From the NCBI GenBank assembly GCA_017500845.1, contig JAFVXY010000011.1, positions 1 to 42,900 on the forward strand: a stretch of DNA of 42,900 bases, given 5' to 3'. This stretch comes from Clostridia bacterium. GTDB taxonomy: Bacteria; Bacillota; Clostridia; Christensenellales; Pumilibacteraceae. Position numbers and translations under genes: made by a program. Below, in pieces: positions 1-42,900 of the stretch. The number at the start of each line of letters is the position of its first letter. Position 1 is the first letter of the stretch. The notes under the pieces were generated by a model. It worked only from the letters and a program-made list of their open reading frames with translations. It ran no database searches and was not told where the DNA came from.

Positions 1-68
1 CGGAAGTTAAGCCCTGTAGAGCCGATGGTACTAATTCGGAGACGAGTTGGGAGAGTAGGTCGTCGCCA
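1..68 (+). rRNA. rrf: 5S ribosomal RNA, 3' part
   Basis: The window opens inside a 5S rRNA. The conserved segment with AGCCGATGGTACTA, followed by GGGAGAGTAGGTCGTCGCC, matches the 3' half of bacterial 5S rRNA. The 5' part lies outside the window, so this is a partial gene. The exact 3' end is judged from the end of the conserved helix and could be off by a few bases. A tRNA gene follows after about 12 bases, the usual arrangement at the end of a Bacillota rRNA operon. Confidence 0.93.
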
Positions 69-80
69 CTTTTCTTTTTA

Positions 81-156
81 GCCTCAGTGGCTCAGGGGTT
101 AGAGCGTTCGGCTGTTAACCGAAATGTCGTAGGTTCAAATCCTACCTGAGGCGCCA
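81..156 (+). tRNA. tRNA-Asn (GTT anticodon)
   Basis: A 76-base cloverleaf. The acceptor stem GCCTCAG pairs with CTGAGGC, the anticodon loop CTGTTAA gives anticodon GTT (Asn), and the T arm contains GGTTCAAATCC. The discriminator base is G and the 3' CCA is encoded (154-156). It lies directly behind the 5S gene and in front of an intrinsic terminator, so it is probably the last gene of the rRNA operon transcript. Confidence 0.97.
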
Positions 157-188
157 AAAAACGACAGGTTACGACCTGTCGTTTTTTT
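157..188 (+). terminator. Intrinsic terminator of the rRNA/tRNA-Asn operon
   Basis: Perfect 8-bp stem CGACAGGT / ACCTGTCG with a four-base loop, preceded by A residues and followed by seven T residues. It lies a few bases after the tRNA CCA end. Confidence 0.95.
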
Positions 189-190
189 AT

Positions 191-359
191 CCAAGCCGCA
201 GGCTTGGTATATCATCACGCATTGGCGTGTATATCATCACCGAAGGTGTATATCATCACGCGTAGCGTGTATTTTCTGCGGCTTGATGATATACAAAGCT
301 TCGCTTTGATGATATGCAACACTTCGTGTTGATGATATACTATGCTTCGCATTGATATA
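191..359. repeat. Array of short hairpins spaced by TATATCATCA / TGATGATATA
   Basis: After a hairpin CCAAGCC-GCA-GGCTTGG come three direct copies of TATATCATCA (208, 230, 249). Three copies of the reverse complement TGATGATATA, one ending in G, follow (284, 307, 330). Between the spacers sit small inverted repeats whose stems differ but remain paired: CACGC/GCGTG, CAC/GTG, CACGC/GCGTG, AAAGC/GCTTT, CAACAC/GTGTTG and ATGC/GCAT, several with a TTC loop. The left and right halves are arranged as mirror images. No coding sequence is seen. Function unknown. Confidence 0.8.
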
Positions 360-360
360 T

Positions 361-443
361 AATTATAACTCACTGTGCTCGAATGATAACGCCTTGCGGC
401 GAATTATAACTCGCTGTGCTCGAATGATAACGCCTTGCGTTCG
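361..443. repeat. Two tandem copies of a 41-42 bp unit
   Basis: Copy one (361-401) and copy two (402-443) both begin AATTATAACTC and contain CTGTGCTCGAATGATAACGC followed by CTTGCG. They differ at one internal base and at the 3' end. The pair directly continues the hairpin array before it and is followed by a partial TTGATGATA spacer, so the two blocks probably form one repeat-rich locus between the rRNA operon and the next gene. Confidence 0.8.
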
Positions 444-472
444 AATTGATGATACAAAAATATAGTTTTATA

Positions 473-501
473 TTGACTTTATTTTAGAATGGGTATATAA
501 T
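473..501 (+). promoter_or_regulatory. Sigma-A-type promoter for the 547 gene
   Basis: TTGACT, a 17-bp spacer, then TATAAT. The -10 ends 45 bases before the ATG at 547, leaving a short AT-rich leader with a Shine-Dalgarno-like AAAGGA before the start. Confidence 0.8.
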
Positions 502-546
502 AATTATATATGGCAAAGTCTATAAAAAAGGAACAAAGGAAAAATT

Positions 547-1407
547 ATGGTCAAGCTTTTTAATTTTTGGTATTTATTTTTTATAGTGCTTGGTGCGGGA
601 ATAATCGTTGGCTTATATTATTTGTTGCGAAATAAAAAGTATATAACAAAAAAAATCGTTTTGTTTTCGCTTTTATTTTTCAATCTTGCTCTTCACTTTT
701 TAAAGCTTACTTTTCCGCCTTATTCCGAAAACCCGTCTCATGCTATGCGAGAGATTTGGTTTATAAACCTTTGCGCTACAAGTGTTTTATTCTTTCCTTT
801 TTTGTTTTTGTCTAAAAATAAAACCGCAAAAGACTATATGTTTTATATTGGAGTATTGAGTGGATTTTTGGCACTTTTGTACCCCACCGAAGCATTGGGC
901 AAAAGCGTTCTTACGCTTGATTTGTGGCGCTTTTATATCTGTCACATCATAATAATTGCAGTGCCCTTGCTTACCGTAATGCTCGGCTTGCACCGACTTG
1001 ATGTAAAAAGAATTTATAAGGTGCCCTTTTGCCTAATGGCGGTACTGCTATTTATAATTTGCAATCAGGTTTTGCAAAGCGAATTGGGAATTATTGCTCT
1101 TAGAGACGGCGATATATTTAACATTAATTGGCATAATCCTTCACTTATTTGGGGCCCGACTGATGATGTTGCAGTGCTGTTTTCTTGGCTAACTCCCGAC
1201 TTTATGAAGGTCATTCCTTTTGGCGAATTCGCAGGACAAGAAAAATTCTGGCCGTTCTTTTGGATGGTTCCCGGAGTGTTCTTTTATTTCTTATTAGAGC
1301 CGTTGATCTTGTGCCTAATTTTTGACTTTAAAAATACAGTAAGCACATTCAAAAATGGATATCATTACGTTATCAATTTGTTTAAGAAGAAAAAAGATGC
1401 AGAGTAA
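547..1407 (+). CDS. Polytopic membrane protein, possibly YwaF-like
   Basis: A 286-residue, strongly hydrophobic protein with about seven predicted membrane segments (around residues 8-27, 38-55, 70-88, 96-113, 127-147, 157-175 and 234-257). It ends in a lysine-rich cytoplasmic tail. The repeated hydrophobic layout and its length are similar to the YwaF/TMEM164-type integral membrane family, but I see no decisive motif, so this is only a possibility. An AAAGGA ribosome-binding site precedes the ATG and a consensus promoter lies upstream. The following nitroreductase-like gene starts 43 bases after the stop and may be cotranscribed. Function unknown. Confidence 0.75.
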   Translation: MVKLFNFWYLFFIVLGAGIIVGLYYLLRNKKYITKKIVLFSLLFFNLALHFLKLTFPPYSENPSHAMREIWFINLCATSVLFFPFLFLSKNKTAKDYMFYIGVLSGFLALLYPTEALGKSVLTLDLWRFYICHIIIIAVPLLTVMLGLHRLDVKRIYKVPFCLMAVLLFIICNQVLQSELGIIALRDGDIFNINWHNPSLIWGPTDDVAVLFSWLTPDFMKVIPFGEFAGQEKFWPFFWMVPGVFFYFLLEPLILCLIFDFKNTVSTFKNGYHYVINLFKKKKDAE

Positions 1408-1450
1408 AACACGGGCTGTGTAAGCGATTTATATAAAAAAGGAGCATTTT

Positions 1451-2113
1451 ATGGATATAATGGAAGCGATGAGGCTGCGCCACAGCGTTCGCAGATACGA
1501 AAATAAGGCAATCGAAGGCGAGGTGTTGGACGAGCTGAAAAGGGCAATAGACGAGTGCAATAGCGAAAGCGGACTTAATTTTCAACTTGTACTTAACGAG
1601 CCCAAGGCATTTAGCGGCGTTATGGCAAGGTACGGAAAGTTTTCGGGCGTAAGCAACTATATTGCTCTTGTGGGCAAAAAAGGCAAGGATTTGGATAGAC
1701 TATGCGGCTATTACGGTGAGAAGCTTGTTCTTAAAATTCAACAGCTTGGACTTGGCAGCTGTTGGGTGGCTCTTACTTACAAGAAGGTTCCCGAAGCGTT
1801 TACCGTACGCAATGGCGAAAAGCTGACGGTGGTTATTTCGGTCGGGTACGCAAAGGCGCGCGGCGTGCCGCATAAGTCCAAGGATATAAGCAAGGTCAGC
1901 GACGTTACGGATAGCTCGCCAAGCTGGTACAAGCAAGGCGTAGAGGCGGCTTTGCTTGCGCCTACGGCGATGAATCAACAAAAGTTCAAGTTCCGCCTGG
2001 ACGGCGAAAAGGTTACGGCATCGGCGGGTGTGGGCTTTTATGCGAAGATGGATCTCGGCATAGCGCAGTACCACTTTGAGGTAGCGTCGGGCAAAAAGGT
2101 AGATATTAAATAA
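1451..2113 (+). CDS. Nitroreductase-family protein
   Basis: A 220-residue protein that starts with the family signature RLRHSVRRYENKAI, where the serine and arginines normally contact FMN phosphate. It later has GLGSCWVAL, the typical FMN-binding segment, and LLAPTAMNQQ near the C-terminus. The halves appear arranged as in the TM1586-like, internally duplicated nitroreductase group. Members bind FMN and reduce nitro or quinone-like substrates with NAD(P)H; the substrate cannot be told from sequence. The ATG follows an AAAGGAG Shine-Dalgarno. The upstream gene ends 43 bases before. A second, shorter nitroreductase lies at 24738. Likely cytoplasmic. Confidence 0.88.
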   Translation: MDIMEAMRLRHSVRRYENKAIEGEVLDELKRAIDECNSESGLNFQLVLNEPKAFSGVMARYGKFSGVSNYIALVGKKGKDLDRLCGYYGEKLVLKIQQLGLGSCWVALTYKKVPEAFTVRNGEKLTVVISVGYAKARGVPHKSKDISKVSDVTDSSPSWYKQGVEAALLAPTAMNQQKFKFRLDGEKVTASAGVGFYAKMDLGIAQYHFEVASGKKVDIK

Positions 2114-2140
2114 AGTATTTTCGCCCAAAACCAAACTTTG

Positions 2141-2214
2141 CTTCCCCACGAGATCCCGATGCTACGCATCGCCCTACAAGTTCGACTGCGCTCAGGATGA
2201 CGCGTGTGGGAAAG
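2141..2214. repeat. Intergenic stem-loop element with TGCGCTCAGGATGAC core
   Basis: An outer near-inverted repeat (CTTCCCCACG at 2141, CGTGTGGGAAAG ending 2214) encloses a hairpin GATGC-TAC-GCATC and the core TTCGACTGCGCTCAGGATGA. From memory, this core resembles a short sequence (TTCGCTGCGCTCAGAATGAC-like) found between genes in many unrelated bacterial genomes. No ORF is seen. Probably a small dispersed repeat. Confidence 0.55.
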
Positions 2215-2226
2215 CAGGCTTCGTTT

Positions 2227-2352
2227 TTGCGCAATGGTAGTATATTTCGCCAACAATACCCGCCGCGCCCAAAATCAATCTTCGATTGTTGTAGCGCGGA
2301 ATTGGCTTGAACAGCGGATAACCTCAATCGCGCCCAAAACAAGCTTTGCTTG
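2227..2352. repeat. Dispersed intergenic repeat, copy 1
   Basis: Contains, in order, TGCGCAA, CCCGCCGCGCCCAAAATCAA, the hairpin CAATC-TTC-GATTG, GCGCGGAATTGG, and then AATCGCGCCCAAAA with the hairpin CAAG-CTTTG-CTTG. The same modules occur at 8052-8179 and, shortened, at 32316-32380. A strong promoter begins 18 bases after this copy. No coding capacity seen. Confidence 0.75.
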
Positions 2353-2370
2353 AAAAAACGCGTAATTTTG

Positions 2371-2399
2371 TTGACAAAGCGGACAAGGCGTGGTATATT
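2371..2399 (+). promoter_or_regulatory. Promoter of the FMN riboswitch / ribU transcript
   Basis: TTGACA, a 17-bp spacer ending in GGCGTGG, then TATATT. The riboswitch aptamer begins a few bases downstream, so transcription should start just before it. Confidence 0.85.
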
Positions 2400-2403
2400 A
2401 TTA

Positions 2404-2514
2404 GTGCTTAGGGGCGAGGTGTGATTCCTCACCGACGGTATAGTCCGTGAAGCCGATAAGGCCCGATTGGGTGAAATTCCCAAACCGACAGTATAGGCTG
2501 GATGATATAAGCAG
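2404..2514 (+). promoter_or_regulatory. FMN riboswitch (RFN element)
   Basis: Contains the conserved RFN segments AGGGGCGAGGTG, CCGACGGTATAGTCCGTGA, GGGTGAAATTCCCAAACCGA, CAGTATAGG and CTGGATGA. The closing helix is formed by TGCTTA at the 5' end and TAAGCA at the 3' end. FMN binding normally switches off expression of riboflavin biosynthesis or uptake genes. Here it precedes a riboflavin transporter gene. Confidence 0.95.
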
Positions 2515-2529
2515 TACACTTTTTTTGCG

Positions 2530-2551
2530 CTCCTAACAAAGGAGTTTTTTT
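2530..2551 (+). terminator. Riboswitch expression platform: terminator hairpin that contains the SD
   Basis: CTCCT, loop AACAA, AGGAG, then seven T residues, directly followed by the ATG at 2552. The right arm is also the Shine-Dalgarno (AAGGAG). The hairpin could therefore act as a weak intrinsic terminator and as a block to ribosome binding. Which mechanism operates is not resolved by sequence. Confidence 0.6.
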
Positions 2552-3610
2552 ATGTCCAAAATCTTTACCACAAAGAATATTACGAGGCTTGCGATTTTTA
2601 GTGCGTTTGCCTTTATTTTGTATATGTGGGTAAAGTTCCCGTTGCCGTTTTTGTTCCCAAGCTTTTTGGACTTTCAGGTATCCGAGCTTCCTGCCTTGCT
2701 CGCAGGGTTTATGATTGGACCGATCGGCGGATGTGTGGTAATCGTAATTAAATGCTTGCTAAAGCTGCCGTTTACCAGCACCGCGGGCGTTGGTGAGCTT
2801 GGGGATTTGCTGCTTGGAATTGCATTTGTGCTTGTGTCATCGCTAATTTACCGCAAGCACCGAAGTAAAAAGGGCGCGGTAATAAGCCTTATTTGCGGCT
2901 CACTTGCTTGTACGGCGGTGTCCGTTGTGGTCAACGCCTTTATACTTATTCCGTTTTACGCAGAGGCATTCGGAATGTCGGCAATCGTGGGAATGCTCAG
3001 CTCGTTATTCCCGACGGTAACCGAGGACACGATTATGCTATACTATTTGCCCTTATCGGTATTGCCGTTCAATCTTTTGAGATGCACTCTTAGTAGCGTA
3101 ATAACGTTTTTGGTATATAAGCGTTTGCAAAGATTGTTGGACAGAATTTTCGAGCCGCAACAAAAACACTTGTCTTTTGAGAACGAAAAGTGTATAATAG
3201 ACAGTATGGAAACGCAATCAGAACAACAGACCGAGCAGCAGGGCTTTTTGCTTGGCGAAAGGCTTGTGGGCGGCGAAATTATTTTGCTTAGTGGCGATTT
3301 GGGCGCGGGAAAAACCGTTTTTACACGAGGTGTTGCCGCGGCGCTTGGTATTACAGACAGCATAGTAAGCCCCACATTTACTCTTATGAACTGCTATGAG
3401 GGCAGGCTGAAGCTGTACCATTACGACGCGTATAGATTAGACAGCGCCGAGCAAGCGGAGGAGCGAGGACTTACCGAGTTTTTTGGCGCAAGTGACGGTG
3501 TTTGCATAATAGAGTGGCCCGAAAAAATCGCGGAAGCTATTCCCGAGGACGTAATTCGCGTTACCATAAAGTATATAGATGAGCAAAAGAGGGAGATTAC
3601 AATATGCTGA
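2552..3610 (+). CDS. ribU: RibU riboflavin ECF transporter S component fused in frame to TsaE
   Basis: One uninterrupted 352-codon frame with two domains. Residues 1-205 have about six hydrophobic segments and resemble RibU, the substrate-binding subunit of the ECF-type riboflavin importer (early LPFLFPSFLDFQVSELPALL segment). Residues 206-218 are a hydrophilic linker. Residues 219-352 are a complete TsaE, with Walker A GDLGAGKT and SPTFTLMN. RibU normally ends around residue 200, so its stop appears to be missing. A consensus promoter inside the linker (3170-3198) and an ATG at 3206 could give TsaE on its own. The upstream FMN riboswitch supports the RibU call. The fusion may be real, a recent stop-codon loss, or a sequence error. 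Confidence 0.85.
   Translation: MSKIFTTKNITRLAIFSAFAFILYMWVKFPLPFLFPSFLDFQVSELPALLAGFMIGPIGGCVVIVIKCLLKLPFTSTAGVGELGDLLLGIAFVLVSSLIYRKHRSKKGAVISLICGSLACTAVSVVVNAFILIPFYAEAFGMSAIVGMLSSLFPTVTEDTIMLYYLPLSVLPFNLLRCTLSSVITFLVYKRLQRLLDRIFEPQQKHLSFENEKCIIDSMETQSEQQTEQQGFLLGERLVGGEIILLSGDLGAGKTVFTRGVAAALGITDSIVSPTFTLMNCYEGRLKLYHYDAYRLDSAEQAEERGLTEFFGASDGVCIIEWPEKIAEAIPEDVIRVTIKYIDEQKREITIC
3170..3198 (+). promoter_or_regulatory. Internal promoter for tsaE
   Basis: TTGTCT, exactly 17 bp, then TATAAT, followed by seven bases and the ATG at 3206. It lies in the linker between the RibU and TsaE domains. The predicted start of transcription falls at or within two bases of the ATG, and there is no Shine-Dalgarno. 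Confidence 0.7.
3206..3610 (+). CDS. tsaE: TsaE, tRNA t6A synthesis ATPase (internal start in the fused frame)
   Basis: A 134-residue product if translation starts at the ATG at 3206, close to the normal TsaE length (about 135-155). TsaE is the ATPase that works with TsaB, TsaD and TsaC in making N6-threonylcarbamoyladenosine at position 37 of tRNAs reading ANN codons. Visible motifs are Walker A GDLGAGKT (residues 30-37), SPTFTLMN, YHYDAYRL and IIEWPEK. The same residues are the C-terminal half of the ribU frame. Its own promoter lies just upstream without a Shine-Dalgarno, suggesting leaderless translation. Genes for YhbY, TsaB and RimI follow in an overlapping series; tsaD is not in the window. 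Confidence 0.85.
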   Translation: METQSEQQTEQQGFLLGERLVGGEIILLSGDLGAGKTVFTRGVAAALGITDSIVSPTFTLMNCYEGRLKLYHYDAYRLDSAEQAEERGLTEFFGASDGVCIIEWPEKIAEAIPEDVIRVTIKYIDEQKREITIC

Positions 3611-3897
3611 CAAGCAAGCAAAGAGCAAAGCTTAGAGGACTGGCGAACAATATCGAGCCGGTATTTCAAATAGGAAAGGGCAACCTTAGCGACGTTCAGA
3701 TAGATGAAATCGCGGCGGTGCTTAATAAGCGCGAGCTGATTAAGGTGTCCGTGCTTAAGGGCTGTGATTATACGGCAAGCGAGCTTATCGGCGAGCTTAG
3801 CAACCTTCTCGGCGCAGAGCCGGTAGCCGCAATTGGCAACCGAATGATTATCTATCGCCGCAGTGACGATAAAAGCGTAAACCATATTGAGATATGA
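3604..3897 (+). CDS. yhbY: YhbY-type CRM-domain RNA-binding protein
   Basis: A 97-residue protein covering a single CRS1/YhbY (CRM) domain: LTSKQRAKLRGLA at the N-terminus, the QIGKGNLSD loop (usually IGKxG) and IGNRMIIYR at the end. Members bind the large ribosomal subunit and take part in its assembly. The ATG overlaps the end of tsaE by seven bases, so the two are translationally coupled. The next gene, tsaB, overlaps by four bases. Finding yhbY between tsaE and tsaB is a small departure from the usual tsaE-tsaB order. Confidence 0.92.
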   Translation: MLTSKQRAKLRGLANNIEPVFQIGKGNLSDVQIDEIAAVLNKRELIKVSVLKGCDYTASELIGELSNLLGAEPVAAIGNRMIIYRRSDDKSVNHIEI

Positions 3898-4496
3898 GAT
3901 ACGTTGCGATAAATACGGCGGCGCCGATAATTGAAATTGTCGCCGTTTATGACGGCAAATCCGAGTACACAAGGCTCGAAAAGGTTATGGCGGCAGAACA
4001 GCTTTTGCCTCAGCTTGACAAAATGTTGGACGGTATGGGATTGACTGCATCTGACTTTGACAGTTTTGTATGCGTGGTGGGTCCCGGTTCGTTTACGGGA
4101 ATACGTATCGGCATAAACACCGTTCGTGCGCTTGCTTACGCACTTGGCAAAATGGCTTACGGAGTAACGTATGACCGAATTATGGCATACAATAATAGCG
4201 GCGCGGTTGTTACCTTTATTGACGGCGGAACGGGAGTTTGCTACGTGGCGGCATACGAGGGCGAAAAGGAAATTCTTACCCCTACCTGCATTTACAAAAA
4301 GAACGCCTACGAGTTTTTGGAAAAATTCTCGGGAGCAAAAATTGTTGCCGATTTTGATTTGACCGTAGCAAGTCGTTTCGAGCCTAGTCAAAAGGCGCTT
4401 ATGGGCGCGGCGGAGTATGCGATACAAAATCAGCTTGGCACGGACGCAGTCTATATTCGCAAGCCGCAACCCGACCGCAAGGAAAACGATATATGA
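3894..4496 (+). CDS. tsaB: TsaB, tRNA threonylcarbamoyladenosine synthesis protein
   Basis: A 200-residue protein of the ASKHA fold. The start, MRYVAINTAAPIIEIVAV, matches the LxIDTS beginning of the family, and GPGSFTGIRIGINTVRALA is the diagnostic TsaB motif. TsaB is the scaffold that binds TsaD and TsaE in the t6A complex. The C-terminal half is shorter and less typical than in E. coli TsaB (about 230 residues), as is common in Bacillota. The ATG overlaps the yhbY stop by four bases and its own stop overlaps rimI by four bases. Confidence 0.93.
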   Translation: MRYVAINTAAPIIEIVAVYDGKSEYTRLEKVMAAEQLLPQLDKMLDGMGLTASDFDSFVCVVGPGSFTGIRIGINTVRALAYALGKMAYGVTYDRIMAYNNSGAVVTFIDGGTGVCYVAAYEGEKEILTPTCIYKKNAYEFLEKFSGAKIVADFDLTVASRFEPSQKALMGAAEYAIQNQLGTDAVYIRKPQPDRKENDI

Positions 4497-4921
4497 TAAT
4501 ACAGCGTTGGTGTCTGTCGGACGTAAAGCAGATTGCCGAGATGGAGCAGCGATACATTTATCATCCTTACAGCGAGGCGGTGCTTAGCGAAATGCTTAAC
4601 AATCCAAGCTGTCTTGCGCTTAAAATTATGGACGGCGACGTGCTTGCGGCATACGTTAGCGGCGAGTTCGTTATTGACGAGTTCAATATTAACAACGTGG
4701 TGGTGGGTGAGGATTACCGCCGCAGAGGGTACGCCCAAGCACTTATCAGCGAGGTTATTGATAGGTGTAAGCAGGGCGGCGTACAAAAGATTTATCTCGA
4801 GGTCGCTCAAAACAACGAGGCGGCAAAGAATCTTTATTACAAATTAGACTTCTCTTTTTCATACGAAAGAAAAAAATATTACGGCGAACAAAGCGCATTG
4901 GTATTGGTTAAGACGGTGTAA
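4493..4921 (+). CDS. rimI: RimI, ribosomal protein S18-alanine N-acetyltransferase
   Basis: A 142-residue GNAT-fold acetyltransferase. The acetyl-CoA-binding signature VVVGEDYRRRGYAQALI is present (the R/QxxGxG/A loop), followed by LEVAQNNEAAKNLYYKLDF, the typical RimI C-terminal motif with catalytic-region asparagine and tyrosine. Position directly after tsaB, with an ATGA overlap, fits the conserved tsaB-rimI pairing and supports this assignment over a general GNAT enzyme. RimI acetylates the N-terminal alanine of ribosomal protein S18. It is the last gene of the overlapping series; a 29-base gap separates it from the next gene. Confidence 0.9.
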   Translation: MIIQRWCLSDVKQIAEMEQRYIYHPYSEAVLSEMLNNPSCLALKIMDGDVLAAYVSGEFVIDEFNINNVVVGEDYRRRGYAQALISEVIDRCKQGGVQKIYLEVAQNNEAAKNLYYKLDFSFSYERKKYYGEQSALVLVKTV

Positions 4922-4950
4922 GCCAGCTTTCACCGTCAAAAGGAGCGTAA

Positions 4951-5688
4951 ATGTTTTTCTCGTATGACGGAGTAAGTGTTTTTTACAAAAGACATTTGGG
5001 GCTGGGCACGCCCGTCGTGCTTATGCACGGCTGGGGTGGCAGTAGCGTTTCCTTTAGGGGCGTGTTCGAGTATCTGTCTACGCTTAATCGTGACGTCATC
5101 GTGGTCGATTTTCCCGGCTTTGGCAGTAGTGATTTGCCGGGAGAGAACTGGGGCATTGACGACTACGCCCTGTGTATCGAGGCGCTTATACGAGCCTTGA
5201 AGCTACGCAAGGTTACGCTTGTGGGACACAGCTTTGGGGGCAGAGTGGCTCTTTGCCTTGGGAATAAGGATTACGTTCAAAGTCTCGCATTAGTGGATAG
5301 CGCGGGAATGAAGCCGCGCAAAAGCCTTGCTAAGGCTTACATGGTTTGGCGGTACAAAATGGCAAAAAAAGCGGGCAAGGACGTATCTAAATACGGCTCG
5401 GTGGACTACCTTGCCTTGCCGGAGATTATGCGAAAGGTGTTCGTGAGAATTGTCAATACGCATCTTGAGGATAGGCTGGCGGCAATCACTTGCCCCACGC
5501 TTATAATTTGGGGAAACAAGGACGCCGATACGCCGATATATATGGCAAAAAGGCTTGTAAGAGGAATAAAGGACAGTAGCCTAGTGATGCTCAGCGGCAG
5601 TCACTATGCATATATCGAGAACAATATTAAATTCAATTTAATTCTTGCCGAGTTTACAAAGGGGGACAAAGAATGCCTACCGAGATAG
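4951..5688 (+). CDS. Alpha/beta-hydrolase
   Basis: A 245-residue alpha/beta-hydrolase. HGWGGSS near residue 26 forms the oxyanion-hole loop. The nucleophile elbow GHSFGG lies near residue 92, the acid is the Asp in WGNKDADTP (about 190) and the catalytic His is in GSHYAY (about 217), so the triad is complete. The substrate cannot be told. Its 3' end overlaps the start of the membrane-anchored MurF-like ligase by 16 bases. A hydrolase beside such a ligase hints at a cell-wall or envelope role, but this is inference. An AAAGGAG ribosome-binding site precedes the ATG. Confidence 0.9.
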   Translation: MFFSYDGVSVFYKRHLGLGTPVVLMHGWGGSSVSFRGVFEYLSTLNRDVIVVDFPGFGSSDLPGENWGIDDYALCIEALIRALKLRKVTLVGHSFGGRVALCLGNKDYVQSLALVDSAGMKPRKSLAKAYMVWRYKMAKKAGKDVSKYGSVDYLALPEIMRKVFVRIVNTHLEDRLAAITCPTLIIWGNKDADTPIYMAKRLVRGIKDSSLVMLSGSHYAYIENNIKFNLILAEFTKGDKECLPR

Positions 5689-7214
5689 TAATTGCATATA
5701 GCGTTTTTGGCGGCTTCCTGCTTATGCTGGTAAGTCTAAAGCTCATGCAGATTTTGCAGCTCTCGTCATATCGAATCAAAGGGCTCGTAGCGTGGTTAAA
5801 GAATACCAAAAGAGATTTTCTCGTAAGGTATTTTGCCTTGGCGTTTTTTTCCTTTGTGTCAATGTTCGTATACGTAATGTGCTTTGGCTCGGTAGAATGG
5901 TGCTTTAATTGGGGCTTTTTGTTCTTCATTCTACTTTGCGCATACTTCGTGTACGCGGTAAGCAAACAAAAGAGCAAAACACCGCTTAGAGTAACCAAAC
6001 GCATTTTTAGGCTATTTATCGTAAATATTATCGTCAATGCCGCTTTGTGCTTTGCGGCAATTTGGTTTACTAAGGATATCGAGGCTGTTAGGTACAGCAT
6101 AGTAGGCGTAACGCCTTTACTTTGTCCGATTACGCTTATTCTTAGCCATATTTTGCTGCTGCCTGTCGAGAAGCTTATTGCGCACTCGTTTATTAAAAAG
6201 GCAACTAGAAGACTGGCAGTAAACAAGCCTACTGTAATCGGAATTACGGGTAGCTACGGAAAAACGACAGCCAAAAAGGTTCTTGCGACGTTTTTGCACA
6301 CTAAGTACAAGGTTTTTGCTTCCCCGCACAGCTACAACACGCCGATGGGGCTAAGTAAGTGTATCAACGAGGAGTACGGCGGCGAGGAAATTTTCGTTGC
6401 CGAAATGGGCGCAAGATATGTTGGTGATATCAAATATCTTACCAAAATTTTCCACCCCAAATATGCAATGCTGACAGCAATAGGCAATCAGCATCTCGAA
6501 ACGTTCAAAACTAAAGAAAACATTATTAAGGAAAAAACGTCTATACTTGACGGCGTGACCTTTGCAGTTGCTAATGGAGATAGCATAGACGTTGCCCAAA
6601 ACGTGGGAGATCGCGCCGTGCTGTGCGGAAAGGAAAATTCTGCAAGCTACAGCGAGGTAAAATCGGACATAAACGGAACGGATTTTGTGCTTACGATCAA
6701 TGGCGAAAGTGTAGATATTCACACGAGGCTTGTGGGCGACCACATTCCGTCCATCGTGACTTTGTGCGCAAGATTGGCTTTTGAAATGGGCGTCAGCCTT
6801 AAAAAGATTAAGGAAGCGGCGGCAAACCTCCCCTTTGTAGAGCATAGACTTGAGGTTATGAAAAGCGGTGACGTCATTATTTTTGACGACTCGTACAACA
6901 GTAATCCTGTCGGCGCAGACAACGCGCTTAAAATTCTCAGCACCTTTGAAGGTACTAAGGTGGTAATAACGCCCGGATTTGTGGAGCTTGGCGAAGCTTC
7001 TGCCGAGGCGCAAAAGGAACTTGGCGAAAAAATCGCAAGTATCGCCGACCACGTATTCTTGCTTGGGCCAAACGCTCAGCTTATCAAAAGCGGCATGGGT
7101 GACTTCCAAAGCGTTGTGATAGTAGACAGCCTTGACGAGGCGATGGAGCAGCTGAAAGAAATTCCTGCTCCCATGGCGGTGCTTTTCGAGAACGACCTTC
7201 CCGACAATTATTAG
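5673..7214 (+). CDS. murF: Membrane-anchored MurF-like Mur ligase
   Basis: A 513-residue protein. The first 170 residues hold about five hydrophobic segments (around 7-25, 50-72, 78-94, 108-130 and 138-165). The rest is a Mur-ligase ATPase: GITGSYGKTTAKK (P-loop, about 190), VAEMGARYVGDI, AIGNQHLETF and DDSYNSNP in the central domain, then VITPGFVELG in the C-terminal domain. These are closest to MurF, which adds D-Ala-D-Ala to UDP-MurNAc-tripeptide. The usual N-terminal UDP-binding domain is replaced by the membrane region, so the true substrate could be a lipid-linked or variant precursor. The start overlaps the preceding hydrolase. Confidence 0.85.
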   Translation: MPTEIVIAYSVFGGFLLMLVSLKLMQILQLSSYRIKGLVAWLKNTKRDFLVRYFALAFFSFVSMFVYVMCFGSVEWCFNWGFLFFILLCAYFVYAVSKQKSKTPLRVTKRIFRLFIVNIIVNAALCFAAIWFTKDIEAVRYSIVGVTPLLCPITLILSHILLLPVEKLIAHSFIKKATRRLAVNKPTVIGITGSYGKTTAKKVLATFLHTKYKVFASPHSYNTPMGLSKCINEEYGGEEIFVAEMGARYVGDIKYLTKIFHPKYAMLTAIGNQHLETFKTKENIIKEKTSILDGVTFAVANGDSIDVAQNVGDRAVLCGKENSASYSEVKSDINGTDFVLTINGESVDIHTRLVGDHIPSIVTLCARLAFEMGVSLKKIKEAAANLPFVEHRLEVMKSGDVIIFDDSYNSNPVGADNALKILSTFEGTKVVITPGFVELGEASAEAQKELGEKIASIADHVFLLGPNAQLIKSGMGDFQSVVIVDSLDEAMEQLKEIPAPMAVLFENDLPDNY

Positions 7215-7222
7215 AGGTGAAT

Positions 7223-7963
7223 ATGGACAAAAGAGTTGCGCTTGTAACCGGCTCTTCGCGAGGTATAGGCAGGGCTATTGCCTTGCAGCTTGGCAAAAGC
7301 GGATTTAGCGTGCTGGTCAACTGCATAAAAAACGAGCGACTTGCTTACGAAACGGCAGATGCCATTTGCAGGGCGGGCGGTAGAGCTGATGTGTTTATGT
7401 GCGACGTGGGCGACATAAATTCAGTCAAGGAAATGTATGCCTATGCGCGTAAAAATTTCGGTTTTGTGGACACCGTAATCAACAATGCGGGGGTCAGCCG
7501 ATACTCGCTGTTTACTGACGAAACGGACGCAAGCTATGACGAGGTGATGAACGCCAACGTGAGGGGCGTATTTAACGTCTGCCGTGCGTTTGTTCCCGAT
7601 ATGGTAAGTAACGCATTTGGCAGAATTGTCAATATTTCGTCTATCTGGGGGCTTGAGGGAGCATCGTGCGAGGCGGTGTATTCGATGTCTAAGGCGGCGC
7701 TTTTGGGACTTACCAAGGCGCTTGCAAAAGAGCTTGGCCCCTCGGGAATTTCGGTCAATGCAGTTGCGCCGGGAGTCATACAAACCGATATGCTCGCAAG
7801 CATTTCGGAGCAGACGGTCAAAGGGCTGGTGGACGAAACGCCCATAGGTAGAGTAGGACAGCCTCAGGACGTGGCGGAAGCTGTGGCGTTCTTGGTTGGT
7901 AGGCAGGCAAGCTTTATTACGGGCGAGGTTCTTAATTGCTCGGGCGGCTTTGTAATTAAGTAA
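7223..7963 (+). CDS. fabG: 3-oxoacyl-ACP reductase-like short-chain dehydrogenase (FabG-like)
   Basis: A 246-residue classical SDR. It has TGSSRGIG (residues 9-16) for NADP binding, NNAGVSR, the catalytic Ser in NISSIWG, the YSMSK motif (Tyr about 153, Lys 157) and VAPGVIQTDM. Length and motifs match FabG, which reduces 3-ketoacyl-ACP in fatty-acid elongation, but SDRs of other roles look similar. I chose the ATG at 7223: AGAGGTG lies six bases upstream and the GTG at 7217 is part of that site. It starts eight bases after murF and is probably cotranscribed. No other fatty-acid genes are nearby, which leaves the exact substrate open. Confidence 0.88.
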   Translation: MDKRVALVTGSSRGIGRAIALQLGKSGFSVLVNCIKNERLAYETADAICRAGGRADVFMCDVGDINSVKEMYAYARKNFGFVDTVINNAGVSRYSLFTDETDASYDEVMNANVRGVFNVCRAFVPDMVSNAFGRIVNISSIWGLEGASCEAVYSMSKAALLGLTKALAKELGPSGISVNAVAPGVIQTDMLASISEQTVKGLVDETPIGRVGQPQDVAEAVAFLVGRQASFITGEVLNCSGGFVIK

Positions 7964-8051
7964 TAATAAATAAGAAGCTGTAAAAAACAAAAGTGATATT
8001 CGTAAAGGGGTATCATTTTTTTTAATTTGGATCTGCGACAAAAGGATTAGT

Positions 8052-8179
8052 TCGTGCGCAAAATAGGTTTAGTTAGTGACTACGCTCGCCGAGTCCATAA
8101 TCAATCTTCGATTGTTGCAGCGCGGAATTGGATTATTTAGTGTAGAAATAGAATCGCGCCCAAAAGAAGCTATGCTTCT
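8052..8179. repeat. Dispersed intergenic repeat, copy 2
   Basis: Shares with copy 1 the modules TGCGCAAA, AATCAATC-TTC-GATTG, GCAGCGCGGAATTGG and AATCGCGCCCAAAA, followed by a short hairpin (here GAAGC-TAT-GCTTC). The stem bases of the last hairpin differ from copy 1 but remain paired. It fills the gap between the fabG-like gene and the convergent surface-protein gene. Confidence 0.75.
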
Positions 8180-8201
8180 GTACCTAGACCAAATTTATCA
8201 T

Positions 8202-8236
8202 AAAAAAACCTCGCTCGAATTTTCGAGCGAGGTTTT
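8202..8236 (-). terminator. Terminator of the large surface-protein gene
   Basis: Inverted repeat AACCTCGCTCGAA / TTCGAGCGAGGTT with a two-base loop. Read on the minus strand it is followed by seven T residues, so it ends the 8250-11543 transcript. Four T residues on the plus strand could give weaker termination for the fabG-like gene. Confidence 0.9.
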
Positions 8237-8249
8237 GCGTTAACAGTAA

Positions 8250-11200
8250 TTAGTCTTCGAACTCGTTGATGGGTTCGTCGTTAGATTTTTCTACCTTTGT
8301 GATAGCAGGTGCTTCTTGTTCAGCGACCTTTTCCTCGATTACAACATCAGGGGTGTTGTCGTCGTCAAAGTCGTTGAACTTTTCGATATCAGGATTGATT
8401 TCCTTTACGGGCTCAGCAACGATTGTATCCTCGTCGTAGAGGTCGATATCCTCTTGGGGATTTTCTACAAGACCAAGACGGCGATCGTACGAGCTGAGGT
8501 TGTGCTTGTGCTTACGGCGGGAAGCCTTACCTGCAAGGGTACGGATAACAATGCCGATGATTGCAATAAGGATTGCAACGCCCAAGAGGATAGAGGGGAT
8601 AACCCACCATTTTTCGCTATCCGATACGGGAGCGGTTTCTTCTTCGGGAGTGGTTTCCTCTTCGCTTTCAATGGTTTCGCTTGCATCGATAATTCTAAGA
8701 GTATCGGATTCTATTAAGCCTTCCTCGCTGGAGCCAAGATTTACAAGGCTGATATTAGCGATATAAAGGTCGCCGGTAACGTATCTGTTGGGATAAGCGA
8801 TATTGCCGAGTGCCGCACGGAGATAAACGGTGGTTGCCTCGTTGGAGGTTGCTACGTAGAATTGGTAGTCTCTGAATTCATAACCGTATACAAGGCTTTG
8901 AGTAGACTTAAGCTTTTCGAACTTAGCTGCTTCGTAGGTTTCATTGCCGCTAAGGTACAAGCTCGCGCCGTACTCGTTGTCGGTTGCGGTAACGCCGTCC
9001 TTCATAATTACAGCCATCGAAACAGTAATCATATAATAGGAATTAGCTTCGAGCTTAAGGGGGTTAACAAGCTGAGCGGTAAGCGCAGTGTTGCGAGCCT
9101 GCAAGGTATATACCAAGTCTGCCTTAAATTCAAGGCTATTGTAAGCCTCTGTGATTTCGGCGGGGATATATGCGTTGTCGTTGTTATTGGTCTTATTATT
9201 GGGGTCGAATACGCCTGCCTCGTACTGAGATTCGTCGGATGCGGACTCGGTAACGCTCCAGCTTGTCGAAGCCTTAATAGCGTTGGTGTCGCTGTTATCA
9301 TAGCCGAAGAAATCAAGCGAGGAGAAGGAGTACATATCGTACTTGATGCCGGTGGTGCGTTCGCTCTTGAACTGCTCGTACTTAGTTGCAAATGCGCCTT
9401 CATCCAAGTTTTGGAAAGCCGCTTCTAATACGAAGATGCTACCGGTTGCTTTTTGCTTAGCGTTACCCAAGGTGATATTGAGGGTAGTGGTATAATCAAT
9501 ACCGGTGCCATCGGTAAGAGCAACGTCGCCTTGCAAGTAGAACTCGTAGGTTTCGAAGTCAGCGGTAGAGCCAATGTTCTTTACAGCGGCAACGGTCTTG
9601 CCGTTTACTTCAAGCCAAATGTTTGCGCCTGCGCCGGTCATGCCAATGGTGCGCATAGTAACGCTCACCTTGTAGTCGCTACCGTTTGTAAGAGAAATGG
9701 ACGGCGAAGCGTATCCAAAGTATGAGTTGTTTTCGGAAGCAAGCAAAAGCATGCTGGGATACGAGGTAGAGTTGTATTTTACGTTTTTATTAGACGAAAC
9801 GGGGTTAGCCACGTTAAGGTAAGTGCTAATATTAGCGTTATAATGCTCCTCGTTGGTAAGAACAACACCGCTTACGCTATCGTTGTCGGTATTGCCAACC
9901 GTGTTCCACTCTGCCGGAGTAAGGGGATATTCGTTGTCAAAGTTTTCCGCATCGTAGAATCTGCCGTTGGTCATCGAGGTGGCAGGAGCGTTCTCGAAGG
10001 TAACGATCGTACCAAGCGAATTATTGGCATTGTAATTTGCGTAGGTGATTTCCTCAAGGGTGATTTGGTCAAAAAGAGCAACGCCGGTGCAAAGCTCCTC
10101 GTAGCCGAGCCACAACTGAAGGTTAATGGCGCAGTCCTTAGAAAGCGAGCCGCGAATATAGAAGTGATACTTAGCCCAGCCGTAGCGAGTGTTTATATCG
10201 TCGCTGCCGATTGCATCGTTGATAACAACGGGCGAAAGCTCATTGTTGCTTGCGGGAATATTGCTCTCGCCAACGATAACGAGCGAAGCGTTGCCGTCGT
10301 CACCAAAGCCCTGAGCCTTTGCCCAAACGCTAAGGCGATAGAACTTGTTGCGCTCGATAACGATTTCGTCGGACTCAACGCCGATTTTTGCTTCGCTTTT
10401 TGCAACGAGTGCCAACACATTGCTTTCGGCATGGGTGCCGTTGGGAGTGTAGGGCTCTTCAATAATGCCCTCGATGTTTTCGTCGTCAAACGCCTTGCTT
10501 GCATCGTAAACGTCTACGTAATAAGCGGTACCGGTGGTGCCTTCCTCGTCGATAATTTCCCAACCGTTCATGCCGCCCTCAAACGAGCCCATTTCTACAC
10601 CGTCACGCGAGGTAAGTGAGGTAATGCTCTTTACGCCTACGGATTTGCCGAGGTCGGTGTTAAAGTCGCAAACCATCACGTTGCCCGAGTTGCTCGCTTC
10701 ATGAGCGTAAGCATTTGCCGAAAGCTTGGTGCAGGTAATATTGTCGAAGAATGCGTAACCGCTGGATGGGTGGATGTGCTCGATATAAGAATCGCCATCG
10801 TCGATAGTGCCGTAGGTGTAGCAGTCACCAACCTGAAGGTTAAGCTTAACCGAAGCGCTGTTTTCTGCGGTAGCAACAAAGATTACGTATTCGGTAAAGC
10901 CGTACGTAGCATTGTTAATTTCTTCGCTGTTGTCGATATTCCAAAATCCAATATCGTAGTCAAGACCGCTAATTTTGATAACCGCACCGGTATCCTGTAC
11001 GAAATCGCCCGTCTTAGCCCAAACCGAGAACTTATAATAGCTGTAAGCATCAAGCTCGATATCCTCCGAGCTGTAGCCGTAAGCGGTACCGCGCTTAGAG
11101 TCGGTATCGTTGGTGTTTATCATAAGGGCCTTGGAGTTGGTGCCGGGGAAGTAAAGGTTGCCGTTGGGGTTGTTGGTGTTGCGGCCAAACGGAGTGGTGG

Positions 11201-11543
11201 GCTTGGCATCAGCAAACTCGCTGTAAGCGTCAAGCTTGGTTTCTTCCATAAAATCGGTATACGATACGCCCGAATCGGTGCTAAGGTCCACTACACCCGA
11301 AATTGCCTCGCCTGCAAAGTCGCCGATATACGACGGCTCCCAGCTGTTGAGAGTCTTGAGAATAATCGAGCCCGAAGCGTCAAACTGATTCTCGCTGATC
11401 TCTACTTTTTCGTAGTCAGTCGGAGTGTCTGCATTTACTACTCTTGCGGCAGAAAATCCAAGACACGGTAACAAGCAAGCAAACGCCAAAACGGCGCAAG
11501 CAAGCCAAGTCAAACTTTTTTTGATTTTACTCATGTTTTTCAT
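8250..11543 (-). CDS. Large membrane-anchored surface protein with repeated beta-sandwich-like modules
   Basis: A 1097-residue exported protein. A signal peptide covers about the first 38 residues (lysines, then a hydrophobic core, then a cut near VVNADT). Four modules of about 220 residues follow, each with a similar strand pattern: YYKFSVWAKTGDF (about 168), FYRLSVWAKAQGF (400), DYKVSVTMRTIGM (621) and SYYMITVSMAVIM (833). They look like carbohydrate-binding-module-type jelly rolls. A transmembrane helix starting at WWVIPSILLG (about 977-1001) and an acidic cytoplasmic tail of about 95 residues end the protein; there is no LPXTG motif. No catalytic domain is recognised. AAGGTG precedes the ATG and a consensus promoter lies at 11614-11642. 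Confidence 0.85.
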   Translation of the reverse strand: MKNMSKIKKSLTWLACAVLAFACLLPCLGFSAARVVNADTPTDYEKVEISENQFDASGSIILKTLNSWEPSYIGDFAGEAISGVVDLSTDSGVSYTDFMEETKLDAYSEFADAKPTTPFGRNTNNPNGNLYFPGTNSKALMINTNDTDSKRGTAYGYSSEDIELDAYSYYKFSVWAKTGDFVQDTGAVIKISGLDYDIGFWNIDNSEEINNATYGFTEYVIFVATAENSASVKLNLQVGDCYTYGTIDDGDSYIEHIHPSSGYAFFDNITCTKLSANAYAHEASNSGNVMVCDFNTDLGKSVGVKSITSLTSRDGVEMGSFEGGMNGWEIIDEEGTTGTAYYVDVYDASKAFDDENIEGIIEEPYTPNGTHAESNVLALVAKSEAKIGVESDEIVIERNKFYRLSVWAKAQGFGDDGNASLVIVGESNIPASNNELSPVVINDAIGSDDINTRYGWAKYHFYIRGSLSKDCAINLQLWLGYEELCTGVALFDQITLEEITYANYNANNSLGTIVTFENAPATSMTNGRFYDAENFDNEYPLTPAEWNTVGNTDNDSVSGVVLTNEEHYNANISTYLNVANPVSSNKNVKYNSTSYPSMLLLASENNSYFGYASPSISLTNGSDYKVSVTMRTIGMTGAGANIWLEVNGKTVAAVKNIGSTADFETYEFYLQGDVALTDGTGIDYTTTLNITLGNAKQKATGSIFVLEAAFQNLDEGAFATKYEQFKSERTTGIKYDMYSFSSLDFFGYDNSDTNAIKASTSWSVTESASDESQYEAGVFDPNNKTNNNDNAYIPAEITEAYNSLEFKADLVYTLQARNTALTAQLVNPLKLEANSYYMITVSMAVIMKDGVTATDNEYGASLYLSGNETYEAAKFEKLKSTQSLVYGYEFRDYQFYVATSNEATTVYLRAALGNIAYPNRYVTGDLYIANISLVNLGSSEEGLIESDTLRIIDASETIESEEETTPEEETAPVSDSEKWWVIPSILLGVAILIAIIGIVIRTLAGKASRRKHKHNLSSYDRRLGLVENPQEDIDLYDEDTIVAEPVKEINPDIEKFNDFDDDNTPDVVIEEKVAEQEAPAITKVEKSNDEPINEFED

Positions 11544-11579
11544 CGTTCACCTTGCTAAAAAGTATTACTGTAAAATTCT

Positions 11580-11607
11580 CACGCGTGCGCACGTGTATAC
11601 GCACACG
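11580..11607. other. 28-base alternating purine-pyrimidine tract (Z-DNA candidate)
   Basis: Every base from 11580 to 11607 alternates purine and pyrimidine, rich in CG, CA and TG steps. It includes the palindrome CGTGCGCACG (11584-11593). It lies in the transcribed leader of the minus-strand surface-protein gene, just downstream of its promoter. Confidence 0.6.
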
Positions 11608-11613
11608 ACTTAC

Positions 11614-11642
11614 ATTATATAACATTTGACATTATTTTGCAA
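11614..11642 (-). promoter_or_regulatory. Promoter of the large surface-protein gene
   Basis: On the minus strand: TTGCAA (11642-11637), a 17-bp spacer, then TATAAT (11619-11614). It gives a leader of about 65 bases before the ATG at 11543. Confidence 0.75.
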
Positions 11643-11665
11643 ACGATTAGAGGGTACATTTTAAT
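11637..11665 (+). promoter_or_regulatory. Possible divergent promoter for the TauE/SafE operon
   Basis: On the plus strand: TTGCAA (11637-11642), a 17-bp spacer, then TTTAAT (11660-11665). The -35 hexamer is a palindrome and is the same six bases used by the minus-strand promoter. Confidence 0.5.
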
Positions 11666-11730
11666 TTTATTTGCGCATAATGTCATCAATTTGTAATTAT
11701 TTTGCTTCAAATGAGGCAAAACTATTTACG

Positions 11731-12096
11731 ATGAAAAAGCGTGCACGAAATTTAATGATGATTGCAGGCGGCCTCGGCGTGGGGTTTGCCAACGGTTTTT
11801 TTGGTGGCGGAGGAGGAATGCTTTGTGTTCCGTTGCTTGATAAGGTGCTTAACGAACAGACAAAGGTTGCGCACGCGACGGCAATGCTAATAATTTTGCC
11901 TATCAGCATAGCCAGCGCAATTACTTACGTCATAAGCGGTTATTTTGATTTGCGTCTTACCCTAATCGTGGGCGGCGGAGTTGTTGCAGGTGGTATAGCC
12001 GGCGCATTGCTGCTCAAAAAGCTGAGGTCGGGGGTTGTGGCAATTATCTTTGCAGTGCTTATGATAGCGGCAGGGATAAAGCTGGCGTTTTTCTAA
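11731..12096 (+). CDS. TauE/SafE-type transporter, N-terminal half-size subunit
   Basis: A 121-residue protein with four hydrophobic segments and the glycine-rich FGGGGGMLCVPLL motif of TauE/SafE (sulfite or organosulfonate exporter) proteins. Full-length members have about 250 residues and eight helices, so this is one half. The second half is encoded by the next gene, which starts on the last base of this stop codon. I chose the ATG at 11731 (MKKRARN, a typical beginning); an in-frame ATG at 11680 would add 17 residues and would lie about eight bases from a predicted transcription start. Neither has a strong Shine-Dalgarno, so the start is uncertain. Substrate unknown. Confidence 0.8.
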   Translation: MKKRARNLMMIAGGLGVGFANGFFGGGGGMLCVPLLDKVLNEQTKVAHATAMLIILPISIASAITYVISGYFDLRLTLIVGGGVVAGGIAGALLLKKLRSGVVAIIFAVLMIAAGIKLAFF

Positions 12097-12512
12097 TGGT
12101 AATACTTTATATTTTGGTGGGTATAGCGGGCGGACTGATAGGCGGGATGGGAATGGGAGGCGGCACGCTGCTTATACCGCTTCTAACAATTTTTTGTTCG
12201 GTGCCCCAGCATATTGCTCAGTCAATCAACCTTATAGCGTTCGTTCCGATGTCCGTGGTTGCAATAATCATTCACGCCAAAAATGGGCTTATAAAGGGGG
12301 AGTATTTTTGGTGGGTCGCTCTGCCTGCTACCGCCGTGGGAATTCTCGCCTCGCTTATTGTTAAGAATTTGGATGGCAAGGTGCTGTCTGCCTGCTTTGG
12401 GTATTTTTTGATTGCGCTTGGGATTTATCAGCTAATCAGTGCGATTGTTTCGTGCGTCAAGGGACATAAGGAGAAAAAAGAAAAGATTATGAATAAGGGT
12501 AAAAAGGTATGA
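12096..12512 (+). CDS. TauE/SafE-type transporter, C-terminal half-size subunit
   Basis: A 138-residue protein with four hydrophobic segments and a second copy of the motif (GMGMGGGTLLIPLL). It ends in a lysine-rich cytoplasmic tail. It is the second half of the TauE/SafE fold and overlaps the first half-gene by one base, so the two are probably made together and pair in the membrane. The next gene, a lipoprotein, overlaps the stop by four bases. The operon suggests the lipoprotein works with the exporter, but no substrate is evident. Confidence 0.82.
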   Translation: MVILYILVGIAGGLIGGMGMGGGTLLIPLLTIFCSVPQHIAQSINLIAFVPMSVVAIIIHAKNGLIKGEYFWWVALPATAVGILASLIVKNLDGKVLSACFGYFLIALGIYQLISAIVSCVKGHKEKKEKIMNKGKKV

Positions 12513-13261
12513 AAAAAATTGTTTTGTTTATTTTTACGGTTGCTTTTGCGATTGCCTTGCTTGCTTGCGACAATCCCGAAGCAATCAAAAACGAGGGGAC
12601 GGCATACGGAATTACTGACGGGGCTTGTCCTATTAAGGTAACGATGACGGTGGACGGCGACGGCAAAATTCTGGAAGCGCAAATCTACGAGTATTTGTCC
12701 GTTTACGATATGGGCGCGCTTGAAGGTGACGGGCAAGCATATTATAGCTACGGCGTTCAAATAGACAACGCTGTGGATGGCTATGCAAAGATAGTTCGTG
12801 TGGGCGATAAAATTTTTGAGTACACTGGCGGAACGTATTTTTGCAATCAGCTTGACGGCGAGGATAAAAGCTTTGATGGCTACGTAAGCACGGCAATCGG
12901 CGGCGAGTGGTATATAAGCTGTGTAAACGAGGGCGACTTTGATATCGTAAGGGAGGACGGTAGCGACTACGGAGTGCCGTTTGACGAGTACGACGGCTGT
13001 GGACTAAAAAAGAGCGAGTGGGCGGATAAGCTAAAAAACGGCTGGCACGACGGCAAAAATTACGATAGCAGCTATAAGGAAAATATTTACAAAATAAGCA
13101 CACATTTGCGCAACCACGGCTTTTACGGATATGACGGCACCGATAATTTAAGCAGTGAGGGTACCCACAAGGTGGGTAAATACGATACGCTCGTGGATAT
13201 GCCAAATTTTCACGACTATATGAAAATTGCTCAAAAAGCGTATAACGCTGCCTCAAAATAA
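12509..13261 (+). CDS. Lipoprotein of unknown function, weakly FMN_bind-like
   Basis: A 250-residue protein with a lipoprotein signal peptide: KK at the start, a hydrophobic core and the lipobox LLAC (Cys20). The mature part is acidic and rich in Asp, Gly and Tyr. The segment from about residue 30 (GTAYGITDGACPIKVTM, then DGKILEAQIY) has the strand pattern of FMN_bind-type domains, but I cannot confirm the FMN-attachment threonine, so this is only a guess. It is the last gene of the overlapping series with the two TauE/SafE halves and is followed by a terminator. Confidence 0.78.
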   Translation: MKKIVLFIFTVAFAIALLACDNPEAIKNEGTAYGITDGACPIKVTMTVDGDGKILEAQIYEYLSVYDMGALEGDGQAYYSYGVQIDNAVDGYAKIVRVGDKIFEYTGGTYFCNQLDGEDKSFDGYVSTAIGGEWYISCVNEGDFDIVREDGSDYGVPFDEYDGCGLKKSEWADKLKNGWHDGKNYDSSYKENIYKISTHLRNHGFYGYDGTDNLSSEGTHKVGKYDTLVDMPNFHDYMKIAQKAYNAASK

Positions 13262-13334
13262 TGCAAAATCCCTCATAATTCGTATACGCAAAAAATGTAC
13301 GAGGGACAAAATAAGTTCTATATGCGAGCATAAG

Positions 13335-13367
13335 CTCATACTCTAAAACGACGAGTATGAGTTTTTT
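13335..13367 (+). terminator. Terminator of the TauE/SafE-lipoprotein operon
   Basis: Perfect 9-bp stem CTCATACTC / GAGTATGAG with a nine-base loop, followed by six T residues. Confidence 0.85.
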
Positions 13368-13465
13368 GCTTTTGCGGAGCAGATATGCGACACAAAAGAA
13401 CAAGGCTCGTCAAAAAGCTTAGATAAAATCAAATTTATATATGCTAATATAGAGGTGCAAAAAAA

Positions 13466-14233
13466 GTGAAATTCTTAGTTGTAAAAAGGTCAGTCGTGCT
13501 AAAATGCCTGATTGCAAGCCTTGTTGTGGTAGCGTTGACGCTAACGTGCTACTTTACGGGCAGTGCGGCGGTGTGGCAAAACAAGACGCCCAAAAAGCTT
13601 CCTATTTACTGCGTGAAAACCGAGGAGAAGGTGGTGGCGCTCTCGTTTGATGCGGCTTGGGGCGCAGATAAAACGCTTGGTATTCTCGACGTGCTAACGC
13701 AGTACGATATCAAGGCGAACTTTTTTGCGGTGGGCTTTTGGGTAGAGAAACACGGCGACGTTCTAAAAACACTTCACGATAGCGGTAGAATGGAAATCGG
13801 CACGCACAGCAACACGCATCCGTATATGTCCAAGCTCGATCGCGACAACGTAAGAGCAGAGCTGGAAACCTCGATGCAGCTTATACAAAACGTAACGGGC
13901 GTTACGCCGCAGCTTTTTCGTGCCCCGTACGGCGACTACGACGACACGCTGCTTACCGAGGCGGAAAAGCTCGGACTTTATACCATACAATGGGACGTAG
14001 ACAGCCTTGACTGGAAGGACTTGTCCGCACACGATATTGCAAGCAGAATACTAAAAAACGTCAAAAACGGTAGCATAGTTCTGATGCACAACGACGGTAA
14101 GCATACGCTGGAGGCGTTGCCGCTTATAATCGAGGGGCTAAAGAACAAGGGGTATACCTTTAAGACGGTAGGCGAAATGATATACAAGGATAATTACACC
14201 ATCTCTCACGATGGTACGCAGATAAGGAGTTAA
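13466..14233 (+). CDS. pdaB: Polysaccharide deacetylase, PdaB-like
   Basis: A 255-residue membrane-anchored NodB-type deacetylase. One hydrophobic segment (about 10-32) anchors it outside the membrane. Catalytic motifs are SFDAAWG (about 58), THSNTHP (112), RAPYGDY (151), WDVDSLDWK and IVLMHND. The AAWG form of motif 1 and the length match PdaB, a sporulation-linked deacetylase in Bacillus, but similar enzymes act on vegetative peptidoglycan. Only one of the two acidic residues usual in motif 1 (DD) is present, as in PdaB. The start is a GTG preceded by AGAGGTG eight bases upstream. The SSB-like gene follows by seven bases. Confidence 0.88.
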   Translation: MKFLVVKRSVVLKCLIASLVVVALTLTCYFTGSAAVWQNKTPKKLPIYCVKTEEKVVALSFDAAWGADKTLGILDVLTQYDIKANFFAVGFWVEKHGDVLKTLHDSGRMEIGTHSNTHPYMSKLDRDNVRAELETSMQLIQNVTGVTPQLFRAPYGDYDDTLLTEAEKLGLYTIQWDVDSLDWKDLSAHDIASRILKNVKNGSIVLMHNDGKHTLEALPLIIEGLKNKGYTFKTVGEMIYKDNYTISHDGTQIRS

Positions 14234-14240
14234 TATACTT

Positions 14241-14867
14241 ATGAACGTAGAAATCAAAACAAGCAACAAGGTTTTTCTTTCGGGTACGGTGTCTTCGCAG
14301 CCAAGATTCAGTCACGAGCTGTACGGAGAGGGCTTTTACGAGTTTATACTCGAGGTTCCTCGGCTTTCCGAGCAAAAGGACTATATACCTGTGACCATTT
14401 CGGAGCGACTTATGGGAAGTGACCTTGCCGAGGGGCAAAAGCTTTCGTTTTACGGCCAGTTTCGCAGCTTCAACAAGCTGGTCGGGGACAAAAGCAAGCT
14501 TATGCTTACCGTGTTCGTGCGTGACTTCGCACAAGACGAGGAGGTTGGTAATCCCAACGTGGCCGAGCTTACCGGGTATGTATGCAAAGCGCCTATGTAC
14601 CGCACAACACCGTTTAATCGAGAAATTTGCGACGTGCTGCTTGCCGTCAATCGTGCTTACGACAAGTCGGACTATATTCCGTGCATTGCGTGGGGCAGAA
14701 ACGCGCGCTTTGTAAAGGAAATAGCTGTAGGTCAAAAGCTGTCGGTAAGCGGAAGAATACAGTCGCGCGAGTATAACAAAAGGCTGGATAGCGGCGAGAT
14801 GGAAACTCGCACTGCCTACGAGCTTTCTATAAACAAAATATTTATGGAAGAAGACGCACGGGAGTAA
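14241..14867 (+). CDS. Tandem OB-fold single-stranded-DNA-binding protein-like
   Basis: A 208-residue protein made of two OB-like halves. The first starts NKVFLSGTVSSQPRFSHE (residues 9-26) and the second NVAELTGYVCKAP (about 106), followed by YIPCIAWGRNARFV and LSVSGRIQSREYNKR, which is strongly SSB-like. The usual acidic C-terminal tip (DDDIPF-type) is missing; it ends EEDARE. It is therefore unlikely to be the main replication SSB and may be a paralogue. An AAGGAG site precedes the ATG by 11 bases. It is adjacent to the deacetylase but has no evident functional link with it. Confidence 0.8.
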   Translation: MNVEIKTSNKVFLSGTVSSQPRFSHELYGEGFYEFILEVPRLSEQKDYIPVTISERLMGSDLAEGQKLSFYGQFRSFNKLVGDKSKLMLTVFVRDFAQDEEVGNPNVAELTGYVCKAPMYRTTPFNREICDVLLAVNRAYDKSDYIPCIAWGRNARFVKEIAVGQKLSVSGRIQSREYNKRLDSGEMETRTAYELSINKIFMEEDARE

Positions 14868-14912
14868 GATATAACACATTTGTTATCAAGTCGGGATCTC
14901 AAATCCTGCAAC

Positions 14913-14942
14913 AAAAAAACGACGGTACGTACCGTCGTTTTT
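14913..14942. terminator. Bidirectional palindromic terminator
   Basis: A perfect 14-bp-arm palindrome (AAAAACGACGGTAC / GTACCGTCGTTTTT) between convergent genes. It has an oligo-T run in both directions and can end both the SSB-like transcript and the minus-strand surface-protein transcript. Confidence 0.93.
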
Positions 14943-14957
14943 ACATATTTATGCTGT

Positions 14958-17294
14958 TTATCTATCTTCCCGCTTGGGTTTTTTTGCATTCTTGCGCTTG
15001 TAGTAAAGTATAAGCACAAGCGTTGCTATAGATACGGCTATTGCGGCAATTGCAACGATTTTTAAAATGTCCACGCCGTCGAAATCAACGTATTGGGTTT
15101 TAACGTAGCAGTCGGTGTCTATCGTGCCGTAGCCGTCACGGTAAAATACGATTTTCGTATATTCGCGTGAGGTATCAAAGGGGGTCTCAACCGCAACGCG
15201 TGTTTCCTTTGCAATATACAGTCCTGCGGCTTCGAACTCCACGTAGGCTCCGCTTGCCTCGTCATATCTGTATAAAACGGCGTTTTCGGTAATTGTAGCA
15301 TTTGTTTTGGGCATTTCCATATCGCCAAAGAAGTTAACGTTGGTGTCGCCCGACAGCACAAAGCCCTCTTTTTCGCCAACAGCGATGCGGTACCATTTGT
15401 TGGCGTAGGCGTCAACGTACCAGCCGTCGTCGTACTCATCGGTATAGCATACGGCAAATGGCAAAATCGATACCGTAACGTCTTTGGAGTACGTTGCAAC
15501 TATGGGTGCTTTAAGTGAGGGATATTTGTATATGGGGGTGTTGTCTGCGTTTATCTTAGCTTCGTTTATATTGCGTGCGACGTAGGGGAGAACCTCGTAA
15601 TTGCTCTTATACACGTATCCCGCATATAAAGTGTTGGTGTTTGGATTTTCGGCAAGGCAGTAAGCAAAGGGATCGGGACAGCTTACGTCGTTGCAGACGA
15701 TTATGTTGGTATTTTTTGCAACCACGTGATTTATTTTGCCCTCGATTGGGCGGTCAAACATAAACGTTTCAGTGGTTGTTTTGGCAATAATTCCGGTCGT
15801 TTTGGCTATTGGCTCGTTAGAGATTTCGGGCTCGGGGTAAAGCGAATCAAGGTTCGCAGATCCCACTAAAGAGCCGCTTACCGTAAACACCGCTTTGGCA
15901 TTTTTGTCACACAAAACTAAATCGCCGTACGAGATAATTTGGTTGCTTACCTTGCTGATTGCGATAGAGTCAATGCTTGTAATTCCGTTTACACGGTATG
16001 TTGTTACTATGTCACCGATAATCGAGATAACGGTGTTTCCGCTTGCCGCAAAAAGGTTGCCCTCGATATCTACGCAAAAATCGGTCGCGCTGATTGCAAC
16101 GTCGTCAAGGTGTGTATCCGTAAGATAATGACGGTCGCTTGCGTAGGCAAAAGCTTTTACGCCAGTTCGCACGATGTTGCCGCTTGCGTCAGTCACGTTG
16201 CCATCGCCCGTAAGATAATAGAGGCTGCCGTCGTTATCTGTTTCAAGTGCGGTTACGGCACCTGATGCTTCGATTTCGCTGGTCATTACGCCGCCTGTAA
16301 AGCATGCGATGCGATTGCCGTAATGTGCGACATAAACGTTTTCGTTGTTGTCTACGGCAACTGCAACCGGGCGGTTAAGTCCCGTAAGGTAGCTTATGCT
16401 TTGACCGTCAATAACGGCAACTCTATTCAGCATACTGTCCGCAACGTAAATTTTTCCCAGCCTTGTCGTTGTATCAGCGGGAGATGAATAAAACCAATCA
16501 ACGTCGCCGCTTGAAGCAATAATGGGGGTGGACGAGGACAGATTTAAGGTAATGCGCTCCACTGTGCCCGTACGCAAAACGGCATATACGTGTTCACCCA
16601 AGGTGATTGCCCTTGCGCCTGTAACGGTGTATTCGGCGGAGTCGTAGCTGTTCGTTTGTTTTATTATTTTTGTTGCAGTAAGTATATACACGCTTCCATT
16701 GTATTCGAGGTCGATAATTTCTTCGGTGATGGACGTAATAAGGCTGTCCGCTACATACACTTGCGAGGTGTATCCGTCGGCGGCGGTTACGGCGTAGGCA
16801 CAGCCGTTTTCACCTGCCGCTATTGCGGTAATCGGTAAAGAAGGCGAGGCGTAAAGTGCTCCTCCGTCAAAAGCCCCCTCGGTGTATTCGTATTTGTGTA
16901 TCTCGTTGCCTTTAAGAACGTAAAGTGCGCTACCGTATGCCGAAATTGCGTCCACGTCGTTGGTTACAACGGTATCCTGTACGGAAACGGTTCCGTCCAA
17001 TAGAACAACGGTTGTGCCGCTGACAAACGCAAAGCTGTCTGCCGATATTTCGGTTTTTGTTACAGCTCCGTCTTCAAAAACATCCCAGCCGTTTGCCGAG
17101 AAAACAAACAGCTTGCCATCGCTATAATACACGTCAGAGGGTGAGGTAAAGGTGTGATATAGGGTGGCAGAGCTGTAATTAAGCACAGTAGCGTCCACTT
17201 GGTAAGCAGAATCCGCCCTTGTCGCACTCGGCGCGGCTAAGGTTGTACAGCAAGCTAACGCCGCAATCAGCAAAAGCAAAAGTTTCTTTTTCAT
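14958..17294 (-). CDS. Surface protein with beta-propeller-like repeats and C-terminal membrane anchor
   Basis: A 778-residue exported protein. The signal peptide (MKKK, then a leucine-rich core, cut near residue 27) is followed by about 500 residues of short beta-strand repeats such as LNRPVAVAVDNNENVYVAH and GKIYVADSMLNRVAVIDG. These are typical of NHL/SMP-30-like beta-propellers. A region at about 575-660 (NTPIYKYPSLKAPIVATYSK, then DDGWYVD and WYRIAVGEKEGFVL) resembles bacterial SH3-type domains that bind cell wall. A transmembrane helix (about 741-764) and a basic tail end the protein. A TATAAT (17332-17327) and GGGAGAGG precede the ATG. No enzyme motif seen; adhesion or sensing is inference. 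Confidence 0.82.
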   Translation of the reverse strand: MKKKLLLLLIAALACCTTLAAPSATRADSAYQVDATVLNYSSATLYHTFTSPSDVYYSDGKLFVFSANGWDVFEDGAVTKTEISADSFAFVSGTTVVLLDGTVSVQDTVVTNDVDAISAYGSALYVLKGNEIHKYEYTEGAFDGGALYASPSLPITAIAAGENGCAYAVTAADGYTSQVYVADSLITSITEEIIDLEYNGSVYILTATKIIKQTNSYDSAEYTVTGARAITLGEHVYAVLRTGTVERITLNLSSSTPIIASSGDVDWFYSSPADTTTRLGKIYVADSMLNRVAVIDGQSISYLTGLNRPVAVAVDNNENVYVAHYGNRIACFTGGVMTSEIEASGAVTALETDNDGSLYYLTGDGNVTDASGNIVRTGVKAFAYASDRHYLTDTHLDDVAISATDFCVDIEGNLFAASGNTVISIIGDIVTTYRVNGITSIDSIAISKVSNQIISYGDLVLCDKNAKAVFTVSGSLVGSANLDSLYPEPEISNEPIAKTTGIIAKTTTETFMFDRPIEGKINHVVAKNTNIIVCNDVSCPDPFAYCLAENPNTNTLYAGYVYKSNYEVLPYVARNINEAKINADNTPIYKYPSLKAPIVATYSKDVTVSILPFAVCYTDEYDDGWYVDAYANKWYRIAVGEKEGFVLSGDTNVNFFGDMEMPKTNATITENAVLYRYDEASGAYVEFEAAGLYIAKETRVAVETPFDTSREYTKIVFYRDGYGTIDTDCYVKTQYVDFDGVDILKIVAIAAIAVSIATLVLILYYKRKNAKKPKREDR

Positions 17295-17480
17295 AAGCCT
17301 CTCCCTTGAATGGTGTATTCGTATTTATTATAGCACGAACGGTCAAAAAAGTAAAATCGTATACGGTCTAAAACGCACAAATTCAAACGTTTTTATAAAA
17401 AATTTTAGCGAATCGTGGTTAGCCGCGCCGTAAGGTAGTAAAAAACATTAAAAAAATTAAAAAAATTTTTCAAAACGGTA

Positions 17481-17509
17481 TTTACAAGTCGAATTTTATA
17501 TGTTATAAT
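17481..17509 (+). promoter_or_regulatory. Promoter of the ppx-maf-mreB-like operon
   Basis: TTTACA, 17 bp, TATAAT. The leader of about 45 bases contains a short inverted repeat (CTTAAAA / TTTTAAG) and AGAGAGG before the ATG at 17563. Confidence 0.8.
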
Positions 17510-17562
17510 TATTTAGGATAGTATGAAAAATGCTTAAAACCAAGCTTTTAAGAGAGGTATAA

Positions 17563-19077
17563 ATGGAAAAAATAGCAATTATTGATTTGGGTAGCAATTC
17601 TGTAAGGTTGGTGCTTGCCAATATTATGCCAAGCGGACACTTCGTTGTATTTGACGAGCTTAAGGAAACAGTTAGGCTCGGTCAGGATATGGAGCGCGAT
17701 GGATTCTTAAAGCCGGCAAGAGTGGCGCAGGCGGTAAAAACCTTAAAGATGTTCCGCAAGCTTTGCGACAGCTACAATGTGGACAAGGTGTATGCCGTGG
17801 CGTCCAACTCCTTCCGCCGCGCAAAAAACCAAAAGAGCTTTATCGAAGAGGTCAATTCGGTGTGCGGCTTCAAGTTTAGAGTGCTTACCGAAGAGGACGA
17901 GTCAATGAATATCTACTGCGGCGTTATAAATTCGCTTGACGTACCAAAGGGAGTCATCGTGGATATTGATGGTAGCAATATGCAGATTATTCAGTACAAC
18001 AGGCGCAACATCATCAACCGTGAGTGCTTGCCGTTCGGCTCGATTACGCTAAGCGATTTATTCTTGGGACAAGGCTATTCGCCCGAGGAGCAAACCCGCA
18101 TGACCGAGCTTTACGTGCTCGATCAGCTTTCACAGGTAAGCTGGCTTAAGGAAATCGAGCCCGACTATCAGCTTGTCGGTGTAGGCGGTTCTTTCCGCAA
18201 CCTTGCAAAAATCTGCAAGCGCGTAAAAAGGTACCCCTTCGATATGGTACATAACTATCGCTTGAACAGCGAGGAATTCAACAACGTGTACGATATGGTA
18301 AAGGTGCTTGACGCCGAAAAGCGTGCAAAAATCAAGGGCATCAGCAGCGACCGTGCAGATATTTTCGCATCGGCACTTGCAGGAATTAAGGCGTTCTGCG
18401 ATTACACGGGCATGAACGAAATGACCATCTCGGGCGCAGGACTTCGCGAGGGCATAATGTTTATGCACGCCGTTCCGTCCACTGCGGAAAAATCCATTTC
18501 GGACGTTTTGGGACATTCGCTTTACACGATGATGAACTACTGCGAAATCAACATTCCGCACGCAGAGCATGTCTGCAATCTTTCTATTCAGCTGTTCAAG
18601 CAGCTAAGGGTTTTGCACAAGCTTCCCCGCCAATACGTAAAGGCACTTCGTATTGCGGCGCTTATGCACGACACAGGCACGAGGCTTAAGTTCTATCAGC
18701 ACAACAAGCATACCTTCTACTTTATCCTCAATGCCAACCTATACGGAGTATCACATCGCGACATAATTCTTGCGGCGTTTATCGCGCAAGGCCATCGCAG
18801 TGACGACTTCAATCTTGCAGAATGGAATAAGTACAAGGATATTCTAAGGGAAGAAGATCTTGTAGCAGTCCTTAAGCTTAGCGTTATTTTGCGCATTGCC
18901 GAAAGCTTTGACCGATCGATGTCTGGTGCAGTCAAGGGCATAAGCTGTGACGTGCTTGGCGATTCGGTAATAATGAAAACCGAGGTGGAGGGAGACTGCT
19001 CGCTTGAAATCAAAAACGCGCTTAAGGCAACCGGCGACTTCGTAAGAGCTTATCACAAGAATTTGGAAATTTTATGA
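17563..19077 (+). CDS. ppx: Ppx/GppA-family phosphatase-like protein
   Basis: A 504-residue protein. The ASKHA domain starts IAIIDLGSNSVRLVLA, continues with VASNSFRRAKNQ and includes GVGGSFRNLAK and SGAGLREGI. The C-terminal domain, from about residue 330, is HD-like (LMHDTG, about 367). The family hydrolyses polyphosphate or pppGpp. The second phosphate motif is unusual: VDIDGSNMQ where active enzymes have DIGGGS, so activity is uncertain. Its stop overlaps the maf start by four bases. Promoter at 17481-17509. Confidence 0.85.
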   Translation: MEKIAIIDLGSNSVRLVLANIMPSGHFVVFDELKETVRLGQDMERDGFLKPARVAQAVKTLKMFRKLCDSYNVDKVYAVASNSFRRAKNQKSFIEEVNSVCGFKFRVLTEEDESMNIYCGVINSLDVPKGVIVDIDGSNMQIIQYNRRNIINRECLPFGSITLSDLFLGQGYSPEEQTRMTELYVLDQLSQVSWLKEIEPDYQLVGVGGSFRNLAKICKRVKRYPFDMVHNYRLNSEEFNNVYDMVKVLDAEKRAKIKGISSDRADIFASALAGIKAFCDYTGMNEMTISGAGLREGIMFMHAVPSTAEKSISDVLGHSLYTMMNYCEINIPHAEHVCNLSIQLFKQLRVLHKLPRQYVKALRIAALMHDTGTRLKFYQHNKHTFYFILNANLYGVSHRDIILAAFIAQGHRSDDFNLAEWNKYKDILREEDLVAVLKLSVILRIAESFDRSMSGAVKGISCDVLGDSVIMKTEVEGDCSLEIKNALKATGDFVRAYHKNLEIL

Positions 19078-19631
19078 GATTGATTCTTGCTTCCGCCTCA
19101 CCCCGCCGAAGGGAGCTTATCAAAAAAATTGACGGGCTTGAGGTCGAGATAATTCCAAGCGATGTGGACGAGCATTCTACAGCAATCGATCCTGTCGAGT
19201 ACGCTAAGGAGCTTGCCTTCATAAAAGCCACCGACGTATTACGTAAAGCGGGTGGGCTTGTGCTTGGCGCAGACACGGTGGTGGAAATTGACGGTACCGT
19301 TTTGGGCAAGCCAAAAACGCCCATCGAGGCGGACGAAATGCTAAAAAAGCTGTGCGGTAAAACGCACCGCGTAATTACGGGAATTTGCCTTGCTTGTCAA
19401 GAAAACGTAACAACGTGTGCCGAAATTTCGTACGTAACCTTCAAAAATTATGATTCCGGGCTTGTGGCGGACTATATTGCAAGCGGTTCGCCGTTTGATA
19501 AAGCGGGCGGATACGGAATACAGGACGATATGATAAAGGCCATGACCGAGCGAGTTGAGGGTGATCTCGACAACATAATCGGCTTGCCCGTTAAAAAAGT
19601 GGAAAATTTACTAAAGCAATTCAGGAGATAA
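19074..19631 (+). CDS. maf: Maf-family nucleotide pyrophosphatase
   Basis: A 185-residue protein with the Maf signature LILASASPRRRELI at the N-terminus, GADTVVEIDG with the catalytic-region aspartate, KPKTPIEA, THRVITGICL and KAGGYGIQD. Maf proteins hydrolyse nucleoside triphosphates, including modified ones, and are linked to septum formation. Its ATG overlaps the ppx stop. The MreB-like gene starts two bases after its stop. Maf next to mreB is a common Bacillota arrangement, usually with radC, which is absent here. Confidence 0.93.
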   Translation: MRLILASASPRRRELIKKIDGLEVEIIPSDVDEHSTAIDPVEYAKELAFIKATDVLRKAGGLVLGADTVVEIDGTVLGKPKTPIEADEMLKKLCGKTHRVITGICLACQENVTTCAEISYVTFKNYDSGLVADYIASGSPFDKAGGYGIQDDMIKAMTERVEGDLDNIIGLPVKKVENLLKQFRR

Positions 19632-19633
19632 AA

Positions 19634-20641
19634 ATGACAACTATTGCAATAAAGCCGGGCTCGACATATACCTCCATTTATGTGCATGGGTACGGGTTGG
19701 TTTTAAAAGAGCCCACCGTTGCGGCTTTTGATGACAGGGAGAAAAAACAGGTGCGCGCAGTGGGCTACGAGGCACTTGCTATGCGAGGAAAGGCACCGGG
19801 TGTAACGGTAGTTTCGCCCATAACGGACGGAGTAATTTCGCAGCCCGAAATTTTCACCGGCATACTCAAGGCTTTTCTTGACAAAATTTGTCCTGTCGGT
19901 GTGACACTAAAGCCCAAATATAAGGCGCTTGTGGCAATACCGCTTGGACTTACGGTAGGTGAGCGTGAAATGTACGAGGACGTTATGCTTGATGCAGGTA
20001 TAAGCAGCGTTACCCTCGTCCCCGCAATCGTCCTCTCTGCGATAGGCGCGGATTTGCCGGTCGGCACGGGCAACGGCATGCTCACCGTCAATATTGGCGG
20101 TGGCAGAACGGAAATCGCTTTGCTTTCGTACGGCGGCATTATAGACGGATGCGGCGTTGGTATAGGCGGCGAAAAGTTCGATAAGGCGCTCGTGGATTTT
20201 ATCATGGGTAAATATAACCTAAAAATCAGCACGGACGAGGCTAAGAGAATAAGAGAGGAAATTGGCACGCTTTACGAAAACGATATCGCTTCGATAGCGG
20301 CTAGCGGTATGAATATCGTTTCTAACGTTCCCGAGGTGAAGACGGTTTACGCACTTGACGTAATGGACGTTGTAAAGCCGTATCTTATCAATGTTTGCGA
20401 CCTTATTAAGACGATAATAAAATCCTGCCCCGTGGATATTGCAGGTGACATAATGAATAGCGGTGTGGTAATTACGGGCGGTATCACCAATATTCCGGGT
20501 ATAGACGAGCTGTTTATGGAGCAGCTTATGTTACCCGTAAAGATGTTTGAGCGTCCTCAATACGTGCAAATCGTGGGCGCGGGCAAGCTTCTTTGCAACG
20601 ACGAGCTAATGAATCAGCTTGTTGCGGGCGGTTCGGTATAA
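19634..20641 (+). CDS. mreB: MreB-like actin-fold protein with altered phosphate-1 motif
   Basis: A 335-residue actin-fold protein of normal MreB length. Conserved features are GYGLVLKEPTVAA, SPITDGVISQPE, LTVNIGGGRTEIALLSYGG, GVGIGGEKFD and VVITGGITNIPGIDELF. MreB forms membrane-bound filaments that guide lateral wall synthesis in rods. The first phosphate loop, normally IDLGTANT, reads IKPGSTYT here, so the aspartate that helps bind the nucleotide metal is replaced by lysine. This may be a divergent or inactive paralogue. AGGAG precedes the ATG. It closes the ppx-maf operon; mreC and mreD do not follow. Confidence 0.85.
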   Translation: MTTIAIKPGSTYTSIYVHGYGLVLKEPTVAAFDDREKKQVRAVGYEALAMRGKAPGVTVVSPITDGVISQPEIFTGILKAFLDKICPVGVTLKPKYKALVAIPLGLTVGEREMYEDVMLDAGISSVTLVPAIVLSAIGADLPVGTGNGMLTVNIGGGRTEIALLSYGGIIDGCGVGIGGEKFDKALVDFIMGKYNLKISTDEAKRIREEIGTLYENDIASIAASGMNIVSNVPEVKTVYALDVMDVVKPYLINVCDLIKTIIKSCPVDIAGDIMNSGVVITGGITNIPGIDELFMEQLMLPVKMFERPQYVQIVGAGKLLCNDELMNQLVAGGSV

Positions 20642-20754
20642 ATACTGTTTTTATAGATTTTATTTACAATATATTGTTATTGTGACAGACCACTGATATT
20701 TAAGTTTAATATTTATGATGGTTTTGGTTGTTAAATGAGAATTATCTAAAACAT

Positions 20755-20786
20755 AAAAAAGCAGGCGTTGTTTCGCTTGCTTTTTT
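20755..20786 (+). terminator. Terminator after the mreB-like gene
   Basis: AAAAAAGCAGGCG pairs with CGCTTGCTTTTTT (one G-T pair) around a six-base loop, ending in six T residues. Confidence 0.9.
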
Positions 20787-20857
20787 GGTTTATAGTGCGT
20801 ATAAAGAGCACAGTATGTATGTAATACATAACTTCTAAAAACAAGGACGCCGCAAGA

Positions 20858-23800
20858 GTGCTAAAAAAACTTTTGACAAGCTTTATAATCGCCATAGTAG
20901 TTTTGGTAGCCGCTTCGTGTGTGGATAATCATTCGCACGCCGAATTGTTTTGCGTTACCTTTTGCGGCGAAAATATAAGTGAATACAACGTAACGGTGCA
21001 AAAGGATTCTACCGCCGCCGAGCCTAAAGCTCCGCAAAGCGAGGGTAAGGAATTTTTGTATTGGGCAACCGAGGACGGCAATAGGTTCGACTTCAGCTCG
21101 CCGATTACAGGTGACGTAAGGCTGTACGCGGTTTGGAAAGGTACAAACAGCGGCGAAAGCAATAAAGAAGAAAAGGTTTATTTTGCCGTAAGATTTTTCG
21201 GCGTTTCGGGTGAGCTTATTTCCGTTCAAAGAGTAGAAGAGGGAAAGAGCGCAAAAACGCCGGCAGTATGCACAGACGAGTTTTTTGTTTTTGACGGCTG
21301 GGATAAGGACGTAAGCAAGGTTTTGTGCGATATGGACGTTTATGCTTCTCAGCGATACAACAGCATGGACGCAAGCTTGTTCACTTACGAGGAGCGCGGC
21401 GGTGAGTATACTATTACGGGCGTAAGGGAAGGTGTGTCGCTTCCGCAGATGGCAGGCGGCTACGTAAATCTTGCCTTACCCACAGAGTATCAGGGCTTGC
21501 CCGTTACGGCAATTAAGGACGGCGACCATAACAACGGCGTGTTCAGCAGATATAATATTCTGTCGCTTTACGTTCCGTCGTGCTATAAGACTATTGGCGA
21601 CTATGCGTTTTACGGCAATCCGTTTCTTAGTCGCGTTATTTTCAACGAGGGGCTTCAAGAAATCGGCGAGGGCGCCTTTATGGCAACGCTTGGCGAGGGC
21701 TTTACCTTGACGGGTAGGGATTACGTTAATTCGGGTGCAGACGTTTATGTGTCGGCACTTACGCAAATCAAGCTTCCGTCTACGCTTACAACAATAGATG
21801 ACTACGCATTCAGCCACGTAGGCAGAATGTTTGCCGGCTCAAACTACGTTATTATCGAAGTCGAGCTTACCTTTGCGACAGATAGTAAGCTTACGGTAAT
21901 CGGTGACTACGCCTTTGAGGGAGTGCAAATCCGCAATATAAATTTACCCAACGGCTTAGCAAGCATAGGCGATGGGGCTTTTGCCGCAGATATGTATCTT
22001 AATTGGGTGATGATGGGCTCGTACGACTTTCCCCGTTCTATTACCACTACGGTCAGCTTGCCCGGTAGCGTAAGATATATCGGCAACGGCGCATTCTTTG
22101 GGCTTGGCGTTATGTCGCAGTACTACCTCGGGAATTGCTATATGAGCTATTCTGACGTAAGATTTAACGCAGGCCGTTTGACGCTTGACTACCTCGGAGA
22201 CTACGCATTTTGCGGTGCAAGCCTAATAGGAACGCTCGAAATAGCAGTACAAAAAATAAACGATTACGCTTTTTGCGGTCAGGCATTTTCGGCGATTTAC
22301 CTTGAGGGTGTAGAGGAGATTGGCGAGTGTTCGTTCGAACGCGCCGACGTATCACCCGCACTTACACTCAGCCTTGGACAAGACTTGACGCTAATTGGCG
22401 ACTACGCCTTTTACGGCAGCGTGGGTCTTTCAAGCCTGACTCTTCCGTCCACGCTTACTCAAATTGGCGACTACGCCTTTTACGGCAGCGCCTCGCTCAG
22501 CGGCGAGGTAGTCTTTCCTGCCTCGCTTTTGTCGGTAGGTGAATGTGCGTTTGCATCTTCGGGTATAGATAGCGTAAAGATAAAAGGAAGCGTAGTGCTA
22601 AAAAGTGAATGCTTTAAGGATAGCGATCTAACTGTAGTTGTCGGCAATATCAAGTCAGTATCGGACGGCACCTTCGCTGGGTGTGCGCAGTTGCAGTCGG
22701 TGAGCTTGCCCGGCGATATGACGCATTTGCCTCAAAAACTCTTTTACGGTTGTAAGAATTTGCAACAAATAACGTTGCCCGACAGTATTGAGGAAATAGA
22801 ATGTTCCGCATTTGCAAGCTGCGCGTCCTTGACCGAAATAAGCTTACCGCAAAGCCTAAAAACGCTTGGCTGTCACGCATTCGAGGGCTGTTCGGCGCTT
22901 GCCGAGGTTACGGTTGACTGTGATCTTCAAAGCGTAAAGGAAGGTGCGTTTGCATATTGCTGCAAGCTTGGTAGCATAAAGCTTCCCGATAGCGTGAGGG
23001 AAATTGGCGATTATGCATTTAGAGGAACGGCTCTTACGTCGTTTACTACTCCCGCATCGCTCGAGGTGATGGGGCAAAGAGTATTCTATCGCGAGCAGTA
23101 CGTTGCAACAAAAGTAAACAAAATTTCTCCCTTTGGCGTTGATACCGTCTCTAAGGTGACCATGCCTACCATAAGCGAGTTTACCGTTGGCAAGAATACG
23201 GGTTCTATACAGTTTGATATTGGCACATTTGAGGGATCAAAGGTGTGTGGCTTTGCGGTAGAGGACGGCAATGATTACTATACCGTATGTAACGGAGTGT
23301 TGTATTCAGCTGACGGCTTGACGCTTATTATGTATTCCCGTGACGAGTCTGCCGCTAACGTAAAGGTAGCAGAGGGCGTACAGCATATCGCAAGCGGCGC
23401 GTTTTACGGCAACACGTACCTAACAAGCGTTACTTTGCCAAGCACGCTTTTGTCGATAGGTAATTATGCTTTTTACGGTGCAAGCAGTCTTAAAGCTATA
23501 GATTTTTCTGCGGCAAACAGGCTTACGCTTATTGGAAATTACGCGTTCAGCGGTAGCGTGGGTAGTGCTCCCAAGGTTACCTCGCTTGATTTTTCGGGCT
23601 GCACCTCGCTTGAAAGCACGGGAGAGCGTGCGTTTGCTTACTGTGAGCAGCTTAAAAATATCGATTTTGGCACGCTTACCAAGGTGGATAAAAACTCGTT
23701 CTACGGATGCGGTGCGCTGGTAAATGTTATTCTCGGCAAAAGCCTAACGACAATTGGCGAGGGTGCTTTCCGTTGCTGTACGTCGCTTACAAATATTGTA

Positions 23801-24430
23801 TTGCCTGTTGACAGTATGCTTACAACTGTAGGTGCGTACGCTTTTGCGGGCACGATTTCGCAAAAGGCAAATTACGATGTGCTCGATTTAAGCAATGCAA
23901 CAAAGCTTCAGCTTATAGACGACAGCGCGTTTGCTTACGGCAACGTAAAAAGGGTGATCTTACCAAAGTCGGAGTTCGTGTTGGGCGACGACGCCTTCAG
24001 CGGATGCAATTTGCTTAACGCGGTAGAGCTTGGCAAGTGTGTTTCTATTGGACAAAACGCTTTCCGCTATTGCTTGTCCCTTTGCGAAATAACTATTCCG
24101 TCAAGCGTAAAAATTATATCCAAAGAAGCCTTCCGCGACCTTAATTTGATTACCGTCAATATTGGTACAGAGGAGTGCGGCAATTCGCTGGACAGCATTG
24201 GCAAATACGCCTTTTTTGGGTGCAATTTGCTAACCACCGTAAACATTTACGGGGACAGCGCTCCCACGCTCGTTGGCGAGGAAGATAACTTGCTGTTCCA
24301 CTATATCGACCCAAACGGCACAACTGCAGTAATAAGCAGATTGAATATTTTTGTAGACGAGGGAAGTTTGCCAAGGTACGGCGCGAACGGCTGGCAGATT
24401 TATCAGAATCTGATTTTTGAGCGAAACTAA
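20858..24430 (+). CDS. Giant leucine-rich-repeat (BspA-like, LRR_5) surface lipoprotein
   Basis: A 1190-residue lipoprotein. The signal peptide ends in AASC (Cys21), so it should be lipid-anchored outside the membrane. Two Listeria-Bacteroides/Flg_new-like modules follow (about 30-92 and 105-165; typical ends are DVRLYAVW and DMDVYASQ). From about residue 195 to the end there are many LRR_5/BspA-type repeats with the pattern LxxIGDYAFYGxxxLxxLxLPSTL and a typical 23-residue period. Such proteins often mediate adhesion. The start is GTG with AAGGA 10 bases upstream. It stands alone between two terminators. Confidence 0.92.
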   Translation: MLKKLLTSFIIAIVVLVAASCVDNHSHAELFCVTFCGENISEYNVTVQKDSTAAEPKAPQSEGKEFLYWATEDGNRFDFSSPITGDVRLYAVWKGTNSGESNKEEKVYFAVRFFGVSGELISVQRVEEGKSAKTPAVCTDEFFVFDGWDKDVSKVLCDMDVYASQRYNSMDASLFTYEERGGEYTITGVREGVSLPQMAGGYVNLALPTEYQGLPVTAIKDGDHNNGVFSRYNILSLYVPSCYKTIGDYAFYGNPFLSRVIFNEGLQEIGEGAFMATLGEGFTLTGRDYVNSGADVYVSALTQIKLPSTLTTIDDYAFSHVGRMFAGSNYVIIEVELTFATDSKLTVIGDYAFEGVQIRNINLPNGLASIGDGAFAADMYLNWVMMGSYDFPRSITTTVSLPGSVRYIGNGAFFGLGVMSQYYLGNCYMSYSDVRFNAGRLTLDYLGDYAFCGASLIGTLEIAVQKINDYAFCGQAFSAIYLEGVEEIGECSFERADVSPALTLSLGQDLTLIGDYAFYGSVGLSSLTLPSTLTQIGDYAFYGSASLSGEVVFPASLLSVGECAFASSGIDSVKIKGSVVLKSECFKDSDLTVVVGNIKSVSDGTFAGCAQLQSVSLPGDMTHLPQKLFYGCKNLQQITLPDSIEEIECSAFASCASLTEISLPQSLKTLGCHAFEGCSALAEVTVDCDLQSVKEGAFAYCCKLGSIKLPDSVREIGDYAFRGTALTSFTTPASLEVMGQRVFYREQYVATKVNKISPFGVDTVSKVTMPTISEFTVGKNTGSIQFDIGTFEGSKVCGFAVEDGNDYYTVCNGVLYSADGLTLIMYSRDESAANVKVAEGVQHIASGAFYGNTYLTSVTLPSTLLSIGNYAFYGASSLKAIDFSAANRLTLIGNYAFSGSVGSAPKVTSLDFSGCTSLESTGERAFAYCEQLKNIDFGTLTKVDKNSFYGCGALVNVILGKSLTTIGEGAFRCCTSLTNIVLPVDSMLTTVGAYAFAGTISQKANYDVLDLSNATKLQLIDDSAFAYGNVKRVILPKSEFVLGDDAFSGCNLLNAVELGKCVSIGQNAFRYCLSLCEITIPSSVKIISKEAFRDLNLITVNIGTEECGNSLDSIGKYAFFGCNLLTTVNIYGDSAPTLVGEEDNLLFHYIDPNGTTAVISRLNIFVDEGSLPRYGANGWQIYQNLIFERN

Positions 24431-24442
24431 ATTAAGAATGGC

Positions 24443-24473
24443 AGAGCAGGACAAAATGTCTTGCTCTTTTTTT
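24443..24473 (+). terminator. Terminator of the LRR lipoprotein gene
   Basis: AGAGCAGGAC pairs with GTCTTGCTCT (one G-T pair) around a five-base loop, followed by seven T residues. Confidence 0.9.
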
Positions 24474-24493
24474 ATCTAAAAACAAAACACCTC

Positions 24494-24522
24494 TTGACAG
24501 TTTAGCGAATATATGTTACTAT
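24494..24522 (+). promoter_or_regulatory. Promoter of the fmdB-nitroreductase-walJ operon
   Basis: TTGACA, 17 bp, TACTAT. Transcription should start near 24529, just upstream of the GGAGG site of the first gene. Confidence 0.85.
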
Positions 24523-24541
24523 TACTATGGAGGATTGTGGT

Positions 24542-24736
24542 ATGCCGCTTATAGAATTAAGATGCGAAAAATGTAATAAGACTTACGAGGAGCTTGTAAA
24601 GGCAGACGGAAAATATCCTGCATGCAAGTTTTGCGGTGGTGAAACTCAGCAGGTGTACAGCGGAAAGCTGATAGTCAATGATTGCAAAAAAACAAATTGC
24701 TCGGGCAACTGCTCGAGCTGTGGAGGATGTCACTAA
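24542..24736 (+). CDS. FmdB-family zinc-ribbon protein
   Basis: A 64-residue small protein. It begins MPLIELRCEKCNKTYEEL, the FmdB-type zinc-ribbon start (usually MPxYEYxCxxC). A second cysteine pair CKFCGG completes the ribbon, and the C-terminus carries a cysteine-rich tail (NCSGNCSSCGGCH) that could bind additional metal. I chose the ATG at 24542 over the ATG at 24527 because the latter lies directly before the GGAGG ribosome-binding site. The family's function is not well established. The nitroreductase follows after one base. Confidence 0.88.
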   Translation: MPLIELRCEKCNKTYEELVKADGKYPACKFCGGETQQVYSGKLIVNDCKKTNCSGNCSSCGGCH

Positions 24737-24737
24737 T

Positions 24738-25265
24738 ATGAATACATTGGATTGTATCAAAAACAGAATAAGCGTTCGTAGCTTTTTGGATAAGGACGTC
24801 GAGGACGAAAAGCTTCGTATTATAGCCGAGGCGGGCTTAGAAGCGCCTACCGCCAAAAATACTCGCGACTTCGTGCTTACAGTTGTCAAAGGCAGCAGAT
24901 TACAGCAAATCAATGATACGATGTGCGAAATTATGGACGAGAGCGCAAGACCGTACTTTATGCAAAACGGAAAATTTAACTTCTATCGCGGCGGTAATGC
25001 CTTGATAGTAGTGTCTTTTGGCGCAAAGTCCATTATGACCGAGCAAAACACCGGTTGCGTTATGCAAAACATGTATCTTGCCGCTACCGAGCTTGGACTG
25101 GGCTCGTGCTGGATAAACCAATTTTATAAGGTAGAAAGCAAAAAGCTTTTTTCGTTGCTTGGGTTTGAGGACGGCTACAAGCCGTTTGCCGCGCTCAGCG
25201 TAGGCTATACCGACGTTATGCCCGACAAGAAGGAGCGTGACGGAAAAATAGTATTTTTGGACTAA
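24738..25265 (+). CDS. Nitroreductase-family protein
   Basis: A 175-residue single-domain nitroreductase: NRISVRSFLDKDV at the N-terminus (FMN phosphate contacts), GLEAPTAKNTR and LGLGSCWINQF. Members bind FMN as dimers and reduce nitro or quinone compounds; the substrate is unknown. The start at 24738 (MNTLDCIKNR) has GGAGG 10 bases upstream and fits the family's usual N-terminus. It follows the zinc-ribbon gene almost without a gap and is six bases from walJ. Confidence 0.92.
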   Translation: MNTLDCIKNRISVRSFLDKDVEDEKLRIIAEAGLEAPTAKNTRDFVLTVVKGSRLQQINDTMCEIMDESARPYFMQNGKFNFYRGGNALIVVSFGAKSIMTEQNTGCVMQNMYLAATELGLGSCWINQFYKVESKKLFSLLGFEDGYKPFAALSVGYTDVMPDKKERDGKIVFLD

Positions 25266-25271
25266 TCGGAT

Positions 25272-26039
25272 ATGGCACTAAAGATTTGCAGCTTGTCAAG
25301 CGGAAGCCACGGCAACTGTATTTACATATCAAGCGATACGACTGATTTGCTTATAGATGCAGGCATAAGCTGCAAAAAAACAAAAGAGCGTCTTGCCGTT
25401 TTAGGCGCGCAACCGCCGCAGCATTTGCTTATTACGCATTCGCATTCCGATCACGTTTGCGGTGTAAGTATGCTTGCAAAAACCTTTTCGCCCGTAATTT
25501 ACACACATTTTAGGACTCATTACGAAATAGCAAAGCTTGTTCCGGGGTATCTTAAGATAAAGGAATATTCAAGCGACTTTTTTGTGGGTGATATGACCGT
25601 GTCGCCTTTTGCGGTAAGTCACGACGTGCCGTGCAATGCATACAGTGTGCTTTGCGGCGGCAAAAAAGTTACGGTTGTTACGGACGTGGGGGTGCTTACG
25701 GAGGAGAATTTGAATAGCATCGAGGGCAGTGACGTGGTGTTGATAGAATCTAATCATGACGAAAAAATGCTTATGAGCAACCCGCGATACAGCGATACGC
25801 TAAAAAGGCGTATACTTTCAAGCAGAGGACACCTAAGCAATTCAGCTTGTGCCGCCGCTGCGGTGGAGATCGTAAAAAGAGGTGCAAAGCATATAATTTT
25901 AGGACATTTATCGGAAGAAAACAATACCCCGACACTTGCCTACGAAACTACAAAAAATGCTCTTGATAGGGTGGGGCTAAGCGCAAGCGTAACGATAGCG
26001 CTGCAAAACGAAATGACCGAAGTGATAGAGGTGTGCTGA
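25272..26039 (+). CDS. walJ: WalJ/YycJ-type metallo-beta-lactamase-fold hydrolase
   Basis: A 255-residue metallo-beta-lactamase-fold protein. It starts KICSLSSGSHGNC, the typical WalJ/YycJ beginning. The metal ligands are in THSHSDHVCG, SHDVPC, VTDVG and ILGHLSEENN. The YycJ group acts in the cytoplasm and is linked in Bacillus to the WalRK cell-wall regulator and to DNA metabolism; the substrate is not settled. The walRK genes are not in this window. The following CPBP protease gene overlaps by one base. Confidence 0.9.
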   Translation: MALKICSLSSGSHGNCIYISSDTTDLLIDAGISCKKTKERLAVLGAQPPQHLLITHSHSDHVCGVSMLAKTFSPVIYTHFRTHYEIAKLVPGYLKIKEYSSDFFVGDMTVSPFAVSHDVPCNAYSVLCGGKKVTVVTDVGVLTEENLNSIEGSDVVLIESNHDEKMLMSNPRYSDTLKRRILSSRGHLSNSACAAAAVEIVKRGAKHIILGHLSEENNTPTLAYETTKNALDRVGLSASVTIALQNEMTEVIEVC

Positions 26040-27151
26040 TGAACAAAAAGCCGTTTAGGGCAACGGATGGACCTATGATTATGCTTATTGCTTTCGTTCT
26101 AATGCTCGTTAGCCAGGTAATTGCGTCTTTTCTGCTTATCGGTAGGCAGATGGACGGGGCGTACGAGCTTATAAACGTCTTGGCAATGATTGCCTTTCAG
26201 GTTATATACCTGTATACCTACCTCGTATATACCAAAAAGAAAGGTATTGTAAGTACGTTTTCCGTACGTAATAAAATCACAGCTTGGGCAATAATATGTG
26301 CAATAGGGGTTACGGCTCTTTGCTTTTTTGGTTTTATCGGGCTTTCGTACTACTTCGAGCATCTGCTTGGCGGCTTAGGCTATATGGGGTCGGGATTTAT
26401 GCCCACCACGCCGCTTGCAATAGCGGTAATGGTGCTTGCCACCGTTGTTGTCGCACCCATTGGAGAGGAAACAATATTCAGGTCAGCACTTCTTTCGGGG
26501 CTAATCAAGAATAACCGCAGTGAGCTTGTGCCGTGTATAATCAGCGGACTGTGCTTTGCTCTTATGCATATGAATCCCAGTCAAACTGTATATCAGTTTT
26601 GCCTCGGCTTCGTGGCGGCGCATCTTACGCTAAAATGCCGTTCGGTGCTTCCCGCGATGGTGGTTCACGGACTCAGCAACGCCTTGGCTCTTGTCTTTTC
26701 GTACACAAAAATCGGCTATGCGATAGACGGATTTTATGCACAAAGCGGTCAAAACGGAGGCGTTACCTTGCTTACTTGCGTGCTTTTTCCCATAGCGGCA
26801 GGCATCGCAATTTGGTTTGTATGCAAGTATCTTAAAAAGGCCGAAAAGAAGGCGCACCCTGACAAATTCAAGCTTTCTCCGCGCGTTATATGGATAGACG
26901 AAGCTACCAATCAGCCCATTTATCGACCAAGCGAGTATTCGATTGGAGCAAGCGGAGAGGAGCAGACAATGAAAAAATCAGCCGTAGAAAATAGGCTTCT
27001 GGCTCAAGAGCGGCTTATGTCACAGTATCAAAGCGACAACGAGGAATCGGGAGCTTTTGGTAAAAAGAGCAACAAGGTTGCTTACGGTATATATTTTGTA
27101 CTAACGGCGTTTATGTGGCTTACGACCTTTGCCGCGGGATTGATGCAATAA
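26039..27151 (+). CDS. CPBP-family intramembrane metalloprotease
   Basis: A 370-residue polytopic membrane protein with about eight hydrophobic segments. The CPBP (Abi/CAAX-processing) motifs are EETIFRSAL (EExxxR), ALMHMNPSQ and MVVHGLSNAL, the glutamates and histidines forming the metal site. A hydrophilic stretch (about 267-345) precedes a last C-terminal membrane segment, longer than the usual family length. Members process prenylated or peptide substrates or confer bacteriocin immunity. I chose the ATG at 26039, which overlaps the walJ stop. A second CPBP gene follows after 12 bases. Confidence 0.9.
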   Translation: MNKKPFRATDGPMIMLIAFVLMLVSQVIASFLLIGRQMDGAYELINVLAMIAFQVIYLYTYLVYTKKKGIVSTFSVRNKITAWAIICAIGVTALCFFGFIGLSYYFEHLLGGLGYMGSGFMPTTPLAIAVMVLATVVVAPIGEETIFRSALLSGLIKNNRSELVPCIISGLCFALMHMNPSQTVYQFCLGFVAAHLTLKCRSVLPAMVVHGLSNALALVFSYTKIGYAIDGFYAQSGQNGGVTLLTCVLFPIAAGIAIWFVCKYLKKAEKKAHPDKFKLSPRVIWIDEATNQPIYRPSEYSIGASGEEQTMKKSAVENRLLAQERLMSQYQSDNEESGAFGKKSNKVAYGIYFVLTAFMWLTTFAAGLMQ

Positions 27152-27163
27152 AATGGAGGAACA

Positions 27164-28171
27164 ATGGATAAAGAAAACGCAAAAAAACAATATCGCACGG
27201 TAGCGCTGACTGTATTTATAATAGCAGTTTTGTCGCTTGTTTTGCGCATAGTCAGCTATTATATTAATCTTGCTACCATGAATTGGGATATGGACGATGC
27301 GTGGTATAGCATTATTCTGGAAGCAATGTTTACCGTTCCTATGCAAATAGGAGTTTTGCTTGTTTTGCCGTTTTTGATGTACAAGCTAACGCTAAAAAAA
27401 TCGTTTTCCGGGGTTATGAAATTTTCGGGTGTGCGTAAAAGCAATCTAACAATTTGCTTGCTGATGATTCCGCTTGCGCTTTGCTGTTACCTTGTTTCTA
27501 TGCACATCAGTACCATTTGGCAAATTTTTCTTATGATTTTCGGCTATACCCCGCCCGCAGGAGATGCGGCACTGCCCGAGGTGTTCAACATAGGTCACTT
27601 TTTGTTGATGGTGTTTTTGACGGCCGTTTTGCCCGGTGTGTGCGAGGAATTTGCCAACCGCGGCGGCTTGCTTACGGTGATTCGCTCGTCACACTCTAAG
27701 GCTTATACGGTGATAATAGTGGGAATTGCGTTCGGTCTTTTTCATCAAAACATAGCTCAGCTTGTTTATACGGCGGTGCTTGGCTCCTTGATGGCATATC
27801 TAACGCTTACAACAGGCTCCGTTTTACCTGCAATTATTTTACACTTTTCCAACAACTTTATAGCCGTAATTTTGCAAAACGCAACCGCTTACGGTTGGGT
27901 AATCGGTGAATTGTACATTAATTTTATGGAGTCAATGATTATTTCGTCGCTTTCATCCTACGCTGTGATTGCTATGCTTTCCGCATTTTTGCTCGTTCTT
28001 CTCGTGCGCAAAATTGCGTCAAGGGGTAATAAGCGTGACATATACCTCGAGCTTAATCAGGCTACTGTCGCTTCGGGCTTTAAACCTATGCTACGCGATA
28101 AAATATTCTTTATAGGAGCGATAGTGGTGACGGCGGCATCCAACGTTCTCACCTTTATTTACGGATTATGA
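27164..28171 (+). CDS. CPBP-family intramembrane metalloprotease, second copy
   Basis: A 335-residue polytopic membrane protein. Its CPBP motifs are CEEFANRGGL, GLFHQNIAQ and ILHFSNNFI, so the predicted metal site is complete. It shares layout with its neighbour but diverges in sequence, so the duplication is old. The ATG follows GGAGG seven bases upstream. Its stop overlaps rlmH by four bases, which ties it into the walJ-rlmH operon. Confidence 0.9.
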   Translation: MDKENAKKQYRTVALTVFIIAVLSLVLRIVSYYINLATMNWDMDDAWYSIILEAMFTVPMQIGVLLVLPFLMYKLTLKKSFSGVMKFSGVRKSNLTICLLMIPLALCCYLVSMHISTIWQIFLMIFGYTPPAGDAALPEVFNIGHFLLMVFLTAVLPGVCEEFANRGGLLTVIRSSHSKAYTVIIVGIAFGLFHQNIAQLVYTAVLGSLMAYLTLTTGSVLPAIILHFSNNFIAVILQNATAYGWVIGELYINFMESMIISSLSSYAVIAMLSAFLLVLLVRKIASRGNKRDIYLELNQATVASGFKPMLRDKIFFIGAIVVTAASNVLTFIYGL

Positions 28172-28608
28172 AAAAAATAAGGCTCGTTGTAGTGGGCAAG
28201 CTTAAGGAAAAATTTTTTGCCGATGCTTGTGCGGAATATCTAAAACGACTTTCTCGCTTTGCGGACGTGTCCGTGGTGGAAATTAAAGATCGCCCCGATG
28301 GCATAGCTTTGGAGAGCTCGGATGTTTTGGATGCGGTCAAGGGGTACATTGCTCTTGCCGACCTTGGTGGCGAAAGCATGACCAGCGAGCAATTCTCGGC
28401 CTTTTTGATGGGTGCGCTGGAGAGTAATGATACCGTTTCTTTTGTAATAGGCGGCTCGTGCGGAGTGGACGGTAGAGTTAAGGCAAAGGCAAACAAAAAA
28501 ATCTGCTTTGGCAAAATGACCTATCCTCACATGCTAATGCGTGTAATTTTGCTTGAGCAAATTTACCGTGCTTTTACCATAAAGGAAGGCTTGCCGTATC
28601 ACAAATAG
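28168..28608 (+). CDS. rlmH: RlmH, 23S rRNA (pseudouridine-1915-N3)-methyltransferase
   Basis: A 146-residue SPOUT methyltransferase. It begins IRLVVVGKLKEKFF, has FVIGGSCGVD (SAM-binding knot) and ends with the highly conserved TYPHMLMRVILLEQIYRAF followed by YHK. It methylates pseudouridine 1915 in helix 69 of 23S rRNA. It is about ten residues shorter than most RlmH (155-160), the difference lying in the central region. The ATG overlaps the upstream CPBP stop. rlmH near walJ is a conserved Bacillota neighbourhood. Confidence 0.95.
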   Translation: MKKIRLVVVGKLKEKFFADACAEYLKRLSRFADVSVVEIKDRPDGIALESSDVLDAVKGYIALADLGGESMTSEQFSAFLMGALESNDTVSFVIGGSCGVDGRVKAKANKKICFGKMTYPHMLMRVILLEQIYRAFTIKEGLPYHK

Positions 28609-28666
28609 CGGCAAAAGCATATAATGAACAAGGGGGCAAAACGCCGCCAAAAAAAGGGGTCATTAT

Positions 28667-29500
28667 ATGTATACGTACAAAAATCTAATAGACGATATTG
28701 AGATTTTGCATAGCTGCGGGGCAAAGACAGGCAGTATAGGCACGTCCTTACTGGGAAACGAAATATACTATGTACATACAGGCATAAGCGAGGGAAATCA
28801 GCTGATTATCACGGGCGGTATTCACGCTCGGGAGAACGTAACCACGCAGCTTGTTATAAAACAAGCTTATAGGCATCTTAGATTGCCTATGGGCATTTAT
28901 TTTGTCCCGATGCTTAATCCCGACGGAGCATTGCTTATCGAGCGCGGCTCAGCCGTTGCAGGGGAGTACGCAGCCTTATTGTTGGAGATAAACGGAAGCG
29001 AAGATTTTTCGCAGTGGAAGGCTAACGCACGTGCCGTGGATCTAAACAATAATTTTGACGCACGGTTTGGTACGGGCAAAAGTAACGTTACTCATCCCGC
29101 CTCGCACGGCTATGTGGGCGAGCATCCGTTCAGTGAGCCCGAAACGGCGGCGTTACGTGATTTTACCCTCGCCGTAAAGCCGTATTATACGGTAAGCTAT
29201 CACGCGCTTGGACGAGAAGTCTATTGGGACTTTGGGCAAAAGTCGGATAAGGATAGAGCTATGGCGCAAAGCATCGCAAATATGCTCGGTTATGATTGCG
29301 TTGACGGCGACCTTGGTAGTGCAGGCGGCTATAAGGACTGGTGTATATTGCAGGGAATACCCGGCGTAACGATAGAAATCGGCAGCTCTTGGCTTAGTCA
29401 TCCGCTTTCGGCAAGGGACATAACAGACGACGTTTGCGTAAACATTGATTTGCCGAGTGAAATTGCAAGGCAGTACCCCAAAATTTACGGTGTGGAGTAG
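28667..29500 (+). CDS. M14-family zinc carboxypeptidase
   Basis: A 277-residue M14 carboxypeptidase. The zinc ligands are in GIHARENV (HxxE) and SYHALG, the substrate-binding residues in PMLNPDG and DLNNNFDARF, and the catalytic Glu in TIEIGSS. There is no signal peptide, so it is probably cytoplasmic. The closest known group is the gamma-D-glutamyl-diaminopimelate peptidases that split peptidoglycan peptides, which suggests muropeptide recycling, but this is inference. AAGGGG precedes the ATG. A lone TATAAT at 28620 may be part of its promoter, but no good -35 is seen. Confidence 0.9.
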   Translation: MYTYKNLIDDIEILHSCGAKTGSIGTSLLGNEIYYVHTGISEGNQLIITGGIHARENVTTQLVIKQAYRHLRLPMGIYFVPMLNPDGALLIERGSAVAGEYAALLLEINGSEDFSQWKANARAVDLNNNFDARFGTGKSNVTHPASHGYVGEHPFSEPETAALRDFTLAVKPYYTVSYHALGREVYWDFGQKSDKDRAMAQSIANMLGYDCVDGDLGSAGGYKDWCILQGIPGVTIEIGSSWLSHPLSARDITDDVCVNIDLPSEIARQYPKIYGVE

Positions 29501-29612
29501 TCACGGACAAAAGATTTTGTAAAAATATTTCCTTTTTGCTGTTTTTATTATTCTTTTTTAGCAAAGATGTGTTATAATGATGCGGTAAATTAAGCAAAAG
29601 TGGGTGAGTATA

Positions 29613-30101
29613 GTGGACGAGCAGATAAAATTTATGAGGGCGGCAATAAGAGAAGCGCGTAAGGCGGAGCAAATCGAAGAGGTCCCCGTGGGGGCGGTCG
29701 TTGTCTACGATGGCAAAATTGTATCGCGCGCTCACAACAAGCGCAACACGCATCACGACGGCACGGCTCACGCCGAAATTCTTGCCATTCAAAAGGCGGG
29801 CAAAAAGCTGGGCAGGTGGAATCTTAGTGACTGCGATTTGTACGTTACGCTGGAGCCGTGTGCTATGTGCGCGGGGGCGTCCGTCAATTCCCGAATTCGT
29901 CGTATTTGTTTTGGTGCATACGACCGTAGATACGGCTGTTGCGGATCCATTATGGATATAACTAATTCTGCGCTCAACCACAGAGTGGAAATTATTGGCG
30001 GCATTTTGCAGGAGGAATGCTCTACAATGCTGTCGGCGTTTTTCAAAAAACTGCGCGAAAGAGCAAAAAACAATGCTCAACAAATTGACATTAACGAGTA
30101 G
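29613..30101 (+). CDS. tadA: TadA, tRNA-specific adenosine deaminase
   Basis: About 162 residues with the deaminase motifs HAEILAI (zinc ligand and catalytic Glu) and PCAMCAGA (two cysteine ligands). TadA converts adenosine 34 to inosine in tRNA-Arg(ACG). I chose the GTG at 29613 because GGTG lies six bases upstream and the family normally starts close to the DEQxxFMRxA segment; a GTG at 29604 is the alternative. A TATAAT at 29573-29578 gives a probable promoter, though the -35 is weak. The promoter for the next gene lies inside the 3' end of this one. Confidence 0.94.
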   Translation: MDEQIKFMRAAIREARKAEQIEEVPVGAVVVYDGKIVSRAHNKRNTHHDGTAHAEILAIQKAGKKLGRWNLSDCDLYVTLEPCAMCAGASVNSRIRRICFGAYDRRYGCCGSIMDITNSALNHRVEIIGGILQEECSTMLSAFFKKLRERAKNNAQQIDINE

Positions 30102-30113
30102 AAGGGGTATAAT
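30085..30113 (+). promoter_or_regulatory. Full-consensus promoter of the glmU-like gene
   Basis: TTGACA, exactly 17 bp, TATAAT, a perfect match to the sigma-A consensus. The -35 lies inside the last codons of tadA. Only nine bases separate the -10 from the ATG at 30123. Confidence 0.9.
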
Positions 30114-30122
30114 TGTATCGTT

Positions 30123-31202
30123 ATGGATAATATCTGCGGAATCGTTCTAAAAGTTTCATATCCGAGCATGGGGGACACTTCCTCTATCGAAATTTTGGGC
30201 AAAACAATGTTGGATTGGGTTTGCTTTTCTCTCGGTGAAAGCTTTTGCGGTTCGGTAGTGTACAGCGACAACGTGCCCATTCCGGTACTCGTGCGTCCGT
30301 ACGTCAAGGCAGACACCGATTATACGGTGGTGCTGTATTCGGATACGCCGCTTATGACACGCAAAACGGTGCTCGATGCGGTGACGCTACTCAAACAACG
30401 CAACCTAAACGTGCTAAAAATGACAAGGGGATTTGTGTTTAAGACGCAGTTCCTTTTGGGCATAGACAAAATATATAGTGAAAACCTCTTCTATTTTGAC
30501 GAGGAGGACTTTATGACGGCGTTCAACTTTAAGCAGGTTGCGCTTGTCAGTGATGCGCTAAAAAACAGAATACTTGCCTACCACATGAATCAAGGCGTGC
30601 AGTTTGACGACCCCAGCTCCACCTTCGTGGGCTGTGACGTCGTTATTGGCAAAGGCGTAAGGATAGGTAGCGGCAATGTAATCAAGGGCAGAACGATAAT
30701 CAAGGAGCGTGCAATAATCGGTAATCGCAACACGATTGACGGCTCGGTTATCGAGGAGGGCGCTTTTGTCGAAAGCAGTTATGTTCTTTCCAGCGTAGTG
30801 GGTAAGCGCACAACCGTAGGACCAAATGCATATATCCGCCCTTCGTCCATAATAGGCGAGGATTGCCGCATAGGCGACTTTGTAGAAATTAAAAACAGCA
30901 CTATCGGTGACAAAACCAAGGTTGCGCACCTTAGCTACGTTGGGGACGCAACGGTAGGCGGCGGCTGCAATATCGGTTGCGGCGTGGTGGTCGCAAATTA
31001 CGACGGAAAGGGTAAGCATAGGACGGAAATCGGGGACAGAGCGTTTATTGGTAGCAACTGCAATCTTATTGCTCCGCTCAAGGTAGGTAATGATGCGTTT
31101 ATCGCGGCAGGCTCAACAATTACCGATGAGGTGCCGGATAAGGCTCTTGCAATAGCGCGCCCCCGTCAAACCGTAAAGCCCGATTGGGTAAAGAAAGACT
31201 AA
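30123..31202 (+). CDS. glmU: GlmU-like glucosamine-1-phosphate acetyltransferase with degenerate uridylyltransferase half
   Basis: A 359-residue protein, about 100 shorter than typical GlmU. The C-terminal half (from about residue 160) is an intact left-handed beta-helix acetyltransferase: [29 protein letters not shown] with the catalytic His, [11 protein letters not shown] and [12 protein letters not shown]. The N-terminal half keeps a few nucleotidyltransferase-like strands ([10 protein letters not shown]) but lacks the LAAGxGTRM...K UTP-binding loop; the corresponding stretch reads [10 protein letters not shown]. It probably acetylates glucosamine-1-phosphate only. No Shine-Dalgarno precedes the ATG. 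prs follows, as in many Bacillota. Confidence 0.87.
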
Positions 31203-31241
31203 CGCAAAAGCGTTTTTATAAACAAACCTTTGGAGGATGGT

Positions 31242-32201
31242 ATGGTTAAAAACGAGAGAAAGTTAAAGATATTTGCTTGCAACGGTTGCCCGGAGCTTGC
31301 AAAGGAAATCGCAAAGATTCTTGACGTAGAGCTTGGACAGATTCACGTTGGCAAGTTCAGCGACGGCGAGGTGTCGGTACATATCGACGAGTCCGTTCGT
31401 GGCGCCGACGTATTCGTAATTCAGTCCACATCTGCGCCCGTAAACGACAATCTTATGGAATTGCTCGTTACGATTGATGCGCTCAAGCGTGCATCGGCAG
31501 GCAGAATCAACGCTGTAATTCCTTATTTCGGATACGCAAGACAGGACCGCAAGGCGATGGCTCACGACCCGATCACCGCAAAGCTTGTAGCAGATTTGTT
31601 GCAGACAGCTGGCGCGGACAGAGTTCTTACTATGGACTTGCACGCGGCTCAGATTCAGGGCTTCTTTAGGATTCCCGTAGACCACCTGCTTGGACTTGCC
31701 GTACTCAAAAAGGCAATTTGCGAGGAGGATTTCGTTAAGACCGACGATTTCGTGGTTATCTCGCCCGACGTTGGCTCGGTTGCACGTGCCCGTGCGCTTG
31801 CTTCCCGTCTCAACGCTCCGCTTGCTATCGTGGACAAGCGTCGTCCTAAGGCAAACGTTATGGAGGTTATGAACATTATCGGTGACGTAGAGGGCAAAAC
31901 CTGCCTTATGATCGACGATATGATCGATACCGCAGGCACCATTGTTCAGGGTGCAAAGGCTCTTGTAGAGGTAGGTAAGGCAAAGAGAGTATTTGCTTGC
32001 TGTACTCACGGCGTGCTTAGTGGCCCGGCTATCGAAAGACTTCAGAATTCGGTAATCGAGAAGCTTTTTGTTCTCAACACTATCGAAATCCCCGAGGAGA
32101 AGAAGTTCGACAAGCTTAAGCTTGTAAGCGTAGCGCAGATTTTTGCAGCCGCAATCAAGAATATCAACGACGAAGAATCAGTTTCTAAGTTGTACGACTA
32201 A
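31242..32201 (+). CDS. prs: Ribose-phosphate pyrophosphokinase (PRPP synthetase)
   Basis: A 319-residue class I PRPP synthetase, which makes phosphoribosyl pyrophosphate from ribose-5-phosphate and ATP for nucleotide, His and Trp synthesis. Visible signatures are [25 protein letters not shown] (ATP site), [13 protein letters not shown] (PRPP synthetase signature), DKRRPKANV (flexible loop region) and [12 protein letters not shown] (PRPP-binding loop). GGAGG lies five bases before the ATG at 31242. It is 39 bases after the glmU-like gene and ends before a strong terminator. Confidence 0.97.
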
Positions 32202-32229
32202 TCATAGCTTAATAAATAATATTACGCAG

Positions 32230-32274
32230 ATATGCACCTCAAAGGTTATACACTTTGTCGGTGCATATTTTTTT
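32230..32274 (+). terminator. Terminator after prs
   Basis: A long hairpin: ATATGCACC pairs with GGTGCATAT, and the 21-base loop holds a second inverted repeat (CAAAG / CTTTG). Eight T residues follow. Confidence 0.9.
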
Positions 32275-32315
32275 GTGCGCTGTTTGCGTTTGTGTGCCTC
32301 TATAAGGTCAGTTAC

Positions 32316-32380
32316 TGCGCAACGATAGTAGGTTTAGCGCACCAAGCACGCCCGCCGCGCCCAAAATCAAGCTTTGCTTG
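32316..32380. repeat. Dispersed intergenic repeat, copy 3 (shortened)
   Basis: Shares TGCGCAA, ATAGTA, CGCCCGCCGCGCCCAAAATC and a hairpin CAAG-CTTTG-CTTG with copy 1. The segment between the two hairpins seen in copies 1 and 2 is missing. It ends 20 bases before a promoter whose spacer ends in GCGTGG, the same context as copy 1. Confidence 0.7.
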
Positions 32381-32400
32381 AAATTTCACAAAAACCACTA

Positions 32401-32429
32401 TTGACAACGTGATAAATGCGTGGTAAAAT
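32401..32429 (+). promoter_or_regulatory. Promoter of the 32468 gene
   Basis: TTGACA, 17 bp ending in GCGTGG, then TAAAAT. The leader of about 30 bases contains AGAGG before the ATG at 32468. Confidence 0.85.
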
Positions 32430-32467
32430 ATACAGTAATTAGTAATAAGATATATAGAGGTAGTTTA

Positions 32468-33011
32468 TGGTAAAAAAATTATTATCCCCACGGTGGCGAC
32501 TATACTGGTAGTTGTTATAGCTATATTAGGTGTCAATATTTATAATGGCCGCATTCCGTATAATTATAAGCTATATACAGATGCAGAGCCTTGGATTTAT
32601 GAGTCTTATTGGGAAAACAATAAGGTACGTGGTGCATATTATAAAAACCCAGATTACAATCCGGACGAAGATTCATGGGGTTCTGAAGATTATCAGGACA
32701 AAACCTCGCCCAAAACAAGAACTGTAATTATCACAGACGAAGAAGCCTTTAATGAAATTTTTAAGGAAGGTGACTTGGATGTAGATTACAGTAAGGAAAT
32801 GCTTATATTGCATATTTTTATGGATGTTTATCATCCCAGTTGCTATAAGATAACAAAAGTGACGTTAGACAAAGAGCAAGTGCTAAGGATTCATTACAAA
32901 TATAAGGATTATTTTGCGCCCCCTGGCGCAACAATGCCCGGACAAAATTGCTTTTTGGTAAAGATGAAAAAAACAGACGTTTCGGCTGTAGAGTTTGTTG
33001 AACAAAGATAA
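32468..33011 (+). pseudogene. Small membrane-anchored protein with an apparent one-base frameshift near the start
   Basis: AGAGG and an ATG at 32468 are well placed, but the frame from that ATG stops after 14 codons. One additional base in the A7 run at 32472-32478 would give MVKKIIIPTVATILVVVIA joined to the long downstream frame, a good N-terminal membrane anchor. Without it, the downstream frame starts only at a GTG at 32493 (172 codons) with no ribosome-binding site. The mature part is rich in Tyr, Asp and Lys and matches no family I recognise. It could be a sequencing error in the A run, transcript slippage, phase variation or a true pseudogene. Confidence 0.65.
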
Positions 33012-33032
33012 ATCGAATGTGTTGTGATATAT

Positions 33033-33066
33033 AAAAAGCAAGGGACACCAAAGCTCTTGCTTTTTT
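33033..33066 (+). terminator. Terminator after the 32468 gene
   Basis: AAAAAGCAAG pairs with CTTGCTTTTT, extended by GG / CT bases, around a loop of about nine bases, ending in six T residues. Confidence 0.85.
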
Positions 33067-33127
33067 CATGTTTTTAATCCCCAAAAAAGATGGATATTTT
33101 GCGTTATATAAGCAAAAAACAAATTTA

Positions 33128-33150
33128 CAAGTATTTGACAAAAATACTTG
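33128..33150. promoter_or_regulatory. Perfect inverted repeat overlapping the holA -35 (operator candidate)
   Basis: CAAGTATTT, five bases (GACAA), AAATACTTG. Both 9-bp arms match perfectly. The right arm covers the first three bases of the TTGCAA -35 box at 33148-33153. It could be a repressor site; no regulator is identified. Confidence 0.5.
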
Positions 33151-33176
33151 CAAAAATCAGCGTTTTGTTGTACAAT
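33148..33176 (+). promoter_or_regulatory. Promoter of holA
   Basis: TTGCAA, 17 bp, TACAAT, then seven bases to the ATG at 33184. There is no Shine-Dalgarno, so transcription probably starts at or next to the start codon. Confidence 0.75.
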
Positions 33177-33183
33177 ATAAGTT

Positions 33184-34125
33184 ATGAAGTTTATCGAGCT
33201 AAAAAAGCATTTATCGCAACAAAAGGATGCGTGTTATTTGCTAAGCGGTGACGACCCGTTTGTGCTGTCTAGCGCAATCAAAGCCTTCGAGGCGATAGTG
33301 GAGTTGCCCGAGATGAACCTCATACGGCTCGAAAGTCCCACGGCGGCAGATATAGTGAACGCCGCACTCGTCTTTCCTATGATGAGCCCCTTTAGGCTGA
33401 TAGTGGTGGAGAAGTTCGAAAAGGACGCAGAGGAGCTAAAAAAGTATCTTTTGTCGCCGTCAGAAACAACGGTTATCGTAATTGTAAGTCCGACTGTAAC
33501 AAAAAATCTTAGCGGCATACCTGCGCTTACGGTGGTGGACTGCTCGCGACTTGACGGTAGCGTTATACTGTCGTATATAGCAAGAGAGTGTAATAGTGGC
33601 GGCGTAAATATTTCGCAACCTGCCGCACAGCTACTGATTGACAGCTGCAATCGTTTTATGTCGCGAATTTCGGTAGAACTCAAAAAGCTTATCGCATACA
33701 AAAAAAGTGGCGTTATAAGCAGCGAGGACGTAGCAAAGCTAGTGAATGCCGACCCCGAATACAAGGTGTTCGAGCTTGGCGACTGCTTGGCAAGCGGAAA
33801 GGGCGAGCGTGCGCTTACCATTCTTGACGATATGCTCGGCGGCGGCTCGGTAGCAGGTGTGTTTGGAATTATCTACAAGCATTTTCGGCAGCTACTTTAC
33901 GTTGCGGTGACACAAAATGACGATGACGTAAGGCGAAATTTGGGCGTAAACGAGTACGCGCTAAAAAGAATCAGGGCGCAAGCAAAGGGCTTTTCGCCCA
34001 AGCAGCTAAAAAGCATTTGTGACCGTCTGCACAAGGTGGACAGCGATTATAAGTCGGGACTAATCAGCGACAAGCTGGCAATCACGACGTTTGCTTTGCA
34101 AGTAGTAAATGAAGGAAGGAAATGA
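33184..34125 (+). CDS. holA: DNA polymerase III subunit delta
   Basis: A 313-residue clamp-loader subunit. The N-terminal part YLLSGDDPFVLSSAI is the degenerate Walker-region start typical of HolA (YLLxGxDxFLxxxA). The middle has EFExx-like FELGDCLASGKGERALTILDDML, the characteristic HolA motif, and the C-terminus has YKSGLISDKLAITTFALQV. Delta opens the beta sliding clamp and loads it on DNA at primers. Length is slightly shorter than typical (about 330-345). It is preceded by an apparently leaderless promoter and overlaps the next gene by four bases. Confidence 0.93.
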   Translation: MKFIELKKHLSQQKDACYLLSGDDPFVLSSAIKAFEAIVELPEMNLIRLESPTAADIVNAALVFPMMSPFRLIVVEKFEKDAEELKKYLLSPSETTVIVIVSPTVTKNLSGIPALTVVDCSRLDGSVILSYIARECNSGGVNISQPAAQLLIDSCNRFMSRISVELKKLIAYKKSGVISSEDVAKLVNADPEYKVFELGDCLASGKGERALTILDDMLGGGSVAGVFGIIYKHFRQLLYVAVTQNDDDVRRNLGVNEYALKRIRAQAKGFSPKQLKSICDRLHKVDSDYKSGLISDKLAITTFALQVVNEGRK

Positions 34126-34655
34126 AGCTAATTAAGGAACAAAAAATAAATAAAGGATTGGTCAAATTCTTACTGTATTTGTCGTTCTGCTTTGCGGGCT
34201 TTTATTCGGCGCGAGCAGCCGTTGCGGCACAGCCTTATTTGGATGGATTTTCGCCCTTTATGTACGGGTTTATGGCGTTTTTATTGGCAGGATTAGGGTC
34301 ATTTTTGTTGTACCTTATACTGGTAAGTATTTTTGGAAATAGACTTCGCCGAACTCCGCATTTACCTCTTAATCAAATGTTGTATGCGTTACCGTTCTTT
34401 TATATAGGCGCAAATATTGTAATTGGCTTGTTTGGTATTTTGTACTATTTTGTGCCTATCGCAAGCATTTGGGGAGAAATTATCATTCCCATAATTGCAA
34501 CGGCGGCGTTCTTTGCTTGGTTTTTGTCATATATTTGCAAAAATTACGTAAAGGAATACAACTGGAAAGCGGTTGTACAGTACTTTGGAAAAATGTATAT
34601 CACCATTGTTGGCGTAATAACGGTGCTTAACCTGGTATTGGAGGTTATATGGTAA
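34122..34655 (+). CDS. Hypothetical membrane protein, five membrane segments
   Basis: A 177-residue protein with five hydrophobic segments (around 14-34, 46-67, 86-106, 112-133 and 153-173) separated by short charged loops. I do not recognise a family. It starts within the last codons of holA (ATGA overlap) and its stop overlaps the next gene by seven bases. It is therefore cotranslated with a membrane-anchored M28-like protein and lies two genes before the diadenylate cyclase. Confidence 0.78.
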   Translation: MKLIKEQKINKGLVKFLLYLSFCFAGFYSARAAVAAQPYLDGFSPFMYGFMAFLLAGLGSFLLYLILVSIFGNRLRRTPHLPLNQMLYALPFFYIGANIVIGLFGILYYFVPIASIWGEIIIPIIATAAFFAWFLSYICKNYVKEYNWKAVVQYFGKMYITIVGVITVLNLVLEVIW

Positions 34656-36004
34656 AGAAGCTTGGTATTATCATTCTTGCGCTTTGTCTGATTATAGCCC
34701 CGACTTTCGTTACAAAAACCGTTTTTGCGGACGAGGCGGCAACGCAAAACATTATTACGGTAGAGGAGATTGATGCGCTTACGCAAAAAATTTGTGCTGA
34801 GCTGCCCGACCGAACCTCTTTCACGGACGCTTGTCTTGTCGCTGCAAAGGCGATTGCAGGGCAGCCCACGGGTAGCGTTACACCACCTGATGCCGATTTG
34901 GTAAGCTATGCCACGCCGATGGCTTCTACAAGCTCGGACTACCTTAACAGTGAGTATTTGGATATCGAAATTCAAGAGTTTGATACTACGGTAGAGGTGC
35001 TTGACGGCTATAATTATGTAGATAAAAAGGTTACCTCATACAACGTGGTAGCAAAAACCAAAAGCTACGACAGCGCTAAAAAAACTGTTCTTATAACCAC
35101 CAACTTTGCTAATCATTACAGCGAAAATGTGTTTTTTAATGAAACAAAGGCAGAGGGCGCGCTTGGAACAGCCGCAACTACGGCTCTTACTATTAAGCTT
35201 GCCAACTATTTGGCGCAAAATACGGCAAGCAACAAATACAACTTTATGTTTGCGTTCTTCTCGGGTACGGACGAGGGCAATTTTGGAAGTGAGGCGTTTA
35301 TTGACGAGTATCTTACGCGCGACGTTATGCTTGTAATCAATCTCGAAAGGCTTGGCTGTGGCGACACTTACTATTACACCGACGAGGCCTCGACAACCCA
35401 TGGTGACTATATAGACAAGTTTGTCGGGGAGTATAATGTTCAAACGTTCCCCAAGGCAGGCAGAGTGCTTTTGCCTATTGTTACGGTACAGGACTTGCCG
35501 TATTCGCATTATGCAATTCTCGGCGACGTTGCTCCGTTTCTTAATGCAGGCAAAGCGTGCTTGCAAATTATGGGCGGCGATTACTCGTCGTTTATCGAAA
35601 GCGAGGGCGGCGAGATAGAGATTATCAACACAAACAACGATACGTATACGAATCTTTCGTACTATCATAGCAAATATGCGACTAAGCTTTCGGACGTATC
35701 ACAGTTTGTTCTTGACCTTACCGCCACCGAAAAGCTGGGTGAGGTTTGCTTCGGCGCGGCGAGCGGATACAAGGTGTTTACAAAGTATTGGATCGCCTAT
35801 TTAATCGTTCTTGTAATAGTAGTCGTGCTGGGCGTAATCTTGTTTGCAGTGACCAACAAGATGGGCAAAAAATATCCCCTGCCCAGCTCCAAAAAGATTA
35901 AGATAGCGGTGTTTGGCAAGGAGTTCGAGGACTGTAACGGCGATGAGATAATCGTTGACATAAAGCGCAAAAACGAAAGTGACATCAATCCGTTTGATGT
36001 TTAG
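34649..36004 (+). CDS. Membrane-anchored M28-peptidase-like protein with degenerate metal site
   Basis: A 451-residue exported protein. The signal peptide ends near VFADEA (about 26). The region from about 120 to 365 has the M28 aminopeptidase layout, but key metal-binding residues appear lost: the GAHYD-like strand reads TNFANHYS (about 148), the DNASG segment reads LGTAATTA, and the AEExGLxGS segment is SGTDEGNFGS (about 204). It is probably not an active aminopeptidase. A membrane helix (377-400) and a basic cytoplasmic tail of about 50 residues follow. It overlaps the preceding membrane-protein gene by seven bases. Confidence 0.75.
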   Translation: MVKKLGIIILALCLIIAPTFVTKTVFADEAATQNIITVEEIDALTQKICAELPDRTSFTDACLVAAKAIAGQPTGSVTPPDADLVSYATPMASTSSDYLNSEYLDIEIQEFDTTVEVLDGYNYVDKKVTSYNVVAKTKSYDSAKKTVLITTNFANHYSENVFFNETKAEGALGTAATTALTIKLANYLAQNTASNKYNFMFAFFSGTDEGNFGSEAFIDEYLTRDVMLVINLERLGCGDTYYYTDEASTTHGDYIDKFVGEYNVQTFPKAGRVLLPIVTVQDLPYSHYAILGDVAPFLNAGKACLQIMGGDYSSFIESEGGEIEIINTNNDTYTNLSYYHSKYATKLSDVSQFVLDLTATEKLGEVCFGAASGYKVFTKYWIAYLIVLVIVVVLGVILFAVTNKMGKKYPLPSSKKIKIAVFGKEFEDCNGDEIIVDIKRKNESDINPFDV

Positions 36005-36039
36005 GCTTATAGCCTTATATAAAAATCGGTAGGGTGAGT

Positions 36040-36945
36040 ATGGTTTCTTTAATTTCATCGGCGGGCGAAAGCTCGACCACAGAAAATTTGACGGTCATCG
36101 AAAAAATCGCGGCGTGCTTTAGCGGCACCAACCTGATTTGGACGATAGTGGATATCTTTTTGGTATCTGTTTTGCTGTACGTTGTGTTCAGCTTCCTAAA
36201 GCGCAAAAATTGCACGAGGCTAATTAAGTACATAGTTATACTTGTTGTCGTTGCGGCTGTGCTTAGCAGTGGGCTCAACAAGGAGTACGGGCTTAAAATG
36301 ATGGGCAATCTTGCGTCAGTATCGCTTATGCTTGCCGTCATAGTTATAGTCGTGCTGTTCACGCAGGACATCAAGCGTTACCTATACAAAATTTCCTCCC
36401 CCAGGGACGAGAGCGAGCTGTTCCAAACGGACTACGGATGCACCGAGGAGGAGCTTCACGAGGCGATTGGCGAAATCGTAAAGGCCGTGCAGAACATGGC
36501 AAAAAAGAACGTCGGCGCACTTATCGTTGTTGCGCCCAGTAACGTTCCTGCCAACATTATTCGCAGTGGAACGGAGCTGGACTCTAAGCTGTCCACTCAC
36601 CTGCTTGAATGTATCTTCAACACCAAGGCGCCTCTTCACGACGGCGCGACCTTTGTGCGCGGAAACACCGTTATTGCGGCAGGCTGCTTCTTGCCGCTTA
36701 CCCAAAGCCTCGAGGTGGATAAGGAGCTTGGTACTCGCCACCGCGCGGCAATCGGTATTACCGAAACGAACAACGTAATGGCAATCATCGTATCCGAGGA
36801 AACGGGTGTGATTTCGGTAGCCATAGACGGAATACTCACGCGCTACTACGACTCGGATATGCTCCGCACCAAGCTGGAGGAGGTTTACGGTCTTAAGGCA
36901 ACCAAGTCCGAGAAGAAGCACAGCGTTTGGAGGAGAAGATCATGA
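36040..36945 (+). CDS. cdaA: CdaA, membrane-bound diadenylate cyclase
   Basis: A 301-residue diadenylate cyclase (DAC). About three membrane helices (around residues 30-110) precede the catalytic domain, which has APLHDGATFVRG (DGA motif, about 199-201), GTRHRAAIG (RHR motif, about 233-235) and SEETGVISVA. It makes c-di-AMP, which controls potassium uptake, osmotic balance and wall homeostasis. I chose the ATG at 36040 with TAGGGTG upstream; a GTG at 36034 lies within that site. Its stop overlaps a short gene resembling the beginning of CdaR. The usual full-length CdaR and glmM are not next to it. Confidence 0.95.
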   Translation: MVSLISSAGESSTTENLTVIEKIAACFSGTNLIWTIVDIFLVSVLLYVVFSFLKRKNCTRLIKYIVILVVVAAVLSSGLNKEYGLKMMGNLASVSLMLAVIVIVVLFTQDIKRYLYKISSPRDESELFQTDYGCTEEELHEAIGEIVKAVQNMAKKNVGALIVVAPSNVPANIIRSGTELDSKLSTHLLECIFNTKAPLHDGATFVRGNTVIAAGCFLPLTQSLEVDKELGTRHRAAIGITETNNVMAIIVSEETGVISVAIDGILTRYYDSDMLRTKLEEVYGLKATKSEKKHSVWRRRS

Positions 36946-37055
36946 AAAAGATAAAAAAGTTTTTCAAAACCGTATTCGTTGACAACATTCTGCTTACGCT
37001 GCTTTCGGTAGCGCTTGCAGTCGTACTTTGTATAATTACAGCCGTAATGGCTTAA
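36942..37055 (+). CDS. Micro-CdaR: 37-residue membrane peptide like the N-terminal anchor of CdaR
   Basis: A 37-codon gene with an ATGA overlap with cdaA and GGAGGAG 11 bases upstream of the ATG. The sequence (MKKIKKFFKTVFVDN, then ILLTLLSVALAVVLCIITAV) has a basic start and one hydrophobic helix, like the first 35 residues of CdaR (YbbR), the membrane partner and regulator of CdaA. No YbbR domains follow; the frame stops and the DUF1015 gene starts 15 bases later. It may be a shortened but working CdaA partner, or a remnant. Confidence 0.7.
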   Translation: MKKIKKFFKTVFVDNILLTLLSVALAVVLCIITAVMA

Positions 37056-37069
37056 AAGGAGATAAAATT

Positions 37070-38254
37070 ATGAAATTGCCAGTTAAGTTTGACGAAGTGT
37101 TGCTTCCTCGCGAAGGCATCGACATGGAGAAGTGGTGCGTAGTTGCTTGCGACCAGTTCACCTCTCAGCCCGAATACTGGGAGAAGCTTAAGGAACACAC
37201 ACAAGGTGCACCTAGCGCACTCAACCTCATCTATCCCGAGTGCTACCTCAGCGACAAGCCGCAGGAGCGTATTGCCGGTATCATCGACAATATGAACGAC
37301 TATCTCTCGCGCGATATCTTCCGTTCGGTAGAAGACGGCCTTATTCTCGTAGAGCGCACCACCGCACACGGCAACAAGCGTTACGGTCTTATGATGATCG
37401 TAGACCTTACGCAGTACAGCTTCGACCCCAAGGACAAGGCGCTTATCCGCGCAACCGAGGGCACCGTTGTAGAGCGCATTCCGCCCCGTGTTAAGATCAG
37501 AGAGAACTGCCCGCTTGAGCTTCCGCACATTCTTCTTCTTATCGACGACGAGAAGCGCAGCGTAATCGAGCCGCATATTGGCGCCGCTACCAGCGAGCTT
37601 TTGTACGAAACCGACCTTAATATGGGCGGCGGCCACATCAAGGGCTATCACGTAAAGGCTCGTAAGATGGTAGAAGAGGCTCTCGAGAAGCTTCTCGAGG
37701 ATAGCACCAAGAAGTACGGTGAGCCGTTCCTCTTTGCAGTAGGCGACGGTAACCACTCGCTTGCTACCGCAAAGGCTTGCTACAAGCCCGAGAATCCGCT
37801 CAGCAAGTACGCACTCGTAGAGGTAGAAAATATTTATGACGAGGGTATCCTTTTCGAGCCCATTCACCGCGTTGTATTCCCCAAGGACGTAAACGACTTC
37901 GTAGAGAAGTTCAATAAGGAAATCACCGGCTCGGTACAAAGCAAGATGTTCGTTGGCGATAAGGAGTTCACCATCAACTTGCCCGAAAACTCCATCGAGG
38001 GTGTTGATAAGGTACAAAAGTTCCTTGACGCATACCTTAAGGCTAATGGCGGCGAGCTTGACTACATCCACGGCGAAAACGACCTTAAGGGCATTTGCGC
38101 AGCTAAGGGCGGTGTAGGTATTGTGCTTAAGCCGATGGCTAAAAACACCTTGTTCAGCTACGTTGTAGAAAACGGCGTTCTTCCCCGCAAGACCTTCTCG
38201 ATGGGAGAAGCAGACGAAAAGCGCTACTACGTAGAAAGCAGAAGAATCAAATAA
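37070..38254 (+). CDS. DUF1015-family protein
   Basis: A 394-residue protein matching the DUF1015 family in layout: the N-terminal VACDQFTSQPEYW, the TRVIPP-like region ERIPPRVKIREN, and FAVGDGNHSLATAKACY with the highly conserved HSLATAK motif. The biochemical role is not established; some members lie beside serine or D-amino-acid metabolism genes. AGGAG lies six bases upstream. Codon use is strongly biased (almost only GAG, CTT/CTC, AAG), suggesting high expression. A strong terminator follows. Confidence 0.88.
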   Translation: MKLPVKFDEVLLPREGIDMEKWCVVACDQFTSQPEYWEKLKEHTQGAPSALNLIYPECYLSDKPQERIAGIIDNMNDYLSRDIFRSVEDGLILVERTTAHGNKRYGLMMIVDLTQYSFDPKDKALIRATEGTVVERIPPRVKIRENCPLELPHILLLIDDEKRSVIEPHIGAATSELLYETDLNMGGGHIKGYHVKARKMVEEALEKLLEDSTKKYGEPFLFAVGDGNHSLATAKACYKPENPLSKYALVEVENIYDEGILFEPIHRVVFPKDVNDFVEKFNKEITGSVQSKMFVGDKEFTINLPENSIEGVDKVQKFLDAYLKANGGELDYIHGENDLKGICAAKGGVGIVLKPMAKNTLFSYVVENGVLPRKTFSMGEADEKRYYVESRRIK

Positions 38255-38269
38255 CACAGCAAAACTTGC

Positions 38270-38303
38270 AAAAAAAGGAACGGTATGTACCGTTCCTTTT
38301 TTT
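38270..38303 (+). terminator. Terminator of the cdaA-DUF1015 operon
   Basis: AAAAAAGGAACGGTA pairs with TACCGTTCCTTTTTT around a two-base loop, ending in seven T residues. Confidence 0.93.
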
Positions 38304-38396
38304 GTATGCCAAAAGCAGGTAGATACCTTTTTTATGCTTTCAAGAATTACAATATATAAAAGCCGCAAAAAGCGTAGCAAATCTACAAAAATAGCA

Positions 38397-38425
38397 TTGA
38401 CAAAAAATGGCAAATTTGGCATAAT
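38397..38425 (+). promoter_or_regulatory. Promoter of the RHS-repeat gene
   Basis: TTGACA, 17 bp, CATAAT. The leader of about 25 bases contains GGAG nine bases before the ATG at 38458. Confidence 0.8.
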
Positions 38426-38457
38426 TAAATAGATAAAAATAGATGGAGATAAAAGAA

Positions 38458-41400
38458 ATGGACAAGCAAAGGCGCAAGAGAGTCAATTTCATAACTAAAG
38501 CAGTATCAATTTTGCTTATAGTCGTTATGATGATTGTATTCTTGCCCGAAACAATGACGGTACTTGCTGAGGAGATCAAAAGCGCAGGGACAGAAAGCGA
38601 GCAGTCACAGCAGGTCGAGCAAGAGCAAGAATCTACATACGAGCCGGACTTTAGCGTAGGGGGTATGCATAGCAATCCGGCAGAGCAAGAGGAAGCGTAT
38701 ATACTGTACGAGGCAGAGTATAAGCGAAGCGAATACGAAAAGCACTTTTATATGTCCAACGGAACGTATATGAGGGAAACGTATGCAATGCCTATTCACT
38801 ACCTTGACGGAGAAGAATATAAGGATATAGATAATACGTTGGTAGAATATACCGAGGGCGGCAAGGAAAGGATAAAAAACGCAGGCAATAGCTTTACTGC
38901 GGAGTTTGCCAAGGAAATAAGCGAGGACGAGCCGCTACTTTCGGTAACAAAAGGCGACTATAGCTTAGAAATGTATTACGAGCAAAAAGGTGGCGACAAG
39001 GCACAGCAGGCAAGACTTGGAGAGCAAGGTAAAGCCACAATCCGTCCCGTACGGGCAGAGATAAAGGTAGATAAAGCAAAGGCGGCAAAGCAAGAGCAAG
39101 GCTATGCAGGCAAAAAGCTGAAGGATAGCATAAAAAATGAAAATTTAGAAAGCGAGCTAAGATATAGCGGTGTAGAGCAAGATACGGATTTTGAGTACAA
39201 GCTAGACAGTAACAGTGTAAAAGAGAGCATAATAGTAGGAAGCAGACAGCAAAGCTACACCTACAGCTTTAGGCTGCAAACTAAAAATTTATTCTTAGAG
39301 CATGATAACTACGGAAGAATAAGGGCATATAACGCACAAGAGGAAGAGATATACACAATTCCTGCGCCGTATATGTTTGACGCGGCAGGCAACAGAAGCG
39401 AAGCAGTAACCTACGAGCTTAAGTACACCAAGGACAGCGATTATATATTAAGCGTAATAGCAGACAGCGAATGGATAAACGCGGAGGAAAGAATATTCCC
39501 CGTAACCATCGACCCGACAATAGAAACGGCACAAGATTCGGGCTGTTTTAAATTTACGGAGATCCAAGGCTCAGAGAAAGAAACGGACAGCGGGGAGAGT
39601 GTTCGTTATAGTGTTTCTCAGCCGGAAGGTCTTTTTCAAGATGGAACACGCTTGGTGGTGCAATATCGCAATGGAAGCGACAAAAGAGTAACGCACAGAG
39701 AGTTGAGATTTAAGCTGACCGCTTGGACAGCTGTTGCTGGGTATAGGTATAATCACAATTTCGACTATGAGGTAACGTGGGAAAGTACACAAGAAGCAAT
39801 GTATTATGAATTTGCATCGGGAATATTGACGGGCGAAGCAGAACCCACAGATTATACGGAGGAAGCGATATATTTTACAGAAGACGATAGAGGCTTTGTA
39901 TTTAAGTGTGTCTATGAAACAGCAGGTATTATATCATCGTCAGCGCTCTTTTTTGATTTTAAGGTGGTAGAATACTACGATGACGAAATGGGAATAGAAA
40001 GCACATATAATCCGTACAGCTATGATGGCGGCGATTATACGTTGTATGTAAAGCCGAGGACAGAGACGTACACAGTAGAGATTCCGTATATATCGTTAGA
40101 GGCTCCCAGTGTACCGCTATCGGTAACGGCATACTATAATCCGGGCTTTGGAAGTTTAAGAAAGGAATTGTATCAAGCCTCGGACGGCTATTACGGTGCT
40201 AATATAAAGCTTAATATCGAGCAGTATATAAAACCGTTATACAATGAAAGCGGCAGCGATGATGCTGTATTGTATTTTTACTTGGACGCAGATGGATCGG
40301 TACATCGCTTTTTACCCTATGATACAGATAAATATCTGTGTCCGGAGCTTGGCTATACATATATACCATCTACAAAAGAAGTTAAGGACAGCTCAGATTT
40401 TGTAATTATGGAGTTTGATGCTAATGGTCGACTTGTATGGATAAACAGTAAGAATGGAGACTCAATACATATAACGTATTTAAACGAAACCAATAAAATA
40501 CTCTACATAGAAAATTATATAAGTGGAGCTCCTTACCAAGCATTATCTTTTACGTATAATGGCAATAGATTGGCAGAAATAGTGGGTACTTTTGCAGCGG
40601 TTCCCATGTTTTCGGAATTAAATGATATCGAAGAAACATCAAAGGCTGTTTTGACATACCAAGGTAATTACTTAAGTACAGTACGAGATTCGCAACAAAA
40701 TTACAGGGTAAGGATAGTGCATTCTACGACAGGAGAATTAGTAACCAATAGATATAACATAGGACACGAGATAGAAAAAAGTACCGAAGGAGAAACTGTC
40801 GTATATTACGTAGACAGCAATGGTGACAAGAGCAGAGCAAACCAATTTTACGGGGGCGCAAACTATGTGCAAAGAGACAACTACAACGATATGCTCAATA
40901 AGAACCCCGGCTTTGAAACGCCCGATAGTATGGTAACATATGGATTTAGCAACGACAAAACGGTAACTTCGCAATGGTCAGAAAGTATGGAAAACGACCA
41001 TGCGCCCATAGACGTAAACAATACAGTGGTAAAAAAGACGGAAGAAAAAACTGTAACAACGACAGTAACGGCGACGTTTGACCAAAGACACGAAAAAAGA
41101 GGTTTTTTTGAACCATATTATAATTTTTCTCAGGATATAGCAATGCCAATTAACGAGGGATATCTTGACCAATTCAACAACCCTGTGTTTGCATGCTTAT
41201 TGACTAGCGGCACGGGCTTTGAGGGCTCAATATACTATAAGGATGGCGATGAAACAGTAAAAAGCGCAACGGCAGACGGGGGTTCAATAACCATATTCGG
41301 CATGTATTTATTATTGCCATTACCTAAAACCGCGACTGAAATAGGTGTAATAAAGGAGAGCGGAGACGGCACAGGCGCATACTTGCAAAAGTTTGGAATA

Positions 41401-42900
41401 GCAGAATTAGTAAGCAAGACGGTGACGGAGGTATATGTAAAAGACGTAAAAAATGAAAACAATGAAACTATTCATAAAGTAGGCGATACAAAAATAACTA
41501 CCGTAACAGCCGAGGGAACAACAGTTACGCACATAAGCGAAGAAAAAACACTAAAAGAAGAATACGTAGGAAAGGTAGGGTCGGAAAGTTCAGTAACAAC
41601 ATACACGTATAGCGGCGATTTGCTTACAAAGGCAGTAACCGTAACAACAATAGGTGACGAGGTAACAACGCAAACGACCTCGTACACGTATAACGGCTAT
41701 TTAGTGCAAAGTGTAACAACAAAGGTAGAAAAAAAGATAGGCAATCAAACTGAATTGGAAGAAAAAACATATACCGAATCGTATACCTATAACGATTTTG
41801 GTCATATGCTGTCACACACCACGACAGATAATCACGAATACACCTACGAATATATAAGGATTTGGGAGTGTGCAGAGATTTTGCCGTATAGGGTTTACTA
41901 TGACGAGGAGTTAGTAGAAGAATATACCTACGACATTTACGGTAAATTGCTGTCTATAACCGATAATAAAGGCACAATGGAATATCTGTATAACGGCAAT
42001 AAGTTTAGCGGCTACAAGAGCGGAGATACTACCTACGGATATACATTAGGCGAAAACGGCAACGTTTCGGGCATAACGAGAAATGGGGAGAATGTAATTT
42101 CTTATACAAGCACTCGAGATGCAATATATGATGTAGATTACGCAAACGGCGATAAGGTAGATTATTATTACGGCGATAATGGCGTAGATAGGGTAAGATA
42201 TTCAAACGGTTCAAGCGTGCAAGGAGAATATACCTACGATTATGATATATACGGCACGCTCGAAAGCGTAACAAACCAAGACGATATAACAAAGACGTAT
42301 AGCCAAAACATCGCGGCAAGAACATATACCGAAAGACAAACAGGTGCAAATTATATTTATGATAATATAACGCACTATGATTCAAACGGCTATTATACGG
42401 GTACAACATATGGCTTTATATCCTCGCCGCACGAGGGCGTAAATATGCAGCTACAGAGCTTGGGCAGAGTCTCAAGCGTAGAGTACAAATCGTACCTGCA
42501 AGGACTAGTAGGAAGCACGGCAGACGGAGATTTTACATCAAGCTATAGCTATAACGCAGAGAATTTTATAAGAGAAATAACTCAAACGCTCGGCGAGGAA
42601 TCGGTTAGTACTGCATACGAGTATGATTATAATAACCGATTGACAAAGGTTACGGTAAATGGTACAATATATAGGCTGACGTACGACTATATGGGTAATA
42701 TAACTGCAGTAACAAAAAACAATGCAGAATATCTTACGTATTCGTACGACGATGCAGGCAGGCTAATAAGCGAAAACAATACAGAATTCAGCTATAGATA
42801 TAGCTACACCTATGACGGAAATAATAATATAGCATCGGTTACAAGTATAGGTACGCCTACGTCAAATACACCTCCTTTCCCGCCGATAACCTCAAGACCG
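38458..42900 (+). CDS. Giant RHS/YD-repeat secreted protein, 3' end outside the window
   Basis: The frame is open for 1481 codons and still open at the window end, so this is partial. A signal peptide covers about residues 1-41 (MDKQRRKR, then a hydrophobic core, ending VLAEE). An N-terminal domain of about 330 residues includes the WapA-like strand EERIFPVTIDPTIET. From about residue 670 onward there are RHS/YD repeats, for example YTYSGDLLTKAVTV, YEYDYNNRLTKVTVNG and YSYDDAGRLISENN. RHS proteins form a large beta-cocoon that can carry a C-terminal toxin or ligand, which would lie beyond the window. Base use is richer in A/T than the neighbours, with isoleucine almost always ATA, suggesting transfer. 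Confidence 0.9.
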   Translation, partial: MDKQRRKRVNFITKAVSILLIVVMMIVFLPETMTVLAEEIKSAGTESEQSQQVEQEQESTYEPDFSVGGMHSNPAEQEEAYILYEAEYKRSEYEKHFYMSNGTYMRETYAMPIHYLDGEEYKDIDNTLVEYTEGGKERIKNAGNSFTAEFAKEISEDEPLLSVTKGDYSLEMYYEQKGGDKAQQARLGEQGKATIRPVRAEIKVDKAKAAKQEQGYAGKKLKDSIKNENLESELRYSGVEQDTDFEYKLDSNSVKESIIVGSRQQSYTYSFRLQTKNLFLEHDNYGRIRAYNAQEEEIYTIPAPYMFDAAGNRSEAVTYELKYTKDSDYILSVIADSEWINAEERIFPVTIDPTIETAQDSGCFKFTEIQGSEKETDSGESVRYSVSQPEGLFQDGTRLVVQYRNGSDKRVTHRELRFKLTAWTAVAGYRYNHNFDYEVTWESTQEAMYYEFASGILTGEAEPTDYTEEAIYFTEDDRGFVFKCVYETAGIISSSALFFDFKVVEYYDDEMGIESTYNPYSYDGGDYTLYVKPRTETYTVEIPYISLEAPSVPLSVTAYYNPGFGSLRKELYQASDGYYGANIKLNIEQYIKPLYNESGSDDAVLYFYLDADGSVHRFLPYDTDKYLCPELGYTYIPSTKEVKDSSDFVIMEFDANGRLVWINSKNGDSIHITYLNETNKILYIENYISGAPYQALSFTYNGNRLAEIVGTFAAVPMFSELNDIEETSKAVLTYQGNYLSTVRDSQQNYRVRIVHSTTGELVTNRYNIGHEIEKSTEGETVVYYVDSNGDKSRANQFYGGANYVQRDNYNDMLNKNPGFETPDSMVTYGFSNDKTVTSQWSESMENDHAPIDVNNTVVKKTEEKTVTTTVTATFDQRHEKRGFFEPYYNFSQDIAMPINEGYLDQFNNPVFACLLTSGTGFEGSIYYKDGDETVKSATADGGSITIFGMYLLLPLPKTATEIGVIKESGDGTGAYLQKFGIAELVSKTVTEVYVKDVKNENNETIHKVGDTKITTVTAEGTTVTHISEEKTLKEEYVGKVGSESSVTTYTYSGDLLTKAVTVTTIGDEVTTQTTSYTYNGYLVQSVTTKVEKKIGNQTELEEKTYTESYTYNDFGHMLSHTTTDNHEYTYEYIRIWECAEILPYRVYYDEELVEEYTYDIYGKLLSITDNKGTMEYLYNGNKFSGYKSGDTTYGYTLGENGNVSGITRNGENVISYTSTRDAIYDVDYANGDKVDYYYGDNGVDRVRYSNGSSVQGEYTYDYDIYGTLESVTNQDDITKTYSQNIAARTYTERQTGANYIYDNITHYDSNGYYTGTTYGFISSPHEGVNMQLQSLGRVSSVEYKSYLQGLVGSTADGDFTSSYSYNAENFIREITQTLGEESVSTAYEYDYNNRLTKVTVNGTIYRLTYDYMGNITAVTKNNAEYLTYSYDDAGRLISENNTEFSYRYSYTYDGNNNIASVTSIGTPTSNTPPFPPITSRP

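Follow-up and report, generated by a model that had tools for sequence, protein, structure and literature searches.

A RibU-type transporter gene fused in frame to tsaE, with a conserved promoter motif nested at the join

The closest described counterparts of the locus reported here are the riboflavin transporter subunit RibU and the tRNA-modification ATPase TsaE. RibU proteins encoded with an FMN riboswitch (3p5n, 5kbw; PMC4418817) resemble the protein studied here in family, fold and riboswitch, and also, as far as the available text goes, in that no riboflavin synthesis was detected. Unlike those proteins as they are described there, the present one continues past its last helix, in one frame, into a TsaE domain; neither "fused" nor "fusion" occurs as a word in the main text of that paper. 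TsaE binds TsaD-TsaB and leaves after ATP hydrolysis, according to the available parts of PMC9654439. The TsaE proteins YjeE and YdiB (6n9a, 5np9; PMC9654439) share with the present one their family, fold and motifs, its standing as the sole copy above the cut-off, and its position near tsaB, whereas here TsaE is also encoded at the C-terminal end of a membrane protein, an arrangement that differs from those set out in these parts of the paper. A membrane domain of the S-component fold followed by a C-terminal soluble domain is likewise found in the 5TMR receptors (PMC11109136, in excerpt), but those carry kinase or other signalling domains, whereas the soluble part of the present RibU-type transporter subunit is a tRNA-modification ATPase.

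Leaderless genes of the TA-led type have a TANNNT motif about 12 bp upstream of the start codon and no Shine-Dalgarno sequence, and the accessible sections of PMC3160421 report leaderless genes in 56 of 209 Firmicutes genomes, with a concentration in the Lactobacillales and in Mycoplasma. The tsaE start described below is similar to TA-led genes, as presented in those sections, in its -10 geometry and in having no Shine-Dalgarno sequence; it differs in that promoter and start codon are nested within the coding sequence of the upstream gene, to which tsaE is fused in frame. In the open-licence literature searched, to the extent that its texts were available, no mention was found of a RibU-TsaE fusion, of its recurrence or of the nested promoter, and no paper in that literature contained ribU and tsaE as words together.

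The window (the whole 42,900-nucleotide stretch of DNA that was analysed, from an uncultured Clostridia bacterium) contains the fused gene and its parts as follows.

2552..3610, plus strand: ribU-tsaE fused open reading frame, 352 amino acids plus stop, zero internal stops
2552..3151, plus strand: RibU-type ECF S-component half (residues 1-200), from Pfam, PDB, AlphaFold2 (AF2) and Foldseek
3152..3205, plus strand: linker (residues 201-218), which contains the nested promoter and is of low confidence in the AF2 model
3206..3610, plus strand: TsaE half (t6A ATPase), from Pfam, TIGR00150, PDB matches and motifs

Residues 8-189 match the Pfam ECF_trnsprt model (PF12822) at 94.9 bits against a cut-off of 30.7, and residues 222-349 match the Pfam TsaE model (PF02367) at 131 bits against 26.6, over model positions 2-128 of 128. 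The TsaE half also matches TIGR00150 at 121.8 bits (cut-off 60.1). The original prediction, made from the letters of this DNA, that RibU and TsaE share one stop-free frame is therefore confirmed, with both domains above curated cut-offs in the frame at 2552..3610. The riboflavin-specific Pfam model PF07155 gave no match to the fusion protein up to an E-value of 0.001. At E-values of 0.01 or less the RibU half matches just three distinct PDB sequences, 3p5n (E 1.8e-24), 5kc0 and 5kbw, and the PDB sequences matched by the TsaE half are TsaE proteins (5np9, 5mvr, 6n9a and others). Motifs that can be read in this half are GDLGAGKT, which we take to be the Walker A motif, SPTFTL, HYDAYRL and IIEWPEK.

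The AlphaFold2 model of the fusion (mean pLDDT 83.7, pTM 0.56) consists of two mostly confident domains. Its final RibU helix ends at residue 200 and its first TsaE strand begins at 217, and pLDDT falls below 50 at the join (residues 202-209 and 211-215) and also at residues 32-35. Foldseek matched the two halves separately to RibU and TsaE; for the RibU half, TmRibU (5kbw) was found with a TMt of 0.89, and RibU entries outranked other S-components. Family, nearest structures and the FMN riboswitch thus point to a RibU-type first half with predicted riboflavin transport, and curated models together with the partners tsaB and TsaD identify the second half as a TsaE with predicted ATPase and t6A activity. 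Both halves are ordinary members of known families; what appears to be new, as far as the literature searched goes, is their combination, its recurrence and the nested promoter.

Three genes follow the fusion downstream.

3604..3897, plus strand: yhbY-like gene (CRS1_YhbY) that overlaps the end of tsaE; PF01985 at 84.4 bits, above its cut-off of 27, and TIGR00253 at 67.9, below its cut-off of 78.5
3894..4496, plus strand: tsaB, partner of TsaE in the t6A complex; TIGR03725 at 88.5 bits (cut-off 69.3)
4493..4921, plus strand: rimI-like acetyltransferase; TIGR01575 at 85.8, just below its cut-off of 86.4, and PF00583 at 61.5, above its cut-off of 20.7

TsaD is present on contig C17 of the same genome, and no second TsaE above the Pfam cut-off was found in this genome, which is 75% complete in 22 contigs. 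None of 16 genomes examined, among them the present one, contained DHBP synthase, which served as the marker of riboflavin synthesis and was detected in 14 of 14 control genomes; all 16 have a protein of the EcfT family. With no DHBP synthase, and with RibU and EcfT present, the host of this 75% complete genome looks like a riboflavin auxotroph that relies on uptake.

Upstream of the fused frame lie three further elements.

2371..2399, plus strand: predicted sigma-70-type promoter of the ribU-tsaE mRNA, TTGACA-17-TATATT with TG before the second hexamer, from a promoter scan
2401..2517, plus strand: FMN riboswitch aptamer RF00050, 97.7 bits against a gathering cut-off of 66.2, E 1.6e-21
2529..2545, plus strand: short hairpin CTCCT/AGGAG followed by a T run, covering the putative ribU Shine-Dalgarno sequence, from scan and sequence

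The predicted position of the fusion behind an FMN riboswitch is upheld by the RF00050 match. The promoter at 2371-2399 agrees with the consensus at 11 of 12 positions and is the top site in 2100-5000, a region in which the scan returned 6 sites against 3.6 +/- 2.0 in shuffles and is, taken by itself, weak evidence. The hairpin at 2529-2545, possibly a terminator or sequestor arm of the riboswitch, belongs to a set of 6 terminator-like sites, where shuffles gave 4.2 +/- 1.9; the folding energy of 2401-2560 (z -0.99) lends no support to a hairpin or riboswitch leader.

To place the fusion among its relatives, we compared the genomes of its genus, g1 (G000-G007), with those of wider groups. The frame is open through the join in 8 of 8 g1 genomes, among them G007, which is cut inside ribU by a contig edge, and G005, a separate assembly that is 98% identical. 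A sample of 396 genomes from the order contains at least 38 with a single uninterrupted stop-free match over both halves. The DNA was read in 100 chosen genomes, of which 62 are fused and 38 were counted as separate; these genomes are a non-random choice, picked on full-length or neighbouring matches or on a readable TsaE frame, and the fractions are not order-wide rates. The fused or separate state was taken from this reading of the DNA, and match-based frame lengths join frames across stops in G018 and G017. The 100 are what remained of 102 tabulated genomes after G008, whose stretch of DNA contains no TsaE, and G194, in which the Walker pattern was not detected, had been excluded. Loci of G013, G027, G103 and G252 without TsaE in the stretch were left untabulated, as were G450, G508, G566, G599, G610, G720 and G770 from outside the order. 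G439, in which a contig end cuts ribU and the frame is open, was set as fused by hand, and G412, with a linker masked by N, is counted among the 38 separate and may well be fused.

The 62 fusions occur in six families of the order: 34 in f3, 23 in f1 (genera g1, g4, g8 and g18), two in f10 and one each in f15, f21 and f25. In many other relatives the two genes are separate, with tsaE next after ribU. A TsaE match above the cut-off is present in 70 of 74 f1 genomes and 39 of 43 f3 genomes, in two partial pieces in each of G432 and G019 and once in the others. In a sample of 391 genomes from the class, the only stop-free full-length cases among the matches listed are G000, G038 and G077, all from this order; outside the order, ribU and tsaE adjoin as separate genes, for example in G450, G566 and G770. 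The sample from the phylum (398 genomes) was searched at a strict E-value of 1e-38, at which distant fusions would be missed. Quick trees of the single halves, with G412 omitted, require at least 8 changes between fused and separate states for the TsaE half and at least 12 for the RibU half, compared with means of 30.4 and 30.1 (minima 26) in 50 label shuffles on the same trees, whose forks are weak and do not distinguish gain from loss. Such a difference, 8 to 12 changes against about 30, indicates that fusions arose or were undone several times amid a ribU-tsaE neighbourhood, and suggests that RibU-TsaE fusions arose several times among these relatives. A concatenated tree (10 state changes, with G412 as separate) was set aside because RibU halves have seemingly been exchanged in some genomes.

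At the join itself, two further elements lie within the coding sequence.

3170..3198, plus strand: nested sigma-70-type promoter of tsaE, TTGTCT (3170-3175), a 17-nt spacer and TATAAT (3193-3198), conserved in g1
3206..3208, plus strand: internal in-frame ATG, Met219, the predicted first codon of a leaderless tsaE mRNA, from conservation in g1

The TATAAT begins 13 nt and ends 7 nt before the ATG at 3206, and its translation gives the linker residues Cys-Ile. All eight g1 genomes have a TTG hexamer and TATAAT or TATACT 17 nt apart; this -10 site, TGTATAAT or TGTATACT, is 17 nt past the TTG hexamer, and the start codon, ATG in four genomes and GTG in the other four, comes 7 nt after it. No Shine-Dalgarno-like 4-mer occurs at -18 to -4 of the internal start in any of the eight. 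For a wider comparison, a promoter was called where a -10 with at least 5 of 6 matches lies 6-8 nt before a start codon, and the best-scoring pair of start and promoter was taken for each gene. By this rule a promoter precedes tsaE in 8 of 8 g1 fusions, 10 of 11 g8 fusions and 21 of the 38 genes counted as unfused; the g8 exception, G439, has TATAAT 9 nt before ATG (18 of 19 kept in g1 and g8 together). The same rule and search found none in the 43 other fusions, 34 of which belong to family f3. Of the 39 promoter sites, the spacing is 17 nt in 35, and the -35 is of the TTG type in 36.

Many of the unfused genes have the layout TTGnnn-17-TATAAT-6/7 nt-ATG, without a Shine-Dalgarno sequence. 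Those that bear the promoter come from families f1, f3, f15, f17, f20 and f25, and the rule found no promoter in any of the five unfused cases from f2, f4, f18 and f24. All 18 fused tsaE genes with the promoter, and 19 of the 21 unfused ones, lack a Shine-Dalgarno-like 4-mer. As a looser control on the same DNA, 96 of 4328 other ATGs have such a -10 at gaps of 6-8. The leaderless-type motif is not unique to tsaE, since in a loose search 8 of 36 accepted frames of the window have some candidate. In the promoterless fusions, codons 26-39 before the Walker motif contain no ATG in 40 of 43 and no ATG, GTG or TTG in 20 of 43.

In g1, silent sites near the promoter are more conserved than those elsewhere in the gene, in regions that were picked after the motif had been seen. 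Third positions of codons -39 to -30 vary at 4 of 10 sites against 145 of 165 elsewhere in six g1 genomes (without G000 and G005; p 0.00086); with all eight included, 6 of 10 vary against 148 of 165 (p 0.02). Where the amino acid is conserved, codons are identical in 8 of 8 genomes at 3 of 3 positions within codons -41 to -32 and at 7 of 72 elsewhere (p 0.0018). The least-varying windows of 10 codons in g1 have their first codon at -50 to -47 or at -42; the constraint thus reaches upstream of the -35 element, and other causes may apply. A conserved promoter and start codon without a Shine-Dalgarno sequence make it likely that free TsaE is produced from a leaderless mRNA of its own.

Among other fused loci, an FMN riboswitch was found at 34 of the 39 searched: at all 15 from g1 and g8, and at 19 of the 24 that lack the nested promoter; none was detected within about 0.7-1.4 kb upstream in G010, G045, G283, G424 and G428. 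FMN control is therefore usual for the fusion and not essential to it. Two sets of related loci had the riboswitch in 18 of 20 and 17 of 20 cases. The fusions of genus g18 (G428 at L178, G424 at L179 and G283 at L180) have neither the nested promoter nor an FMN riboswitch in about 0.7-0.8 kb upstream, and most TsaE frames listed for this genus are short. Some f3 fusions (L042, L046, L048 and L050) have long, acidic, low-complexity tails after TsaE.

The g1 linker has one fixed, gap-free length, and keeping of the frame is there inseparable from keeping of the promoter; 10 of 13 residues vary among the eight genomes and 4 of 13 among six. In g8, the distance from the last ribU helix to TATAAT takes six different lengths in 11 fused genomes, all of them in frame with TsaE. 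TsaE was not seen in 2 of the 14 g8 genomes, and 11 of the 12 that have it are fused. The twelfth, G436, has a ribU stop shortly after TATAAT and tsaE in another, overlapping frame (L185). As G436 is unfused and the first branch among g8 in the quick tree, the fusion is either dispensable there or came after G436 split off.

A different kind of change was found in G182 and G224 (family f3, genus g78). Their RibU half (about nt 576-1205 of L149 in G182) is 26-29% identical to that of the sister species G284, G158 and G111, compared with 66-88% for the TsaE half, and DNA identity to a sister changes near the linker. In G182 the first half continues to match RibU structures and the second the TsaE model. 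Most simply, these genomes would have acquired a RibU half from a distant source, linked in frame to the TsaE half that was already there, as would be expected if TsaE in these genomes depends on read-through from ribU. Between G182 (L149) and G224 (L148) themselves, the RibU halves are 100% identical (212 aa) and the TsaE halves 86%.

We consider it probable that the locus is an evolved ribU-tsaE fusion with two overlapping outputs, one tethered and one free TsaE. Transcription from the 2371 promoter, under control of the FMN riboswitch, would yield an mRNA for a single chain of 352 residues. S-components have a cytoplasmic C-terminus, and such a chain, if stable, would place RibU in the membrane and TsaE in the cytoplasm on a flexible linker. 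The linker promoter would give a leaderless mRNA that begins at or beside the ATG at 3206 and yields free TsaE, and this mRNA probably continues through yhbY, tsaB and the rimI-like gene irrespective of FMN. Since unfused relatives also have it before tsaE, the nested promoter probably predates the fusion, and the ribU frame may later have grown across it into tsaE. Other lineages would then have lost both this promoter and the internal start, leaving TsaE to be made only as a fusion. The tether is compatible with the TsaE cycle, since TsaD-TsaB can come to TsaE, and the existence of promoterless fusions implies that tethered TsaE works. Counting against two outputs is the report, in the sections of PMC3160421 available, that leaderless genes occur in 56 of 209 Firmicutes genomes, mainly in Lactobacillales and Mycoplasma.

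The fusion in g1 could instead be a neutral run-on, in which the ribU stop was lost and the fused chain is not selected, while the leaderless mRNA supplies working TsaE and the extra tail of RibU is harmless ballast or is cut off. This reading is consistent with the nested promoter being kept in g1 and present in unfused relatives as well, with the single length of the g1 linker, and with the unfused state of G436 within g8. Still, we regard it as rather unlikely, because the six lengths of the g8 join are all in frame across 11 fused genomes and 11 of 12 TsaE-bearing g8 genomes are fused, because 43 promoterless fusions mean that tethered TsaE evidently can do the job, and because G182 and G224 have a distant RibU half in frame with a TsaE half of the resident type. 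That the internal promoter is unused and all TsaE is tethered to RibU under FMN control would agree with the one TsaE above the cut-off in the genome, and promoterless fusions elsewhere indicate that such a state can exist; it is nevertheless quite improbable here, given that all eight g1 genomes preserve the promoter with its spacing, the start codon and the silent sites, and that the same promoter stands before unfused tsaE, 19 of 21 times without a Shine-Dalgarno-like 4-mer. A stop hidden by an assembly or base-calling error might be suspected in a genome that is 75% complete and in 22 contigs. The original prediction proposed close relatives as the check for a stop between the domains; none has one in 8 of 8 g1 genomes, the separate 98%-identical assembly included, and with a gap-free linker such an error is hardly conceivable and was rejected.

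With two outputs as the preferred reading, TsaE in this organism is most likely neither wholly membrane-bound nor wholly FMN-controlled. The original prediction that it would be tied to the membrane and placed under FMN control is thus not supported here in that form, as the linker has a promoter with a start codon 7 nt on in 8 of 8 genomes, and is a better fit for the 43 promoterless fusions (34 in f3). In those, TsaE appears to be made solely in fusion with RibU, in most cases downstream of an FMN riboswitch.

We know of no pathway shared by a vitamin uptake subunit and a tRNA-modification ATPase. Fusions of TsaE to other partners are known. Flavin supply and t6A may be functionally linked, although this is unproven. 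Tentatively, and with considerable doubt, we suggest that the fusion couples the two in riboflavin auxotrophs: TsaD-TsaB would be brought to the membrane or the ECF transporter, the amount of tethered TsaE would be set by FMN through the riboswitch, and genera with the nested promoter would keep a flavin-independent free TsaE, while most of f3 would have the tethered, flavin-controlled form alone. The lineages without the promoter, in which the t6A enzyme appears only as part of a membrane transporter and mostly behind an FMN riboswitch, make a link between flavin and translation testable. More generally, the three states found (separate genes, fusion with nested promoter and start, and fusion without them) suggest a route to an obligatory gene fusion, and they are a warning that a "fused" bacterial frame may still yield a separate protein.

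Elsewhere in the window, a -10-like box (5 of 6) lies 7 nt before an ATG at 33184 and may belong to a further leaderless gene. Frames of 1097, 256 and 239 aa on the minus strand (8253-11543, 12636-13403 and 14163-14879) have no Pfam match up to an E-value of 0.001, and the two shorter ones may have arisen by chance. Positions 547-1407 on the plus strand, which precede a nitroreductase-type gene, encode a membrane protein that matches TMEM164 (PF14808) at 40.7 bits against a cut-off of 25.
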